Shown here: piece after piece, positions 1-64,000 of the stretch
How positions within the stretch are numbered: position 1 is the stretch's first letter
Layout of the letters: every line of letters starts with the position of its first letter
Assembly: GCF_019104765.1 (NCBI RefSeq)
Contig: NZ_JAHRXJ010000002.1
Span: forward strand, 133,069-197,068
DNA: 64,000 nt
Source: Synechococcus sp. HK05
GTDB lineage: Bacteria > Cyanobacteriota > Cyanobacteriia > PCC-6307 > Cyanobiaceae
Direction: 5' to 3'
The notes under the pieces: generated by a model
Told to the model about the DNA's origin: nothing
The model's input: the letters and a program-made list of their open reading frames with translations, nothing else
Databases searched by the model: none
Program-made: the position numbers and the translations under genes

Positions 1-1152
1 GATCGAGATGCGGTGGGCGCGTTTGATGAAGCCCCAATCCACGATGTCGACACCCACCTTCAGGGCGATGCCGGCCAGCACAGCCTGGGGAATCTGGGCG
101 GCCACGCCGGTGAGGGCGAGGATCACCACCATCAGGATCACGGCGCGGCTGATGCCCGAGAGGGCGCTGCGTCCGCCGGCCTGAATGTTCACCACGGTGC
201 CCATGGTGGCGCCGGCACCGGCGAGGCCACCGAATAGCCCGGAAGCAATGTTGCCCAGGCCCTGGCCGATCAGCTCCTTGTTGGAGTCGTGCTCGGTGCG
301 GGTGATGCTGTCGGCGACAACGGCCGTGAGCAGCGCATCGATGCAGCCGAGCATGCCCAGCACGGCCGCATCGATCAGCATCCTGCTGAGGTGCGGCAGA
401 TCGAAATAGGGCGTGCGCAGCTGCGGGAAGCCGGAGGCGATTTCACCGATGCGGCGGATCTCCTCGCCACCACCGCTCAGCAATGTGAGCGACAGGATCG
501 TGCCGAGCACCAGGGCGATCAGCTGGGGAGGGGCGATCTTCTTCACCCGGCTGGGGGTGAGCCAGAGAATCGCCAGGGTGACCACGGCCAGCACCACCTC
601 GGAGGGCCGGGCGCTGCTGATCAGTTGCGGCAGGGCCTTGAGGGTGCCCATCACCCCACCTTTCGGGATGGCCTGCCCCAGGAAGGGCCCGAGCTGAAGA
701 ATGATCAGGATGAAGCCAATCCCGCTCATGAAGCCCGAGATCACCGTGTACGGCATCTGGGTCACGTAGCGGCCCAGCTTGAGGAAGCCGAAAACGATCT
801 GGAAGACACCAGCCAGCATCACCACGGTGAAGGCCATGGCCAGGCCGTTTTCAGGATCGCTGGCGGTGAGGCTGGCGATCACGGCCGTCATCACCACCGT
901 CATCGGACCGGTGGGCTCGGAAATCAGCGTGGGGGTGCCGCCAAACAGCGCGGCAAACAGACCCACCAGCACGGCGCCCCAGAGGCCGGCAGCAGCGCCG
1001 GCGCCAGAGGCCACACCGAAGGCCAGGGCCATGGGCAGGGCGATCACGGCGGCAGTCACACCGCCGAACAGATCGCCCTTGATGTTGTTGGTGCTGATGT
1101 GATTCAGCAGCCGCAGCGGTGAACGCCCGGGTGGGGCCGAGGCGGAGGTCAT
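1..1152 (-). CDS. bicA: SulP-family bicarbonate transporter, BicA-like (partial, C-terminus off the window)
   Basis: The 384 visible codons start at ATG 1152 and run off the left edge without a stop. The N-terminal part reads as a SulP (SLC26) transporter core: the signature is around residues 25-75 (NNIKGDLFGGVTAAVIALP, then GLFAALFGGTPTLISEPTGP), followed by many hydrophobic segments. BicA proteins are low-affinity, high-flux Na+-dependent bicarbonate importers of the cyanobacterial plasma membrane. The STAS domain expected at the C-terminus is not in view. It lies 82 bp downstream of the Mrp Na+/H+ antiporter operon on the same strand, which supports a Na+-driven bicarbonate role over a sulfate permease. 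Family assignment is firm; the substrate is inferred from context. Confidence 0.85.
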   Translation of the reverse strand, partial: MTSASAPPGRSPLRLLNHISTNNIKGDLFGGVTAAVIALPMALAFGVASGAGAAAGLWGAVLVGLFAALFGGTPTLISEPTGPMTVVMTAVIASLTASDPENGLAMAFTVVMLAGVFQIVFGFLKLGRYVTQMPYTVISGFMSGIGFILIILQLGPFLGQAIPKGGVMGTLKALPQLISSARPSEVVLAVVTLAILWLTPSRVKKIAPPQLIALVLGTILSLTLLSGGGEEIRRIGEIASGFPQLRTPYFDLPHLSRMLIDAAVLGMLGCIDALLTAVVADSITRTEHDSNKELIGQGLGNIASGLFGGLAGAGATMGTVVNIQAGGRSALSGISRAVILMVVILALTGVAAQIPQAVLAGIALKVGVDIVDWGFIKRAHRISI

Positions 1153-1234
1153 CGCAACAGAACAGGGTTGGCGCGGAACCTTAGGGGGTGTGCGCGGAAT
1201 CTGGGTGGGGTTCTGCTGCGAGGTGGCGCGGTGC

Positions 1235-1894
1235 TCAGAGCAGGCCTCGGTGGCGTAACAGCTGTTGCACCATCGCCCAGGAGCCCAGCGTCACCTTCAG
1301 GGCCACCAACAGATTGAGCAGGGGAATCCAGCCACCGCTCAGCAGGCTGCCGAAGCGACCCGCTGCTGGATCCAGGCCCACCAGACTGATCAGGGCCACC
1401 AGCAGGAAGCCCACCACCGCCGCTTTTTCCCACAGATCAGCGCGGTAGAGCCTGTAGAGCCGTTCACTGCGATCCGCCCCGCCACTGATCAGCAACAGGC
1501 CGATGGCTGAGCCGCCGGCCACCCCCGCCGCAAAGCCGCCGCCGGGGCTGAGATGTCCGCGTAGCGCCAGCTCCACCGCCACCAGGGCGGCAATGGTGGA
1601 GCCCAGCTCACACAGCACCTGAGAGGGCGCGTCGTCGAGTGAGCGGATCCGTTTGCGCTCCGGATCACCAGCCAGCACCAGGCGCACGCCGATGGCCGCC
1701 AGGGTGAACACCACCACTTCCGCCACCGTGTCGAACAGACGCGTGTGCAGGATCACGCCTGAAACAAGGTTGGGAACCTGGGTCTGCGCCTTGAGCGCTT
1801 CGATCAGGGGGGTGATCCCTGCGGCGTCGGGCAAGGGGCTGGCCAGTGGCGCTGCAAACAGGGCGATGGCCGCCAGGAGATACAGCCAGGTCAT
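1235..1894 (-). CDS. mrpB: Mrp Na+/H+ antiporter subunit B
   Basis: 219 residues, start ATG 1894, which overlaps the stop of the preceding gene in an ATGA. It is a membrane protein with an MnhB-type domain (PF04039): a first hydrophobic helix, then a loop with SGVILHTRLFDTVAEVVVF and later HLSPGGGFAAGVAGGSAIG, the glycine-rich stretch typical of MrpB. In the family this is a small subunit of the multisubunit Mrp/Mnh antiporter that exports Na+ in exchange for H+. It is the last Mrp gene before bicA. A longer upstream reading frame exists, but the ATGA-coupled start fits the rest of the operon. Confidence 0.85.
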   Translation of the reverse strand: MTWLYLLAAIALFAAPLASPLPDAAGITPLIEALKAQTQVPNLVSGVILHTRLFDTVAEVVVFTLAAIGVRLVLAGDPERKRIRSLDDAPSQVLCELGSTIAALVAVELALRGHLSPGGGFAAGVAGGSAIGLLLISGGADRSERLYRLYRADLWEKAAVVGFLLVALISLVGLDPAAGRFGSLLSGGWIPLLNLLVALKVTLGSWAMVQQLLRHRGLL

Positions 1895-2391
1895 GGTTGG
1901 ACCTCGGAAGCCAGATGCAGTTCGCCGCCGCTGGCGCGCCATTCGGCGTAGCCCGGGCACTGCTGCAGCTGCCGGCGCAGGGGCGGCTGGAGCAGCACCA
2001 GTTGGCCATTGTCGTTGAGCCAGCCATGGCTGGCGTCTGCCTGCCAGCGCAGCCGCAGATGCAGCGGTGCGATCCAAGCCATGAGCTGAGCATCGCGGTT
2101 GGGGTCGGGCTTGGTGCGGCGATCTTCAAGCCGCAGGGCCATGGAGGAACGCAGGGCCACGGCGTAGAGCGTGGTGGAGAGCAGCGTGCCCACCAACGTC
2201 TCGGTGAGTGCCACATCGGGAGCGCCGAGCAAGGCGTAAAGCAGCGTCGCCACAGAACCCAAGATGCCCCGCAGCACAAGGGTTTGATAGGGATTGCTCT
2301 GGCTCACCAGCAGCAGTGCGGTGATCGGAAGCAAAGCGGTGATCGGCAGGAGCAGATCGAGTTCGCTGCCGAGGCTGAGGGGAGCGTTCAT
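1891..2391 (-). CDS. Mrp antiporter subunit A C-terminal-like protein (DUF4040/MbhD)
   Basis: 166 residues from ATG 2391, coupled by ATGA to mrpG upstream and to mrpB downstream. Residues about 10-90 form hydrophobic helices around GAPDVALTETLVGTLLSTTLY, the DUF4040 (MbhD) signature found in the C-terminal part of full-length MrpA. The large antiporter-like N-terminal part of MrpA is absent here, so this is the split, stand-alone form of the A tail. Residues after about 95 form a soluble tail with no motif I recognise. Role: membrane subunit of the Mrp complex. Confidence 0.8.
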   Translation of the reverse strand: MNAPLSLGSELDLLLPITALLPITALLLVSQSNPYQTLVLRGILGSVATLLYALLGAPDVALTETLVGTLLSTTLYAVALRSSMALRLEDRRTKPDPNRDAQLMAWIAPLHLRLRWQADASHGWLNDNGQLVLLQPPLRRQLQQCPGYAEWRASGGELHLASEVQP

Positions 2392-2657
2392 CGCTGGTTC
2401 ACCTCCGCGGGTTGCGAGCAGCGCGCCAGCACGTAGCCAAAAATCGTGTTCCACACCATCAGCCCCAGCAGGGCCAACGCCAGCAGGGGCCATTGGCTGG
2501 GGATGCGCAGCAGCAAGCCAAGCAGCATCAACCCGGAGCCGAGCGTGTCGGACACCGAGAGCTTGTGCAGCTTGCTCAAATAGCTGCGTTGCTCCAGCAG
2601 CGGCCAGGTTCCCCAGAACCACAACGCCAATCCGGCCCCCAGCAGCAGCAAGCTCAT
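2388..2657 (-). CDS. mrpG: Mrp Na+/H+ antiporter subunit G
   Basis: 89 residues, ATG 2657, ATGA overlaps on both sides. It has the PhaG/MnhG (PF03334) pattern: a first helix, the central phrase LHKLSVSDTLGSGLMLLGLLL, and a third helix ending ALLGLMVWNTIFGYVLAR. Small three-helix subunit of the Mrp complex. Position between mrpF and the DUF4040 gene matches other Mrp operons. Confidence 0.85.
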   Translation of the reverse strand: MSLLLLGAGLALWFWGTWPLLEQRSYLSKLHKLSVSDTLGSGLMLLGLLLRIPSQWPLLALALLGLMVWNTIFGYVLARCSQPAEVNQR

Positions 2658-2902
2658 CGCTCCACCTCCCGCAGCAGATTGGCCAGCAGCAGCATCCCGG
2701 CGTTGCCGGCGCTGAGGCTGATCGCTCCCACCAGGCCGAGCATCCAGTCGCCCCGCAGCACCGCCACCACCATGGTGATCAGGGCCACCTTGGAGGCGAT
2801 GCTGCCGAAGGCGGCCATGCGGTCCCACACGCTGCAGGGCCTGCACACCACGGCAATCGGGATCAACAGGGCCAGCACCATGCCCCAGAGCAGCAGGGTC
2901 AT
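2654..2902 (-). CDS. mrpF: Mrp Na+/H+ antiporter subunit F
   Basis: 82 residues, ATG 2902, coupled by ATGA to mrpE and mrpG. Three hydrophobic helices with PCSVWDRMAAFGSIASKVAL in the middle match the MrpF/PhaF family (PF04066), which normally carries a DR in this loop (here WDRM). It acts as a small integral membrane subunit of the Na+/H+ antiporter. Confidence 0.85.
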   Translation of the reverse strand: MTLLLWGMVLALLIPIAVVCRPCSVWDRMAAFGSIASKVALITMVVAVLRGDWMLGLVGAISLSAGNAGMLLLANLLREVER

Positions 2903-3318
2903 GGCTGCAGCTCCTCGGGCTTGCCGCGGCGCGGCCGCAGCTGATGAATCTTGTAGTGCGGGCCGCGGCTGCCGTCGTTGAGGCCGAGCACGATCGTGAA
3001 GGGTGTGAGGGTGATGGCAAGCACCTCCAGGAAAATCAGCAGGCGATGGCGGGGATCACCGGCGGGTCGCTCGATCCAGCTCTCCTGCTCCCGATCGCCG
3101 GAGCTGATCAGGGCGAGAGCTTCGCCATAGGCCAGCGGTACGGCGAGCAAGCTGCGCCCTAACGCCCGCAGCGTTGGCGCCAGTGGATGTCTGGGGCCAC
3201 GGGCATGGGGGAGCAGCACGGCCAGGCCAGCGCCGATCGCCAGGTTCACCGCACTGAGATCAGCGGTGAGCAAGGTCCACAGCAGCAGCCGAAACAGGCA
3301 GCTCAGCAAAAACATCAT
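2899..3318 (-). CDS. mrpE: Mrp Na+/H+ antiporter subunit E
   Basis: 139 residues from ATG 3318; the codon after it is also ATG, and the stop of mrpD overlaps by one base (TGATG). Two or three hydrophobic helices at the N-terminus (LLSCLFRLLLWTLLTADLSA) precede a soluble tail with FLEVLAITLTPFTIVLGLND, the typical MnhE (PF01899) block. It is an assembly or stability subunit of the Mrp complex in other bacteria. Confidence 0.85.
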   Translation of the reverse strand: MMFLLSCLFRLLLWTLLTADLSAVNLAIGAGLAVLLPHARGPRHPLAPTLRALGRSLLAVPLAYGEALALISSGDREQESWIERPAGDPRHRLLIFLEVLAITLTPFTIVLGLNDGSRGPHYKIHQLRPRRGKPEELQP

Positions 3319-4790
3319 CAGCCCAGCTCCGCACCGATCGACAGCAGCAGGCCGGCGCCCACCAGCCCCAGGCCCCCCACTAGATCCGGGAGGCGATCCA
3401 GGGAGGGCAGGCCATGGCTGGCTTGTTGCCGCCGCCGCTCCAGCAGCTGATCGAGGCCCAGCCCCAAGCCCAGCAACAGCAAGCTCACCAGCCAGCCACG
3501 TTTCACCTCGGCCAGCAGCAGCGCGCCGCCCCCCACCAGGGGCAGCATCAGCAACCAGGCGCCCCAGGGCAGAGCGGTGTGGGCCGCCTGCAGATCGGAT
3601 GCGGCCGCCAGGGGCGCACGGCAGAGCCGGCAATACACCGCCACGCTTCCCACGGACAACACCACCAGGGCAGCGGCGATCCCCGGCGTCATCGCACTCT
3701 CCAGTTGCTTTTTGGCGGTGTAGCCCAGCAGCGGTGCCAGGCCTGCAATGGAACAGGAGCCCAGCAGCAGCGTGAGCAGCAGTGGAGCAGGAAGCGCCCG
3801 TTGCCGCCACGTGTCCAGAGAACGGCTGGGCCACTGGCGTGCGGTGAGAAACAGGCCGCTCTTGGCTACACCGTGGGAGAAGGCCATCAAGCCACCGGTC
3901 GCTGGTGCCAGCAGCACCAGCCCCATCTGGGCCAGGGTGCTCCAGGCCAGCAGGCGCTTGGCGTCGGTGACGCCCAGGGCATAGATCAAGCCGAGCACGG
4001 CGCTGGCCATGGCGATGGGCAGCAGCAGCTCGCCGATGGCGCTGTTGAGTTGCTCGAGCCTCAGCAGCGGCAGGGCGCCGCCGCCCACCACCACGCCTGA
4101 AAGCAGGGCCGACACCTCCGCTGGCGCTTCGGCGTGGGTGCGGGGGAGCCAGAGGCCGTTGAGAAACACACCGGCTTTGGTGAGCAGCCCCACCAGCACC
4201 AGCACCAGCGGCGCGCCCGGCGGCAGCTGGGCCAGGGCCGCAAAGCGAAAACTGCTCGCCTGGGCGTACACGAGCCCGGCGCCAATCAAGTAGATGGCCA
4301 TGGCGGTGTTGCCGATCAGCAGGTAGCGCAGCGCAATCCACGAAGCATTGGCGCTGTTGCCTTTGAGAATCAGCAGAAAGGCGGTGATGCCTACCACCTC
4401 CAGCGCCACATAAAGGCTGATCAGATCGGTGGTGAGAAAGCTGGTGTTCAGAGACCCAAGCAGCACCAGCAGCAGCATCCAGCCGGTGCGATCCCAACCC
4501 TGCCGCCGCGCTTCGATCCACACCGCCAGGCACACCAGCCCGTTCAGCAGCACAAACCAACCAGCCAGGGGCTCCAGGCTGAGGGCTACGCCGTACTCGC
4601 CCAGCAGGTGCAACGGTTTTGTGGTGCCCGTGAGCAGCGTTTCAGCACCCACCCAGGTGGTGGCACCGCAGCACAGCAGCACGAGGCCATGGCTCAGCGA
4701 TGGCAATAGCACCGCCAGAAAGGCCGCCAGATACGGCACCAACAGCCAGGCGATCAGCAGGGGGTCCGGGCTCATCCAGCTCGGTGTCAT
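3318..4790 (-). CDS. mrpD: Mrp antiporter subunit D (proton-translocating membrane subunit)
   Basis: 490 residues, start ATG 4790 overlapping the mrpC stop (ATGA). It is a polytopic protein of the NuoL/M/N-MrpA/D family (PF00361), with about 14 predicted helices. It shows the conserved YVALEVVGITAFLLI block near residue 130 and GVFLNGLWLPRTHAEAP near 205, the segment that carries the conserved lysine-helix and HAEAP in this family. This is the only large antiporter-like subunit in the operon, so the complex would pair it with the DUF4040 fragment rather than a full MrpA. Confidence 0.88.
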   Translation of the reverse strand: MTPSWMSPDPLLIAWLLVPYLAAFLAVLLPSLSHGLVLLCCGATTWVGAETLLTGTTKPLHLLGEYGVALSLEPLAGWFVLLNGLVCLAVWIEARRQGWDRTGWMLLLVLLGSLNTSFLTTDLISLYVALEVVGITAFLLILKGNSANASWIALRYLLIGNTAMAIYLIGAGLVYAQASSFRFAALAQLPPGAPLVLVLVGLLTKAGVFLNGLWLPRTHAEAPAEVSALLSGVVVGGGALPLLRLEQLNSAIGELLLPIAMASAVLGLIYALGVTDAKRLLAWSTLAQMGLVLLAPATGGLMAFSHGVAKSGLFLTARQWPSRSLDTWRQRALPAPLLLTLLLGSCSIAGLAPLLGYTAKKQLESAMTPGIAAALVVLSVGSVAVYCRLCRAPLAAASDLQAAHTALPWGAWLLMLPLVGGGALLLAEVKRGWLVSLLLLGLGLGLDQLLERRRQQASHGLPSLDRLPDLVGGLGLVGAGLLLSIGAELG

Positions 4791-5146
4791 GGCTGATCCG
4801 TGGGTTCAAAGCTGGCCGCATTCAGGCTGGGATCGATCCGCGCCATCTGGGTGATCACCACCAGCAAGAGGGCCTGGATTGAGAGCCCAATCACGATCGC
4901 GGTGAGGATCACGGCCTGGGGAATCGGATCGGCGTAGTCGCCGGCGAGGAGTTCGCCGGAGCGCGGCAGGATCGGGCTGCGCAGGCCTGAGCGGGCCGCC
5001 AGCAGCACAAACAACGCCACCACGGCGCTCCCCATCACATCCATGGAGAGCACCTTGAGAAACAGGTTGCGCCGCAGCAGCAACCCTGCAAAGCCGGCCA
5101 ACACCGCCAGCAGGATCAGCAGCTCCAACAGTCGGATCGGGGCCAT
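4787..5146 (-). CDS. mrpC: Mrp Na+/H+ antiporter subunit C
   Basis: 119 residues from ATG 5146. NuoK/MnhC family (PF00420): three helices with LFLKVLSMDVMGSAVVALFV, then DPIPQAVILTAIVIGLSIQA, the DPLPQALVLTAIVI-type signature of MrpC. It is the first gene of the operon and faces the divergent small membrane-protein gene at 5237, so the operon promoter should lie in 5147-5236; no clear promoter was picked out. A longer start at 5209 is possible but would add a non-hydrophobic leader atypical of the family. Confidence 0.87.
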   Translation of the reverse strand: MAPIRLLELLILLAVLAGFAGLLLRRNLFLKVLSMDVMGSAVVALFVLLAARSGLRSPILPRSGELLAGDYADPIPQAVILTAIVIGLSIQALLLVVITQMARIDPSLNAASFEPTDQP

Positions 5147-5236
5147 GCAGGCGATGCGGTGGCGGGAACTTAGGCACCACACCCCCCAGCGTGGGTGGAT
5201 CCGGCCCAAGCTCAGACCCCTCTTTGGTCATGGGCG

Positions 5237-5398
5237 ATGACCCTGCTGCTGTTTGTGGGCCTGAGCTGGTTGGCACTGCGCACCGTGATGGTGCTGGCCC
5301 AGGTGGAGCGCCACACACCAGAAGCGCAACTGGGCCGTGCGTTCCAATCTGAGCTCAAGCAACGCGGTTTGCTCCCGGAGCCACCCAGAACGCCTTGA
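5237..5398 (+). CDS. Small single-helix membrane protein, function unknown
   Basis: 53 residues starting at ATG 5237 with a hydrophobic helix (TLLLFVGLSWLALRTVMVLA) followed by a short charged tail containing QLGRAFQSELKQRGLLPEPP. An in-frame start at 5195 would add 14 residues. It sits divergently to the Mrp operon and 37 bp before the CPA2 antiporter. I do not recognise the family. Its coding status rests on the clean helix-plus-tail design and on occupying the only space between two operons. Confidence 0.5.
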   Translation: MTLLLFVGLSWLALRTVMVLAQVERHTPEAQLGRAFQSELKQRGLLPEPPRTP

Positions 5399-5435
5399 AC
5401 CACCCCTATAACCAGCTGCCCGGTTCAGGCCCTTC

Positions 5436-6779
5436 ATGCTTCCCCCTCTGGCGCTGATCGCTGAGATCAGCCCCCATCAGCTGGAAGTGGCGGAAACCCT
5501 CCTTCAGGTGGGTCGCTTTCTGGTGATCTTCATCGCTGCTCGCGCCATCGCGGAGGTGATGGTGCGCCTCCAGCTGCCCACGATCCTGGGTGAGCTTGTT
5601 GCCGGCGTGCTGATTGGCGTCTCAGGCTTGCATCTGATCGTTCCGCCGGAAACGCAGGCGCAGATCAGTGGGGCCCTGCTCTCACTATTAGGTTCCCTCG
5701 CAGAGATCCGGCCCGATGAAGTGGCTGAGGTCTACAACGAAACCTTCCCGAGCCTTCAGGCCGTTTCCCAGATCGGCTTGTTTGCGCTCTTGTTCCTCAC
5801 CGGCCTGGAGAGCGAACTTGATGAGCTCGTCGCCGTGGGCGTTCAAGCCACAACGGTGGCGGTGGCGGGTGTGGTGCTCCCCTTTGCCCTCGGAACAGCG
5901 GGCCTCTATTACATCTTCCATGTGCCGCTGATTCCAGCGGTGTTCGCCGGTGCAGCGATGACGGCCACCTCCATTGGCATCACCGCCAGCGTGTTCGGTG
6001 AGCTCAAGTGGCTCAAGCGCAAAGAGGGCCAGATTGTGATCGGCGCTGCCGTGCTCGACGACATCCTCGGCATCGTGATCCTCGCCGTGGTGGTGGCGAT
6101 CGTGGGCGGCGGCAGCTTCACCCTCGGCCCGGTGATCAAGCTGGGCCTGGCGGCCGTGGCCTTTGTGGCGGTGGCGCTGGTGCTGAGCCGGAAGGCGGCT
6201 CCCGCCTTTGATTGGGTGGTGGATCAGCTCAAGGCCCCCGGCGATGTGGCCGTGGCCAGCTTTGTGGTGCTCACCCTCTGCTGTTTCGCGGCTCAGGCCA
6301 TCGGCTTGGAAGCGGCTCTGGGTGCTTTCGCGGGTGGGTTGATCCTCAGCGCCTCCAAGCACACCCACGACATCGAAGCGGCGGTCAAGCCTCTGGTGGC
6401 CCTCTTCGCCACGGTGTTTTTTGTGTTGATCGGCACGGGGATGGATCTCTCGGTGCTCAACCCCCTGGATCCCGCCAATCGCGAAGGCCTGATCGTGGCG
6501 GCGTTCCTGCTGGTTGTGGCGATCGCCGGCAAGGTTGCAGCCGGCTGGAGCTACATCAGCTCGGAGCCCACCAATCGTTTGGTGGTGGGGCTGGGCATGA
6601 TGCCCCGCGGTGAAGTGGGTTTGATCTTCCTGGGGCTGGGCAGCCAGGCCGGCATCCTCAGCCCGGCGCTGGAAGCCGCCATCTTGTTGATGGTGATCGG
6701 CACCACCTTCCTCGCCCCGATCTTGCTGCGGGTGGTGATTCCCTCCGCACCGATTGTGGTGGAGGCCGAGGCTGCTTAG
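5436..6779 (+). CDS. CPA2-family cation:proton antiporter (Na+/H+ antiporter)
   Basis: 447 residues. The whole length is a Na_H_Exchanger fold (PF00999) with about 12 helices. The paired acids D208-D209 in the VLDDILGIVIL segment are the ion-binding pair typical of electrogenic CPA antiporters, and the preceding GAAMTATSIGITASVFGEL loop is also characteristic. Near the end, GMMPRGEVGLIFLGLGSQ matches the conserved PRGE segment of cyanobacterial NapA/NhaS proteins. No RCK or cytosolic regulatory domain is present. Located in the plasma membrane or thylakoid; which NhaS paralogue it is cannot be told from the sequence alone. Confidence 0.88.
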   Translation: MLPPLALIAEISPHQLEVAETLLQVGRFLVIFIAARAIAEVMVRLQLPTILGELVAGVLIGVSGLHLIVPPETQAQISGALLSLLGSLAEIRPDEVAEVYNETFPSLQAVSQIGLFALLFLTGLESELDELVAVGVQATTVAVAGVVLPFALGTAGLYYIFHVPLIPAVFAGAAMTATSIGITASVFGELKWLKRKEGQIVIGAAVLDDILGIVILAVVVAIVGGGSFTLGPVIKLGLAAVAFVAVALVLSRKAAPAFDWVVDQLKAPGDVAVASFVVLTLCCFAAQAIGLEAALGAFAGGLILSASKHTHDIEAAVKPLVALFATVFFVLIGTGMDLSVLNPLDPANREGLIVAAFLLVVAIAGKVAAGWSYISSEPTNRLVVGLGMMPRGEVGLIFLGLGSQAGILSPALEAAILLMVIGTTFLAPILLRVVIPSAPIVVEAEAA

Positions 6780-7625
6780 GTGCAGGCTTACAGCGGCCGC
6801 TCGATTGCGCTGGCCACCCAGCACGGCAAAGAGCGGGCGCTGGCTTTGCCCATTCGCTGGGGTCTGGGGGCGGAGCTCGAGCTCTGCGCTGTTGACACCG
6901 ACCAGTTGGGCACCTTCAGCGGTGAGATCCCTCGCCTTTCTGATGCGGTGGCCACCTGTGTGGCCAAGGCACGCCTTGGCATGCAAGCCAGTGGTTTGCC
7001 GTTGGGCCTCGCCAGTGAGGCGAGCTTCGGCCCGCATCCAGCGATGCCGATGCTGCCGGTAGGGATGGAACTGCTGGTGTTCGTGGATGAGGAGCGGACT
7101 CTCTCTGTGATGGAGCAGCGGCTCGAGTGGCGCACCAACTACAGCCACACCGTGCTGGAACCCGATGGCGATCCAGGCCCCTGGCTGGCCCAGGTGCAGT
7201 TCCCCTCTCACGCTGTGATCGTCCGTCCGGCGGCGCACGAGGCGGGCCTTCTGTTCAAAGCGCTGAATGGCACCGCCGCCCTGGCTGAGGCCATCGCCAG
7301 GTGCCGCGCCGCCGATCCAAACGGGCGTGTTTGGCTGGAAACCGACATGCGGGCCCACTGCAATCCCACCCGCATGCGCTCGATTCGGCGCCTGGGTGTG
7401 GAGCTGGTGCGAAGGCTGCGCACCCCGTGCCCCGAGTGCGGCTGCCCCGGTTGGGGCCTGCTCAACACCCAGCCCGGCCTGCCTTGCCGTGAGTGCGGCA
7501 CGGCTACCGAGCTCACCCTCAGCGAGATCTGGGGCTGCCAGCAGTGCGGCGCCCGCCGCGAGCAGCCTCGCCGGGATGGTCGGCTTCAGGCGGATCCCGG
7601 TCAGTGTCCGTGGTGCAATCCCTAG
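6780..7625 (+). CDS. DUF6671-family protein with C-terminal zinc ribbons
   Basis: 281 residues starting with GTG directly after the antiporter stop codon, so the two are probably co-transcribed. The N-terminal 210 residues contain repeated acidic and His positions (ETDMRAHCNPTRMRSI) as in the DUF6671 family; no catalytic role is known to me. The last 65 residues hold four CxxC knuckles (CPEC, CREC, CQQC, CPWC), enough for two zinc ribbons. No membrane helix or signal peptide. Function unknown; placement between two ion transporters may or may not be meaningful. Confidence 0.7.
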   Translation: MQAYSGRSIALATQHGKERALALPIRWGLGAELELCAVDTDQLGTFSGEIPRLSDAVATCVAKARLGMQASGLPLGLASEASFGPHPAMPMLPVGMELLVFVDEERTLSVMEQRLEWRTNYSHTVLEPDGDPGPWLAQVQFPSHAVIVRPAAHEAGLLFKALNGTAALAEAIARCRAADPNGRVWLETDMRAHCNPTRMRSIRRLGVELVRRLRTPCPECGCPGWGLLNTQPGLPCRECGTATELTLSEIWGCQQCGARREQPRRDGRLQADPGQCPWCNP

Positions 7626-7673
7626 CCCAATCGGTCACATCCGTCATCCTGGGCTGAGCCGAGCCCATCGTTG

Positions 7674-8795
7674 ATGGCCGAACCCACCAGCCTGGCCTCC
7701 CTGGAGGCGGGTTTCGAGCGGGAGGCCCGCCTGGATGAGCCGTTTGTGGTGCTCACCGTGGCGGCCAGCCTGATCGCCACCCTGGGCCTGCTGGCAGACA
7801 GCGCCGCCGTGGTGATCGGGGCGATGTTGATCGCCCCGTGGATCCTGCCGCTGCGCAGTGCCTCTTTTGCGATCATCGACGGCCGCCTCAACCTGGCGGG
7901 CCGGGCCTTGCTCACCCTGGCGGTGGGGGTCACGATCACCATCGCCCTGTCCGCCGGCCTGGGATGGCTGGCGCGCTTGCCGGTGCTGGGCGATGAGGTG
8001 CTGCGGCGCACCACGCCCAACCTGCTCGACCTCGGCATCGCCCTGGTGGCCGGCTCAATCGCCACCTACGGGCGCCTGCGCCAGGAGGCGGTGTCGTCGA
8101 TCGCCGGCACGGCCATTGCCGTGGCCCTGGTGCCGCCGGTGTGTGTGCTGGGCCTGCTGCTCTCGATCCAGCAGTGGGGGCCTGCACGTGGGGCGGCGTT
8201 GCTGTTTGCCGCCAACCTGCTGGGCATCCTCTCGGGTGGTCTGCTCACCCTGGTGGTGAGCCAGGCCAGCCTGCGGCAGCAGCTTTGGCGCAGCCGGATT
8301 GGTTTGGTGAGTCTGCTGCTCACCGGTTTGCTGCTGATTCCCCTCACCGGCAGCTTCCTCAGCCTGGTGGCCCAGGCCCAGCGGCGCGTGGCACTGCAAG
8401 AGGTGGAGCGCGCCATCACGGAAAGCCTGCGCCAGCGCACGATCACCCTGGGCAAGGATTCCGAGCTCACCAGCGTTTCGATTGATTGGAACCAAAACCC
8501 GCCGCTGATCAAGGCGGCGGTGAGTGTGAGCCGGCCGAATCTGCCCACGCCTAAGCAGGTGGCGGCCGTTCAAGACTTCATCAATAAGCAGCAGTCGTTC
8601 AACTACCGCCTGTTGGTGCAGCGGGTGTCGATCGATGTGATCGGCCCTGAGGCTGCACCCAACCCCGAGCCGGCCAGCAGCGATGAAGCAGCCGGGATCA
8701 GCGTGCCCACACCCCCCTCCTCACCACCACCGCTGCCACCGTTGCCGGCCGATCCGCCCCCTGCAGACAACAAGCCCCCGCTAGCCGAGAATTGA
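7674..8795 (+). CDS. DUF389 membrane protein
   Basis: 373 residues from ATG 7674 (an in-frame TTG lies just before it). The core is the DUF389 domain (PF04087): SLIATLGLLADSAAVVIGAM, then LIAPWILPLRSASFAIIDG and several glycine-rich helices (VSSIAGTAIAVALVPPVCVL). After residue 230 comes a soluble domain, and the last 50 residues are a proline-rich low-complexity tail (PPSSPPPLPPLPADPPP). DUF389 proteins are integral membrane proteins of unknown function, widespread in cyanobacteria. It lies 48 bp after the zinc-ribbon gene and 19 bp before the exchanger. Confidence 0.82.
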   Translation: MAEPTSLASLEAGFEREARLDEPFVVLTVAASLIATLGLLADSAAVVIGAMLIAPWILPLRSASFAIIDGRLNLAGRALLTLAVGVTITIALSAGLGWLARLPVLGDEVLRRTTPNLLDLGIALVAGSIATYGRLRQEAVSSIAGTAIAVALVPPVCVLGLLLSIQQWGPARGAALLFAANLLGILSGGLLTLVVSQASLRQQLWRSRIGLVSLLLTGLLLIPLTGSFLSLVAQAQRRVALQEVERAITESLRQRTITLGKDSELTSVSIDWNQNPPLIKAAVSVSRPNLPTPKQVAAVQDFINKQQSFNYRLLVQRVSIDVIGPEAAPNPEPASSDEAAGISVPTPPSSPPPLPPLPADPPPADNKPPLAEN

Positions 8796-8814
8796 GGCAT
8801 GTGTTGACCGCTAC

Positions 8815-9900
8815 ATGCCCTACGCCCTGAGTGCGTTCCAGATCGTTGCCGGCATCTTGTTGCTGTTCGGTGGCGGTGAACTGTTCGTGGCCGGATCGGT
8901 GGCTCTGGCCATGCTGCTGGGGATTCCCCAGATCGTGATCGGCCTCACGGTGGTGTCGCTGGGCACCAGCGCCCCGGAGCTGTTCGTGAGCCTCCTCTCC
9001 ACCCTGCAGGGCGGCACCGGCGGGGATGCCATTGCCGTCACCAATGTGGTGGGCTCCAACATCTTCAACGTGCTGGTGGTACTGGGGGCCAGCGCCGTGG
9101 TGATGCCGCTGCGGGTGAAGAGCCGCTTGGTGCGGCGCGATGTGCCGCTGCTTCTGGGGGTCTCGATGGCCACCTGGGGCATGGCATCGGGCGGCCGGGT
9201 TACCTGGATCGCGGGCTTGGCTCTGCTGACCGCCCTGGTGATCAACCTGATCTGGGAAACACGCACCGCGTCTGAGGAGCCTGAAGAGCTCAGCGACGAG
9301 CTCGATGCGTCGGCCCGACCCAGCGGTTTTGTTGCCGCGGCCAAGCTGGCGGCGGGCCTGGGCTTGTTGGTGCTCGGGTCCCAGGTGTTGGTGAAAGGGG
9401 CGATCACGGCCGCGCAGGGCCTTGGTGTGAGCGAAGCCGTGATCGGCCTCACGATCGTGTCGGCGGGAACCTCGATGCCGGAGTTGGTCACCTCCTTGGT
9501 GGCGGCTTACCGAGGCAAGGCTGATCTGGCGATCGGCAATGTGGTGGGCAGCAACCTGCTGAATCAGGTGGCGATTCTTGGGGTGTGTGGACTGGTCTCC
9601 GGTTCCGATGGCCTGCTGGTGGATCCGCTGCTGATCACCCGCGACTTTCCGATCATGGTGGCCACCACCCTGGCTTGCCTGCCGATCTTCTGGAGTGATG
9701 GGGTGATCAGCCGCCAGGAGGGCTGGGTGCTGCTGGGTTTGTATGTGCTGTATCTGACTGAACAAGTGCTGCAAAGCACCGCATCAACCGGTTTGGATCA
9801 GTTCCGGTTTGTGGTGCTCGCCACTGTGGTGCCGCTGGTGTTGGTGTTCGTGGCTTGGAATGCTCTGGAGTGGCGGCAGCGCAGCCTCAAACGAGGCTGA
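8815..9900 (+). CDS. Calcium/sodium antiporter, CaCA family (YrbG-like)
   Basis: 361 residues, ATG 8815. Two homologous halves each carry the alpha-repeat signature of the Na+/Ca2+ exchanger family (PF01699): SLGTSAPELFVSLL near residue 55 and SAGTSMPELVTSLV near residue 220, with GNVVGSNLLNQ and TNVVGSNIFNV after them. An acidic loop (EEPEELSDELDA, about residue 155) separates the halves. It exchanges Na+ or H+ for Ca2+ across the plasma membrane. End overlaps the convergent small gene by 14 bp. Confidence 0.88.
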   Translation: MPYALSAFQIVAGILLLFGGGELFVAGSVALAMLLGIPQIVIGLTVVSLGTSAPELFVSLLSTLQGGTGGDAIAVTNVVGSNIFNVLVVLGASAVVMPLRVKSRLVRRDVPLLLGVSMATWGMASGGRVTWIAGLALLTALVINLIWETRTASEEPEELSDELDASARPSGFVAAAKLAAGLGLLVLGSQVLVKGAITAAQGLGVSEAVIGLTIVSAGTSMPELVTSLVAAYRGKADLAIGNVVGSNLLNQVAILGVCGLVSGSDGLLVDPLLITRDFPIMVATTLACLPIFWSDGVISRQEGWVLLGLYVLYLTEQVLQSTASTGLDQFRFVVLATVVPLVLVFVAWNALEWRQRSLKRG

Positions 9901-10111
9901 GGCGTGCCACGTTGAGACCGGCTTCCTGGGCATCACTGCAGAGGTGATCACAGCTTTCGGCTTTGAGCCGTACCGAGCCCGAACAGATCAGATCCCAGGT
10001 GCTGGTTTCGAAATGGGTCTGCAGCCACACCATCCCGATCACTGAACGGGGCTCGAGCTGGAAGCTGTCGCCCTTGGCGGTGAGGCTCAGATCTGTGCCG
10101 TGGCGATCCAT
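9887..10111 (-). CDS. Small conserved-looking hypothetical protein
   Basis: 74 residues, ATG 10111. Soluble, with no membrane helix or signal; middle part reads SVIGMVWLQTHFETSTWDLI. It overlaps the exchanger gene by 14 bp tail to tail. A minus-strand terminator stands just upstream of its start, which separates it from the DUF4278 gene. No family recognised; coding status inferred from an ATG start and full use of the gap. Confidence 0.5.
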   Translation of the reverse strand: MDRHGTDLSLTAKGDSFQLEPRSVIGMVWLQTHFETSTWDLICSGSVRLKAESCDHLCSDAQEAGLNVARLSLV

Positions 10112-10118
10112 GACCCAA

Positions 10119-10148
10119 CAAAAAACCTCCCCCTATTGGAGGGGGAGG
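10119..10148 (-). terminator. Rho-independent terminator of the DUF4278 gene
   Basis: Nine-base perfect arms (10126-10134 and 10140-10148, CCTCCCCCT/AGGGGGAGG) with a five-base loop. Read on the minus strand they are followed by six T residues (A run at 10120-10125). This places it 52 bp after the stop of the DUF4278 gene. Confidence 0.8.
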
Positions 10149-10199
10149 CGCAGAGGGCTGTCGTAACAACAACCACCGATTGAGCCTTTGGTGGTGAAC

Positions 10200-10415
10200 T
10201 CAGCCCTCGTTCACCTGCTGGGCTGCCTCGGCTTGGCGGTGGTGATAGGCGTGGCCGCGGTATTGCAGTTCCACCTCGGTGTCCACGGCGGCGGCTTCGT
10301 GGCGGAGGGGAGCGTCGTAGTGCTGCCCGCGATAAGCGTGATCCACGGGCTGGGGGCTGGGCTGCTCGTGGGTGGCGTTGTCGTAGCTGACGCCGCGGTA
10401 TTGGAGTTTGGTCAT
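10200..10415 (-). CDS. DUF4278 domain protein
   Basis: 71 residues, ATG 10415. It shows three copies of the short DUF4278 element, LQYRGVSYD near residue 4, YRGQHYD near residue 28 and LQYRGHAYHH near residue 50 (PF14105). These small repeat proteins are common in cyanobacteria and of unknown function. It has its own terminator downstream and is divergent from amt, sharing the long intergenic region 10416-10783. Confidence 0.8.
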   Translation of the reverse strand: MTKLQYRGVSYDNATHEQPSPQPVDHAYRGQHYDAPLRHEAAAVDTEVELQYRGHAYHHRQAEAAQQVNEG

Positions 10416-10627
10416 GGGATTGGGCCTCGAAGGGTTGGAGGAGGGTCTGGGAGTTCAGACGGGTCCGCTTCGTGGGAAGGAGCGTTGCTTCGCCTCGCGG
10501 TGGGCTACTTCCGGTGAACCAGGGCCCAGGGGCGGTTCACCCAACGTTTTGTCCTTCTCAGCCGATTCTGCCGAATCAAGACTGTTCATGGTGAACAAAA
10601 CGCCAATTTCTTTACAGAACGATGATT

Positions 10628-10641
10628 GTGAATGTGCTTAC
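10628..10641 (+). promoter_or_regulatory. Candidate NtcA-binding site, distal
   Basis: GTG-N8-TAC, which fits the core GT-N10-AC and differs from the full consensus GTA-N8-TAC at one base. It lies about 145 bp before the amt start. NtcA activates amt genes in other cyanobacteria. No good -10 hexamer is visible at the expected distance, so this is weak. Confidence 0.3.
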
Positions 10642-10697
10642 GCAAGCCTTTGCGGCGCTGATCCATTGCCGCGCCGAGGGAAGTTGTGCGCCGTTTT

Positions 10698-10711
10698 GTA
10701 GCGGCCGTAAC
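10698..10711 (+). promoter_or_regulatory. amt: Candidate NtcA-binding site, proximal to amt
   Basis: GTA-N8-AAC, a GT-N10-AC match with one mismatch to GTA-N8-TAC. A weak -10-like AATGAT starts 22 bp downstream (10734-10739), the spacing used in class II NtcA promoters. It would put transcription start near 10746, about 40 bp before the proposed ATG 10784. Confidence 0.4.
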
Positions 10712-10783
10712 AATCCGGGGCACCGCAATCGCGAATGATCTCCCCCAATGGCGGAAAACCGCCATCACCAACCAGCGATTCTT

Positions 10784-12244
10784 ATGACTGTTGCCTCGCC
10801 CGCTTCTCGGCGCCGGCCGAGAAGTTTGCAGGAAGCGAGTCTGTTGGAGGCTCCTGAGCTGCTGCTGCGCAAAGTTCGCGGCCTCTCCTCCAACCGCACG
10901 CTTACCTGGCTGGCCTGTGTGCCCATCGCCTTGATGGGCCTTGGTCTGTTCAACCTCTCCGCCCATGCGGCTGAGCTGCCTGAGCTCAACGCTGCATTTC
11001 TGGCGAACAACCTCTGGCTACTGGTCGCCACCATCCTGGTGATCTTCATGAACGCCGGCTTCGCCATGGTGGAAGCCGGGATGTGCCGCCAAAAGAACGC
11101 GGTCAACATCCTCGCGAAGAATCTCTTCGTGTTTGCCCTCGCCGTCACCGCCTACTGGTTCGTCGGCTACTCCCTGATGTACGGGGATCCGGTGGCAGCA
11201 GGCGTTCTGTATTTCAACGGTCTGTTCTTCGACCCAACCGTGACCCCTGAGCTGATCGCTGAGGGTGGTTTGGTCCCGAGCGTTGACTTCCTCTTCCAGG
11301 CCGCTTTCGCGGGCACAGCCGCAACGATCGTGTCTGGCCTGGTGGCTGAGCGCGTGAAGTTTGGCGAGTTCGTGATCTTCGCCCTGGTTCTCACCGCTGT
11401 GATCTACCCGATCTCCGGCTCCTGGCAGTGGAACGGCGGTTGGTTGAGCGAGCTCGGCTTTATCGACTTCGCTGGTTCGTCCATCGTCCACTCCGTGGGT
11501 GCGTGGGCTGGTTTGGTGGGCGCGATGTTGCTGGGTCCCCGGATCGGCAAGTTCGTGAACGGCAAGGCTCAGGCCATTCCTGGCCACAACATGTCGATTG
11601 CCACCCTGGGTGCCCTGATCCTCTGGATCGGCTGGTACGGCTTCAACCCGGGCTCTGAGCTGGCCATGGACCAGTACGTGCCCTTCTTGGCTGTGACCAC
11701 CACCTTGGGCGCCGCCGGTGGCGCTATCGCCGCCACCATCGTCTCCACGATGACTTCCGGCAAGCCTGACCTCACCATGATCATCAACGGCACCCTGGCC
11801 GGCCTGGTGAGCGTGACTGCCGGTTGCGGCAACCTCACCCTGGTGGGCTCCTGGGTTGCTGGTGCCGTGGGCGGCATCATCGTGGTGTTCGCCGTATCCG
11901 CTCTGGATGCCTCCGGTATCGACGATCCCGTGGGTGCGTTCTCCGTGCACGGTGTGTGCGGTGTGTGGGGCACCCTCGTGATTGGCCTCTGGGGCGTTGA
12001 TGGCATGGATCCCGGCGCTGCTGGTATCGGCCTGCTCAACGGTGGTGGTATCTCCCAACTGGGTGCTCAGGCCCTCGGTTGCGCCGCCTACGCCATCTGG
12101 ACCCTGGTGACCTGCTGGATCGCCTGGTCTGTGATTGGTGCCATCTTCGGCGGCATCCGCGTCACCGAGAAGGAAGAGGTGGAAGGCCTCGACATCGGTG
12201 AGCACGGCATGGAGGCCTATCCCGATTTCGCTTCCGCCAAGTGA
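10784..12244 (+). CDS. amt: Ammonium transporter Amt
   Basis: 486 residues from ATG 10784; an upstream in-frame ATG (10748) would add 12. After a leader of about 60 residues ending in an Ala-rich segment (NLSAHAAELPEL) that looks like a signal peptide, the Amt/Mep fold (PF00909) follows. Visible signatures are FMNAGFAMVEAGMCRQKN, the DFAGSSIVHSVGAWAGLVGA block with its pore histidine, and FSVHGVCGVWGTL with the second one. It conducts ammonium into the cell across the plasma membrane. Single gene with its own terminator; likely nitrogen-regulated through the upstream candidate NtcA sites. Confidence 0.93.
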   Translation: MTVASPASRRRPRSLQEASLLEAPELLLRKVRGLSSNRTLTWLACVPIALMGLGLFNLSAHAAELPELNAAFLANNLWLLVATILVIFMNAGFAMVEAGMCRQKNAVNILAKNLFVFALAVTAYWFVGYSLMYGDPVAAGVLYFNGLFFDPTVTPELIAEGGLVPSVDFLFQAAFAGTAATIVSGLVAERVKFGEFVIFALVLTAVIYPISGSWQWNGGWLSELGFIDFAGSSIVHSVGAWAGLVGAMLLGPRIGKFVNGKAQAIPGHNMSIATLGALILWIGWYGFNPGSELAMDQYVPFLAVTTTLGAAGGAIAATIVSTMTSGKPDLTMIINGTLAGLVSVTAGCGNLTLVGSWVAGAVGGIIVVFAVSALDASGIDDPVGAFSVHGVCGVWGTLVIGLWGVDGMDPGAAGIGLLNGGGISQLGAQALGCAAYAIWTLVTCWIAWSVIGAIFGGIRVTEKEEVEGLDIGEHGMEAYPDFASAK

Positions 12245-12268
12245 TCGTCGGCCTCTGCTGACCTCTCC

Positions 12269-12292
12269 AGCCCGCCGTCAGGCGGGCTTTTT
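12269..12292 (+). terminator. Rho-independent terminator of amt
   Basis: Perfect eight-base arms AGCCCGCC (12269-12276) and GGCGGGCT (12281-12288) with a four-base loop, followed by a run of five T. It begins 25 bp after the amt stop codon. Confidence 0.88.
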
Positions 12293-12330
12293 GCTGTTCT
12301 GGCATCCTGAGGCCCTGTTGCTGGTTCACC

Positions 12331-12654
12331 GTGGCCTGCCCCAGCTGTGGTGCTCGCCTGGTGGCCGTGTCCACGGAACCGCCGATCCGCCTGATCTGCG
12401 CCGGCTGCGGACGCCCCCTGCCGGTGAAACCTGGGCTGCCCCCCTATCTGTGGCTCCAGCTCAATCTGCGCCGTTGGCTGCTGCTGCTTCTGCTGCTGGT
12501 GCTGCCGCTGTTGCTGTTCAGCATCTCGCCTCTCAATGACTCCTCTGCCTCCCGAAATCAGCGGGCACGCCTCGGGCGGACCACCATGGGACGGGTGCTG
12601 CAGAACCGCCAGGCTCAGCAATCTGCGCCGCAGCGGCGGCGCCAGAGTCCATAG
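12331..12654 (+). CDS. Small zinc-ribbon membrane protein, function unknown
   Basis: 107 residues with a GTG start at 12331. Two knuckles, CPSC at residues 3-6 and CAGC near 23, form a plausible zinc ribbon. A Leu-rich transmembrane helix follows at about residues 49-64, then a basic tail (RNQRARLGRT and RRRQ). Its last 40 bp overlap the end of the convergent P-type ATPase gene. I do not know the family. The zinc-ribbon-plus-helix design argues for a real gene. Confidence 0.6.
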   Translation: MACPSCGARLVAVSTEPPIRLICAGCGRPLPVKPGLPPYLWLQLNLRRWLLLLLLLVLPLLLFSISPLNDSSASRNQRARLGRTTMGRVLQNRQAQQSAPQRRRQSP

Positions 12655-15377
12655 AGCTTGTCGAGCTCGAGGTAAAGGAACAGCAGCAGGCTGAAGCCCA
12701 CACAGATCAGCAGATCGTGGGCACTGAGGGCCGTGGTGCCAAAGAAGCGCGACAGCGGCGGCGCATAGAGCAGCAGCAATTGCAGGCCGCTGGTGCAGCT
12801 CACCGCCACCAACAACCAGGGATTACTAAAGGCCGGCACCTGGAGCAGCGGCCGTTCGCTGCGGGCGGAGAGGGCATGGCCCATCTGCGCCAGGCAGAGG
12901 GTGGTGAACACCATGGTGGGCCAGGGCGCGCCGGCCCGGTTGGCCAGCAGCATCATCAGAATCACCAGGGCGGCAAACACCACGCCGATGCGCAGGATGT
13001 AAGCCCCCAGCCCACGCGCAAAGATCGATTCCCCCGGTAGGGCCGGCGCTCGCCGCATCAGTTGATCGTCGCCCGGTTCCAACGCCAGGGCCAGGGCCGG
13101 CAAGCCGTCGGTCACCAGATTCATCCAGAGAATCTGCAGGGGGGTGAGCGGTACGCCCACGAGCCCCAGCAGTGGAGCCGATCCGATGGTGATCAGTTCT
13201 CCCACATTGCTGCCGAGGATGTATTTCACGAAGCGGCGGATGTTGGTGTACACCAACCGCCCTTCGGCAACGGCCTTCACGATCGTGGCGAAGTTGTCGT
13301 CGAGCAGCACCACATCGGCGGCTTCTTTGCTCACATCCGTGCCCGTGATGCCCATGGCTACGCCGATGTGGGCCTGCTTGAGGGCCGGGGCATCATTCAC
13401 GCCATCGCCGGTCATCGCCACCACCTCACCGTTGGCCTGCAGTGCTTTCACGATGCGCAGCTTCTGCTCAGGAGCCACCCGCGCGAACAGGTTGCAGCGG
13501 CTCACCACCTGCTGGAGCTCGGCGGCATCCAGGGCATCGAGCTCGCGCCCAACGATCACCTCGCTCCCTGCATCGGCCAGGCCGATGGCCGCACCGATGG
13601 CCCGGGCGGTGAGGGGGTGGTCGCCCGTGATCATCAGGGGCCGGATGCCGGCTTGCCGGCAGGTGGCCACGGCGGCGGCCACCTCAGGCCGTGCGGGGTC
13701 GAGCTGGGCCATCAGGCCCAGCAACACTTGCCCGTTCAGCCCCTGGCTCGGGCTCGGGTGATGGGGGGCGCAGGCAAAGGCCAGCACCCGGAGCCCGGCT
13801 CCGGCCAGCTCCAGGGCTTGCTCCAGCCACCAGTGCCGCTGCGCAGCGCTCATCGGCACCACGCCGCCCCCATCGATCCAGCGATCGCAGAGGCTGAGGA
13901 TCACCTCCGGTGCCCCTTTGCTGATCAGCAAGCGTGCGGATCCGGCCGCGCTGGTCCCGAGGGGGGCCTGGAGGTCGCCGTGAGGATCTTCGATCCATAC
14001 CGCCATCAGCTGCTCCTCCGCGCTGAAGGGGATTTCGGCGCTGCGGCGGTAGTGGCTGCGCAGCTCGAAGTCATCGATGCCAGCCTTTAAGGCCACCACC
14101 GAGAGCGCTCCCTCCGTGGGATCTCCCAGCACCTCCCAGCGGCCATCGGCCCGCTGGCGGTGTTCGGCATCGCTGCAGAGCACCCCGGCCTGCAGCAACA
14201 GGGTTTGCGCCTCCGTTGGGCAGCCTGCTCGCGCTCCGGGGGGCGGCGGTAGCGCCTCGGTGCGCAACTGGCCCTCGGGTTCATATCCCTGACCCGACAC
14301 CTCCACCACCGTGGTGCCTACCCGCAGCTGCTGCACCACCTGTCGGTTCTGGGTGAGGGTGCCGGTTTTGTCGGAGCAGATCACCGTCACCGAGCCGAGC
14401 CCTTCCACCGCCGGCAGCCGCCGGATCAGGGCGGCGCGGCGCACCATGCGCTGGGTGCCAATGGCGAGGGTCACCGTGATCACAGCCGGCAGCCCCTCCG
14501 GCACGATCGCCACCGCCATCGAGAGCGACACCTCGAGCAGGTTGAGCAGGGGCTGACCCAGGAGCCAGCCCAGCACCACCACCACGGCCACCAGGCCGAG
14601 GGCACCGCCCACAAGCGCCTTGGCTAAGCCATCGAGCCGATCCTGCAGGGGGGTGCTTTCCCCGCCGGCGGTGTTGAGCATGCTGGCGATCTGGCCCAGC
14701 TCGGTGCCCATGCCGGTGGCACTCACCACGGCCACGCCTCGCCCCCGCACCACTTCGGTGCCCTGAAACAGGCAATTGAGCCGCTCCAGCACGGGCGTGC
14801 CGGGCTCCAGGACCAGATCGGCCCGCTTGAACACGGGCTCTGCCTCGCCCGTGAGCGCCGATTCCTGCACGCCGAGATCGGCCACCTCCAGCAGGCGGGC
14901 ATCGGCGGCGATTCGGTCACCGGCTTCGATGCGGATCAGATCGCCCGGCACGAGCTCCTCGCTGGCCAGCCGTTGCCACTGCCCATCCCGGCGCACGTGC
15001 ACGAGGGGCTGAGCCAGGTTGCGCAGCGCCAGCAGAGCCTGCTGCGCCTTGCTCTCCTGGAGGTAGCCCAGTAGAGCGTTGAGCAGCACGATCACCAGGA
15101 TCGCGATCGCATCCTTTGGAAACTCCTGCTGATGCAGGGCCGCAGCGCCAGATACGGCGGCCACCGCTAGCAGCATCAGCAGCATCACGTTGCTGAACTG
15201 ATCCCAGAGGATCCGCCAGGGGCTGCGGCCGGCGGAGAGCTGCAAGCGATTGGGGCCGCTGGAGGCCTGGCGCCGCTTGGCCTCGGCGTTGCTCAGGCCA
15301 TCCCAATCACTGCGAAGGGCTGCGCAACAGGCCTCGGTGTCCATGGCATGCCAATGGATGGAGGCGGAGTCAGCCAA
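12615..15377 (-). CDS. P-type cation ATPase, P2A (Ca2+-type, PacL-like)
   Basis: 920 residues. Domains in order: N-terminal cation-ATPase domain ([15 protein letters not shown]), actuator loop with [13 protein letters not shown]4 with [12 protein letters not shown], phosphorylation site at D336 in [11 protein letters not shown], hinge [13 protein letters not shown], then six C-terminal helices with NVGELITI and [23 protein letters not shown] in TM4 and N-TD in TM6 are the ion ligands of SERCA-type Ca2+ pumps, so export of Ca2+ (or Mn2+) is most likely. The TTG at 15377 keeps the conserved HWHAMDTE start region; ATG 15344 is the alternative. Confidence 0.88.
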
Positions 15378-15474
15378 CGCGGCCCGCAGCAGCTGCCTTG
15401 AGTCTGTTGGATTTCAGCGGCTTGTCTGCCTCAGGAGAGCATGGCTAAAGAGCTCGATAGACACCGTCCTGCCA

Positions 15475-16638
15475 ATGCCCTCGCCCCAGGATTGGAATCG
15501 TGCTGGCTTACCTGCCTGGACCTACCGCAGCGAGAGGTTGCTTTCGGTGGAGGCCGAGCGGGTGTTCCTCAATCACTGGCATGTGGTGGGCCACCTCAAC
15601 GATGTCCGTGAACCCGGCGACTGGCTGAGCTTCGATCTGCTGGGCGAGCGGGCCCTGGTAATGCGCGGCAAGGATGGTGTGGTCCGCGCCTTTCACAACA
15701 CCTGTCGCCATCGTGGTTCGCGCCTGGTCGAAGGCGAGAGCGGTCAGTGCCGCGGGGCCCTGGTTTGTCCTTTTCACGCCTGGGTGTACGACCTGGAGGG
15801 TCAGCTCAAAACGCCTTCTCAGCCGGACAAGTTTCCCGAGCTGGACTCCCAGGGGTGGGGGCTGAAGTGTCTTGAGCTGGAGGTCTGGCGCGGTCTGTTG
15901 TTTCTGCGTTTCGAGCCTGGGCCTCAGCCCGCCGTTGCCACGTTGATGGCTCGCCATGAACAAGAGCTGCACCCTTATCCGCTGGAATCCCTGCAACCCA
16001 CCGATGGCTTCTACAGCAGTCCCGTTACGCCAGTGAACTGGAAGGCGATGGTGGATGTGGATAACGAGTGCTATCACTGCCCCACCGCTCATCCAGGCCT
16101 CAGTGATCTGTACGGTCGCCGTTATGAGGAGGGCCCCTGGATCGACGGGACCCATCGCATCCGTGGGCCCTTCAACGCATCGGAATCGCGGCACGAGATC
16201 AATCGCGACTATCGCGAGCTGGTGGACCAGCATCCCGAACCGTTCGCGAGCCTTCCCCAGGCCTGGTTGTACATCGGCCTGTTCCCGGTATCGGTGTTGG
16301 TGTTTTATCCGGAATCTGCTGGTTTCTACCGCTCGATCCCCCTGGATGCCACCACATCAGTGATGACTGGAGCGACCTATCGCTATGACGGTGAATCAGA
16401 GAGTATGCGCGAAGCCCGCGCGCTCTCTCAGCAGATTGATGCTGCGGTGATGGAAGAAGATAAACATGTCTGCGAGCTTCACTTTCAGGCAACAGCGTCT
16501 CGCTACTGGGAGCAAGCGATCCTGGGTGACTCGGAGAAGGCCCTGCGCGAGCATCACGACATGCTCAGGGCGCTGATCCCTGAGTTGAATGCCACGCGTG
16601 AGCCGGGCTCATTTGAGTCCGATGCCAGGGGCGCCTGA
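15475..16638 (+). CDS. Rieske non-heme iron oxygenase, quaternary-amine monooxygenase-like
   Basis: 387 residues, ATG 15475. The Rieske cluster ligands are C77, H79, C98 and H101 (CRH and CPFH). The catalytic site lies at 198-206: E198-C-Y-H201-C-P-T-A-H206. Classical ring hydroxylases have Asp at the first position; the Glu is typical of carnitine monooxygenase CntA and relatives acting on quaternary amines, so I infer a methylated-amine substrate rather than an aromatic one. No reductase gene is adjacent. It converges on an SMR transporter gene with a 30-bp overlap. Substrate unknown. Confidence 0.78.
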   Translation: MPSPQDWNRAGLPAWTYRSERLLSVEAERVFLNHWHVVGHLNDVREPGDWLSFDLLGERALVMRGKDGVVRAFHNTCRHRGSRLVEGESGQCRGALVCPFHAWVYDLEGQLKTPSQPDKFPELDSQGWGLKCLELEVWRGLLFLRFEPGPQPAVATLMARHEQELHPYPLESLQPTDGFYSSPVTPVNWKAMVDVDNECYHCPTAHPGLSDLYGRRYEEGPWIDGTHRIRGPFNASESRHEINRDYRELVDQHPEPFASLPQAWLYIGLFPVSVLVFYPESAGFYRSIPLDATTSVMTGATYRYDGESESMREARALSQQIDAAVMEEDKHVCELHFQATASRYWEQAILGDSEKALREHHDMLRALIPELNATREPGSFESDARGA

Positions 16639-16959
16639 TTGCAATGAAAGATTGATCAACAGGATGCCCCCAATCACCAGCACGAGGCCAAGGGCGCTGC
16701 GACGGCTGAAGCGTTCTCCATAGAGCAACACACCCAGACATGTGACCAACGTGAGGCCAAGTCCCGACCAGAGTGCATAGGTCAGCCCGAGGGGGAGGCG
16801 GGCTAACGTTAGACCCAACATCAGGGAAGAAAGCACATATCCCAGCACCGAAAGCGCTACCAGTGCAGGCTTCTTCAGACCGTCAGATCCCTTCAGGGCA
16901 GTGGTTCCGAGGTTCTCGAAACCGATGGCCAGGGCGAGAGTGAGATAGCCGGCCCACAT
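16609..16959 (-). CDS. SMR-family transporter, subunit 2 of a pair
   Basis: 116 residues from ATG 16959; the upstream SMR stop overlaps by one base (TGATG), and a GTG at 16962 is an alternative. Four hydrophobic helices. The essential Glu of helix 1 is present (ALAIGFENLGTTALK, about residue 15), as is the LTYALWSGLGLTLV signature of helix 3 (PF00893). SMR proteins exchange protons for organic cations, quaternary ammonium compounds or guanidinium. Two tandem, unequal SMR genes usually form a heterodimer, as in EbrAB and YkkCD. Confidence 0.85.
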   Translation of the reverse strand: MWAGYLTLALAIGFENLGTTALKGSDGLKKPALVALSVLGYVLSSLMLGLTLARLPLGLTYALWSGLGLTLVTCLGVLLYGERFSRRSALGLVLVIGGILLINLSLQSGAPGIGLK

Positions 16960-17312
16960 CACGCCGCCTCCGATCCCAGGTTCAACACGCAGACCCCTGC
17001 GATCACCATCAAGACGCCCAAGGCGCTCACGGGTGTGAATTGCTCACAGAAGCAAAGAATTCCCGCTGCCGTGGCGATCAGCATGCCCAGTCCAGACCAC
17101 AGCGCATAAGCCAGGCCCATCGGCAGCGCACGCATGCTGCGACCGAAGAAATAGAACGACAGGATGTAGCCGATCACGGCGATGGCTGAAGGCTGGGCCT
17201 GTGTGAAGCCTTCCGAGGCCTTCAGAGCTAGTGTTCCGGCCTGTTCTGCTGAGATCGCAAACAGCAGCTCTGCCATGCAACGCAGGCGCAGGCGTGCACT
17301 GGTGGCTTGCAT
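16959..17312 (-). CDS. SMR-family transporter, subunit 1 of a pair
   Basis: 117 residues from ATG 17312, which directly follows the Rrf2 stop codon. A shorter start at ATG 17276 gives 105 residues but cuts into the usual first helix. It has the same layout as its neighbour: Glu in helix 1 (FAISAEQAGTLALK), helix 3 LAYALWSGLGMLIA, then GVLMVIAGVCVLNLG. It probably forms a heterodimeric SMR exporter with the next gene under control of the Rrf2 regulator. Confidence 0.83.
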   Translation of the reverse strand: MQATSARLRLRCMAELLFAISAEQAGTLALKASEGFTQAQPSAIAVIGYILSFYFFGRSMRALPMGLAYALWSGLGMLIATAAGILCFCEQFTPVSALGVLMVIAGVCVLNLGSEAA

Positions 17313-17741
17313 TCAGATGAAATACATCGTCTGGGCCTGCAGCATGGCATCGCGTTCGTGGAGCAGGTCGGCCAGGCTGATGGCCTCTAGCCGGGCCAGG
17401 CGTTGCTGGAGTAGGGCGCTGCCGAGCTGCTCGATCACTCTCCGTTCGGCACTGCTTGCGCCAGGGCTGATGCTTTTGGATTCGCCCTCCAGGCACAGGA
17501 TCACCTCCAAAAGGGTGATCTCAGCGGCGGGCCGGGCCAGCTGGAAGCCACCGCGGGCGCCGCGGATGCTGCGCAGAAGGCCTCCTCGGCGCAGCATCGC
17601 CATCATCTGCTCGAGATAGCGCTCGGGGATCGCCTGGCGGGCTGCGATCTCCGCCACCTGCAGGCGTTCCTCCCGGCCTTGCACGCCTGCCAGCTCCAGC
17701 AGTGCCAGCAGGCCGTAGGTGGTTTTGGCGCAGAAGCCCAC
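17313..17741 (-). CDS. Rrf2-family transcriptional regulator
   Basis: 142 residues with a GTG start at 17741, chosen because the family begins right at this point (GFCAKTTYGLLALLELAG, winged-helix start). The recognition region reads IPERYLEQMMAMLRRGGLLRSIRGARGGFQLARP, the strongest Rrf2 signature (PF02082). IscR and NsrR hold an Fe-S cluster on three Cys after this region; here only one Cys is present (LCLEGE), so a cluster of that kind is unlikely and it may respond to another signal, as CymR does. It is the first gene of an operon with two SMR genes and is divergent from the SLC13 gene. Confidence 0.85.
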   Translation of the reverse strand: MGFCAKTTYGLLALLELAGVQGREERLQVAEIAARQAIPERYLEQMMAMLRRGGLLRSIRGARGGFQLARPAAEITLLEVILCLEGESKSISPGASSAERRVIEQLGSALLQQRLARLEAISLADLLHERDAMLQAQTMYFI

Positions 17742-17903
17742 GGCTGGATGGATCCGTCGCTGTGCAGTCTGGCATTGAAACCACGGTGAATGGGTCGTCT
17801 TTTGGGGCTGACTGCCGGTCTTTTTGCGCTTCTGCTCCGCAGAACCAGTTGTGCTGCAGTTGATCTCAGGATTCAGGCAAAAATCCGATCTGATCGCCGT
17901 TCT

Positions 17904-19736
17904 ATGCTGAATCAATCCTGCTGCCAGGCCGTGACGGATCTGCTTGCTGCTCTGCTGCAGCCAGGGGCGCTGATCACCCTTGTGGTGCTGCTGGGCTCGG
18001 TGGTGTTGTTCGTGAGTGGTTGGCTGGCTCCGGAGCTCACCGGCCTGCTGGCGGCTGGCACGCTGGTGGCCACCGGGGTGCTGCAGCCCACGGAGGCCAT
18101 GGCGGGCTTCGGCAGTCCGGCGCTGATCACCTTGATGGGCCTGTTCGCGATTGCGGCGGCGCTGTTTCGCAGCGGCGCTCTGGACCGGCTCAGGGCGCTG
18201 ATCGGTTCCGATGCCGTGCGGAGCCCCAGGCGGATGATCGCGCTGATGGTGGCTGCGGTGGGCCCTGTGTCCGCCGTGGTGCCCAACACACCGATTGTGG
18301 CGAGTTTGTTGCCGGTGATCGAGGGCTGGTGCCAGCGGCGCCGCATCTCGCCCTCGAAGGTATTGCTGCCCCTGTCCTTCGCCACTGTTCTTGGGGGCAC
18401 GCTCACCCTGCTGGGCAGCTCGGTGAATCTGCTGGCCAGCGAGGTGAGCAGCAAGCTCGGCTACGGCGCGTTCGGGCTCTTCAGCTTCACGCCGATCGGC
18501 ATCGGTGTGTGGCTGGTGGGCGGGCTGGTGATGCTGCTTCTGGCCGACCGGTTGCTGCCGGATCGCGGCAGCAATGACGACGATCTGATGGCCGACCTCT
18601 CCGGCAGCGGCTACCTCACCGAGGTGGAGATTCCTCCCGCTTCCGAGTTGATCGGCCGCTCCCTGCACGCCAGCCGCCTGCAGCGGCGCTTCGATGTGGA
18701 TGTGCTGGAGCTGCACCGCGGCAACGAGCGTTTTCTGCCGCCCCTGGCCGATCGCACCCTGGCCCTGGGTGATCGCTTGCTGCTGCGCTGCAGCCGTGAG
18801 GATCTGCTGCGTCTGCAGCAAGACCACACCGTGGTGCTGGCTCCCACCCCGGAGGAGCCGGTGGCACCGGATCAGCAGAACAATCAGCGCATGGTGGAGG
18901 TGCTGCTCCCCTCGGGCTCAACCCTGGCGGGCGATTGCCTGCGGGATCTGCGTTTCCGTCAGCGCTACAACGCCACTGTGCTGGCGCTGCGCCGCGGCAA
19001 TGCCGTGCTGCGCGAGCGGCTCGGACGCGTGCAGTTGCGCGATGGCGATGTGCTGCTGCTGCAAGGCCCGAAGGATGCCATCCGCGGCCTCCAGGCCAGC
19101 AACGATTTGGTGGTGCTCGAGCAGCTGGAGAAGGATCTGCCCACGGTGAGCCGCAAGCGCATCGCCCTGCTGATCGGTGCCCTGGTGATCCTGCTTCCGG
19201 CCTTGGACCTGATGCCCCTGGTGGCATCGGTGTTGCTGGGCACCGTGGCGATGGTGGCCAGCGGCTGCCTGCGGGCCGGCGAGCTGCAGCGGGCGATTCG
19301 CCTCGATGTGATCCTGCTGCTGGGATCCCTGGCCAGCTTCAGCGTGGCTCTGGAGAAAACCGGCCTGGCAGCGGCCCTGGCCCAGGCCTTGCTGCTGGGG
19401 CTTCGCAACTGGCCGGTGTATGCGGCCCTGCTGGTGGTGTTTTTGTTCACCACCCTGCTCACCGAGGTGATGAGCAATGCCGCCACGGTGGCCATGCTGA
19501 TTCCGATTGCCGGCCAGTTGGCCCAGGGCCTGGATCAGCCGCCGATGGCCTTCATCTATGCCGTGCTGTTCGGCGCCAGTCAGAGCTTCCTCAGCCCGGT
19601 GGGCTACCAAACCAACCTGATGGTGTTAGGCCCCGGTCGCTATCGCTTTCTCGATGTCCCGCGCTATGGATTTCCGCTCACCATCACGATGACCATCACG
19701 GTGCCGTTCCTGATCTGCCGCTGGTTCGGTCTCTGA
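17904..19736 (+). CDS. SLC13/DASS-family permease with two RCK_C (TrkA-C) domains
   Basis: 610 residues from ATG 17904. The N-terminal and C-terminal thirds are hydrophobic and belong to the CitMHS/DASS ion-transporter class (PGALITLVVLLGSVVLF; VPNTPIVASLLPVIEGW; EVMSNAATVAMLIPIAG). The middle (about residues 235-415) holds two TrkA-C-like domains, each ending in a pattern such as LALGDRLLLRCSREDLLRLQ and LRDGDVLLLQGPKDAIRGLQ. This layout is typical of cyanobacterial and algal SAC1-like sodium/sulfate or anion transporters. The anion cannot be named from sequence. A longer upstream extension is possible but unlikely. Confidence 0.85.
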   Translation: MLNQSCCQAVTDLLAALLQPGALITLVVLLGSVVLFVSGWLAPELTGLLAAGTLVATGVLQPTEAMAGFGSPALITLMGLFAIAAALFRSGALDRLRALIGSDAVRSPRRMIALMVAAVGPVSAVVPNTPIVASLLPVIEGWCQRRRISPSKVLLPLSFATVLGGTLTLLGSSVNLLASEVSSKLGYGAFGLFSFTPIGIGVWLVGGLVMLLLADRLLPDRGSNDDDLMADLSGSGYLTEVEIPPASELIGRSLHASRLQRRFDVDVLELHRGNERFLPPLADRTLALGDRLLLRCSREDLLRLQQDHTVVLAPTPEEPVAPDQQNNQRMVEVLLPSGSTLAGDCLRDLRFRQRYNATVLALRRGNAVLRERLGRVQLRDGDVLLLQGPKDAIRGLQASNDLVVLEQLEKDLPTVSRKRIALLIGALVILLPALDLMPLVASVLLGTVAMVASGCLRAGELQRAIRLDVILLLGSLASFSVALEKTGLAAALAQALLLGLRNWPVYAALLVVFLFTTLLTEVMSNAATVAMLIPIAGQLAQGLDQPPMAFIYAVLFGASQSFLSPVGYQTNLMVLGPGRYRFLDVPRYGFPLTITMTITVPFLICRWFGL

Positions 19737-19795
19737 GCCTGCCACGCTGCACAACGATCCATCAGGATGGTGCCGCCTTGTTGACGGTTGAGCCC

Positions 19796-20296
19796 GTGCG
19801 GCCCAGCGCCAGTTCTTCGGATCGCCGCCCCTCACGTCACAAGAGCCTGTTGCGGTTGCTGCGGCAACGGCTGCTCTGGCTCTGGCACCACGAGGGCAGC
19901 CATGGCCAGCGGGCCAGGGGTTTGGCGGTGGGCATCTTTATGGGCTGCTTCCCGTTTTTCGGGTTGCAGATTGTGTTGAGTGTGGCCCTCGCCAGCGTGG
20001 TGCGCGGCAACCACATCCTGGCGGCCGCCGGCACCTGGATCAGCAATCCCCTCACCTATCTCCCCCTCTACTGGTTCAACTACCAGTTCGGTTGTTGGGT
20101 GTTGGGCCCTGGGCCCGCCTTCCCTTCGATGCAGGAGCTGCAGCGGGCGCCGCTCTGGGATCTGGGGATGGCCATGAGCGGCCGGCTGTTACTGGGTTCT
20201 TTGTTGGTGGGGTTGATAGGAGCCGTGCTGTTGGGCGGTGGCTACTGGCTGCTGCTGGAGCACCAGCATCGCCGCCGTCCCAAGACTCAGTCCTGA
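19796..20296 (+). CDS. DUF2062 membrane protein
   Basis: 166 residues with a GTG at 19796; in-frame TTG codons at 19778 and 19781 are alternatives, so the start is uncertain. The DUF2062 core (PF09835) is plain: a basic N-terminus, then ARGLAVGIFMGCFPFFGLQI, GTWISNPLTYLPLYWFNYQFG, and a final helix pair. Function unknown; related proteins occur near glycosyltransferases. Its last 10 bp overlap the convergent CNNM gene. Confidence 0.75.
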   Translation: MRPSASSSDRRPSRHKSLLRLLRQRLLWLWHHEGSHGQRARGLAVGIFMGCFPFFGLQIVLSVALASVVRGNHILAAAGTWISNPLTYLPLYWFNYQFGCWVLGPGPAFPSMQELQRAPLWDLGMAMSGRLLLGSLLVGLIGAVLLGGGYWLLLEHQHRRRPKTQS

Positions 20297-21300
20297 GTGG
20301 CTGTGGCGTTGTCGGGCAGACGTTTCCAGCCCGCCAGCACCCCGAGGATGTCGGCGGCACTCACCAGACCCACGAAGGCCCCGAATTCATCCACCACCAC
20401 CCGCACGGAGCTGCGATCACCGCGGCGGAAGGTGGTGAGGAGTCGGTCGGCCCGGATCATCTCGGGCACGTATTGAGGTGGGTCGCACAGCTCGCACACC
20501 AGCCGCGCTCCGCCGCCCTCCAGCAGCTCAGCCAGGGCTTCTTCGCGGCTCTGCACCCCGAGCACCTCATCCACCTCTTCCCCCAGCACCACCCACCAGG
20601 CGTCGTCTGGGGCCTGGAGAATCTCCTGGCGCACGGATTCGAGGCTGGCCGTACCGGGCAGCGATGGCGTCGCCACCCGCGACACCATCAGATCGCGGGC
20701 GGTGAGGTCGTTGAGGGCGAACACCTTGCCGATCATCGCGGCTTCATCGGCTTCGATCTGGCCCTGTTGGGAGCCCAGCCGCGCCATCAGATGAATCTCC
20801 CGCTCATTGGTGGTGAGATCGGCCTCGGCGGTGATTGCCGGCATCAGCTTTTCCAGCAATAACAGCAGCGGCAGGGTGAGGCGCTCCAGCAGCAGCAGCA
20901 CCCGCGATGCAGCCAGGGAGATCGGCATGGCAAAGCTGTTGCCGATCGCCTTCGGCAAGATCTCGGCCAGCAGGATCACCGCCACGGTGAAGCCCACGTT
21001 GAAGAGCACCAGTGCAGCCGCTCCCCCGGCCTGGTGTTTGAAGGTGTGATCGGCCTGGCTGCCCAGCAGCATCGAGCCGGAGATATTGAAGAGGTTGTTG
21101 ATCACCACCAGCAGCGCCAGGGCTCGCCCCGGGCGCGCTTTGATGCGTTCGAGCGCGCGTGAGCCGGGAACCCGCTGCTGCACCAGGGTGTGCACCTGGA
21201 TCGGGTTCACCGTGAGCATCGCCGCCTCTGTGCTGGAGGCCAGCGCTGAGCCCACCAGGATCAGCGCTGCCATGGCCAGCAGCACAACGATCGGATTCAT
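20287..21300 (-). CDS. CNNM/CorC-family membrane protein (DUF21 plus CBS pair)
   Basis: 337 residues, ATG 21300. The N-terminal 180 residues form the DUF21 transmembrane domain (ALASSTEAAMLTVNPIQVHTL is its typical opening; ILAEILPKAIGNSFAM follows). The second half is a CBS pair (RDLMVSRVATPSLPG and EMIRADRLLTTFRRG, ending VVVDEFGAFVGLVSAADILG). No CorC-HlyC C-terminal domain is present. Members take part in Mg2+ or Co2+ homeostasis. It is divergent from ktrB. Confidence 0.85.
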   Translation of the reverse strand: MNPIVVLLAMAALILVGSALASSTEAAMLTVNPIQVHTLVQQRVPGSRALERIKARPGRALALLVVINNLFNISGSMLLGSQADHTFKHQAGGAAALVLFNVGFTVAVILLAEILPKAIGNSFAMPISLAASRVLLLLERLTLPLLLLLEKLMPAITAEADLTTNEREIHLMARLGSQQGQIEADEAAMIGKVFALNDLTARDLMVSRVATPSLPGTASLESVRQEILQAPDDAWWVVLGEEVDEVLGVQSREEALAELLEGGGARLVCELCDPPQYVPEMIRADRLLTTFRRGDRSSVRVVVDEFGAFVGLVSAADILGVLAGWKRLPDNATATQD

Positions 21301-21350
21301 CGCTGGGGTGGGGATGCGAGTTGGACCGGACCTTACCTACGGTTTGCGGG

Positions 21351-22757
21351 ATGAACTCGTCTCCGAGCAATCCGGTTCAGGCGTTGCAGCGCTGGCGCCA
21401 TCAGCTCACCGTGCCCCAATTCACGGTGGTGACCGGTCTGCTGGTGATCGTGGTGGGCACCTTCGTGATGGCCTCACCGTTGTGCTCGCGCGAGACGGTG
21501 GGCCTCTGGCAGGCCTTGTTCACGGTGACCTCGGCGATCACTGTGACGGGGTTGTCGGTGATCTCCGTGAGCCACGATCTCACGCCCTTCGGGCAGGTGG
21601 TGCTGGCGGGGCTGATCCTTACCGGCGGGTTGGGCCTGATGGCGATCACCACCTTCCTTCAGGGGTTTGTGCAGGGGCGCTCGGGCTTGCGCCATCGCCT
21701 CGATAAGGGCCGTGCCCTGGATGAATTCGGCGTGGGCGGCATCGGCCCCACCTTCAACAGCATCCTGATCACCGCCACCTGCGTGATGGGCATCGGTGCG
21801 GTGGTGCTCTACGCCTTTGGCTTCACCAACATCGAACAGCCCGGCCAGCGGCTCTGGGCCTCGGTGTTCCATGCGATCAGCGCGTACAACAACGCCGGCT
21901 TCGGCCTGTGGGACAACAGCCTCGTCGACTACCGCGATAACGCCGTGGTGAACGGCGTGATCGCCTCGATGATCGTGATCGGCGGCATCGGTTGGCGGGT
22001 GATCAACGACCTCTGGGCCAATCGCTTGCGCCTGCGGAAGCTGCGCCGCCTCAGCCTGCACACGCGCCTGGTGGTGCGCAGCACGGTGCTGTTGATCGTT
22101 GTTGGTGCGATTGGTCTGCTGATCACCGAGCACTTCGGCTTCCGGGCGACCGCCATGGGGGATCTGAGTTTGTGGCAAAAGATCCAGATCACCCTGTTTC
22201 AGTCGATCACCACCCGCACAGCGGGCTTCAACACCATTCCCCTGTCGGCGCAATCAATCACCGACGCCGGCCTGCTGTTGATCATCCTGCTGATGTTCAT
22301 CGGCGCCAGCCCCGGCGGCACCGGCGGCGGCATCAAAACCACCACCTTCGCGATCCTGATGGGGGCCACCCGCTCCACGCTTGAGGGGCGCAGTGATGTG
22401 CTGATGCATCGGCGCCAGATCCCCGATGGCACCGTGCTGCGGGCGGTGGGGGTCACGCTGGCCTCGGTGTTGTTTGTGGTGCTGATGGCCCTGTTGCTGG
22501 GGATCGGCCCCTCAGCTGCCGGGGCGAGCGGCCATCAAACCTTCAGTTTTCTCGAGAAGTTGTTCACCTGTGTGTCGGCCTTCGCCACCGTGGGCCTCGA
22601 TCTGGGCGTCACGGCCAACCTCAACCGCTGGGGTCAGCTGGTGCTGATGGTGGGCATGTTTGTGGGGCGGATTGGCATTTTGCTGTTGCTCTCGGCGCTG
22701 TACGGCAACCGCCCCCAGCTGCGGGTGGGCTATCCCAGGGAAGACCTCTACGTCTAG
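21351..22757 (+). CDS. ktrB: Potassium uptake protein, KtrB/TrkH family
   Basis: 468 residues from ATG 21351 (an upstream in-frame TTG at 21321 is less likely). Four filter loops with their conserved Gly are visible: SAITVTGLSVIS, AYNNAGFGLW, TTRTAGFNTI and AFATVGLDLGV. This is the pore-forming subunit of the Na+-dependent Ktr K+ uptake system in the plasma membrane. A glycine-rich stretch GASPGGTGGGIKTTTFA is typical of the family. The regulatory subunit gene ktrA follows after 25 bp. Confidence 0.9.
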   Translation: MNSSPSNPVQALQRWRHQLTVPQFTVVTGLLVIVVGTFVMASPLCSRETVGLWQALFTVTSAITVTGLSVISVSHDLTPFGQVVLAGLILTGGLGLMAITTFLQGFVQGRSGLRHRLDKGRALDEFGVGGIGPTFNSILITATCVMGIGAVVLYAFGFTNIEQPGQRLWASVFHAISAYNNAGFGLWDNSLVDYRDNAVVNGVIASMIVIGGIGWRVINDLWANRLRLRKLRRLSLHTRLVVRSTVLLIVVGAIGLLITEHFGFRATAMGDLSLWQKIQITLFQSITTRTAGFNTIPLSAQSITDAGLLLIILLMFIGASPGGTGGGIKTTTFAILMGATRSTLEGRSDVLMHRRQIPDGTVLRAVGVTLASVLFVVLMALLLGIGPSAAGASGHQTFSFLEKLFTCVSAFATVGLDLGVTANLNRWGQLVLMVGMFVGRIGILLLLSALYGNRPQLRVGYPREDLYV

Positions 22758-22782
22758 AAAAGGTGGGCTTGCAGGTGCATCC

Positions 22783-24883
<2,101 letters not shown>

Positions 24884-24894
24884 GGCCCCGCTCG

Positions 24895-26529
24895 ATGGAA
24901 CTCACTCTCTGGACCTACGAAGGCCCCCCGCACGTGGGTGCGATGCGCATCGCCGCCTCCATGGAGGGGGTGCACTACGTGCTGCATGCCCCCCAGGGCG
25001 ATACCTACGCCGATCTGCTGTTCACGATGATCGAGCGGCGCGACAAGCGCCCGCCTGTGACCTACACCACCTTCCAGGCCCGTGATCTCGGCGGCGATAC
25101 GGCGGAGCTGGTGAAGCGCTCGATCGCGGATGCGGTGCAGCGGTTTGAGCCCGAAGCGCTGCTTGTGGGTGAGAGCTGCACTGCTGAGCTGATCCAAGAC
25201 CAACCCGGTGCCCTGGCAGCCGGAATGGGTTTTGGTGCGCTGCCGATCGTGAATCTGGAGCTGCCCGCCTACTCCAAAAAGGAGAACTGGGGTGCGGCAG
25301 AAACCTTCTATCAATTGGTGCGCACCCTGCTGAAGCCGCAACTGCCGGCGCCGGGAGCGCCCAAGCCCGATCCAGCCCGCTGGCGCACTGAGGGTCGCCG
25401 CCCCCGGGTGAACCTGCTGGGGCCTTCGCTGCTCGGCTTCCGCTGCCGCGACGACGTGCGCGAGATCACCCAGCTGCTAGGCAGCTACGGCATCGATGTG
25501 GCGGTGGTGGCACCGCTGGGGGCGCGGCCGGCTGATCTGCAGCGCATCCCTACGGCCGATGCCAACGTGTGCCTCTACCCCGAAGTGGCGGGCACGCTCT
25601 GCAGTTGGTTGGAGCGCCAGTTCGGCATACCCTGCGTGCGCACCGTGCCGATCGGTATCGGCGCCACGGTGGCGTTCCTGCGAGAGGTGCACAGCCTGCT
25701 GGATCTCGAGCTGCCGGCGGAGTTGCAGCCCGGAGCCGATGGGGTGTGCGAGGCCGAGCGCCGCTCCCGCTTGCCCTGGTATTCGCGCTCGGTGGATTCC
25801 ACCTACCTCACCGGCAAGCGGGTGTTCGTGTTCGGCGATGCCACCCATGCCATCGCCGCTGCCCGCATCGCCAGCCGCGAACTGGGCTTTCAGGTGGTGG
25901 GTCTGGGCAGCTACAGCCGCGAAATGGCCCGCGAGCTGCGATCTGCCGCCGCCGAGCTCGGCGTTGAGCCCCTGATCAGCGACGACTACCTCGCGGTGGA
26001 GGCCGCCATCGCCGAGGCGGCCCCCGAGCTGGTGCTCGGCACCCAGATGGAGCGCCACAGCGCCAAGCGGCTCGGCATCCCCTGCGCGGTGATCAGCACG
26101 CCTTTGCATGTACAGGATGTGCCGGCCCGCTACGCCCCGCAGATGGGGTTCGAGGGGGCGAATGTGATCTTCGATTCCTGGGTGCACCCGCTGATGATGG
26201 GCTTGGAGGAACACCTGATCGGCATGTTCCGCCACGACTTCGAATTTGTGGATGGCCACCGCAGCCATCTGGGCGACGGTGCTCCTTCTCCATCCGCAGC
26301 CACTGCTGCCGCAGCTCCGGCCGCCGCTGGAGCGGCCCCGGTTGCTGCCCCGCCGCTGCACGCGGGCGCCCTCAGCTGGAGCCCCGAGGGTGAGGCCGAA
26401 CTGGCCAAGATCCCGTTTTTCGTGCGGGGGAAGGTGCGCAAAAACACCGAGGCCTTCGCCCGCGAGCGGGGCCTGGCGGTGATCGACAGCGAGGCGTTGT
26501 ACGAGGCCAAGGCTCACTTCAGTCGCTGA
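24895..26529 (+). CDS. chlB: Light-independent protochlorophyllide reductase subunit B
   Basis: 544 residues, ATG 24895. N-terminal nitrogenase-like domain opens [19 protein letters not shown] and contains the Asp cluster ligand region [31 protein letters not shown] follows. A linker rich in Ala and Pro (about residues 462-485) leads to the C-terminal DUF3456/PCP_red domain ([30 protein letters not shown]), typical of ChlB. Partner of ChlN; needs ChlL for electrons. Confidence 0.95.
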
Positions 26530-26602
26530 GCATCACAGACCCCTACAAGCTGTGGCGTGATCGACATGGGCCTGCACCCTTGGGGAGAGGAGCAGGGCCC
26601 AG

Positions 26603-28468
26603 ATGTGCATCGGATGTGAGCTCAGCCAGCAGCTGAGCAGCTGCTTCAGCCAGGCGGTGCTCGCCCGGGCCGGCACCACAAGCCGGCGCCGGGTGCTGCA
26701 GGCCGGAGCCTTGATGGCCGCATCAGCCGTGGCACCGAGCCTGCTCAAGGCCGAGGCGAAGGCGGTGCCCGCCGATGGCAAGGCCGATTGGTTGTTTGAA
26801 GGCGGCACGATCCTCACCATGGAGCGCAACCAGCCCCGCGCCGAAGCGGTGGCGGTGCGCGGCAACACGATCGTGTACGTGGGTGATCGCCGCGGCGCCC
26901 AGCGCTGGTTGGGAGCCAACACGCAGCGGGTGGATCTCAAGGGGCGGATCCTGCTGCCTGGGCTGATTGATAGCCACGTGCATCCGTTGCTGGGGGCGCT
27001 GTTGCGCGGTGGGATCAGCTTGAAGATCGAATCGCGCGAGCGGGAGGTGCTCGAATCCATCGATGCCTATGTGAAGGCCAACCCAGGAACCGGCATTTTC
27101 TTTGGTCAGGGCTGGGATACCAACCTCTTCCGCGATCAGGGCGGCCCGCATCGCCGCGATCTGGATGCGATCAGCAGCGATCGGCCGCTGTTCTTCCTCT
27201 CCTCCGATGGACATTCCGGATGGGCTAACAGCAAGGCGCTGGAACTGGCGGGCATCAACGCCAAAACGGCTGATCCAGCTGTGGGTGGTTACGCCCGTGA
27301 TGCCGATGGCACTCCCACGGGGTTCATTCGGGAGCTCCCGGCGATGTTGCCGGTGATCAATGCGCTGAATCTGCTGCAGCCCGAGGTTTACGGCCCATCG
27401 CTGAAGCGGCTTCTGGATCAGTTTGCGGCGATGGGCTTCACGAGTGTGTTTGATGCGGCGATGCCCTTCGGCCAGGAGGCGATCTACACGGCGGTGGAGC
27501 AGCTGGATGGGCGCGGTGCCCTACCGGTGCGGTTGCATGCCACCCAGACCGTGAGTTTTGAAGGCGATGTGAAAGACGCGGTGAATCGCCTCGCTCAACT
27601 GCACCAGCAGTACGGCTCGGATCATTTCCGGGTGTCCACCTTGAAAATCATCGGCGATGGCGTGATTGAGAATCGCCAGGCCGCATTGATCAAGCCCTAC
27701 CTCGAGCCGGCGGGCAGCCATGGGCGCCTGGCAATCTCGACGGAATCGGTGGTGCGTCTGCTGAAGCAGTGTGATCAGGCTGGTTTTGATCTGCACTATC
27801 ACACCATTGGTGATGCCTCACTGCGCCAGATCCTGGATGCCCTCAGCACCGTGCGTCAGCAGGGTGTGAGCCCGAAGGTCACCCTGGCCCACGTTCAGAT
27901 TGCCGATGATGCCGATCAGCTGCGCCTGGCCAGGCTCAAGCCACTGATCACAAGCACCGGCATCTGGTGCATCCGCTTCCAGGCGGTGGAGCGGGCGATT
28001 GGAGCCGACCGTTACAACAACATGTTCCGCTTCGGACGCCTGCAACGCGATCACGGTGTGAATGTGGCGCTGGGTAGTGATTGGCCGGCCACCTACGCCA
28101 GCGGAACGCTCGGGGTGGAGCCGATGCTGAATGTGCAGGCGGCGATCCTGCGCCAACCGCCGCCGCCACTGCAGCAGGCCATGGCCTCCATGGGCGCTGA
28201 ATCCTTGGGGCCAGATCCCACTGCTCCCTTGCCTCCCATGGAGGATGCCTTCACCCTCGATGGCGCCCTGGAGGCTTACACCCTCGCCGGTGCTCGGCAG
28301 CTGGGGATCGACGGCATGGCCGGTTCGATCAAGGAGGGCAAACGCGCCGATCTGTGCGTGTTCGATCAAGACCTCACTGCTCTTCCCACCGATCGCCTGT
28401 ACAGCGCCCGTTGCCTGCTCACGCTGATGGATGGTGTGGCGCGCCATGATGCACGCTCGGGGGCCTGA
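26603..28468 (+). CDS. Amidohydrolase, YtcJ-like, with Tat signal
   Basis: 621 residues, ATG 26603. The N-terminus holds a twin-arginine motif (TSRRRVLQAG, then ALMAASAVAPSL), so export to the periplasm is likely. The mature part is an amidohydrolase of the YtcJ/Amidohydro_3 type: WLFEGGTILTMERNQPRAEA, the metal site LPGLIDSHVHPLLG, and later FDLHYHTIGD and ALGSDWPATYAS. The substrate is unknown. It is inserted between chlB and chlL, all on the same strand, with a 73-bp gap before it and 164 bp after. Confidence 0.82.
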   Translation: MCIGCELSQQLSSCFSQAVLARAGTTSRRRVLQAGALMAASAVAPSLLKAEAKAVPADGKADWLFEGGTILTMERNQPRAEAVAVRGNTIVYVGDRRGAQRWLGANTQRVDLKGRILLPGLIDSHVHPLLGALLRGGISLKIESREREVLESIDAYVKANPGTGIFFGQGWDTNLFRDQGGPHRRDLDAISSDRPLFFLSSDGHSGWANSKALELAGINAKTADPAVGGYARDADGTPTGFIRELPAMLPVINALNLLQPEVYGPSLKRLLDQFAAMGFTSVFDAAMPFGQEAIYTAVEQLDGRGALPVRLHATQTVSFEGDVKDAVNRLAQLHQQYGSDHFRVSTLKIIGDGVIENRQAALIKPYLEPAGSHGRLAISTESVVRLLKQCDQAGFDLHYHTIGDASLRQILDALSTVRQQGVSPKVTLAHVQIADDADQLRLARLKPLITSTGIWCIRFQAVERAIGADRYNNMFRFGRLQRDHGVNVALGSDWPATYASGTLGVEPMLNVQAAILRQPPPPLQQAMASMGAESLGPDPTAPLPPMEDAFTLDGALEAYTLAGARQLGIDGMAGSIKEGKRADLCVFDQDLTALPTDRLYSARCLLTLMDGVARHDARSGA

Positions 28469-28475
28469 ATCGCTG

Positions 28476-29517
<1,042 letters not shown>

Positions 29518-29524
29518 GCCGCGG

Positions 29525-29773
29525 CTAAATCCGCAGACGCGTTACCTCCGCCTGAATGGCGCCGCGGCGGGTGCTCACGCTGATCGAATCGCGCGTGAAG
29601 ATCTCCACGCGGATCCCGGCTCGGCTGATCAGCATCAGGGCGCTGCAGGCCAGCGCCACACTGATCAGCACCACCAGCGGCCAGAGGGCCACGGCTGGAG
29701 CGAGCGCCAGGGCCATGGCGCTGCCGAGGCCGAGCCCAAAGCCCAGGAGCAACACGGGGAGCTGACGGAACAT
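29525..29773 (-). CDS. Small two-helix membrane protein, function unknown
   Basis: 82 residues, ATG 29773. Two hydrophobic helices (LLLGFGLGLGSAMALALAP and ALWPLVVLISVALACSALML) followed by a soluble end IRVEIFTRDSISVSTRRG. It lies 7 bp from the end of chlL (convergent) and downstream of por on the same strand. No family recognised; gene structure is convincing because helices and charged tail are well formed. Confidence 0.6.
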   Translation of the reverse strand: MFRQLPVLLLGFGLGLGSAMALALAPAVALWPLVVLISVALACSALMLISRAGIRVEIFTRDSISVSTRRGAIQAEVTRLRI

Positions 29774-29807
29774 CAGACGCTGCGCATGGGGGGCTCAGGC
29801 GGCCATC

Positions 29808-30830
<1,023 letters not shown>

Positions 30831-31346
30831 TTATCGACTGGCCTGCGGCTTCTCGGTGCTGGGCTGCTGCTGCTCAACAGTTGGAAATGGGGCCGCAGCC
30901 GCTGAGCCGCTGCTTTGGCCCGGTGTGGTCCACACCACCCGCATCCGGTTCGGGGCAATCCACTGGTCTTGCTCCTGGATCAGGCGCTGTTCACCGCCGG
31001 TCGTGAACAGATCGTCGAAGCGCTGCTGGGCTTTGTTGAGCTTGGCCTGCTGGATGTTCAGCACGGCCGTGATTTCGCCGTAGCGATCGAGCCGTTCGCG
31101 GTAGGCGCCGCCGAGGCGCACCAGGCTCACCACCGCCACCAGGCCCAGGCCCGCCTTCAGGGTGAGGCCGATGCCGCTGCAGAGCAGTTCCTGAGCCGGC
31201 GTTGAGGGCCGCAGCGAGGTTGGCGCGGGGGACGCCTGCTGTGGTGCGGGTGATGGTGTGGATCGGTGGGCGCGACCACCGTTGCTGTGCTTGCCCCGAG
31301 GCGCGGATCGCCGCTGCGATGGCTGTGCGGTGCGGGGCAGGCCCAA
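30831..31346 (-). CDS. Hypothetical protein with one membrane helix and a coiled coil
   Basis: Up to 171 residues, with a TTG at 31346 as the only upstream start candidate in view; the true start is uncertain. The first 55 residues are basic, Ser/Pro-rich and low in complexity. A helix (LTLKAGLGLVAVVSLVRLGG) and a charged stretch (YRERLDRYGEITAVLNIQQ) likely to be coiled coil follow, which resembles small cell-division-type proteins, but I cannot name it. It precedes por on the same strand with a 27-bp gap. Confidence 0.6.
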   Translation of the reverse strand: MGLPRTAQPSQRRSAPRGKHSNGGRAHRSTPSPAPQQASPAPTSLRPSTPAQELLCSGIGLTLKAGLGLVAVVSLVRLGGAYRERLDRYGEITAVLNIQQAKLNKAQQRFDDLFTTGGEQRLIQEQDQWIAPNRMRVVWTTPGQSSGSAAAAPFPTVEQQQPSTEKPQASR

Positions 31347-31406
31347 AGCTTGCTGAAACGTGGTTATGGCCCGCTTTTAGCAGGCCGCAACCACGCTGCC
31401 AAGGGA

Positions 31407-31508
31407 TCAGGCGCGGTAGAGGCTGGCCGCCAGACGCACGGCGAGCACGCCCGCATGGGCAGCCACCACCAGGGCAATCAGCACTTCGGCCTGGGTGAGG
31501 GACGTCAT
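31407..31508 (-). CDS. psaM: Photosystem I subunit PsaM (XII)
   Basis: 33 residues, ATG 31508 and TGA at 31407-31409. The peptide (starts MTSLTQAEVLIALVVAA, ends RLAASLYRA) matches the PsaM layout: short polar start with T-Q/D-x-x, one helix with ALVVA, and the conserved R-L-A-x-x-LY end. PsaM is a single-helix subunit at the trimer contact of cyanobacterial photosystem I. It lies upstream of the hypothetical gene and por on the same strand. Confidence 0.8.
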   Translation of the reverse strand: MTSLTQAEVLIALVVAAHAGVLAVRLAASLYRA

Positions 31509-31633
31509 GGCCTGATTCAAAGCAGAAATCCAACCCATTCTTCCGCAGCTGCGTGGGCTTGCCAGGGCTGTGGCCCTGGCCTGTCACAGCTCGACACCCC
31601 CTCGCCCCAGCTGCTGGCTACGGTCAACGTCCA

Positions 31634-32125
31634 TTGCCGGCCGCAGCCTTGTCCCCTGCAGGACCCCTGTTGATCGCTCAGCAGCAGGTGCTGGAGCGCA
31701 GCCTCGCCCCGCTGGAGCCCTGGTTTTCCCTGGAGCCGGAAGCACTGCTGCAACAGAGCGGCAGCCTCGAGCTCACGTTCGAGTGGCCTCGCGCCAGCGA
31801 CGATCCCCGCGAGCTCTCCGAAATCCCGGAGCTGCGGGTCTGGAGTCTGCGGGCGGATGCCCTGTGTCCCTGGCTGCCGTTGTTGCTGGATCGCAGCAGC
31901 GGCCAACTCACGCGGCATGTGGCGATGCTGCTGCCCCACAGCTTCAGCCGCAGCGAGGGTATTCGCTTTGCGCCCGACAGCCTCGAGCTGTGGATGACCC
32001 ACCGGTTGTTTCTGCTCGATCACTGGTCGCGCGGCCACGGCCTCAATTGCCGTGGCAATCTCGAACAGATGGCGGCGGTGCTCGGTTTTGAGCTCGATGG
32101 CAGCTTCTGGCAGGGGCTCAGCTGA
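31634..32125 (+). CDS. CRR6-family NdhI maturation factor (DUF1817)
   Basis: About 163 residues with a TTG at 31634 as start; TTG at 31649 or 31670 are alternatives, and no ATG is available. The body clearly matches CRR6: DDPRELSEIPELRVWSLRAD, PWLPLLLDRSSGQLTRHVAM and LLPHSFSRSEGIRFAPDSLEL. CRR6 helps assemble the peripheral arm of NDH-1 by maturing NdhI. The usual N-terminal start is missing in this frame; a similar-looking phrase (ATVNVHCRPQ) appears in another frame just upstream, so a frameshift cannot be excluded. Confidence 0.78.
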   Translation: MPAAALSPAGPLLIAQQQVLERSLAPLEPWFSLEPEALLQQSGSLELTFEWPRASDDPRELSEIPELRVWSLRADALCPWLPLLLDRSSGQLTRHVAMLLPHSFSRSEGIRFAPDSLELWMTHRLFLLDHWSRGHGLNCRGNLEQMAAVLGFELDGSFWQGLS

Positions 32126-32876
32126 GGGCTAGCTGCACCGCTCGGCGGGTGGCGTCCAACGCCAGCAGCACGCAGAGCAGCCGCAGCAGCCACACCAGCT
32201 TGGCTTCGCTCACCGATTGCAGCCGCGACGCCGACCATTGGGCGGCCACGGCGGCGGCCCCCCCGAGCAGCAGACCGATGCCGAGGTTGCCCCGGCCATC
32301 GCTGGTGAAGGTGATCGCGGCGGTTGCCGCTGAGGCGCACACCGCGATCGTGCTCAGCCGGATCGCCTGATACACGCGAATCCCCAGGCCCTGCACCATC
32401 AGCGGCACCATCACCAAGCCCCCTCCCACCCCCAGCAGCCCGCTCGACCATCCCGCCACCAGGCCCACACCGCTCAGGCCAGCCAAGGGCAGATGGTCCG
32501 GCGCCTCGGCCTGGTCGCTGCGGCGCGGCGCGATCACCAGGGCCAGCACGCCGTACATCAGCGCCTGCAGTCCCAAGAGATGCCAGTCCTCCAGGTCATC
32601 ACCTGCCTGGCTGAACACCAGCGCCCCGGCGATCGCGCCGCCGGCAATGGCCAGCACGGCCCGCGCGGGCACCTGGCCGCTGCGCAGATGGGCCCAGCTG
32701 CCCGCCAGGGTGGTGGGCAGGATCGCCAGGGTGCTGGTGGCCAGGGCCTGGTGGGGCGTGAGACCCACGGCCAGCAGCAGCGGCGAAAAGATCAACCCAC
32801 CGCCGATGCCGAGCAGGCCGGAGAGCAGGCCCGCCAGCAACCCCAGGGGCAGCAGCGGCAGCAGGTCCCAGGGCAT
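32118..32876 (-). CDS. TauE/SafE-family sulfite exporter-like permease
   Basis: 252 residues from ATG 32876. Two similar halves, each beginning with a glycine-rich signature (GLLSGLLGIGGGLIFSPLLL near residue 15, and GWSSGLLGVGGGLVMVPLMV near residue 140), are typical of TauE (PF01925). About eight helices. Members export sulfite, sulfonates or related organic acids. Overlaps the end of crr6 by 8 bp tail to tail. Confidence 0.85.
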   Translation of the reverse strand: MPWDLLPLLPLGLLAGLLSGLLGIGGGLIFSPLLLAVGLTPHQALATSTLAILPTTLAGSWAHLRSGQVPARAVLAIAGGAIAGALVFSQAGDDLEDWHLLGLQALMYGVLALVIAPRRSDQAEAPDHLPLAGLSGVGLVAGWSSGLLGVGGGLVMVPLMVQGLGIRVYQAIRLSTIAVCASAATAAITFTSDGRGNLGIGLLLGGAAAVAAQWSASRLQSVSEAKLVWLLRLLCVLLALDATRRAVQLALS

Positions 32877-32918
32877 GGCGCGGCCGCGGCAAGGTGGATC
32901 CAGCATCCCTGAAGGCGG

Positions 32919-33644
32919 TTGAGCGAGGCTGGGCCCTGGCGCTGGATTCCGCCGATCACGGCCGCGGCGGCCACCCAGATGGCGATCGACCGCTGGATGC
33001 TGCAGCAACTGCTGGCGGGTGGGCCGCCGCTGCTGCGGCTCTACCGCTGGAGCGCTCCGGCCCTCTCCCTCGGCCGTCACCAGCAGCGCTGGCCAGCGCA
33101 CTGGCGCCACGCGGCCGGTGTGGAGCTGGTGCGGCGACCCAGCGGCGGCCGGGCGGTGCTCCACGCCGGCGAACTCACCTATGCGCTGGTGCTTCGGCCC
33201 GAGCAACGCGATCGCGAAGCGGTGTATCGCCACTGCTGCCGCTGGTTACAGGAGGCGTTGGCCCTGGCTGGGGAGCCACTCCAGTTCGGTGTGGCAAGCC
33301 CTGCAGCAGCGGCCCAGCGCAGCAGCTGTTTTGCCACCGCCACCGCCGCCGATCTGGTGAGCGCCAGCGGTGCCAAGCGGATCGGCAGCGCCCAGCTCTG
33401 GCACGGCGGCGCCCTGCTGCAACACGGCAGCCTGCTGCTGGATCCGCCCTTGTCCCTCTGGAAGCAGCTGTTTGGAGCGGATCCACCACCTTTGGCCCCC
33501 CTGGCCTGGAGTGCCGATCAGCTGGAGCCGCTGTTGCGCCGAGCCGCGGAGCAGCACCTCTGCAGCGGCGGCTTGCTCAGCCAGCCCCTCAGTCCGGCCG
33601 AATGGGAGGCCGTGCTTGCCCTGGAACCCCTGGGGCGGGTGTAA
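32919..33644 (+). CDS. Lipoate-protein ligase / octanoyltransferase family protein
   Basis: 241 residues with a TTG start at 32919. The BPL/LPL catalytic domain (PF03099) shows LVRRPSGGRAVLHAGELTYAL near residue 70 and the catalytic Lys in ASGAKRIGSAQLWHGGALLQHGSLLL near residue 150. It would attach lipoyl or octanoyl groups to the E2 subunits. The catalytic Lys supports a LplA/LipM-type enzyme. Diverges from the TauE gene with 42 bp between. Confidence 0.78.
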   Translation: MSEAGPWRWIPPITAAAATQMAIDRWMLQQLLAGGPPLLRLYRWSAPALSLGRHQQRWPAHWRHAAGVELVRRPSGGRAVLHAGELTYALVLRPEQRDREAVYRHCCRWLQEALALAGEPLQFGVASPAAAAQRSSCFATATAADLVSASGAKRIGSAQLWHGGALLQHGSLLLDPPLSLWKQLFGADPPPLAPLAWSADQLEPLLRRAAEQHLCSGGLLSQPLSPAEWEAVLALEPLGRV

Positions 33645-33663
33645 AGCCGCGCTGTTGCTGGTT

Positions 33664-34890
33664 TCAGCCTTCGCCGCTGGCTTCGATGCTGCGGGCCACG
33701 GGGGCTAGTCCCATCCCCAGCGGGTACACCCCCTGGCGGCGGGCTGCCTCCAGGATCGGCTGGGGTAGGCGCACACCCAAGGTTTCGAGCACGCGCTCTG
33801 CTAGCTCGGGCCGCTCGAGGGTGCCGCTGGGGAGCCCGGCGGGGCCGAGCACCAATAGCCGTGGCGTGTCGGGTTGATCGAGGCGCAGCACCGCTTGCCA
33901 CAGCGGTGCCTCGGCGCTGATCTGAGGCAGTTGATCGAGGGGTTGCAGGTGATCGCCCACCTGCTCCTGCTCCCAGCGCTGCACCGGTAATTGCTGCAGG
34001 GGTTCATCACTGATAAAGCCTTGCCAGCGGCCTTGGCGTGTGACCAGCAGCCAGTCCGGCAGGCCGGGGCCATCGCTCTGGCGCAGCCGGCTGAGTTGTT
34101 TGAGGGTGCTGTCGGCTTCCAGCACGCGGAAGCGGCGTTGGGCAGCGTCTTTCACTTTGAGCTGCCGCAGCACCCCCTGCAGGGCCAGCAGTTGGCTTTG
34201 GTTGCGGGCGGCGCCGAGGCCAAACCAGCCGAGAAGCATCAGCCACAGGCCCCCCACGCTGGCGCCCCGCAGCAGCAACACCACCCCCAGACCGATCGCC
34301 AGCAGCGAGAGGAAGCGGCCCGTGGCGGTGGCCACCTGGGTGCCTTTGCGCTGGCTGCCGCTGAACTGCCACACCAGCGCCTTCAGGATCAGGCCCCCAT
34401 CGAGGGGTAGGCCGGGCAGCAGGTTGAACAGGGCGAGCACCAGGTTGAGGCCGCCCAGTTCGTTCACCATCGCCCCCAGCAGCGGAGAGGCATGGGCAAC
34501 GCTGTGGCCGCTGGCCAGGAGCAGCGCCGCCAGCACCAGGCTCACCAACGGCCCGGCGGCGGCCACCAGCAGTGAGCCGATGGCGGTGGGGCACTCTCGC
34601 TCCACGCTGGCCACGCCACCGAGCAAAAACAGGGTGATGCTGCGCACCTGCACGCCCTGCTGCAGCGCCACTAGGGAATGGCCCAGCTCGTGGAGCAGCA
34701 CCGACACGAACAGCAGCACGGCCGTGAGGAGGCCTAGCCCCCAGAGCGCCAGGCTGCTGCCACTGCCGCTCAGCTGCTGGCTGTATTGCTGTTGGAAGGC
34801 CACGGTGGCCAAACCAAGGATCACGAACCAGCTGGGATGAATGCGCAGGGGGATGCCGCGGATCTTCAGCAGCTGCCAGCCCTCGCCCAC
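33664..34890 (-). CDS. Site-2 protease (M50) with C-terminal CBS-like region
   Basis: 408 residues with a GTG start at 34890. The zinc site is H67-E68-x2-H71 in LLHELGHSL, and the second motif is LPLDGG with D164, both in membrane helices. The C-terminal 200 residues contain a CBS-like pair (VLEADSTLKQLSRLRQS; WQAVLRLDQPDTPRLLVLG). This is the CBS-containing M50B subtype related to SpoIVFB, which cuts substrates inside the membrane, such as regulators. Substrate unknown. Confidence 0.88.
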   Translation of the reverse strand: MGEGWQLLKIRGIPLRIHPSWFVILGLATVAFQQQYSQQLSGSGSSLALWGLGLLTAVLLFVSVLLHELGHSLVALQQGVQVRSITLFLLGGVASVERECPTAIGSLLVAAAGPLVSLVLAALLLASGHSVAHASPLLGAMVNELGGLNLVLALFNLLPGLPLDGGLILKALVWQFSGSQRKGTQVATATGRFLSLLAIGLGVVLLLRGASVGGLWLMLLGWFGLGAARNQSQLLALQGVLRQLKVKDAAQRRFRVLEADSTLKQLSRLRQSDGPGLPDWLLVTRQGRWQGFISDEPLQQLPVQRWEQEQVGDHLQPLDQLPQISAEAPLWQAVLRLDQPDTPRLLVLGPAGLPSGTLERPELAERVLETLGVRLPQPILEAARRQGVYPLGMGLAPVARSIEASGEG

Positions 34891-34946
34891 TCGGTGCTTC
34901 CCAATGCCCCGATCCTAGAAAGGCCTGGCTGCTGCGGCTGTTTGTG

Positions 34947-35639
34947 ATGTTCATCCCTCCTGCCGCGCAGCCCTGGCTCAAGGTGTGCGGCCTGCGCAGC
35001 ACGGAGCAGGCCGCTGCCGTGGCGGCCTTGGGCGCCGATGCCATCGGCGTGATCGCAGTGCCACCATCGCCGCGTTGGCTAGCGCCGGAGCGGCGCCCTG
35101 CCCTGTTTCAGGCGATGGCGGCGGCCCGGCCCGGTTGCCTGGGAGTGTTGGTGGTGGCGGATCCAGAGGATGGTGATCTGCCTCAGATGGGGCCGGAAGC
35201 GGGGCATCAGGTGCTGCAGCTCCATGGCAGCGAAACCCCCGAGCGTTGCGCCGCGCTGCGGCAGCGGTTGGGGCCCGAGCTGATGCTTTGGAAGGCGCTG
35301 CGCATCCGCAGCCAGCAGGATCTAGTGCAGGCGGAGGCCTATGCCGCGGTGGTGGATGCCCTGCTGCTCGATGCTTGGGAGCCTGATCAGCTCGGTGGCA
35401 CCGGCCACCGCATCCCGATCGAATGGCTGGAGGGGTTCCAGCCCTCGCTGCCCTGGTGGCTAGCCGGTGGGATCACGCCCGAAAGCCTTCCCAATGCGCT
35501 GCAGGCGCTGGCGATGAACCCTCCGGTGGGGGTGGATGCCTCCAGCGGCGTGGAGCGTGCCCCCGGCGACAAAAACCTCGATCGGGTGGCCCAGCTCGTG
35601 ACGGCCGTTGCCGCCTTCCGCCAGGATCGCCCCACCTGA
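34947..35639 (+). CDS. trpF: Phosphoribosylanthranilate isomerase
   Basis: 230 residues from ATG 34947 (GTG 34944 precedes it in frame). A TIM barrel with the family opening WLKVCGLRSTEQAAAVAALG (catalytic Cys in KVCG) and the end block WWLAGGITPESLP and GVDASSGVERAPGDKN, which bind the phosphate and carry the catalytic Asp. Third step of tryptophan synthesis. Divergent from the M50 gene. Confidence 0.93.
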   Translation: MFIPPAAQPWLKVCGLRSTEQAAAVAALGADAIGVIAVPPSPRWLAPERRPALFQAMAAARPGCLGVLVVADPEDGDLPQMGPEAGHQVLQLHGSETPERCAALRQRLGPELMLWKALRIRSQQDLVQAEAYAAVVDALLLDAWEPDQLGGTGHRIPIEWLEGFQPSLPWWLAGGITPESLPNALQALAMNPPVGVDASSGVERAPGDKNLDRVAQLVTAVAAFRQDRPT

Positions 35640-35648
35640 ACCCACCCC

Positions 35649-36170
35649 ATGGCCCTGATGCGCTCCCCAGCCCGCCGCTTGCTGCGGCTGGCCCTCCCGG
35701 CGGCTGCCCTGGCTGCCGCCACGGCAACGCCGCTGCAGGCCCAGGATCTGGTGGGCTGCCGCCTGGTGGGCGCCACGCTGCAGTGCGTGCCGGGTGTGGA
35801 TGAAAGCCCCCAGCTGCAGATCCAGCAAATGCAGCAGGAGATCTCCACCGACATTCAGCTCGAAGGGGTGGTGCAGCAGCGCATTAATGGTCTGAAGCAG
35901 CTGGTGCTGGACGGCAACGCCGCTGTGGGGGCTGTGCTCACCGCCACCGCCGTGGCCGATGCCCAAGCGGCTCTTCCCACCGCCAACTACCACTGGTATC
36001 GCTTGAAGCCTGGCCAGCGCAGCTGGGTGTTGATTGAAGGCGCTAACGGCACCACCTATGTGCCTGCCCCGGTGGACATCGGTCAGAACCTGATGGTGGT
36101 GGCTGTGGTGAACGAGAACGGCACCGTGAAGCGGGTGGCCTCTCAACCGCTGGGCCCGGTTCAGCCCTGA
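35649..36170 (+). CDS. Secreted hypothetical protein
   Basis: 173 residues, ATG 35649, 9 bp after trpF. A signal peptide is clear: basic start (RSPARRLLRL), hydrophobic core, and AxA cleavage at LQAQD near residue 31. Two Cys follow (GCRLVGATLQCVPG). The middle is a helical Gln-rich segment (QLQIQQMQQEISTDIQL), and the end forms a beta-rich domain. No family recognised. It may be a periplasmic or surface protein. Confidence 0.65.
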   Translation: MALMRSPARRLLRLALPAAALAAATATPLQAQDLVGCRLVGATLQCVPGVDESPQLQIQQMQQEISTDIQLEGVVQQRINGLKQLVLDGNAAVGAVLTATAVADAQAALPTANYHWYRLKPGQRSWVLIEGANGTTYVPAPVDIGQNLMVVAVVNENGTVKRVASQPLGPVQP

Positions 36171-36182
36171 GGGCTTTGCAGC

Positions 36183-36225
36183 AAAAAGGGTTGCCCGGGT
36201 GGCCGATGCACCACCTGGGCAACCC
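36183..36225 (-). terminator. Strong hairpin, terminator for folE
   Basis: Fifteen-base arms (36188-36202 and 36211-36225) pair with a single mismatch (G-T type) around an eight-base loop. Read on the minus strand the stem is followed by five T (A run at 36183-36187). It lies 23 bp after the folE stop and may also end transcription of the secreted-protein gene from the other side. Confidence 0.8.
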
Positions 36226-36247
36226 TTCCGCCACGTTGGCGCTGGGC

Positions 36248-36970
36248 TCAGTGCAGGAGCAGGGATTCCTGTTGCTTCACCAACTCGAAGAACTCGGCCT
36301 TGAGGCTGGGATCGTGGCGGAAATCACCACGCACAACTGAGTTCACCATGCTGGTTTGGGGCTCTTTCACGCCGCGCCACTTCATGCAGTAGTGCTGAGC
36401 TTTGACCAGGATCGCCAGGCCCTGGGGCTCACACAGGCGCTCGATTTCGTCGGCCAGGATCATCACCGCTTCTTCCTGGATGTGGGGGCGCGAGAACACC
36501 CAATCGGCCACACGGGAGAACTTCGACAGGCCGATCACGCGATCACCAGGTTTGATTCCGATCCAGCAGTTGCCGAGGATGGGAACCAGGTGATGGGAGC
36601 AGGCTGAACGCACTGTGATCGGGCCCACGGTGTAGATCTCATCCAGCTTCTTCACATTGGGGAAGCTGGCGATCTTGGGTTGCTGGTGATAACGACCCTT
36701 GAACACTTCGTGGAGGTACATGCGAGCGACACGCTCGGCTGTTTCCTCGGTGTTGTGATCGTTGTCGATATCGATCACCAGGCTGCGCAGCAGCTCGCGC
36801 ACCTTGCCAGCCACTTCGATCTCGAGCTGGTCGAGCTCACCCTCTTCGAGGTGCTCAGAGATGTTGTCGTTGGCGAGATAGGGCACGCCAGCGGCTTCAA
36901 GACGATCGCGAATACGGCGGCTCACGGGAGCCAGCTGGCCGGAAACGCTTGAAGGAAGAGTAGAAGTCAT
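36248..36970 (-). CDS. folE: GTP cyclohydrolase I
   Basis: 240 residues, ATG 36970. Zinc ligand region CSHHLVPILGNCWIGIKP and the KFSRVADWVFSRPHIQEE block identify FolE. It converts GTP to dihydroneopterin triphosphate for folate (and in cyanobacteria pterin glucoside) synthesis. Last gene of the minus-strand run from ado, followed by a strong terminator. Confidence 0.94.
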   Translation of the reverse strand: MTSTLPSSVSGQLAPVSRRIRDRLEAAGVPYLANDNISEHLEEGELDQLEIEVAGKVRELLRSLVIDIDNDHNTEETAERVARMYLHEVFKGRYHQQPKIASFPNVKKLDEIYTVGPITVRSACSHHLVPILGNCWIGIKPGDRVIGLSKFSRVADWVFSRPHIQEEAVMILADEIERLCEPQGLAILVKAQHYCMKWRGVKEPQTSMVNSVVRGDFRHDPSLKAEFFELVKQQESLLLH

Positions 36971-36991
36971 GGATAGGTCCCGCGCAGCGAA

Positions 36992-37717
36992 TCAGAGAAC
37001 GCCAGCGGCGGGCATGAGGGTGATGTCCTCCGCGACTTGGGAGGCAGGTTGCTGGGCCAGAGACAACAACGCCTCGGCCACGCGTTCTGGCGCAAGCATG
37101 GCACGGCGATCAAAGGAACTGTGGACCGTTTCGCTGTCCCAAAGGGGCGTACTAACCGCACCGAGCGTGAGCGTGGAGACGCGGATGCCGTGCGCGCGCT
37201 CCTCTTCGGCCAGGCAGCGGCTGAACGACGCCAGGGCTGCTTTGCTGGTGCAATACGCCCCCCACTCGGGGAAGGCGTTGCGAGCTGCGTGGCTGCTCAC
37301 GTTGATGATCAGGCCCTGTTGCTGGCGCAGGGCCGGCAGCAGCGCCTGACACACCTGGAACACGCTGGTGAGGTTGAGCTGCAGCAGCCAGTGCCAGCGC
37401 TCCAGCGGCATCTCCGCGAGGCTGCCTGTGTAGGCCGCGCCGGCGTTGTTGATCAGCACGTTGGGGGTGAGGCCGCGGCTGAGCAGCTCCGCGAGGCCTG
37501 GGGCGATGGCTTGAGGATCGGCCAGATCGAGGGCCAAGGTTTCCACCCGTTGGCCGTGGCTGCGTAGCTCACTGGCGAGGGCTTCGAGGGCCTCGCTGGA
37601 GCGGGCCACCAGCAGCAGCTGATAGCCCGCCTGGGCAAAGGCCCTGGCTGCCGCAGCACCGATGCCGCGCGAGGCACCGGTGATCAGGGCGGTGGGGGAT
37701 GAACGGCTGGAGGTCAC
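36992..37717 (-). CDS. Short-chain dehydrogenase/reductase
   Basis: 241 residues, ATG 37717. NAD(P) site LITGASRGIGAAAARAF at the start, LINNAGAAYTG in the middle, and catalytic YCTSKAALASF near residue 155. It is a classical SDR, FabG-like in size; the substrate cannot be read. Placed between folE and accA on the same strand. Confidence 0.87.
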   Translation of the reverse strand: MTSSRSSPTALITGASRGIGAAAARAFAQAGYQLLLVARSSEALEALASELRSHGQRVETLALDLADPQAIAPGLAELLSRGLTPNVLINNAGAAYTGSLAEMPLERWHWLLQLNLTSVFQVCQALLPALRQQQGLIINVSSHAARNAFPEWGAYCTSKAALASFSRCLAEEERAHGIRVSTLTLGAVSTPLWDSETVHSSFDRRAMLAPERVAEALLSLAQQPASQVAEDITLMPAAGVL

Positions 37718-37762
37718 ACAGGCTGGACCACCAGGCGGCCGTCCATGAAACGAAAGGAAACC

Positions 37763-38752
37763 TTAAGAGCTGAGGCTCGCGTCTTGCTGGCCGGCTTCGA
37801 GGAAGCGCCCCATCGCCCGGAACTTGGCGTAGCGCTGGTTGGTGAGTTCGGTTTCGCTGAGGGCCTGGAGCTCGCCCAGGTGGCGCAGAAGAGCGGCCTT
37901 GAGGGTTTCAGCGGCCTGGCGCGGTGCCCAGTGGTTGCCGCCGGAGGGCTCGGCAATGATGTCGTCGATCAGCCCCAGCTTCAAGAGATCCGGGGCGGTG
38001 ATCTTCAGGGCCTCCGCTGCCACCGGGGCCTTGCCGGCATCGCGCCAGAGAATCGAGGCGCAGGCCTCAGGGCTGGCCACGGTGTAAACGCTGTGCTGGA
38101 ACATCAGCAGGCGATCGGCAACACCGATGCCCAGGGCGCCGCCGGAGCCGCCCTCGCCGATCACTGTGGCCACGATCGGCACCCGCAGCCGGAACATCTC
38201 GCGCAGGTTCACGGCGATGGCTTCGCCCTGGCCCTGCTCTTCCGCGGTGAGGCCGGCGTAGGCGCCGGGGGTGTCGATGAAGGAGAAGATTGGCAGGCGA
38301 AAGCGATCGGCGTGCTCCATCAGCCGCATCGCCTTGCGGTAGCCGCCGGGGGAGGCCATGCCGAAGTTGCGGGCCACGTTTTCCTTGGTGTCGCGCCCCT
38401 TCTGGTGGCCCAGCAGCACCACGCCCTGATCGCCGATGCGGCCTACCCCGCCCACCAGGGCCTGGTCGTCATTGCCGCGGCGATCGCCGTGCAGCTCGAT
38501 GAACTCATCGGTGACCACCTGGATGTAATCCAGGGTGCTGGGCCGCTGGGGGTGGCGCGCCACCTGGATCTTCTGGGCCGGGCTGAGGTTGCTGAAGATC
38601 TCCTCGCGCCGGCGGGCCGCCAGGGTTTCCAGCTGCAGCAGCTGCTGGCTCACATCCACTTCGGAATCCTTGGCCAGCTGGCGGATCTGCTCGATCTGCT
38701 CCTCCAGCTCCACCAGAGGTTTCTCGAAATCAAGCAGCGGACGGCGGGCCAT
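37763..38752 (-). CDS. accA: Acetyl-CoA carboxylase carboxyltransferase subunit alpha
   Basis: 329 residues, ATG 38752. It opens with [18 protein letters not shown] and carries [40 protein letters not shown] and [19 protein letters not shown], all hallmarks of AccA. With AccD it moves the carboxyl group from biotin to acetyl-CoA, making malonyl-CoA for fatty acids. Follows aar with a 50-bp gap. Confidence 0.95.
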
Positions 38753-38802
38753 GGCAGCAGGAGAAAGGCTGGGCTGGACGTGGGAGGAGGCGGACGGGTG
38801 GC

Positions 38803-39870
38803 TCAGGCAGCCGCCAATTCCACTCCGCCCTGGACTGCCCGGCTCAGTTGGGCAGCGTTGAGTCCGATGGCCTGGAATCCATGGCGCAGCGACGCATTGC
38901 CAATCAATTCCATGTTGGCCAGCGAGATGTTGTTGCGCCCCCAGCTGAAGTTGGTGTGGATTCCCTCAAATTCCAGCAGCATTGCCTCGGCAAAGCAAGC
39001 GAACAGCTGGCGCTTGGGGTTGTCCATCTCGGCCACTTCCATCATTTGCCAGCCGATGTCCTGCCAGAACTCCACGATGCCGCCCTTGAGCACGTGCACC
39101 CCATCGCCGGCCACCTTGGCGTCGAGATTTTTGGGGTAGCCGCCATCGATCATCAAGCAGGGCTTGCGCAGGCTGGCGTGATCGATCGTGAGGGTTTGCG
39201 GGAGGCTGGCCACCCACACCACCACATCGGCCTGGGGTAGCGCGTCCTCGAGGCTGAGGATCGTGCCGCCGCCCAGGGAGGTTTGCAGGTCTTGAAGGCG
39301 CTGCTGCTGGCGGGCGACCAGCAGCAGTTCGCCCACGCCGGTTTTTTGGCTGAGCCAGCGGCACACGGCGCTGCCGATGTCGCCGGTGGCTCCCACCACG
39401 GCCACCTTGGCCTGGCTCAGATCGATGCCCAGCAGCGGTGCATTGCGCTCAACCTGCTGGCAGATCACCCAGGCGGTGTGGGTGTTGCCGGTGGTGAAGC
39501 GCTGCCACTCGAGGGTGGTGTTGCGGATCTGCTGGAACTTCGAGAGGTCGTAGTTCTCGAAAATGATCGAGGTGAAGCCGCCCAGGGCCGTCACGTTGAT
39601 GCCTTGCTTCTGGGCCATCTCCATGGCGTTCTGCACCTTGCGCGTGGCCGTTTTGAAGCGGCTCAGCATCTCCGGCACGAAGCAGGAGTCGATGTAGGTG
39701 CCTTCGATCGTTTTGCCGGTGCGGCTGGTCACCTCAAAGGTTTCCAGCAACTGGGGCGGGGCGGAACACCAGGCCAGCATGTCGGCTTCGGCCATCTCCT
39801 CGAGTCCCAGTTCGCGGGCCTTTTCCTGGGCCTGGGCGAAGCTGCTGGAGTGACCGATCAGACCAAACAT
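38803..39870 (-). CDS. aar: Long-chain acyl-[acyl-carrier-protein] reductase
   Basis: 355 residues from ATG 39870, the usual start ([17 protein letters not shown]). Conserved parts: the active Cys region [15 protein letters not shown], then NADPH fold [18 protein letters not shown] and the [16 protein letters not shown] block. It reduces fatty acyl-ACP to aldehyde, which Ado turns into alkane. Sits 79 bp after ado, as in other picocyanobacteria. Confidence 0.94.
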
Positions 39871-39949
39871 GCGTGCAGATGCTCCTGGTGACACACCGGC
39901 CTTGAAGTCACCCGATTAAAGGGCAACGCCGGTTTGGGGCTGGGTGCGC

Positions 39950-40663
39950 TCAGCCCACCAGGGCGGCGGCGGCCATGCGAGCGATCTCGCGGGTGCTGAA
40001 GCCGATCTCGGTGAGGGCCTCTTGGTAAGCGATCAGGAAATCCTCGATCAGGTCTTCCTTATCCATGTGCAGCACGGCGGCATCGGCAGCCACCTGATCG
40101 AGCATGCGGCGGATCAGGGGCAGGTTGTCGCGGTTGGCCTGCTCGAGCTCCTCGCGGCAGCTGTCCAGGTTGGCCTTGAGCCACTCCTGGCCGTAGTTGA
40201 GGTGGGTGTACTCGTCTTTCACCACGCCCTCGGTGATCTTGCGGGCGAAGGGATCGGCAACGGGGATATAGATGTGATAGGCCGAAATGGCGAAGGCTTC
40301 GATCAGCAGGGCCTGGATCAGCAGGCAGGTGGGCACCTTGCCGGCCTCGAGGGCGGTGGTGAAGTTGTTGTGCAGGGGAGCGAAGAACTCCTTGGCAAAC
40401 GCCATGTCGGCCGTCACGCCCAGGTTGTTGGCACAGGCGGTGAAGCCCTTCATGTGCTTCAGCTCCATGCGGGCCAGCTTGGTGAGCTCCTCGGCCTGAT
40501 CAGGCAGCAGGGTGCCGATGGCGATGTAGTTGTCGTGGGCTTCCTGCTCGCCCTCGATCACGATCGCGTTGATGCGGCTGTAGGCGTCCTTGTAGGTCTC
40601 GGTGGTGAAGTCGGGCAGGTTGCAGGTTTCGGTGCCGAGTTCCGGGGCTTCAAGGGTCGCCAT
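39950..40663 (-). CDS. ado: Aldehyde deformylating oxygenase
   Basis: 237 residues from ATG 40663 (a GTG at 40678 is in frame). All six di-iron ligands are visible: E in [13 protein letters not shown]-x2-H in [12 protein letters not shown] in [12 protein letters not shown], and E-x2-H in DEYTHLNYG. It converts C16/C18 aldehydes to odd-chain alkanes plus formate. Upstream of aar on the same strand. Confidence 0.95.
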
Positions 40664-40760
40664 GGCTACCTGATCCACATCGCAGTGGAATCGACTGTAA
40701 CCATCCCCTGCGGGTGCAGTTGGGCTTGTGAAAGCTTTTGAGCACCGGGGATCCGCACCA

Positions 40761-41588
40761 TCAGGCGCGCGCTCCAGCCCCGTTGGCGGCTCCGGGGGGC
40801 CAGGCGCTGTCCAGCAGGGCCTCCAGCAGCCGCTGCCAGCCGGTCACCAGGCGCTGCTCCAGCGCAGCCCCCAGCTCGGCTGAGGCTCCGCGGCTATCAC
40901 CCACCACGCCCGTGCGGGAGAGGTCGGCTGTGAGCCAGGCCTCAGGCACTGCCCCCTCCAGGCTCCAGCCCGCCGGGGGCGGTTCGCTCAGCAGGCCATC
41001 CGCCGGCCGCTCCGGGCCCACCAGCTCCGGCGCCAGCTGCAGCATCAGGCTGGTTTCAGCGAGGCCGGCGTGCAGGCCCTGGCTGCGTTCCGGCTCCTCC
41101 AGCAGCTCGCCGATGCCCTCCGGCCCGCTCCAGAGGAAGCAGGGCAGCACGGCCAGCTCCGGCCGCTGGGCGCGCAGCTGGCGGGCGGCCACCTGCAGCA
41201 GGGCGATCTGGCCGCCATGGCCGTTGAACAGCACCAGGCGCTGGAAGCCCGCATCGGCCAGCTGCGCGCCGATCACCTCGATCTGCCGGATCAGCAGCTC
41301 CGCCGGCAGGCTCAAGGTGCCCGGGAAGCCCAGGTGTTCGGGAGAGAAGCCCAGGTTCTGCACAGGTAGCCGCCAGATCGGTAGCGCTTCGGGCAGCCCC
41401 GCCAGCACCCGATTGAGCAGCTGATCAGCAAACAGCGCATCGGTGCCCAGGGGCAGTTGGGGGCCGTGCTGCTCGAAGGCGCCGAACGGCCACACCACCG
41501 TGCTGCCGGGCTGGGATGCCGCCTGCACCAGCTGCGGCCAGGCCAGCTGCTCCAGCCGACGGGTGCCGGCTCGGTGGTTGCACTCCAT
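40761..41588 (-). CDS. Creatininase-family amidohydrolase
   Basis: 275 residues from ATG 41588. Metal-binding blocks of the family (PF02633) are seen: [39 protein letters not shown] and [11 protein letters not shown]. Members cleave small amides; some relatives act in peptide-cofactor maturation (MftE), so true creatinine hydrolysis is unlikely. It lies 97 bp before ado on the same strand. Confidence 0.82.
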
Positions 41589-41651
41589 GGGCTGACGACT
41601 CGGCTGAGGGGGCCTCACTACAGTGTGGCGCTGTGCATCTGTGCTTGTTTC

Positions 41652-43046
41652 ATGGCCGGTCCTGGCAACCAGCAGCCCTCCCAGCCTTCGGCCAAGCAAG
41701 TTCAGTCGCCGCGCCCTGTGCCTCCCGCGTCACCGCGGCCGCCGGCGGGCTCGGGGGCGGGGTCTTCCCCGGCGCGCAAGCCGCCCCAGGTGCTGCAGAT
41801 CAATAAGAAGGAAGAGCAACTGAAGCTCGAGCGCGAGGCCGCCGAAGCCCGCGCCGCCGCGGAAGCCGCTGCCCAGCGCGCCGCTGAATTGGAAAACGCT
41901 GTGCGCGCCTCCCGTGGCGAGGCCCCCGTGGCCCCGCAGCGTCCCAGCGCCCCCGCCGCCCCCTCCCGTAGCTCCGGCGGCGACGACGAGCTGTTCGATA
42001 TGAGCGGCTTTGAGGGCCTCACCATGGCCGATCTGCTCGGCCCCGATGACAAGCGCGGTGGTCGCGGCGGCCGCTCGGGCTCCGGTGGTTCCGGCAGCGC
42101 CCGCATGGCCCCGCCCCAGCCCGAGCGCGCGGCTGCGGTGCCGGCACGCACCGTGGACGACTTTGACTTCGACGCCGACGCCTTCCTGGCCGCCCTCGAT
42201 GAGCAGGAGTTTGTGGGCACCACCGGTGAGGTGGCCGTGGGCACGGTGGTGGGCCTCGAGAGCGATGGCGTGTATGTGGATATCGGTGGCAAGGCCCCCG
42301 GCTTCATGCCCAAGAAGGAGTGCGGCCTGGGGGTGATCACCAACCTCAAGGAACGCTTCCCCCGCGGCACCGAGGTGGAGGTGCTCGTGACCCGTGAGCA
42401 GAACGCCGACGGCATGGTGACGGTGAGCGCCCGTGCCCTGGCCCTGCGTCAGAGCTGGGAGAAGGTGCGCGCCCTGGAGAAAGAGGGCAAGGTGCTGCAG
42501 GTGAAGGTGAACGGCTTCAACCGCGGCGGTGTCACAGCCGATGTGGAAGGTCTGAGGGGCTTCATTCCCCGCTCCCAGCTGCAGGAGGGCGAAAACCATG
42601 AGGCGCTGGTGGGCAAAACCCTTGGCGTGGCCTTCCTGGAGGTGAATCCCGAAACCCGCAAGCTGGTGCTCTCCGAGAAGAAGGCTGCCACGGCCGCCCT
42701 GTTCCAGAACCTGGAGGTGGGTCAGCTGGTGGAAGGCCAGGTGGTGTCGGTGAAGCCCTATGGCCTGTTTGTGGATCTGGGCGGCATCAGCGGCCTGCTG
42801 CACCAATCGGTGATCACCGGCGGTCAGATGCGCGATCTGCGCGAGGTGTTCGGCCAGGGCGATCGGGTGAAGGCCCTGATCACCGAGCTCGATCCCGGCC
42901 GCGGTCGCATCGCCCTCAACACCGCCTTGCTGGAGGGCCAACCCGGGGAATTGCTCATCGATCGCGACAAGGTGATGGCCGAAGCCACCGATCGGGCCAA
43001 CCGTGCTCGTAGCGTGCTGCGCCAACAGGAACAGAGCGCCGGATGA
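41652..43046 (+). CDS. S1-domain RNA-binding protein, ribosomal S1 homologue with long N-terminus
   Basis: 464 residues from ATG 41652. The first 180 residues are low complexity: Pro/Ser-rich, then a charged Ala/Glu coiled coil (KLEREAAEARAAAEAAAQ) and a Gly/Arg/Ser-rich part (RGGRGGRSGSGGSGS). Three S1 domains follow: GEVAVGTVVGLESDGVYVDI, KVLQVKVNGFNRGGVTADVE and GQLVEGQVVSVKPYGLFVDL. This resembles the second S1 protein of cyanobacteria. Its stop overlaps the next start by ATGA, so translation with the Tab2 gene is coupled. Confidence 0.85.
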   Translation: MAGPGNQQPSQPSAKQVQSPRPVPPASPRPPAGSGAGSSPARKPPQVLQINKKEEQLKLEREAAEARAAAEAAAQRAAELENAVRASRGEAPVAPQRPSAPAAPSRSSGGDDELFDMSGFEGLTMADLLGPDDKRGGRGGRSGSGGSGSARMAPPQPERAAAVPARTVDDFDFDADAFLAALDEQEFVGTTGEVAVGTVVGLESDGVYVDIGGKAPGFMPKKECGLGVITNLKERFPRGTEVEVLVTREQNADGMVTVSARALALRQSWEKVRALEKEGKVLQVKVNGFNRGGVTADVEGLRGFIPRSQLQEGENHEALVGKTLGVAFLEVNPETRKLVLSEKKAATAALFQNLEVGQLVEGQVVSVKPYGLFVDLGGISGLLHQSVITGGQMRDLREVFGQGDRVKALITELDPGRGRIALNTALLEGQPGELLIDRDKVMAEATDRANRARSVLRQQEQSAG

Positions 43047-43960
43047 GTCAGGCCACCGATCAGGTTGCTGATCCCACCCGTCGCACTGCAGCCCCGCTGC
43101 AGCTCGACTGGGAGCTCGACTACTACTCCCGGCCGATCCTGGAGCCCGATGGCAAAAAGCGCTGGGAGCTGTTGATCTGCAGCACCCCGGCCCCTGGTGC
43201 TGCGGGGCCCGGTTTTCGCTTTGTGCAGAACTGCTCCGCGTCGAGTGTGAACTCGCAGTGGCTGAAGCAGGCCCTCGAGCAGGCGATCGAACAGGCCGCG
43301 GCCGAGGGCTTTGCCGCCCCCCGCAAGCTGCGCTGTTGGCGGGCTTCGATGCGCACGATGGTGTCGCGTGCGGCGGAGCAGCTGAGCTTGGAGTTGATCC
43401 CCAGCCGCCGCTGCTACGCCCTGGTGGAGTGGCTCCAGGAGCGCCAGGCCACGGTGTATCCCGCCGAGGAGGGCTACATGGCTGGGCCCCTGGCGCCGGC
43501 GCCTCTGCCGATTCAGCCGGTGGCTGTGCCCCTGCCCGAGGCCGCGCGCGGCGATAGCTGGAGCTGGGCTTCGCTTCCCCTCGGTGCCCTGCGGGAGGCC
43601 GCTGAGTGGGATGTGAGCTTTGCCGGTTTGGTGCCCCTCGATGGCACCGGCGACGACGACGTGATGGTGAGCGGCCTGCGCCTGTTCAGCTCCACCCGCT
43701 CCCTGGCTATAGCCGGCTGGATTGCGGGCCTGGAGCCGGTGCGCCTGGAGGTGAGCGGCAACCAGCTGGTGCTGGAGGCGGGTCTGGAGGATCGCTGGCT
43801 GTTGGGCAATCTCGAGGCGGAGGAGGCTGAGGCGGCGGCCCAGGCCTTCCGCGCGGCGCGGCAGCAGGCCGGTGGCGTGCAGTTTCTGGCCGTGCAAAGC
43901 AGCGATGCCCAGAACGGCTTCGATGGCTTCTGGGTGCTGCGCGATCTCCCCGACGCCTGA
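43043..43960 (+). CDS. Tab2/Atab2-family RNA-binding protein
   Basis: 305 residues, ATG 43043 (ATGA overlap). The opening LQLDWELDYYSRPILEPDGKKRWELLICSTP and the RCYALVEWLQERQATVYP segment are typical of Tab2 (DUF1092). Tab2 in Chlamydomonas binds psaB mRNA and is needed for photosystem I translation; Atab2 in plants acts on both photosystems. The role here is inferred from the family. The S1-protein gene before it supports an RNA function. Confidence 0.87.
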   Translation: MSQATDQVADPTRRTAAPLQLDWELDYYSRPILEPDGKKRWELLICSTPAPGAAGPGFRFVQNCSASSVNSQWLKQALEQAIEQAAAEGFAAPRKLRCWRASMRTMVSRAAEQLSLELIPSRRCYALVEWLQERQATVYPAEEGYMAGPLAPAPLPIQPVAVPLPEAARGDSWSWASLPLGALREAAEWDVSFAGLVPLDGTGDDDVMVSGLRLFSSTRSLAIAGWIAGLEPVRLEVSGNQLVLEAGLEDRWLLGNLEAEEAEAAAQAFRAARQQAGGVQFLAVQSSDAQNGFDGFWVLRDLPDA

Positions 43961-43971
43961 GGAGGCGGGCC

Positions 43972-44784
43972 ATGGCGGAAGCCGTTGATCCCCCGTTTGA
44001 TCGTCCCGACGCCCGCTTCAACCTGTTGGAGGGCTGGACCTGGATCGGCTGCTACGGCGGCTATTACCTCCAGGCCGATCTCCTCTCCGGTTTTGAGCAC
44101 GGCTTCTTTACCCGCCAATGGGCAGGCCGCGGCCCGGAGGTGCTGGCGGGCTATGTGAGCGCTGGTGTGAGTGTGCACCGTCCCAAGCAGGTGCACAGCG
44201 CCCTGGTGCTGCCGGCCAGTGCCGCCAGCGCCGAACCCTGGCCGGAGGCCGATGGCTTGGTGAGCGATGTGGGCGGCCAGAGCCTGTGGGTGTGCGGCGC
44301 CGATTGCACACCGGTGTTGCTCGCCGATCCCCGCAGCGGTCGGGTGGCCGCCTGCCATGCGGGCTGGCGCGGTGTGGCTAGCGGCATCCTGCTGGAGGCC
44401 ATCGCCCAGCTGGAGCAGGCCGGCTGCCGACGCTCCGATCTGCTGGTGGCCCTCGGCCCAGCGGTGAGTGGTGCGCGCTATCAGGTGGAGCGGAGCGTGG
44501 CGGAACAGGTGGCTGCTTCGCTGCCGGGGCAGGGCGGCGGGGCCCTTATGGCCATGGCGGAGCTGGAGCGCTGCGGTGCTGTGCAGAGCGACCCCGACCC
44601 CGGCCGCGTTCGCCTCGACATTCGCGCCGCCACCCGCCGCCAGCTGGAGTTGGCCGGTGTGCCGGCGGAGCAGATCAGCGTGTGCCCGCTTTGCACGGTG
44701 GGGGAGGAGCTGCTGTTCCATTCCTGGCGCCGCGATCAGGTGAAGGCGGTGCAGTGGAGCGGCATCGTGTCGCAGCAGTTGTGA
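43972..44784 (+). CDS. pgeF: YfiH/PgeF-family laccase-domain protein (purine nucleoside phosphorylase-like)
   Basis: 270 residues, ATG 43972, 11 bp after tab2. Zinc or copper site residues are visible: the His in RPKQVHSALVLP, the Cys in VCGADCTPVLL and the His in ACHAGWRGVASG (PF02578). Family members act on adenosine/purine nucleosides or in peptidoglycan editing rather than as true laccases. Last gene of the S1-tab2 operon. Confidence 0.85.
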   Translation: MAEAVDPPFDRPDARFNLLEGWTWIGCYGGYYLQADLLSGFEHGFFTRQWAGRGPEVLAGYVSAGVSVHRPKQVHSALVLPASAASAEPWPEADGLVSDVGGQSLWVCGADCTPVLLADPRSGRVAACHAGWRGVASGILLEAIAQLEQAGCRRSDLLVALGPAVSGARYQVERSVAEQVAASLPGQGGGALMAMAELERCGAVQSDPDPGRVRLDIRAATRRQLELAGVPAEQISVCPLCTVGEELLFHSWRRDQVKAVQWSGIVSQQL

Positions 44785-44823
44785 GGCTGAGGCCCCCAAG
44801 GCCATGGTCTGACACGCGCGCGC

Positions 44824-46536
44824 TCAGGCGATTCCAAGATCGAGGCTGAGTTGCCCGGGGCTGGCTTGCGCGCGGCGGCTGCGGCCGCTGGCGCGGTTTC
44901 TGGCGCGGCTTGCGGGCGTGCCACTGGCTCGGCTGCTGCCGCTGAACCAGCTCATCAGCGCTCGCCAGCCGGCTGGGTCGAGTCGATCGAGATCCACGGC
45001 GCTTGGTTGCAGCGCTGATGGCGCTTGGGCTGCCCACAGATCAGCCCAGCCCACTTCGCAACCGGCGATCCGCTGGTAGCCGAAGGGATGGATATGGCTC
45101 GGAAGGCGAGCCATTGCGGATTGAACGTCTCCAATTCGGAGACGTTGCTGCTCCAACGTCTCCAGCCGCAGCCGGCGCGATGTTTCGTAATCGAGTACCG
45201 GGGCGGGATAGTCGGCCATGGCGGGCGGGGTGCCCAGCTGGTCGTTGGTGAGGCCCCGCAGTTCCGGCAGCCAGCGGCGGATGAACAGCCCATGGGGGTC
45301 GCAGCGATCCACCGCCACCTGCCCTGGGTGGTAGATGCGCGTCCAGGCTTTGTTGCCGTGATAGGTCACGCCCGCCTGCATCGCCCATTGGTAGTGATCG
45401 ATGGGGCAATCGCCATCAATCAGGTGGCGCATGTAGTGCAAGGCCCCGAAGCGCCAATCGATGCCGCAGAGGTTGGAGAGAAAGCTGGCGTAGATGGCGC
45501 GGCTGCGGAAGTTGAGCTCCAGCCAGCCGCCTTCGGCCTGCAGGCAGCGGGCGGCGGCATCCACGATTGGAAAGCCCGTGCGGCCCTCGCACCAGGCGGC
45601 GTAGAGCTCCTCCTGTTGGGCGCTGAGCTTCCAGCTGGCCTCGAGGGGGCTCCAGAGCGCGCTGAGTTCCAGCTGGGGTAGGTAGCGAAAGCGTTGGTGG
45701 ATGGCGCAGCCCCAGCGCAGGCGGCTGGCCAGCTGCACGGCACTGCGGCTGCGGGGATCGCGGCGGCCAGCTTCCCCGCCCCGGGGCAGCAGCCAGGCCA
45801 GGCGCTGCAGGCACTGGCGCGGGGAAACCACCCCGAATTTCAGGTAGGGGCTCAGCCCGGTGGTGACCTTCGCGGAGGGGTAGCTGAGCTCCCAGTAGTA
45901 GCTGCGGGAAGCGGAGCCTTCGCAGAACTGCTCGAGCCGTTGCAGCGCTGCAGCGCTGCCGCCTGGAGGGATCGGCTTGTGATCCGGGCGCAGGCCCAAC
46001 TCCTGCAGGTTCGGCACTGGTGTGTCCGGCAGGGCGTTGGAAGGGGGCGGCACCACAACCCGCTCCGGCGCTGGCAGGGCCGGGCTGGCCATGGCCTGGT
46101 GCCACTGGCGGCTCCAGCCGCTGTAAGCCATCAGCTCGCCGCAGGCGCCGGCCGGCTCCAGCCAACGCAGGGGAATGCGGTGGGCGGCCAGGGTGCGGCT
46201 GACGCGGGCATCGCGCACGCGGCCCACCAGCCGCTCGCTGTCGGTGTGGGCGATCACGCCATCGGCACCGCTGGCGCGCACCAGCTGCAGCAGTTGTTCG
46301 GCTGGATCGCCGCTGCGGATCAACAGGCGGCCGCCCCGCTGCCGCAGTTCCCCATCGAGGGCCCGCAGGCTCTCGAGCATGAACGCCACCCGTGCCACGG
46401 CTGTTTCCGGGTGAAACAACAGATCGCGATCCAGCACAAACACCGGCAGGACCGCGCCCTGGCTGCAGGCTTGGCTGAGGGCTGCGTGGTCGCTCAGGCG
46501 CAGATCACGCCGAAACCACACCACCGTGCACGCCAT
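44824..46536 (-). CDS. phr: FAD-dependent deoxyribodipyrimidine photolyase
   Basis: 570 residues, ATG 46536. N-terminal antenna domain starts VVWFRRDLRLSDHAAL; FAD domain shows TTGLSPYLKFGVVSPR, the RTGFPIVDAAARCL and RSRAIYASFLSNLCGIDWR blocks, and WAMQAGVTYHGNKAWTRIYHP. A C-terminal tail of about 60 residues is basic and Ser-rich, unlike the compact end of E. coli Phr. Repairs UV-made pyrimidine dimers with blue light. A cryptochrome-like role is possible but less likely. Confidence 0.87.
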   Translation of the reverse strand: MACTVVWFRRDLRLSDHAALSQACSQGAVLPVFVLDRDLLFHPETAVARVAFMLESLRALDGELRQRGGRLLIRSGDPAEQLLQLVRASGADGVIAHTDSERLVGRVRDARVSRTLAAHRIPLRWLEPAGACGELMAYSGWSRQWHQAMASPALPAPERVVVPPPSNALPDTPVPNLQELGLRPDHKPIPPGGSAAALQRLEQFCEGSASRSYYWELSYPSAKVTTGLSPYLKFGVVSPRQCLQRLAWLLPRGGEAGRRDPRSRSAVQLASRLRWGCAIHQRFRYLPQLELSALWSPLEASWKLSAQQEELYAAWCEGRTGFPIVDAAARCLQAEGGWLELNFRSRAIYASFLSNLCGIDWRFGALHYMRHLIDGDCPIDHYQWAMQAGVTYHGNKAWTRIYHPGQVAVDRCDPHGLFIRRWLPELRGLTNDQLGTPPAMADYPAPVLDYETSRRLRLETLEQQRLRIGDVQSAMARLPSHIHPFGYQRIAGCEVGWADLWAAQAPSALQPSAVDLDRLDPAGWRALMSWFSGSSRASGTPASRARNRASGRSRRAQASPGQLSLDLGIA

Positions 46537-46592
46537 GGCGTTTCACTGGGCGGGCGAAGAAGGCTTGCAGTCTGGTTGCGGGGGGTTCTTTG

Positions 46593-46621
46593 TTGCGAGC
46601 TGTCCTTGGCGATGCGATAAT
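46593..46621 (+). promoter_or_regulatory. Sigma-70-type promoter of cyAbrB gene
   Basis: TTGCGA (46593-46598), a 17-bp spacer and GATAAT (46616-46621): one of the best promoter matches in the window. The start of transcription would be near 46628, inside a palindrome. The cyAbrB ATG follows at 46648. Confidence 0.7.
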
Positions 46622-46634
46622 GCAAATGTTGCAT
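46620..46634 (+). promoter_or_regulatory. Palindromic operator candidate at the cyAbrB promoter
   Basis: ATGCAA-ATG-TTGCAT, a perfect six-base inverted repeat with a three-base spacer. It overlaps the end of the -10 hexamer and the expected transcription start, the position of a repressor site. An A/T-rich palindrome here suggests autoregulation by cyAbrB or control by another repressor; the binder is unknown. Confidence 0.5.
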
Positions 46635-46647
46635 AATTAACGAACTG

Positions 46648-47013
46648 ATGCTCACAGGAGCAGATCTCCTCGCCAAGGTCAAAGAGCTTGGCGATGTCAG
46701 CAAGTCCGACATCGTGCGGGCTTGCGGGTATGTGTCCACGAAGAAGGATGGCTCCGAGCGTCTGAACTTCACCGCCTTCTACGAAGCGCTGCTCAACGCC
46801 AAAGGCGTTGAATTTGGTGGCGGCACCGCCAAGGTGGGCAAAGGCGGCCGCAAGCTGAGCTTCACCACCAAGGTGCAGTTCAACGGCAACCTGATGGTGG
46901 GCAAGGCCTACACCGCGCTGCTGGATCTCAAGCCCGGCGATGAGTTTGAAATCAAGCTGGGCCGCAAGCAGATTCGCCTGGCACCCCTGGGTGCTCCCGA
47001 CGAAGAAGAGTGA
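46648..47013 (+). CDS. CyAbrB-type transcriptional regulator
   Basis: 121 residues, ATG 46648. The N-terminal part (LLAKVKELGDVSKSDIVRACGYVSTKKDG) and the C-terminal AbrB DNA-binding region (FNGNLMVGKAYTALLDLKPGDEFEIKLGRKQIRL) match the cyanobacterial clade, where the DNA-binding domain sits at the C-terminus. CyAbrB proteins regulate nitrogen, carbon and hydrogenase genes. Its last 62 bp overlap the end of the convergent FAD-dehydrogenase gene. Confidence 0.9.
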   Translation: MLTGADLLAKVKELGDVSKSDIVRACGYVSTKKDGSERLNFTAFYEALLNAKGVEFGGGTAKVGKGGRKLSFTTKVQFNGNLMVGKAYTALLDLKPGDEFEIKLGRKQIRLAPLGAPDEEE

Positions 47014-48634
47014 GGCCAACGGCTTCCGCCACGCGGATGCCATCGATGGCGGCCGAGAGGATTCCGCCGGCGAAGCCGGCCCCCTCTCCCGCTGGATAGA
47101 GCCCTGGGGTGTTGATGCTTTCGAGCTGCTCATCCCGCGGCACCCGAATCGGGGAGGAGGTTCGCGTCTCCACGCCGGTGAGCATGGCGTCGTCCATGGC
47201 GTAGCCCTCGATCTTGCTGTTGAAGGCTGGTAAGGCCTCTCGAAGGGCTTCAATCGCGTACTCCGGTAGTGCGCTGCTCAGATCGGTGAGCGTCACCCCC
47301 GGTGCGTAGGAGGGCTGCACGCTGCCGGTTGTCTGGCTGCTGCGGCCCGCCAGAAAATCACCGAGGCGCTGGCCCGGTGCGGCAAAGGTTTTGCCCCCCA
47401 GGGCATAGGCCTGCGATTCCCAATGCCGTTGGAAGGCCACCCCCGCCAGAGGGTCGTCGGGCCCGTTGCCGTAGGGCTCCACATCGGCGGGCTCGATGTT
47501 CACCACGATGCCGCTGTTGGCATTGCGCTCATTGCGGGAGTGCTGGCTCATGCCGTTGGTCACCACGCGGCCCGGTTCGGAGGTGGCGCCCACCACCAGC
47601 CCGCCGGGGCACATGCAGAAGCTGTACACGCAGCGGCCGTTGCTGGCGTGGTGCACGAGTTTGTATTCGGCGGCTCCCAGTTGGGGATGGCCAGCGCAGC
47701 TGCCCCAACGGGCTGCATCGATCAAGGGCTGAGGGTGCTCGATCCGGAACCCCACCGAAAACGGTTTGCGTTCCATCGCCACGCCTTGGGTGTGGAGCAT
47801 GGCAAAGCTGTCGCGGGCGCTATGCCCCACCGCCATCACCACCTGCTGGGCGGGAATGAAGCGGCCATCGGCGAGGCTGACGCCGCGAACCGAGTGATCG
47901 CTTGGGTTGAGCTCGAGCCGATCCACGCGGCTCTCGAAGCGGATTTCACCGCCTAACGCTCGGATCTGGGCCCTGAGGCCCCGCACCACCGTGGCCAACT
48001 TGAAGGTCCCGATGTGGGGGCGGTGCAGCACCAGGATTTCGGGGTTGGCGCCGGCGGCCACCAGCTCTTCGAGCACCTTGCGGCCCAGGTGGCGGGGGTC
48101 GCGCACCTGGCTGTAGAGCTTGCCGTCGGAGAAGGTGCCCGCTCCCCCTTCACCGAATTGAGCATTGGATTCAGGATTGAACGGGCGTTGGCGCCGCCAG
48201 AACCCGAAGGTGTCGGCGCTGCGTTCTTTCACCGGCTTGCCCCGCTCCAGCAGCAGCGGCTTGAAGCCCATCTGGGCCAGGAGCAGTGCGCAGAAGTAGC
48301 CGCAGGGGCCCGCCCCCACCACCACTGGCCGCGGCAGATCGGCGTCTGCCGGCGCCTCGGCCACCAGCTGATAGGTGGTGTCGGGGGCGGGCTGCAGGTG
48401 GGGGTCGCGCGCAAAGCGCTTGAGCAGCCGCTGCTCCAGGGCAGGCTCCAGCTCAAACTCCAGGCTGTAGGCCAGCTGGATCTGGCTTTTGCGCCGGGCA
48501 TCCACGCTGCGTTTCACCACCTCCGGCCCCGAGCGCAGCTGCTCGGGGCTGAGTTTCAGCCGGCGGCAGAGGGCGGCGCGGATCGCATCGGGCTCGTGGT
48601 CGAGCGGCAGCTTCAGTTCGTTGAGCCGCAGCAT
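46952..48634 (-). CDS. FAD-dependent dehydrogenase, COG2509 type
   Basis: 560 residues from ATG 48634; a longer start at 48727 lacks family similarity. The first 90 residues form the small N-terminal domain of this class (LRLNELKLPLDHEP, then KRSVDARRKSQIQLAYSLEF). The FAD site follows in VVGAGPCGYFCALLLAQMG, and later HSARDSFAMLHTQGV, SFCMCPGGLVVGATSEPGR and LYPAGEGAGFAGGILSAAIDG appear. Substrate unknown. Its 3' end overlaps cyAbrB by 62 bp. Confidence 0.84.
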   Translation of the reverse strand: MLRLNELKLPLDHEPDAIRAALCRRLKLSPEQLRSGPEVVKRSVDARRKSQIQLAYSLEFELEPALEQRLLKRFARDPHLQPAPDTTYQLVAEAPADADLPRPVVVGAGPCGYFCALLLAQMGFKPLLLERGKPVKERSADTFGFWRRQRPFNPESNAQFGEGGAGTFSDGKLYSQVRDPRHLGRKVLEELVAAGANPEILVLHRPHIGTFKLATVVRGLRAQIRALGGEIRFESRVDRLELNPSDHSVRGVSLADGRFIPAQQVVMAVGHSARDSFAMLHTQGVAMERKPFSVGFRIEHPQPLIDAARWGSCAGHPQLGAAEYKLVHHASNGRCVYSFCMCPGGLVVGATSEPGRVVTNGMSQHSRNERNANSGIVVNIEPADVEPYGNGPDDPLAGVAFQRHWESQAYALGGKTFAAPGQRLGDFLAGRSSQTTGSVQPSYAPGVTLTDLSSALPEYAIEALREALPAFNSKIEGYAMDDAMLTGVETRTSSPIRVPRDEQLESINTPGLYPAGEGAGFAGGILSAAIDGIRVAEAVGLTLLRREHPGVPGESACGPA

Positions 48635-48716
48635 CGGCAGCGTTGATCCCCTTTCCTGCATTCCAGCACCCGCGCTGCGGCGCTGTTTAGGGTCGCGATC
48701 CTTGCTGCCGCTGCCG

Positions 48717-49451
48717 ATGTACGCCACCTATTTCGGGGCCAATGGCTGGCTACTGGAGCTGGGTGGCCTGCGGGTGCTGGTCGACCCCTGGCTCACCGGC
48801 GCGCTGCGGTTTCCGCCGGGATCCTGGTTTTTTGAAGGGCAACTGCCGCGGAGTCAGCCGGTGCCGGCGGATCTGGATCTGCTGCTGCTCACCCAAGGGC
48901 TCGACGACCACGCCCATCCAGACACCCTGCAGCTGCTGCCCCGCTCCCTGCCGGTGGTGGGTTCGGCGTCGGCCGCGGCGAAGGTGCGCGGCCTCGGCTT
49001 TGAAACGGTGACCGCTCTGCGGCCCGGTGAGCACTGTCGCCACGGCCAGTTGCAGATCACGGCCACGGCCGGCGCGCCGGTGCCCCAGGTGGAGAACGGC
49101 TATCTGCTGGAGCATCCCGAGGGATCGCTCTATCTCGAACCCCATGGCTACCTCCCGGCCGATCTACCGGCCCGGGCTCTCGATGCGGTGATCACGCCGG
49201 TGGTGGATCTGGGCCTGCCGCTGGCGGGAGCGTTTGTGCGCGGCCAGGCGGTGCTGCCTGAGCTGCTGGAGCGGTTTCAGCCGCGCACGGTGCTGGCCAG
49301 CACCGCCGGTGGCGATGTGACCTTCAGCGGTTTGCTCACCCGGCTGCTGTGGATGAAGGGCAGCCCGGCTGAGGCGGCGGCGGCGATGCCGGCGGGCAGC
49401 CAGTTGATCGATCCGCAGGTGGGCGAGCGCTATGCGCTGGCCTCTGCCTGA
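48717..49451 (+). CDS. MBL-fold protein with an altered metal site
   Basis: 244 residues from ATG 48717. Start YATYFGANGWLLELGGLRVLVDPWL is the usual first sheet and Asp-turn of the MBL fold. The zinc motif HxHxDH is changed to Q-G-L-D-D-H (TQGLDDHAHPDTLQ), so two His are lost while the Asp and last His remain. Later blocks such as YLEPHGYLPADLP replace the usual His positions. The protein may bind metal poorly or act otherwise. It precedes a desaturase gene by 84 bp. Confidence 0.75.
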   Translation: MYATYFGANGWLLELGGLRVLVDPWLTGALRFPPGSWFFEGQLPRSQPVPADLDLLLLTQGLDDHAHPDTLQLLPRSLPVVGSASAAAKVRGLGFETVTALRPGEHCRHGQLQITATAGAPVPQVENGYLLEHPEGSLYLEPHGYLPADLPARALDAVITPVVDLGLPLAGAFVRGQAVLPELLERFQPRTVLASTAGGDVTFSGLLTRLLWMKGSPAEAAAAMPAGSQLIDPQVGERYALASA

Positions 49452-49535
49452 TCGTCGCCTTTGCCGCAGCGTTGCTGCAGCGGGCCCGTTGGCTGGCCTG
49501 TGCTCCATACGGTGGCCGCATCGCGTCTGCCGTTG

Positions 49536-50447
49536 ATGCCTGATCCGGTTGCGTTGCGCCCGCTGATTCGCGATTTGCATGCCGCCGTTGCTGATCTGCA
49601 GGTCGCGGCGTTGCAACCGGCCTGGGGGCGAGTGCTGCTGCTGCTGGCTTTGCTGGCAGGGGGTGGCCTCGCCTACTGGCAGCTCCATGCCTGGCCCTTG
49701 CGCCTGGCGGCGGCACTGCTGGTGGCCCTGGCGGAAACCCTGCTGTTGATCGCCAGCCATGAGGCCTGCCACGGCACCTTGCTGGGCCACCGCCGGCTCG
49801 AGCAGGTGGTGGCGGCGCTGATCAGCTGGCCGATGGCCTGGCCGTTCTGCACCTATCGGCTGCTGCATCGCCTGCATCACCGCTGGAACAATCGCGATCC
49901 GCGTGATCCCGAGCGGATCCGCCATCAGGAGCCCGGCCGTCGGCGCTGGCTGGTGCTGGCCGGTGGGGCCGGATTGATCCTGCACACGCTGCAGGAAGCG
50001 CTGCGGCTGCAGGCGCAGCAGCCGGGGCTGCGCCGGGCTCTGCTGCTCGATGGGCTGGGCATCGTGCTGGTGCAGGCCCTGATCCTGGTGGTGGTGATTC
50101 AGCACGGGCAGCTGCTCGCCTACGGGGTGGGGTGGCTCGTGGTGGAGCGGGTGGCGGGTGCCCTGCTGCAGCTGCGCGGTGCGATCGAGCACTGGCAGCT
50201 CTGGCAACCCCAACCCCATCCATTGCTCAGCCAGCTGTATGGCTCCCGCACCGTTGCCGTTCCCATCTGGCTAAACGGCTGGCTGGGTGGTTTGCCTCAC
50301 CACAGCACCCACCACGCCTTCCCGGCGATCCCTACGCGCCTCTTGCCGCTGGCCACGGCGCGGCTGCAGCAGGTGCTGCGCGCCCATGGCTACCCGCCGT
50401 TGCCGTGTTGCCTGGGCTACGCCGAGGCCTTCAAGCAGCTGGGCTGA
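49536..50447 (+). CDS. Membrane fatty-acid-desaturase superfamily protein
   Basis: 303 residues from ATG 49536. The three His boxes are in order: HEACH (about residue 74), HRLHHRWNN (about 112) and HHSTHHAFP (about 255). These bind the di-iron centre of membrane desaturases and hydroxylases (PF00487). Hydrophobic helices flank them. Whether it acts on fatty acids or on carotenoids, as CrtR-type hydroxylases do, cannot be decided by eye. Confidence 0.8.
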   Translation: MPDPVALRPLIRDLHAAVADLQVAALQPAWGRVLLLLALLAGGGLAYWQLHAWPLRLAAALLVALAETLLLIASHEACHGTLLGHRRLEQVVAALISWPMAWPFCTYRLLHRLHHRWNNRDPRDPERIRHQEPGRRRWLVLAGGAGLILHTLQEALRLQAQQPGLRRALLLDGLGIVLVQALILVVVIQHGQLLAYGVGWLVVERVAGALLQLRGAIEHWQLWQPQPHPLLSQLYGSRTVAVPIWLNGWLGGLPHHSTHHAFPAIPTRLLPLATARLQQVLRAHGYPPLPCCLGYAEAFKQLG

Positions 50448-50482
50448 ACCCGCCAGACTGAGCCCGTTGATGGCACCCCGGT

Positions 50483-51796
50483 GTGACGCGCAGCGTGAGC
50501 CTGCTGGAGGCCAGCCGCTTCTGGTGGCGTCTCGGCTGGGTGAGTTTTGGTGGGCCGGCCGGCCAGATCGCCCTGCTGCATCGGGAGCTGGTGGACCAGC
50601 GGCGCTGGCTGAGCGAGCAGCGCTACCTGCATGCGCTCAATGTCTGCATGCTGTTGCCCGGCCCCGAGGCCACGCAGCTGGCCACCTACCTGGGCTGGTT
50701 GATGCATGGCTGGCCTGGCGGCCTGATCGCGGGTGCGCTGTTTTTGTTGCCCTCCGCCCTGCTCCTCAGTGCACTGGGCTGGCTGTATGTGGAGTGGGGA
50801 ACACTGCCGCTGCTGATGGCGGTGTTTGCGGCGCTCAAGCCGGCGGTGCTGGCCATCGTGGTGGTGGCCGCCTGGCGCCTGGCACGGCGCACCCTGTGCA
50901 CAGCGCTGCATGGCTTGTTGGCGGCCCTGGCCCTGGTGCTGCTCACCGGTTCGTCGTTGCCTTATCCCGCCCTGGTGCTCGGGGCGGCGCTGGTGGGTTG
51001 GCTGGCGGGTTGTTGGCGGCCGCGCTGGATCCTGCCGGCCGAGCGGGCGCTGCCGCCACCAGCACCGGCGGCCGAGGCGGAGCCTGCTCTTGAGCCGATC
51101 CATGGCGACCACACGCCCACCCCGGCCCACGCTCGCTTCCGTGGGCGAGCCCTGCTGATCACCCTGCTGGCCTGGGGGCTGGCGCTGGCGCTGCCCCTTG
51201 CGGCCTTGGTGCGCCTGGGGGGGTGGGATGGCCCGCTGGCCCTGATGGCGCGCTTTTTCACCCAGGTGGCGTTGGTGAGCTTTGGCGGTGCCTACGCCGT
51301 GCTGCCCTATGTGGCTCAGGGGGCGGTGGAGCAGCACGGCTGGTTGAGTGCTGCCCAAATGCTGGATGGCCTGGCCCTGGGGGAAACCACGCCGGGGCCG
51401 CTGATCATGGTGCTGGCCTTCGTGGGCTTTCTGGGGGGCTGGAACAGCGACGCGGGCGGCTGGGCGGCAGCGGCGGTTGCCGTGTGGTTCACCTTCTTGC
51501 CGTCGTTTGGCTTCATCCTGGCGGGGGCACCGCTGGTGGAGGCGAGCCGCGGCGATCTGCGCTTCACCGCTCCGCTCACGGCGATCACCGCCGCCCTGGT
51601 GGGGGTGATCGCCAGCTTGGCGGTGTTCTTTGCCGTGCCGGTGTTGCTACCGGGCGGGCGCCCCGATCCCATGGCGGCGCTGATCACGCTGCTGGCCTTG
51701 CTGCTGTTGCTGCGGCAGCGCTGGGGTGTGGTGACGTTGATCGGCTCAGCGGCGCTGTTGGGAGTGCTGCGCTTCGGCTTGGCAGAGCTTCTCTAG
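50483..51796 (+). CDS. chrA: Chromate transporter, ChrA family
   Basis: 437 residues with a GTG start at 50483. Two homologous halves each have the ChrA signature (PF02417): FWWRLGWVSFGGPAGQIALL at the start and FFTQVALVSFGGAYAVLPYV in the middle, with LNVCMLLPGPEATQLATYLG and GLALGETTPGPLIMVLAFVG after them. The central linker is Pro/Ala-rich. Exports chromate, perhaps also sulfate. Overlaps the small minus-strand gene at its 3' end by 51 bp. Confidence 0.9.
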   Translation: MTRSVSLLEASRFWWRLGWVSFGGPAGQIALLHRELVDQRRWLSEQRYLHALNVCMLLPGPEATQLATYLGWLMHGWPGGLIAGALFLLPSALLLSALGWLYVEWGTLPLLMAVFAALKPAVLAIVVVAAWRLARRTLCTALHGLLAALALVLLTGSSLPYPALVLGAALVGWLAGCWRPRWILPAERALPPPAPAAEAEPALEPIHGDHTPTPAHARFRGRALLITLLAWGLALALPLAALVRLGGWDGPLALMARFFTQVALVSFGGAYAVLPYVAQGAVEQHGWLSAAQMLDGLALGETTPGPLIMVLAFVGFLGGWNSDAGGWAAAAVAVWFTFLPSFGFILAGAPLVEASRGDLRFTAPLTAITAALVGVIASLAVFFAVPVLLPGGRPDPMAALITLLALLLLLRQRWGVVTLIGSAALLGVLRFGLAELL

Positions 51797-51925
51797 GAGG
51801 GGAGCCATCCAGGGCTGCCAGATTCCGCGGGCCAGGGTGTGCTGGCAGGGCTTGTAGATCTGGCGGGCGCGGATGGTGTTGCGCAACAGATTGAACTCCT
51901 GGGCTGTGAGCTCAAGCGTGATCAT
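51746..51925 (-). CDS. Small hypothetical protein
   Basis: 59 residues from ATG 51925; an in-frame ATG at 52012 would extend it to 88. Sequence starts ITLELTAQEFNLLRNTIRAR and ends in a Gln-rich tail. Soluble, helical, without known motif. It overlaps chrA by 51 bp, which lowers confidence, but the ATG and the compact helix argue for a gene. Confidence 0.4.
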   Translation of the reverse strand: MITLELTAQEFNLLRNTIRARQIYKPCQHTLARGIWQPWMAPLLEKLCQAEAQHSQQRR

Positions 51926-52021
51926 GGATGCCACCAGATGGCAAGCAGCTGGATGCTTTGTGTGTGCGTCATCCCGTAGAGAGGAGCCATCGGCCAAGGT
52001 GACCTTGCGCAACCGGTGATC

Positions 52022-52045
52022 AGGCGCCCGATAAGGGGCGCCTTT
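52022..52045 (+). terminator. GC-rich hairpin, possible terminator
   Basis: AGGCGCCC (52022-52029) pairs with GGGCGCCT (52036-52043) and is followed by TTTGTT on the plus strand. It lies 19 bp beyond the stop of the psbA scrap, so it could be the remaining psbA terminator, or a stop for plus-strand transcription after chrA. Confidence 0.5.
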
Positions 52046-52063
52046 GTTGGGTTCGTCTGTGAT

Positions 52064-52237
52064 CTAGCTGATTGGTGCGACAGCTTGCGTTGCTAGATCG
52101 AGGGGAAACTGATGAGCATTGCGCTCATGCATCGCCTCGATGCCGAGATTGCCGCGGTTGAGCACATCGGCCCTGGTGGGAATCACGCGGCCTTGATGAT
52201 CAAGCACCGCGTGGTTGAAGTTGAAGCGGATGGTGCT
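52064..52237 (-). pseudogene. psbA: psbA 3'-end fragment (D1 C-terminus)
   Basis: Only the last 57 codons of a photosystem II D1 gene are present. The peptide runs from about [18 protein letters not shown] to the end. It includes [20 protein letters not shown] and HQFPLDLA with the Mn-cluster ligand positions (His, Glu, His, Asp, Ala), and then a divergent tail ending VAPIS and TAG at 52064-52066. Changes such as Trp to Arg in the TWAD segment and loss of all five helices mean it cannot be functional. Homology stops abruptly near 52237, where a trehalose-phosphatase scrap on the other strand begins. Confidence 0.85.
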
Positions 52238-52520
52238 GGAGGTGAGGCCAGCGATCCTGCACACCAAGGCTGATGCCGTGCAGTGGCTGGAAGCAGCGGC
52301 GAAGTGCCGGGGGGTGTGGTCTGCCGCAGATCCCACTGCGCCGCTGCGGCTGTATGTCGGCGACGACGACACAGATGAAGACGTCTTCCGCTTGTGGCCC
52401 GGGGTGTTGGGTGTGAGGGTCGGCCCTGGAGCCCCCCACACCGCGGCCAGTTATCGCCTCAGCGGGCCGGCCGGAGTGACCCGCTGGCTGGAGGGGCTGG
52501 ATCGCCAGCTCGCCACTTGA
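52233..52520 (+). pseudogene. Trehalose-phosphatase-like (OtsB) 3'-end fragment
   Basis: About 95 codons matching the C-terminal part of HAD-type trehalose-phosphatases: [19 protein letters not shown], then [15 protein letters not shown] with the GDD-TDED metal motif, and the end [18 protein letters not shown]. The N-terminal half with the catalytic DxD is missing, and there is no upstream start. Similarity begins at the point where the psbA scrap on the opposite strand ends, so a rearrangement joined two gene ends. Confidence 0.75.
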
Positions 52521-52604
52521 TCATCAATGTGTATCGCTTTGACCCATTGCAGGGGTGGAGCTCGTTATGTGGATTGATCATCTGTTCCGGTGACCTGCTG
52601 CTGA

Positions 52605-53480
52605 GTGGTTCTTCCGCTTGAACATCTCGCCGTTCTCGATCTCTACCTGTGGATGGAGCAGGAGCTGGCCGTTAGTGCCGCCACCAACGTGCACCAGAGC
52701 ACGGTGTCTCGGCAGATCCGTTCGGCTCTGAAGTTGTTTGCGCTCAAGCTCAGTCGCGGTTCAGAGCACCTAGAGCTGGCTGGGGATGCATCGTTGCTGC
52801 TGGCGGAGCGCTTTGTGCATCAACAGGCCAGGCTGCGCGGATTGGCGCCGTTGCGGGTCGACGCCACCTATTCCTCGGGGCCGTGGTTGTTGGCGTCCCC
52901 CCCTGAGGGCTGGGTGCTGGGCAAGTTCGATCTGCCTGGCATGGCGCGCCCGCTGGCGTTGCTGCGGGATCGGGTGATCGATGCCTGGGTGGGGAGCTAT
53001 CAGCCGGATCTGCCCGGCCCGGATGATCCCGAGTGGTGGGTGCTCGATCTGTTGCGGGAACCGGTGCAGTTGCTGGCGGCGCCGGATCATCCCCTGGCCC
53101 ATGTGCGTGATCTAAGCCAGGGAGATCTGGAGCCATTTCCCAGCCTGGCGCTACCGCCGGGTTGGTTTCCCCGCACCGAAGCGATCTTGAAGCAACAGGG
53201 TCTGTGGAGTGATGAGGTGCGCATCAAGCGCTACGACCCCGATCGCTGGGAGGGGCGCTGCGCCGATGGCGTGACCCTCACCTATGGCCAGAGCCTCACG
53301 GAGGCGCTGCAACCCGGCACCGTGCGCCTCGATTGGGACCTCGGCCTCATCTCCGGTGAAGCCATGGTGGTGCGCCGCGATCTGCTCGATCAACCAGCCA
53401 TTCAGCAGCTTGTGGAGCATCTTCAGCAGCAGGCCCAGCAGGTGGCTGCACGCTTCGACGACGTGGAGCTGGTGATCTGA
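52605..53480 (+). CDS. LysR-like transcriptional regulator
   Basis: 291 residues with a GTG start at 52605; no ATG is available in frame upstream. N-terminal winged-helix part is recognisable by VSAATNVHQSTVSRQIRSAL, and a LysR-type substrate-binding domain follows (VQLLAAPDHPLAHVRDLSQGDLEPFPSLALP). No neighbouring target gene stands out, because remnants flank both sides. The start is weak, and the gene may be losing function. Confidence 0.68.
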   Translation: MVLPLEHLAVLDLYLWMEQELAVSAATNVHQSTVSRQIRSALKLFALKLSRGSEHLELAGDASLLLAERFVHQQARLRGLAPLRVDATYSSGPWLLASPPEGWVLGKFDLPGMARPLALLRDRVIDAWVGSYQPDLPGPDDPEWWVLDLLREPVQLLAAPDHPLAHVRDLSQGDLEPFPSLALPPGWFPRTEAILKQQGLWSDEVRIKRYDPDRWEGRCADGVTLTYGQSLTEALQPGTVRLDWDLGLISGEAMVVRRDLLDQPAIQQLVEHLQQQAQQVAARFDDVELVI

Positions 53481-53669
53481 GCCGCAGGGCCGCCCATGCC
53501 GGGGCCCTAATGCCAGCCGGTGCTCGAGCCGCGCCTGCAGCTGTTGGCTCATCTGCCGCATCAGCTGGCGTCGCTCCTCGAAGCTGCTGGGCTGGGCCTG
53601 GGCAGGCTAGGCCAGCAGCGGCAAGGCCAGCAGGACCCATCGGCAGATGTTGGCGTGGCGTTGGCTCAT
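53481..53669 (-). pseudogene. Secreted-protein gene broken by an in-frame stop in the signal peptide
   Basis: From ATG 53669 the frame reads MSQRHANICRWVLLALPLLA, a full signal peptide, then TAG (53607-53609), then continues PAQAQPSSFEERRQLMRQMSQ, where AQAQP looks like the cleavage site. Without the TAG this would be a normal export signal plus a helical Gln-rich mature protein. The same frame has no natural end before it runs into the LysR gene. Either a nonsense mutation or a sequencing error; restart at the next Met would leave no signal. Confidence 0.5.
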
Positions 53670-53879
53670 CTGGGGAGACGATCGGTGCTGATCGACGTGA
53701 GTTCTTCGGCATAGAGGCGCTGATCACGCCCGTTTGCCCTCGCTGCGCATTCGCTGCATCAGCGTTCAGGCGTCACGGCGGCTGCGGCCCAGCACCGTGG
53801 CTCCCAGCAGGCCGTGTTCACTCAGGGCCCCGAGCGGGTGGGGAATACAGCCACGACGGGTGGCGCTGTTGAAGTAGAG
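53670..53879. other. Region without an assignable gene
   Basis: Between the broken secreted-protein gene and the ppsA scrap. On the minus strand one frame gives a peptide with [19 protein letters not shown] ending in TGA at 53766-53768. It looks like the C-terminus of some protein and touches the end of the ppsA fragment, but I cannot name it. No RNA gene or repeat seen. Confidence 0.4.
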
Positions 53880-54028
53880 GCCGCGGCCGTGGTGGCGAAG
53901 CCACCGGGAACGCTCACGCCCTGCGCTGAGAGCTGGCGGATCATCTCCCCGAGGGAGGCGTTCTTGCCGCCCACCTCGCCAATCGCCTCGAGGCCCACCG
54001 CCTCAAGGGCAACAACCAGCTCAGCCAC
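53880..54028 (-). pseudogene. ppsA: ppsA 5'-end fragment (phosphoenolpyruvate synthase N-terminus)
   Basis: About 50 codons from a GTG at 54028. The peptide [20 protein letters not shown] followed by [12 protein letters not shown] is the highly conserved start of PEP synthase (PF01326). A full PpsA has about 800 residues; here homology ends after the TTAAA block near 53880 and the frame runs to a stop shortly after. Everything downstream, including the catalytic His and the PEP-binding domain, is gone. It overlaps the stop of the upstream binding-protein gene by 8 bp. Confidence 0.8.
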
Positions 54029-55214
54029 GGCTCAGCTGCAGCTGCGCCGTGGGCGGCACTCCTGGGCTCAGATCGAATTGGCTGCTCGCCGCCTGGGGCC
54101 GCACCTTCGCCCCCTGGGCCCGCAGCTTCAGGGCGGTGCACAACGGTTGCGGCTTGGCATTGGCGCTGAACCATTGCAGATCCCAGCCGCGGGCTCCGTT
54201 CGCCGGCACCGAGGCCAAGGCGCTCATCAAGCCGCTGTCATAGCCAGCGCTTTCCACCACGCCGGGGGCATAGCCCCAGTGCTGCTCAAATCGCTGGGCG
54301 AAGGCTTTCCAGCCCGGCCCCCGGCCGAGCGGGTTCACGCCGATCTGCTCCACAGGCAGGGGTTGCTCCACCGGAGCGTTCCAGGCCAGCAGCAGGGTTT
54401 CGGGCCAGGAGGCGGCGCGCACCGCTTTCGCCAGCGCACTGCCGGGCTGGGTGATCACCACCAGGGCCGGTGGGCGATACCAATCCACATCTCCCTCCAA
54501 TTGCGCCATGGCGGCTGGGTCGTCGCCGGTCACGCTGATCGGGGCGGCCGTGGGGCCGATCACCTCCCCTTTTCCATTGGCGAAGCTCGCCACAAAGCGA
54601 TCGGTGAGGGCTTTGCTTTCGGCACTGCGATCCCGCACCACCATCACCCGCTTGATCTTGTCGCCCAGCAGGGCCTCGGCGAGGCGATCGGCCTCCAGGC
54701 TGCGGCCGGGCATTAGCGGCCAGAGCCGATCGGAACCGCGCAGCTGCGGCAGCCCCTCCAGCGACACGCCCCGCTGCAGGGGCAGCAGCACGGTGAGCCG
54801 CTGTTGATCGGCCAGCTGGCCATAGGCCGGGAGGGGTGCAGCGGGCGGCGCCACCAGCAGTTGGCTGCGCGGGGCACCCCCCACCGGTTGCTGCGGGTTG
54901 GCGCCCGGAGGCAGCCAGCCCACCTGCAGGCTCGGGGGTTCAACTCCGCAGCGGCGGCTTTCCTCCATGGCCACGCTGTAGCCCCGCCGCAGCCCATCGC
55001 CCAGTCCCGCCAGGAGCCCTTCGCTGGGGAGCAGCAGCCGCACATCGCTGCGCAGCGGTGTGCTGGCGGCCAGGGTCTGACTGCCCAGCAGCGCGGCACT
55101 CACCGCAGCGACCCAGCCCAGCGGGCGCTGCCACTGGCCTGTCCGCCCCGTCTGCCTCAGCCCAGAGTGCGGCGTGTCAGCAGCAACCGATCGGGGCTGT
55201 TCTGCAGTGGTCAT
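54021..55214 (-). CDS. Periplasmic binding protein-like (amino-acid ABC receptor type)
   Basis: 397 residues from ATG 55214; longer starts up to 55331 exist. A twin-basic, hydrophobic segment ([24 protein letters not shown]) looks like a signal peptide. The mature part has a two-lobe receptor layout: [56 protein letters not shown] and [19 protein letters not shown]. No permease or ATPase gene is adjacent, so it may not serve a transporter. Family is probable, ligand unknown. Confidence 0.6.
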
Positions 55215-55287
55215 GGCCGGCACCGTCCAGCCGCCGAAAGCTAGGTGGATTTTCCTCCCTAAGCTCAACCTTTCAACAGTTGATCGC

Positions 55288-56043
55288 ATGCACTCACGCC
55301 GCAATGCCATGCGCCACCGTCTGGGCCGCAAGCTCGGTTCTGTCGCGTTGAGCGCTGGTCTGGCATGGGCTGGTGCGATCTCCCTGCTGCCTGCCCCCGC
55401 TCAGGCCATCCCTGAGGCGGAAGCGATCAAGAAGCTGCAGGTGGTGCCGGTGTTTGTGATCACCGATTCCAACGGTGTGCCGCTGCCGATTCCCCGCGAG
55501 AAGGAATTGGTGCTGCCCCTCTACCTCGAGAGCGCCAAGGCCAATGAGCAGTTGGCTGCCCTCAACAAGAACAACCCCGGCATCAAGGCCGGTGTGGTGG
55601 CCCTGCCCCTCAACGTGATGAACGAGAAGGTGGTGGAGCTCAACAAACAGCTCAAAGACAAGAGCAAATCCCTTGTGGCGCCGATCATCGGCAACGACGG
55701 CGATCGTGTCCAGGCCGTGAAGATCCTCAAGGAGCAGGGGCTCACCGAGAAGCAGATCCAAGAAGGGCTGAATGTGCCGGTGTTCTTCACCAAGCCCTTC
55801 CTCACGATCACAACCCCAGAAGGCCCCCGGGGTGTGTTCTTCTTCAGCTACGAAAATCTGCAAAACGCCCTGGCCAAGCTGCCGGTGGCGGAGCGCCAGA
55901 AGCTCAAGCCCCAGGTGGCTGATCTCACCGCCGTGTTGCGGGAGATCATCAATGCCTCCACCGACAGCTTCACCATCTACCCCACCCCCGAATACTTCCG
56001 GTTGGTGAAAGAAAATCAGGCCAAGGGCAAGCCGGCCCAGTGA
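55288..56043 (+). CDS. Tic22-like protein
   Basis: 251 residues from ATG 55288. A signal peptide is clear (RHRLGRKLGSVALSAGLAW, AQA before IPEAEAIKKL). The mature domain VVPVFVITDSNGVPLPI, KELVLPLYLESAKANEQLAA and VPVFFTKPFLTITTPEGPRGVFFFS is typical of Tic22 (PF04278). In cyanobacteria Tic22 works in the periplasm or thylakoid lumen in outer-membrane biogenesis. Divergent from the binding-protein gene. Confidence 0.9.
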   Translation: MHSRRNAMRHRLGRKLGSVALSAGLAWAGAISLLPAPAQAIPEAEAIKKLQVVPVFVITDSNGVPLPIPREKELVLPLYLESAKANEQLAALNKNNPGIKAGVVALPLNVMNEKVVELNKQLKDKSKSLVAPIIGNDGDRVQAVKILKEQGLTEKQIQEGLNVPVFFTKPFLTITTPEGPRGVFFFSYENLQNALAKLPVAERQKLKPQVADLTAVLREIINASTDSFTIYPTPEYFRLVKENQAKGKPAQ

Positions 56044-56056
56044 GCTTGGGCTGGGC

Positions 56057-56272
56057 TCAGTCTTTGGGAGCGGGTTGATCCCGCTCCGGCGCTGCTTCTG
56101 GGATCCACTGGGCCAGCAGGCCGCCCCCCATCAGTGCGCACCCCAGGATGAGGGCCAGCCGCTGGTTGGCGGCGGCCGCTTCATCCCCCCACACCGCGGC
56201 CGCCAGAAAGGCAGCACCGAGCAGCAGGCACGGCACCAGCACGATGCCTTTGGCGGTGCGGTTGATGCCCAT
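56057..56272 (-). CDS. Small membrane protein, function unknown
   Basis: 71 residues, ATG 56272. Two helices (GIVLVPCLLLGAAFLAAAVW and LALILGCALMGGGLLAQWI) with a short charged tail ending APKD. It follows the nuclease-like gene by 5 bp, last of the hemH-M23-ilvB run. No family recognised. Confidence 0.6.
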   Translation of the reverse strand: MGINRTAKGIVLVPCLLLGAAFLAAAVWGDEAAAANQRLALILGCALMGGGLLAQWIPEAAPERDQPAPKD

Positions 56273-56277
56273 CGCGT

Positions 56278-56643
56278 TCAGCAGTCCACCTTGGCGCTAG
56301 CCAGCCCTGCGGCCACCAGGCCAGACCCCAGATCAGAAGCGCTGCCGGCATCAACGGAGCCCAGGCGCTGCACACGGGCCACCAGGGTGCCGCCATCGTT
56401 GCCCACCGGCCGCAGGTTCACCTTGGTCCGCCGGGGCAGGGCCTGACGCAACCAGGACGCTGCTGCATCATCGCTGCCAGCGGGCACAGCCACGCAAGCC
56501 AGCTCCACCGTGTAGGTGCGGTTGTGATCGCCCACCTGCAACAGGGTGCCGCTGCGCACCTGAAGCACTTCCGCCGCCTGGGCAGCGGTCGCACCGATCA
56601 ACAGCACCACGGCCATCGCGGCCGCCAGCATCCAGCGGGGCAT
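56278..56643 (-). CDS. Secreted thermonuclease-like protein
   Basis: 121 residues from ATG 56643, which overlaps the ilvB stop by one base (TGATG). Signal peptide WMLAAAMAVVLLIGATAAQA. The mature part resembles a reduced SNase-like fold (VLQVRSGTLLQVGDHNRTYTVELACVAVP), common in cyanobacteria, but the catalytic Arg/Glu set of true nucleases is not evident. Activity therefore uncertain. Confidence 0.65.
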   Translation of the reverse strand: MPRWMLAAAMAVVLLIGATAAQAAEVLQVRSGTLLQVGDHNRTYTVELACVAVPAGSDDAAASWLRQALPRRTKVNLRPVGNDGGTLVARVQRLGSVDAGSASDLGSGLVAAGLASAKVDC

Positions 56644-58508
56644 CAGAGCTTGGTGCCGCAGTTGGGGCAGTAAAGGCTCGAGCTTGCGGTGGTGTGGTGG
56701 CAGCTGTGGCACTCGCGGCTGGTGTCGATCGCCAGCTCGGGATGGGAGGGCAGACCCACCATCTGGGCGTTGCTGGCACCGGGGGGCACCATCGGGTAGC
56801 AGTTTTCATTGCGGCGCACCTGCACCTCAATGAAGGCGGGGCCGGGATGGGCCAAGGCTTCCGAGAGCTGGGCGCGCAGCTCAGCGCGCTCGCTGATCCG
56901 CACGCCCTTCACGCCAAAGCCTTCGGCCACCTGAGGGAAATTCGGCATGCCGCCGGTCATTTCGGAGGCGGAATAGCGCTCGCCGTAGAAGCTCTCCTGC
57001 CATTGGCGCACCATGCCCTGCCAGCCGTTGTTGAGCACCACCACCTTCACCGGCAGGTTGTATTGGCTGAGGGTGCCGAGCTCCTGAATGTTCATCAGGA
57101 TGCTGGCGTCGCCGGCGACGCAGATCACCTGCTCGTGCGGGAAGGCGGTTTGCACGCCCATGGCCGCAGGCATGCCGAAGCCCATCGTGCCCAGGCCCGC
57201 GGAGCTGATCCAGCGGCGCGGGCCCGTGTGCAGGAACTGGGCCGCCCACATCTGGTGCTGCCCCACATCGGTGGTGATGTAGGCCTTGGGGGCCAGCTCC
57301 TGCAGCATCGCCACCACTTCCTGGGGGGCGATCTCGCCTTCGGGTGCCGGCACCACCAGCGGGTAGTGCTGCTTCCAGCTGTTGATGCGCTCCAGCCAAG
57401 CCTCGGTGCGGCCGGCGGAGTCTTCTCCAGTTGTGGCTGCCAGCATCGCCTCGAGGGCCGCTTTCACATCGGCCACCACCGGCACATCCGGGGTGCGGGT
57501 TTTGCCGAGTTCAGCGGCGTCGATGTCGATGTGGATCACCTGAGCCCGCGGCGCAAAGCCATCGAGGCGGCCTGTCACGCGGTCGTCGAAGCGGGCACCG
57601 GCGGCGATCAGCAGATCGCACTCGGTGACGGCGAAGTTGGCGTAGGCAGTTCCGTGCATGCCGAGCATGCCCACCGCCAGGGGGTGCTGCTCATCAAAAG
57701 CACCCTTGCCCATCAAGGTGGTGGTCACGGGCAGGCGGAAGCGCTCCGCCAGTTGCTGCACCTGCTGATGAGCACCGCAGCTGATGGCGCCGCCACCTAC
57801 GTAGAGCAGGGGCCGGCGGGCCTGGCGGATCAGGTCCAGCGCGGCTGCGATGGCTGCAGGCTCAGGGGCGGGGGTGAGCTGGAACCCAGCGGGCACGGCT
57901 GTGCCGGGCTCCACCGGCGTGTAATCGAATTCCTCAACGCCCACGTCTTTGGGCACATCGATCAGCACGGGGCCGGGGCGGCCGCTGGCGGCGATCAGGA
58001 AGGCTTCGGCCACGATGCGGCCGATGTCGCGCGGGTCACGCACCACCCAGGAGTGCTTCACGATCGGCAGGGTGATGCCGAAGATGTCGGTCTCCTGGAA
58101 GGCGTCGGTGCCGATGGCGGCCCGGGGCACCTGGCCCGTGATCACCACCATGGGCACCGAGTCCATATGGGCGGTGGCGATGCCGGTCACCAGGTTGGTG
58201 GCACCGGGACCGGAGGTGCCGAAGCACACGCCCACCTTGCCGGTGGCACGGGCGTAGGCATCGGCCGCATGGGTGCCGCCCTGCTCGTGGCGCACCAGGA
58301 TGTGCTTCAGCCAGCCGCGGCTTTCGGCCTTGTGCAGCTCGTCGTAGATCGGCAGGATCGCCCCGCCGGGATAACCAAAGATGTGCTCCACGCCGTGGCG
58401 GCGCAGGGAATCCATCAGGGCGTAGCCGCCGTTCACCCGCTGGGGAAAGCTCTGGTCGGGGGAATCACCGGCAGCGGCGGCCGTTGGCGAGACAGACGTA
58501 ACGGTCAC
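56643..58508 (-). CDS. ilvB: Acetolactate synthase large subunit with C-terminal zinc ribbon
   Basis: 621 residues with GTG at 58508 as start; GTG 58526 is an alternative. TPP-binding parts: [18 protein letters not shown], the catalytic Glu in [19 protein letters not shown], and [15 protein letters not shown]. It makes acetolactate from pyruvate, the first step of valine and leucine synthesis. Unusual: the last 25 residues form CHSC-x10-CPNC, a zinc ribbon, after the normal end region ([18 protein letters not shown]). The small subunit is not nearby. Confidence 0.92.
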
Positions 58509-58543
58509 GACGGCAGCGAGCAGCACTCAATCTTGACCCAACC

Positions 58544-59098
58544 CTAAGGGCTGGCCCGGGGATTGGGTGCGCGGGCCGCAGCCATCGCCCGCAGGATCGC
58601 CGCCGGATTGAGCCAGCGCCCGCCGTAGCGCACGCCCCAGTGCAGATGCGGGCCCGTGCTGCGGCCGCTCATGCCCACATGGCCAATCAGCGCGCCACTG
58701 CCCACCCGGCTGCCGCTGCGCAGGGCCACGGGCCCGCTGCGGTAGGTGCCGTGGTGCACGCTGCCGCTCAGGTGGCAGTAGAGATGCTCGTAAGGGCCCG
58801 ATTGGATCACCAGCCCCAGGCCGCAACGGCCGTCGTCGATCACCTCCTTCACCACGCCGCCCCACCAGTTGCGGATCGGTGAGCCCAGGGGAGCTGCGAT
58901 ATCGAGCCCGTGGTGGGGCTCCAGGCCTCCCGAGGGGCCAAGGCGTTGGCCGAAGTGGCTGGTGTAGCCCGAAAACACCGCCACAGGAAACACCCCCTGC
59001 CGCCAGCGGGCATCCGCCAGGGCCGGCCCGGCTAAAAGCAAGGCCCCCGCCAGGCAGGTGGCAGCCCTACAGCAATCCCAACGAGTGAAGCGGGCCAC
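58544..59098 (-). CDS. M23-family metallopeptidase, secreted
   Basis: 184 residues, ATG 59098. Signal peptide [20 protein letters not shown] with cleavage near ADARW. The lysostaphin-type zinc motifs are present: [11 protein letters not shown] (H-x3-D) and [12 protein letters not shown] (HxH). It cuts peptidoglycan cross-bridges or activates amidases. Its start overlaps the end of hemH by 32 bp on the same strand. Confidence 0.87.
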
Positions 59099-60242
59099 GG
59101 CCGCTGAGCAGCTCCAGCAGGAAAGCGGAGAAGCCGAGCATTGCCAAGCGGCCGTTCCACACCTCGGAGCTGTTGTTCCAGCCCCAGGCCCATTTGTCCT
59201 GCGGGTAGAGCTTCACCTTGGTGGGCAGGGCGGCGGCCTGATCGAGGTTCACCTCAGGACCTTCCAGGGCGTGCTGCACCAGGTTGGCCAGGCCATCAAT
59301 GAAGGAGGGCGTGGTGTCGAGCGCCGGCACGCGCCGGAAGTTGGTGATCCCAGCTTCGGTGGCGATCTCCCGGTATTCGATGTCGATCTCTTCGAGCGTT
59401 TCGATGTGCTCGCTCACGAAGCTGATCGGCACCACCACCAGATCCTTCACCCCTTGCTCCCCCAGCTCGTGCAGGGCGTCGTCGGTGTAGGGCTTAAGCC
59501 ACTCCACCGGACCCACGCGGCTCTGGTAGGCCAGGGTGAAGGGGTTGCGGTGGCCGAGCTGCTGCTCGAGGCGATCCATGATCAAGCCGGCGCAGGCTTC
59601 GATCTCCTGCTGGTAGGGATCGCCTGCTTCTTCCACATAGCTCTTCGGCACGCCGTGGGCGCTGAAGAACACATGGGCGCTGGCCGGATCCGGGCAGGCC
59701 TGGATCTCCTTGGCGATCAGCTCCGCCATCGCACCCACGTAGCCGGGGTCGTTGTAGTAGCTGCGGATGCAGCGGATCGGCAGCCGCGCAAAGGCGGGAT
59801 CGGCCTGGCGCAGGCGCTGCAGCTCCCGGAAGCTGGAGCCGCTGGTGCTGATCGAGAAGTGGGGATAGAGGGGCAGCACCACCACCTCGTCCACACCATC
59901 GGCCTTGATGTCGGCCACGGCGGATTCGGTGAAGGGGTGCCAGTAGCGCATCGCCACGTAGCTGGTGGCTTCGATGCCGCGCTGGCGCAGGCTGCTCTGC
60001 AGTTCGCGGGCCTGTTGCTCCGTAATGCGCCGCAGCGGCGAGCCGCCACCGATGGAGCGATAGGCCGCCTGGGATTTGCCGGCCCGCAGGGTGCTGATCA
60101 GCCAGGCCAGCGGTTTCTGCAACGCCGGGTTCGGCAGCCGGATGATCTCCGGATCAGCAAACAGGTTGTAGAGAAACGGCCCCACGTCCTGAATCCGTTC
60201 AGGACCGCCGAGGTTCAGCAACAGCACGCCGACCTTGGCCAT
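59067..60242 (-). CDS. hemH: Ferrochelatase with C-terminal chlorophyll a/b-binding helix
   Basis: 391 residues, ATG 60242. Catalytic part: [20 protein letters not shown], then [19 protein letters not shown] with the metal-binding His, and [19 protein letters not shown]. It inserts Fe2+ into protoporphyrin IX. After a short linker the last 35 residues hold a CAB/Hlip helix ([20 protein letters not shown]), as in most cyanobacterial and plant ferrochelatases. This tail binds chlorophyll and links heme and chlorophyll flux. Confidence 0.94.
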
Positions 60243-60353
60243 GCCCAGCGGTGTTCAGGTGAATGTGGGGCGAGCGTAACGCTGCTGGCTTGCGCCTGGT
60301 TCCCGTTTGGGCACCACTGGCCGTAACGGAACGAACTCGATAGGGTCCGCGCC

Positions 60354-61568
60354 ATGACGGCTGCCGCCTCCCCGCCCCATCCCCTCGATGGGCCGATCCG
60401 CGAGCACAACGCGCAATTGGCCGCCAGTGGTGTGAGCCTGCGCTTGGAGCGACGCGGCGAGCGCCTGGGCCTGCGCGGGCCCCTGCCCTGCCGGCACGGC
60501 GGTACGGCCCTGCGGGTGCAGCGCATCAGCCTGGGCCTGGCGGCGGATGCGGAGGGCCTCGATCAGGCCCGCCAGGCCCTGCGGCGGGTGATGCAGCAAC
60601 TACAGCAGCAGAGCTTTGCCTGGAGCCAGTGGGGCGGCGCCGCTGCCGCATCGGTTGGCCCCGCCGCCAGCACAAGCCCCCGGCCCGCGATGGGTGCGGA
60701 TGCGGCAGCGGCCGTGGAGCGCTTCGAGCGACAGTTCTTCACGGATCCCCGCCGCCGCCGCAACCCTTCCGGCTGCCGCACCACCTGGACCAGCGCCTAT
60801 CTCCCCTATCTGCGCCGGTTGCGTCAGCAGGCCGATAGCCAGGCCCTGCCCCTCACCACCCAGCTGCTGGAGGCGGTGCTCGAGAGCTATCCGCTCGCTA
60901 GCCGCGGCCGCCAGCAGTGCGGCACGGCACTGGCCGCCCTGGCCCGCGCGGAGCAGATCGCGCTTCCGGCCGACTGGGCCGACCGCGCCGGTGGCTATGG
61001 CCTGCATGCCGCTCAGTTCCGGCAGCTGCCCAGCGATTCCCAGATCCTCGATTGGATCGAGCGCATTCCCAACCCCGGCTGGCGCTTGGCCTACGGCCTG
61101 ATGGCCACCTACGGCCTGCGCAATCACGAGGTGTTTTTCACCGACCTCTCCGCCCTCGCCCCAGGCGGCGATCGCGTGATCCGGGTGTTGCCCACCAGCA
61201 AAACCGGTGAACACCAGGTGTGGCCCTTCCAGCCTGAATGGGTGGAGCGCTTTGAGCTATCCCGCCTGGGGGAAGCCCGCCAGCTGCTGCCGCCGGTGTG
61301 CACCGACCTGCGCCGCACCACCCTGCAACAGGTGGGCCGCCGCGTGGCCGAGCAGTTTCGCCGCTACGACCTGCCCCTCACCCCCTACGACCTGCGCCAT
61401 GCCTGGGCGGTTCGCACGATCCATATCGGGCTGCCCGACACTGTGGCGGCCCGGATGATGGGCCACTCCGTGGCGATCCACACCCGCACCTATCACCACT
61501 GGATCACCCGCCGCGACCAGCAGCAGGCGGTGGATACGGCCCTGGCTCGGGCCCGCTCGGCAGCCTGA
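60354..61568 (+). CDS. Tyrosine-recombinase-like protein without mobile-element context
   Basis: 404 residues, ATG 60354. C-terminal catalytic region: Arg in ATYGLRNHEVFF, DLRHAWAVRT (box with Arg and His; the usual first His is replaced by Tyr in PYDLRHA) and MGHSVAIHTRTYHHW with the final His and catalytic Tyr. N-terminal 220 residues carry a core-binding-like domain (TTQLLEAVLESYPLASRGRQQ). No inverted repeats, att site, tRNA or phage genes flank it, so it looks like a resident gene. Confidence 0.78.
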   Translation: MTAAASPPHPLDGPIREHNAQLAASGVSLRLERRGERLGLRGPLPCRHGGTALRVQRISLGLAADAEGLDQARQALRRVMQQLQQQSFAWSQWGGAAAASVGPAASTSPRPAMGADAAAAVERFERQFFTDPRRRRNPSGCRTTWTSAYLPYLRRLRQQADSQALPLTTQLLEAVLESYPLASRGRQQCGTALAALARAEQIALPADWADRAGGYGLHAAQFRQLPSDSQILDWIERIPNPGWRLAYGLMATYGLRNHEVFFTDLSALAPGGDRVIRVLPTSKTGEHQVWPFQPEWVERFELSRLGEARQLLPPVCTDLRRTTLQQVGRRVAEQFRRYDLPLTPYDLRHAWAVRTIHIGLPDTVAARMMGHSVAIHTRTYHHWITRRDQQQAVDTALARARSAA

Positions 61569-61607
61569 GCGCAGCATTGCCAAAGTGAGCCCACCCGAAG
61601 GCTCGCC

Positions 61608-62288
61608 GTGGCATCTGATCAGCTCGATCCTGTGCAGTTGGATCAAGCGGCCGCGGAGCTTGGTATGGGCGGGACCCTGGCGCCTGAGGCCAGCGCCGAT
61701 GCCTATCGCCGCCGCATGGAGCGCCGGAAGGAGGTGCAGCAGCAGCGGGTGGGCGAGCGCAACCTGGAGAAGGGGCTGGTGCTTGTGTTCACCGGCGATG
61801 GCAAGGGCAAAACCACGGCGGCCCTCGGCCTCGTGCTGCGCACCCTCGGCCATGGCGAGCAGGTGGCGGTGGTGCAGTTCATCAAGGGGGGCTGGCATCC
61901 GGGCGAGGCCAAGGCCCTCGCGCTGTTTGGCGAGGCCCTGCATTGGCACGCCCTCGGTGAGGGCTTCACCTGGGAAACCCAAGATCGTGAGCGCGATCGG
62001 GAGCTGGTGCAGCAGGCCTGGCAGCGCTCCCTCACCTATCTGGCCGATGGTGAACGCAAGTTGGTGGTGCTCGATGAGGTGAATGTGGCCCTCAAGTTGG
62101 GCTACCTCGAGCTCGATCAGGTGCTGGAAGGGCTGGCCCTGCGGCCTGAGCTCACCCACGTGGCCCTCACCGGCCGTGGAGCTCCGGCTGGCCTGCTGGA
62201 GCGGGCCGACCTGGTAACGGAGATGAAACTGCTGCGCCACCCCTTCCGCGAGCAGGGGGTGAAAGCCCAGGCCGGCATTGAGTTCTGA
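61608..62288 (+). CDS. cobO: Cob(I)yrinic acid a,c-diamide adenosyltransferase
   Basis: 226 residues with a GTG start at 61608. P-loop FTGDGKGKTTAALGLVLRTLG near residues 64-84 and FIKGGWHPGEAKAL identify the CobA/CobO/BtuR family (PF02572). LVVLDEVNVALKLGYLEL and VALTGRGAPAGLLERADLVTEMK follow. It adds the adenosyl group to cobalamin precursors. Length is near that of BtuR with a 45-residue N-terminal extension. Confidence 0.93.
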   Translation: MASDQLDPVQLDQAAAELGMGGTLAPEASADAYRRRMERRKEVQQQRVGERNLEKGLVLVFTGDGKGKTTAALGLVLRTLGHGEQVAVVQFIKGGWHPGEAKALALFGEALHWHALGEGFTWETQDRERDRELVQQAWQRSLTYLADGERKLVVLDEVNVALKLGYLELDQVLEGLALRPELTHVALTGRGAPAGLLERADLVTEMKLLRHPFREQGVKAQAGIEF

Positions 62289-62294
62289 GGGCCC

Positions 62295-62501
62295 CTAGCC
62301 CGAGCTGGTTGGGTGCTCCTGCAGCAGCGCCAGGCTGCTCAACAGCACCGACAGGCCGCTCACCAGCAAGGCCCGATGCACCATCGGTTCACGCCAGCCA
62401 CCGGGTTCGGCCACGAGCTGCTCCACGGCCGAAAGGGTGAGCCGTGCCATCACACCGGAGTTGCGCGGTGGCTGGGGATTGGGCTGTGAAGCGCCTGCCA
62501 T
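62295..62501 (-). CDS. Small hypothetical protein with a hydrophobic end
   Basis: 68 residues, ATG 62501. Pro-rich start ([12 protein letters not shown]), then [20 protein letters not shown] and a hydrophobic helix ([16 protein letters not shown]). It fills the gap between cobO and pyrH on the opposite strand. No family recognised. Confidence 0.5.
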
Positions 62502-62601
62502 GGGCGGGAAGCCGTTGCCCTATCGAAGCGCCAGTGGCCTGGCTCGGCAAGGGATCTCACGCTTGCTACTGTTCGGCCAACTGACGTGCAAGCGCGAACG
62601 G

Positions 62602-63315
62602 ATGGCTTACCAGCGCGTGTTGCTCAAGCTCAGTGGTGAAGCCCTGATGGGAGAACAGGGCTACGGCATTGATCCGGCCATCGTGAATGCCATCGCCAAA
62701 GACGTGGCCGCGGTGGTGGCCGACGGCAGCCAGCTGGCGATCGTGGTAGGCGGCGGCAACATCTTCCGCGGCCTGAAGGGCTCAGCCGCCGGCATGGACC
62801 GCGCCACAGCCGACTACGTGGGCATGCTCGCCACGGTGATGAACGCCATCACCCTGCAGGACGGCCTTGAGCGCGCCGGCATTCCCACCCGCGTGCAAAG
62901 CGCCATCTCGATGCAGGAGGTGGCTGAGCCTTACATCCGCCGCCGGGCCATTCGCCACATGGAAAAAGGGCGGGTGGTGATTTTTGCCGCCGGCACCGGC
63001 AACCCCTTCTTCACCACCGACACCACCGCCGCCCTGCGCGCCGCGGAGATCGGCGCCGATGTGGTGTTCAAAGCCACGAAGGTGGATGGCGTCTACGACA
63101 AAGACCCCAACAAGCACGCCGATGCCGTGCGCTACGAGAGCCTCTCGTTCCTCGACGTGCTCAGCGGCGAGCTGGAGGTGATGGACAGCACCGCCATCGC
63201 CCTCTGCAAGGACAACGCCATCCCCATCGTGGTGTTTGATCTGTTCGGCGCCGGCAACATCGGCCGGGCGGTGCGTGGTGAGCCGATCGGCACCAGCATC
63301 CTTCCTTCGGCCTGA
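62602..63315 (+). CDS. pyrH: UMP kinase
   Basis: 237 residues from ATG 62602. Opening [35 protein letters not shown], and end region [20 protein letters not shown] plus [20 protein letters not shown] are typical of bacterial UMP kinase. It phosphorylates UMP to UDP. Followed after 24 bp by frr, the usual bacterial order. Confidence 0.95.
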
Positions 63316-63339
63316 GCCCTCTTTTTCCCGTCAGCACCC

Positions 63340-63879
63340 ATGGATCTCGAAGCCAGCATGCGCAAGTCGGTGGATTCCACCCAGCGCACCTTCAACACCA
63401 TCCGCACCGGCCGGGCCAATGCGACCCTGCTCGACAAGATCCAGGTGGAGTATTACGGCGCCGATACGCCGCTGAAATCGCTGGCCACGATCAGCACGCC
63501 CGATTCCTCAACCATTCAGCTGCAGCCCTTTGATGCCAGCTCGCTGTCGTTGATTGAGAAGGCGATCTCGATGAGCGATCTGGGCCTCACCTGCAACAAC
63601 GATGGCAAGGTGATCCGCATCAACATTCCGCCCCTCACCGAGGATCGCCGCAAGGACCTCTGCAAGCTCGCCGCCAAATACGCCGAAGAGGGCAAGGTGG
63701 CGCTTCGCAACATCCGCCGCGATGCCATCGACAAGGTGAAGAAGCAGGAGAAAGAAGGCGAGTTCTCGGAAGATCAGAGCCGCGACGAACAAGACAAGGT
63801 GCAGAAGCTCACCGACAAGTTCATTGCTGAGATCGAGAAGCTGCTGGCTGATAAGGAAGCCGACATCCTCAAGGTGTGA
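63340..63879 (+). CDS. frr: Ribosome recycling factor
   Basis: 179 residues, ATG 63340, a few short of the usual 185. Conserved parts: [42 protein letters not shown] and [20 protein letters not shown]. It splits post-termination ribosomes together with EF-G. Its stop overlaps the next start (GTGA). Confidence 0.95.
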
Positions 63880-64000
63880 GCGTCGCTCAGCTGGTCGACG
63901 CGATCGTGGTCGGTGCCGGCGCCGCCGGTGCTGCCTCGGCCTATCACCTGGCGTCCCGCGGTCATCGGGTGTTGATCCTTGAGGCCCAAGCCATGCCTCG
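63876..64000 (+). CDS. FAD-dependent reductase, start of gene (partial)
   Basis: 41 codons from GTG 63876 to the window edge. [19 protein letters not shown] is a Rossmann nucleotide-binding start, followed by [10 protein letters not shown] with the acidic end of strand 2. Probably a geranylgeranyl-reductase-like NAD(P)/FAD oxidoreductase, but too short to name. Coupled to frr by the GTGA overlap. Confidence 0.7.

Follow-up and report, generated by a model that had tools for sequence, protein, structure and literature searches.

A convergent cassette of a Rieske oxygenase gene and an SMR transporter pair in picocyanobacteria and a Halieaceae MAG

Two kinds of described system come close to the locus reported here, the Rieske oxygenases that act on quaternary amines and the paired SMR transporters. 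In CntA, a member of the first kind, a Cys pair has been proposed to have a role in keeping the iron ferrous (PMC10952381). Paired, i.e. heterodimeric SMR transporters are recognized by adjacent genes and by opposite K/R bias of the two proteins, and the native substrates of Qac-type SMR exporters were yet to be identified according to a 2022 review (PMC9574504). In this work we describe a locus in which genes of these two kinds meet. A search of the open-licence PMC literature found no description of a cassette made of a Rieske oxygenase and an SMR pair, absence there being no proof; as far as literature searches go the combination is new, and it is built of known families.

The locus and the conserved unit

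The window, i.e. the whole stretch of 64,000 nucleotides that was analysed, belongs to the 2.53 Mb genome of Synechococcus sp. HK05, whose neighbours and named relatives are picocyanobacteria. The features of the locus, with the basis of each call in brackets, are:

12615-15377, minus strand: P-type cation ATPase, bordering the site on the side of RO (Pfam, synteny)
15475-16638, plus strand: RO, Rieske non-heme iron oxygenase alpha subunit, 387 aa (Pfam, conservation)
16609-16959, minus strand: SMRa, 116 aa from the ATG at 16959, with a GTG at 16962, motif E-N-L-G-T (Pfam, NCBIfam, motif)
16959-17312, minus strand: SMRb, 117 aa, with a basic N-terminal extension, motif E-Q-A-G-T (Pfam, NCBIfam, motif)
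17313-17741, minus strand: Rrf2 regulator, genus-resident flank of the cassette (Pfam, synteny in relatives)
17790-19736, plus strand: CitMHS/TrkA-C permease, resident neighbour of Rrf2 (Pfam, synteny)

The RO gene runs convergently into SMRa, SMRb and then Rrf2. The 3' ends of RO and SMRa overlap by 30 nt, the SMRa start is overlapped by the stop codon of SMRb, and the Rrf2 stop adjoins the SMRb start. The Pfam scores exceeded the cut-offs for all four proteins (RO: Rieske 66.2 bits and Ring_hydroxyl_A 88.7 bits; SMRs: Multi_Drug_Res 72.8 and 78.3 bits; Rrf2: 102.8 bits). These data bear out the four reading frames and the convergent layout of an initial annotation of this DNA, which was also right in placing no reductase gene next to the oxygenase, the flanks being the ATPase and the permease. 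SMRb probably starts at 17312 and not at the internal ATG at 17276, because relatives keep the basic N-terminal extension and in the Halieaceae copy Phe replaces the internal Met. By consensus neither promoters nor terminators were detected, the matches not exceeding those in shuffled sequence. A search for mobile ends within 15378-17312 detected three inverted pairs and one direct pair, none of them spanning both ends.

The SMR pair lies convergently at the 3' end of RO in seven of seven loci, i.e. in the window and in the loci of six close RO relatives (76-94%), five cyanobacterial, one of these with a broken RO, and one from the MAG of an unrelated marine bacterium (Halieaceae). The 3' ends of RO and SMRa overlap by 30, 30, 30, 21, 24 and 24 nt in six of these loci and are separated by a gap in L043. 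The surroundings vary, with porin-like and chitinase-like genes in L039, prochlorosin-like leaders and a LanM-like gene in L040, and heterotroph genes in L042 (names taken from ORF reading, not from family search). Only three genes, RO, SMRa and SMRb, are common to all loci, thus the cassette brings along neither an importer nor a reductase nor another gene of catabolism. Although the identity of SMRa has fallen to 45-51%, the synteny persists. This is strong evidence that the unit consists of RO, SMRa and SMRb, kept together convergently in unrelated surroundings.

A close RO (at least 78%) was found in four of 201 genomes of the family: the own genome, G064 from the same genus, and two from another genus, G181 and G193; the matches that followed were mostly partial and did not exceed 40%. 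In a sample of 339 genomes of the phylum, which did not draw G181 or G193, the own genome and G064 scored as holding RO orthologues and 13 others matched at less than 150 bits. A scan of GTDB r220 (one genome per species) returned five RO relatives: a Synechococcus MAG (L041, 94%), the Halieaceae MAG (L042, 81%), Synechococcus AG-679-A04 (L043, 76-79%) and two Rhodobacteraceae/Paracoccaceae MAGs (43-44%). The cassette is therefore seen in at least two picocyanobacterial genera as well as in a Halieaceae MAG. As a side observation, the G193 copy lies in a region (L040, 2121-17212) that, by reading, encodes leader peptides of the Nif11/prochlorosin-like kind together with a LanM-like protein.

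The Rrf2 gene does not belong to this unit. The surroundings of the cassette at L038, L039, L040, L042 and L043 showed no Rrf2, and an Rrf2 orthologue (53-68%) is present in 10 of 10 other genomes sampled from the same genus (11 of 11 counting the own genome). Rrf2 is resident in the genus and borders the cassette, and the Rrf2-SMR-SMR arrangement reflects local adjacency instead of a conserved operon. The proposals that the three genes form an operon and that Rrf2 regulates the module are therefore not supported, and the suggested joint occurrence of four genes in relatives reduces to three, Rrf2 being independent of RO and the SMR pair; the module stands in this reduced form. IscR-like members of the Rrf2 family usually carry a three-Cys motif. 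The Rrf2 of the window lacks it: counted from a GTG at 17741, a start in agreement with that of the family, there are two cysteines, C4 and C83, instead of the single one counted initially. The protein scored 66.9 bits on the IscR model, below the cut-off of 207.6 bits, and 96.8 bits on the Rrf2 superfamily model, above the cut-off of 73.3 bits.

The site itself is variable. In G134 the ATPase, Rrf2 and the permease follow in order with 117 bp from Rrf2 to the first possible ATPase start, and there is no RO or SMR match at the site. The syntenic site of G064 (L198, 8604-8736) has a 5' remnant of RO (residues 1-22 and 27-53), the intact cassette of this genome being elsewhere. In G200 (L201, 2521-8919) an amino-acid-type ABC transporter and antiporter-like genes (by reading) separate the ATPase from Rrf2, and in L041 the cassette occupies the same site as in the window, next to the 3' end of Rrf2, where the contig stops. 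It follows from these layouts that the genus both held and lost a cassette at this place. The ATPase of G009 and G092 was unmatched within the stretch fetched.

The cassette moves horizontally, as evidenced by the differing flanks, a dip in G+C, the cassette-free site of G134, the scar in G064 and the Halieaceae copy. In the window the G+C content of the cassette genes is 0.58-0.61 and their GC3 0.65-0.71, compared with 0.66-0.68 and 0.81-0.84 in the flanks. The G+C content of the genes in L042 ranges from 0.49 (SMRa) to 0.56, i.e. the cassette is embedded in compositionally similar DNA, which argues against a cyanobacterial contaminant. The thiolase gene on the left flank of L042 matches 42 of 61 Halieaceae genomes (own included; 50-73% in 41 of the 60 others). 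The right-flank gene matched only its own genome among the Halieaceae genomes searched, thus the placement is unproven on that side and a chimaeric contig is possible. A close RO was found in one of 140 genomes of the Halieaceae family (G498). Four other genomes of that family have full-length RO relatives (about 240-250 bits, 31-32% identical to the alphaproteobacterial RO1 described below), and the short stretches seen around them gave no SMR match. A virus was also considered as vehicle; the scan of viral contigs gave 74 pattern matches, none of which was a relative.

The SMR pair can live without RO. L043 has an intact SMR pair, while its RO is interrupted by a frameshift and by a stop codon at the Trp of NWK, which could be a single-cell assembly error. 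Two SMR pairs of the cassette type occur in G075, one of them having a short SMRa, and neither is accompanied by an RO match; the link between RO and the SMRs is therefore not obligate from the SMR side. RO without the SMR pair was seen only as the scar of G064.

The oxygenase and its relatives

A CxH...CxxH motif and a facial triad in the Ring_hydroxyl_A domain identify RO as the alpha subunit of a Rieske non-heme iron oxygenase. We take C77, H79, C98 and H101 to be the Rieske ligands, and H201, H206 and probably D329 those of the mononuclear iron, roles assigned from family knowledge plus conservation; all seven residues are invariant in an alignment of eight RO rows. The bridging position, residue 198, lies within NWKAMVDVDNECYHCPTAH and is indeed Glu in place of the usual Asp, as had been noted initially, followed by the Cys pair C199/C202. 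The motif DNECYHC occurs in six of six intact cassette ROs, so all six have both cysteines. Judged from a dN/dS of 0.098 relative to the nearest relative (L041), the function of RO appears to be kept. The AlphaFold model, made from a five-row alignment, had a mean pLDDT of 29.2.

The Glu bridge had been taken as a sign of a quaternary-amine-type oxygenase. It is also present in other RO clades of our 101-sequence collection, thus E198 is not diagnostic of Group V, nor by itself of a quaternary amine. The best PDB match of RO by sequence was CntA (E 1.4e-34), and on the NCBIfam equivalog model of GbcA (NF058607) RO reached 128.6 bits, far below the cut-off of 670 bits. After removal of near-duplicates, a first tree was built from 63 of the collected sequences and a CntA stretch, and a second from 56 sequences, from which the CntA stretch, the PAO-like protein and six further divergent rows were dropped as well. 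In the second tree the six cassette rows formed a clade (100/100), and together with 19 alphaproteobacterial rows a 25-row clade (100/100), which stands apart from the rows of YeaW, Stc2 and the GbcA-like proteins (the latter scoring about 282 bits on the GbcA model, under its cut-off). AU tests rejected the placement of RO in the YeaW group (p 0.0006), in the Stc2/GbcA-like/RO2 group (p 0.013) and in a union of the two (p 0.0007), for groups that were named after the tree was seen and in a tree that contains no proven GbcA and has HcaE as a long branch. RO grouped neither with the PAO-like protein of its own genome nor with HcaE, both long branches, so the placement among pheophorbide or aromatic oxygenases that was named in advance as speaking against the module did not appear either.

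These results bear on the reading proposed in the initial annotation, that RO demethylates a betaine- or carnitine-like compound for catabolism in the manner of CntA, GbcA or Stc2, that the SMR exports the product and that Rrf2 is in control. The Glu bridge with the Cys pair, the first rank of CntA among the PDB sequence matches, and the GcvT-like genes and, in some cases, Stc2/GbcA-like second RO of kin operons would fit it, but the AU tests reject the tree placement, Rrf2 is not conserved with the cassette, and neither an importer nor a reductase nor a further catabolic gene accompanies RO; we regard this reading as improbable. The assignment to the CntA, GbcA and Stc2 type was not upheld; of the predicted methylated amine or betaine, an amine-like cation is what survives, on the grounds of transporters as discussed below.

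The nearest kin of RO are the alphaproteobacterial RO1 proteins, about 43-46% identical and uncharacterised as far as found. Their bridge motif is DNEGYHV or DNEAYHV in 32 of 32 rows (a count that leaves out the L120 row, its second RO, and in which L142 and L046 are one sequence), i.e. they lack the Cys pair, thus the cassette RO and RO1 may differ in substrate. RO1 was present in 31 of 248 genomes sampled from the family of L044; 28 of these, taken with wide flanks, make up the neighbourhood count, which leaves L044 and two others. All 28 neighbourhoods contain a gene of a Pot-type ABC importer, 26 of them at least three such genes (L126 and L135 end early), and the importer is also found at L044, at L045 and at five of seven plasmid loci, the five that were opened. 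It lies within about 10 kb of RO1, adjoining in most loci and some kilobases off in a few. A class III aminotransferase gene occurs in 17 and an aminomethyltransferase gene of the L046/L047 type in 12 of the 28 (19 and 16 with a looser cut), and a pair of FAD genes in nine. No SMR match was found in the 35 RO1 neighbourhoods examined, the 28 wide ones included. The one binding protein tested, from Fuscovulum, is PotF-like (316 bits versus 636). The FAD genes match Pfam Amino_oxidase; their top-ranking NCBIfam models are carotenoid enzymes, under the cut-off. Some RO1-kin operons hold a second RO of the Stc2/GbcA-like branch plus GcvT-like genes. One alphaproteobacterial cluster of 14 genes (L046, 394-16459) comprises two Rieske oxygenases, a GcvT-like protein, two FAD proteins, a PotFGHI-like importer, a DMSP-lyase-family cupin, an amidohydrolase and an aminotransferase nearest to GntE (420.5 bits versus 525).

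A more remote cyanobacterial clade, with Asp at the bridge, falls in the same 36-row half of the tree as the cassette RO (30-39% over part of the length). In eight stretches (L210-L217) the Asp-bridge Rieske gene lies beside a TauABC-like importer, six of the eight have an arginase-family gene, several have HypA/HypB-like genes, and NMT1-type binding-protein genes are also found. This neighbourhood matches the guanidine cluster described in PMC10119275.

The SMR pair

SMRa and SMRb show both hallmarks of paired SMRs, adjacency and opposite K/R bias. The numbers of K/R residues on the N/L2/C side and in L1/L3 are 2 versus 6 in SMRa and 5 versus 1 in SMRb, comparable to 1 versus 7 in MdtI and 6 versus 2 in MdtJ (the L040_b row is left out of these counts). 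In the tree SMRa and SMRb made up one 17-row group (95/96), within which SMRb was supported at 99/97 and SMRa at 87/92, the outgroup branches being long. With opposite charge bias and each being the other's nearest group, the two proteins look as expected of an antiparallel heterodimer.

The residue following the central Glu is Asn in SMRa and Gln in SMRb, in seven of seven cassette pairs and in the L195 pair of G075. It is Val or Ile in EmrE, Gdx, MdtI, MdtJ, the third SMR of the own genome and 11 of 15 other SMR loci read in the family (four had no readable motif, and matches without a locus were left out). The nearest subtypes were EbrA for SMRa (80.9 bits versus 160) and SMR_qac_int for SMRb (87.8 versus 188), both under the cut-off. 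The scores of SMRa and SMRb were likewise under the cut-offs of the MdtJ (44.0 and 43.4 versus 122 bits), MdtI (44.0 and 44.5 versus 103 bits) and SugE/Gdx models (33.4 and 50.8 versus 126 bits). Export of guanidinium, one of the suggested roles, is unlikely: the motifs are E-N-L-G and E-Q-A-G, not the E-V-V-W of E. coli Gdx, and the search for a guanidine riboswitch gave zero Rfam matches in the window at gathering scores.

Possible function and comparison with described systems

With about even confidence, we propose that RO, SMRa and SMRb form a transferable three-gene cassette with two parallel routes for disposing of a small cationic amine, oxidation and export. We infer the substrate class from the transporters: two unrelated families, SMR and Pot-type, accompany this RO subfamily, which makes an amine-like cation the most economical choice. 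According to the proposal, the SMR pair would use its two central glutamates to exchange protons for the amine, or for its product, and so expel it, and RO would hydroxylate the amine next to the nitrogen. A plant-type ferredoxin would supply the electrons, which E198 would hand on from the Rieske cluster to the mononuclear iron, and C199/C202 may help keep the iron ferrous, as proposed for CntA. The own genome has six Fer2 matches, all in short frames (102-153 aa), thus no CntB-like fused reductase was seen and a free ferredoxin is the likely donor; the external ferredoxin suggested initially is therefore plausible. Since some loci keep the SMR pair with a broken RO or with none, export could suffice by itself, and oxidation would be a second line. 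Our search found no literature link between homarine as a substrate and the cassette RO.

A bolder form of this proposal, which we consider rather unlikely, is that the Asn/Gln SMR pair represents a distinct functional subtype whose native substrate is the very amine destroyed by the convergent RO, and that the whole is a cross-phylum oxidise-or-export resistance cassette, in cyanobacteria running on photosynthetic ferredoxin, and directed against a marine cationic allelochemical or algal amine.

Three further explanations deserve comparison with the proposed oxidise-or-export cassette. RO and the SMRs might be functionally separate accessory genes, co-mobilised through their overlapping 3' ends. 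The SMR pairs of G075, which have no RO, and L043 with its broken RO and intact SMR pair would agree with this, but the pair is kept at seven of seven RO loci, L043 retains the layout without the overlap, and synteny has outlasted the divergence of SMRa, thus we think it quite improbable. It is very doubtful that RO makes a small natural product which the SMR pair secretes, as in welwitindolinone clusters: these do combine Rieske genes with an SMR gene, WelE4, in one cluster (PMC4236562), and the distribution of our cassette is patchy and mobile with a G+C dip, but the cassette travels without other biosynthetic genes. Least of all do we expect RO to act on an alkylated guanidine in a module of guanidine metabolism, which the Asp-bridge clade with its arginase-family, HypA/HypB-like and TauABC-like genes might suggest (cf. 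PMC10119275), since that kinship is remote, that clade bridges with Asp and not Glu, the SMR pair lacks the Gdx motif and the window has no Rfam match.

If the oxidise-or-export proposal is correct, an enzyme coupled to a dedicated SMR heterodimer would offer a handle on the native substrates of Qac-type SMRs, as the substrate of the soluble RO should equal, or be close to, the cargo of the pump. The cassette also opens an uncharacterised Rieske subfamily.

It is useful to compare the cassette with the known systems. The wel cluster resembles it in having Rieske genes and an SMR gene (WelE4) in one cyanobacterial cluster; by its description in PMC4236562, on which the comparison is based, it differs in being a large cluster for an alkaloid, and a single SMR gene is listed for it. 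CK_00002251, the Rieske protein of the picocyanobacterial guanidine cluster, is cyanobacterial and falls in the same tree half as the cassette RO, but it has an Asp bridge, about a third identity, and arginase-family, HypAB-like and TauABC-like neighbours (PMC10119275). MdtIJ and EbrAB (EbrAB compared by profile only) share with the cassette SMRs two adjacent genes, opposite charge bias and the conserved central Glu, Tyr and Trp, whereas the cassette SMRs have Asn/Gln after the central Glu, fall under every NCBIfam cut-off listed, and are coupled to a Rieske oxygenase. The alphaproteobacterial RO1 is united with the cassette RO in one clade (25 rows, 100/100) and by the DVDNE bridge motif, but it has no Cys pair, and in the 35 neighbourhoods a Pot-type importer is nearby and no SMR. 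CntA/YeaW, GbcA and Stc2, the Group V enzymes of quaternary amines, have in common with the cassette RO the Glu bridge and the Cys pair beside the iron ligands; the cassette RO differs from them in belonging to a separate clade (AU tests), in scoring far under the GbcA cut-off, in having no adjacent reductase gene and in being paired with an exporter.
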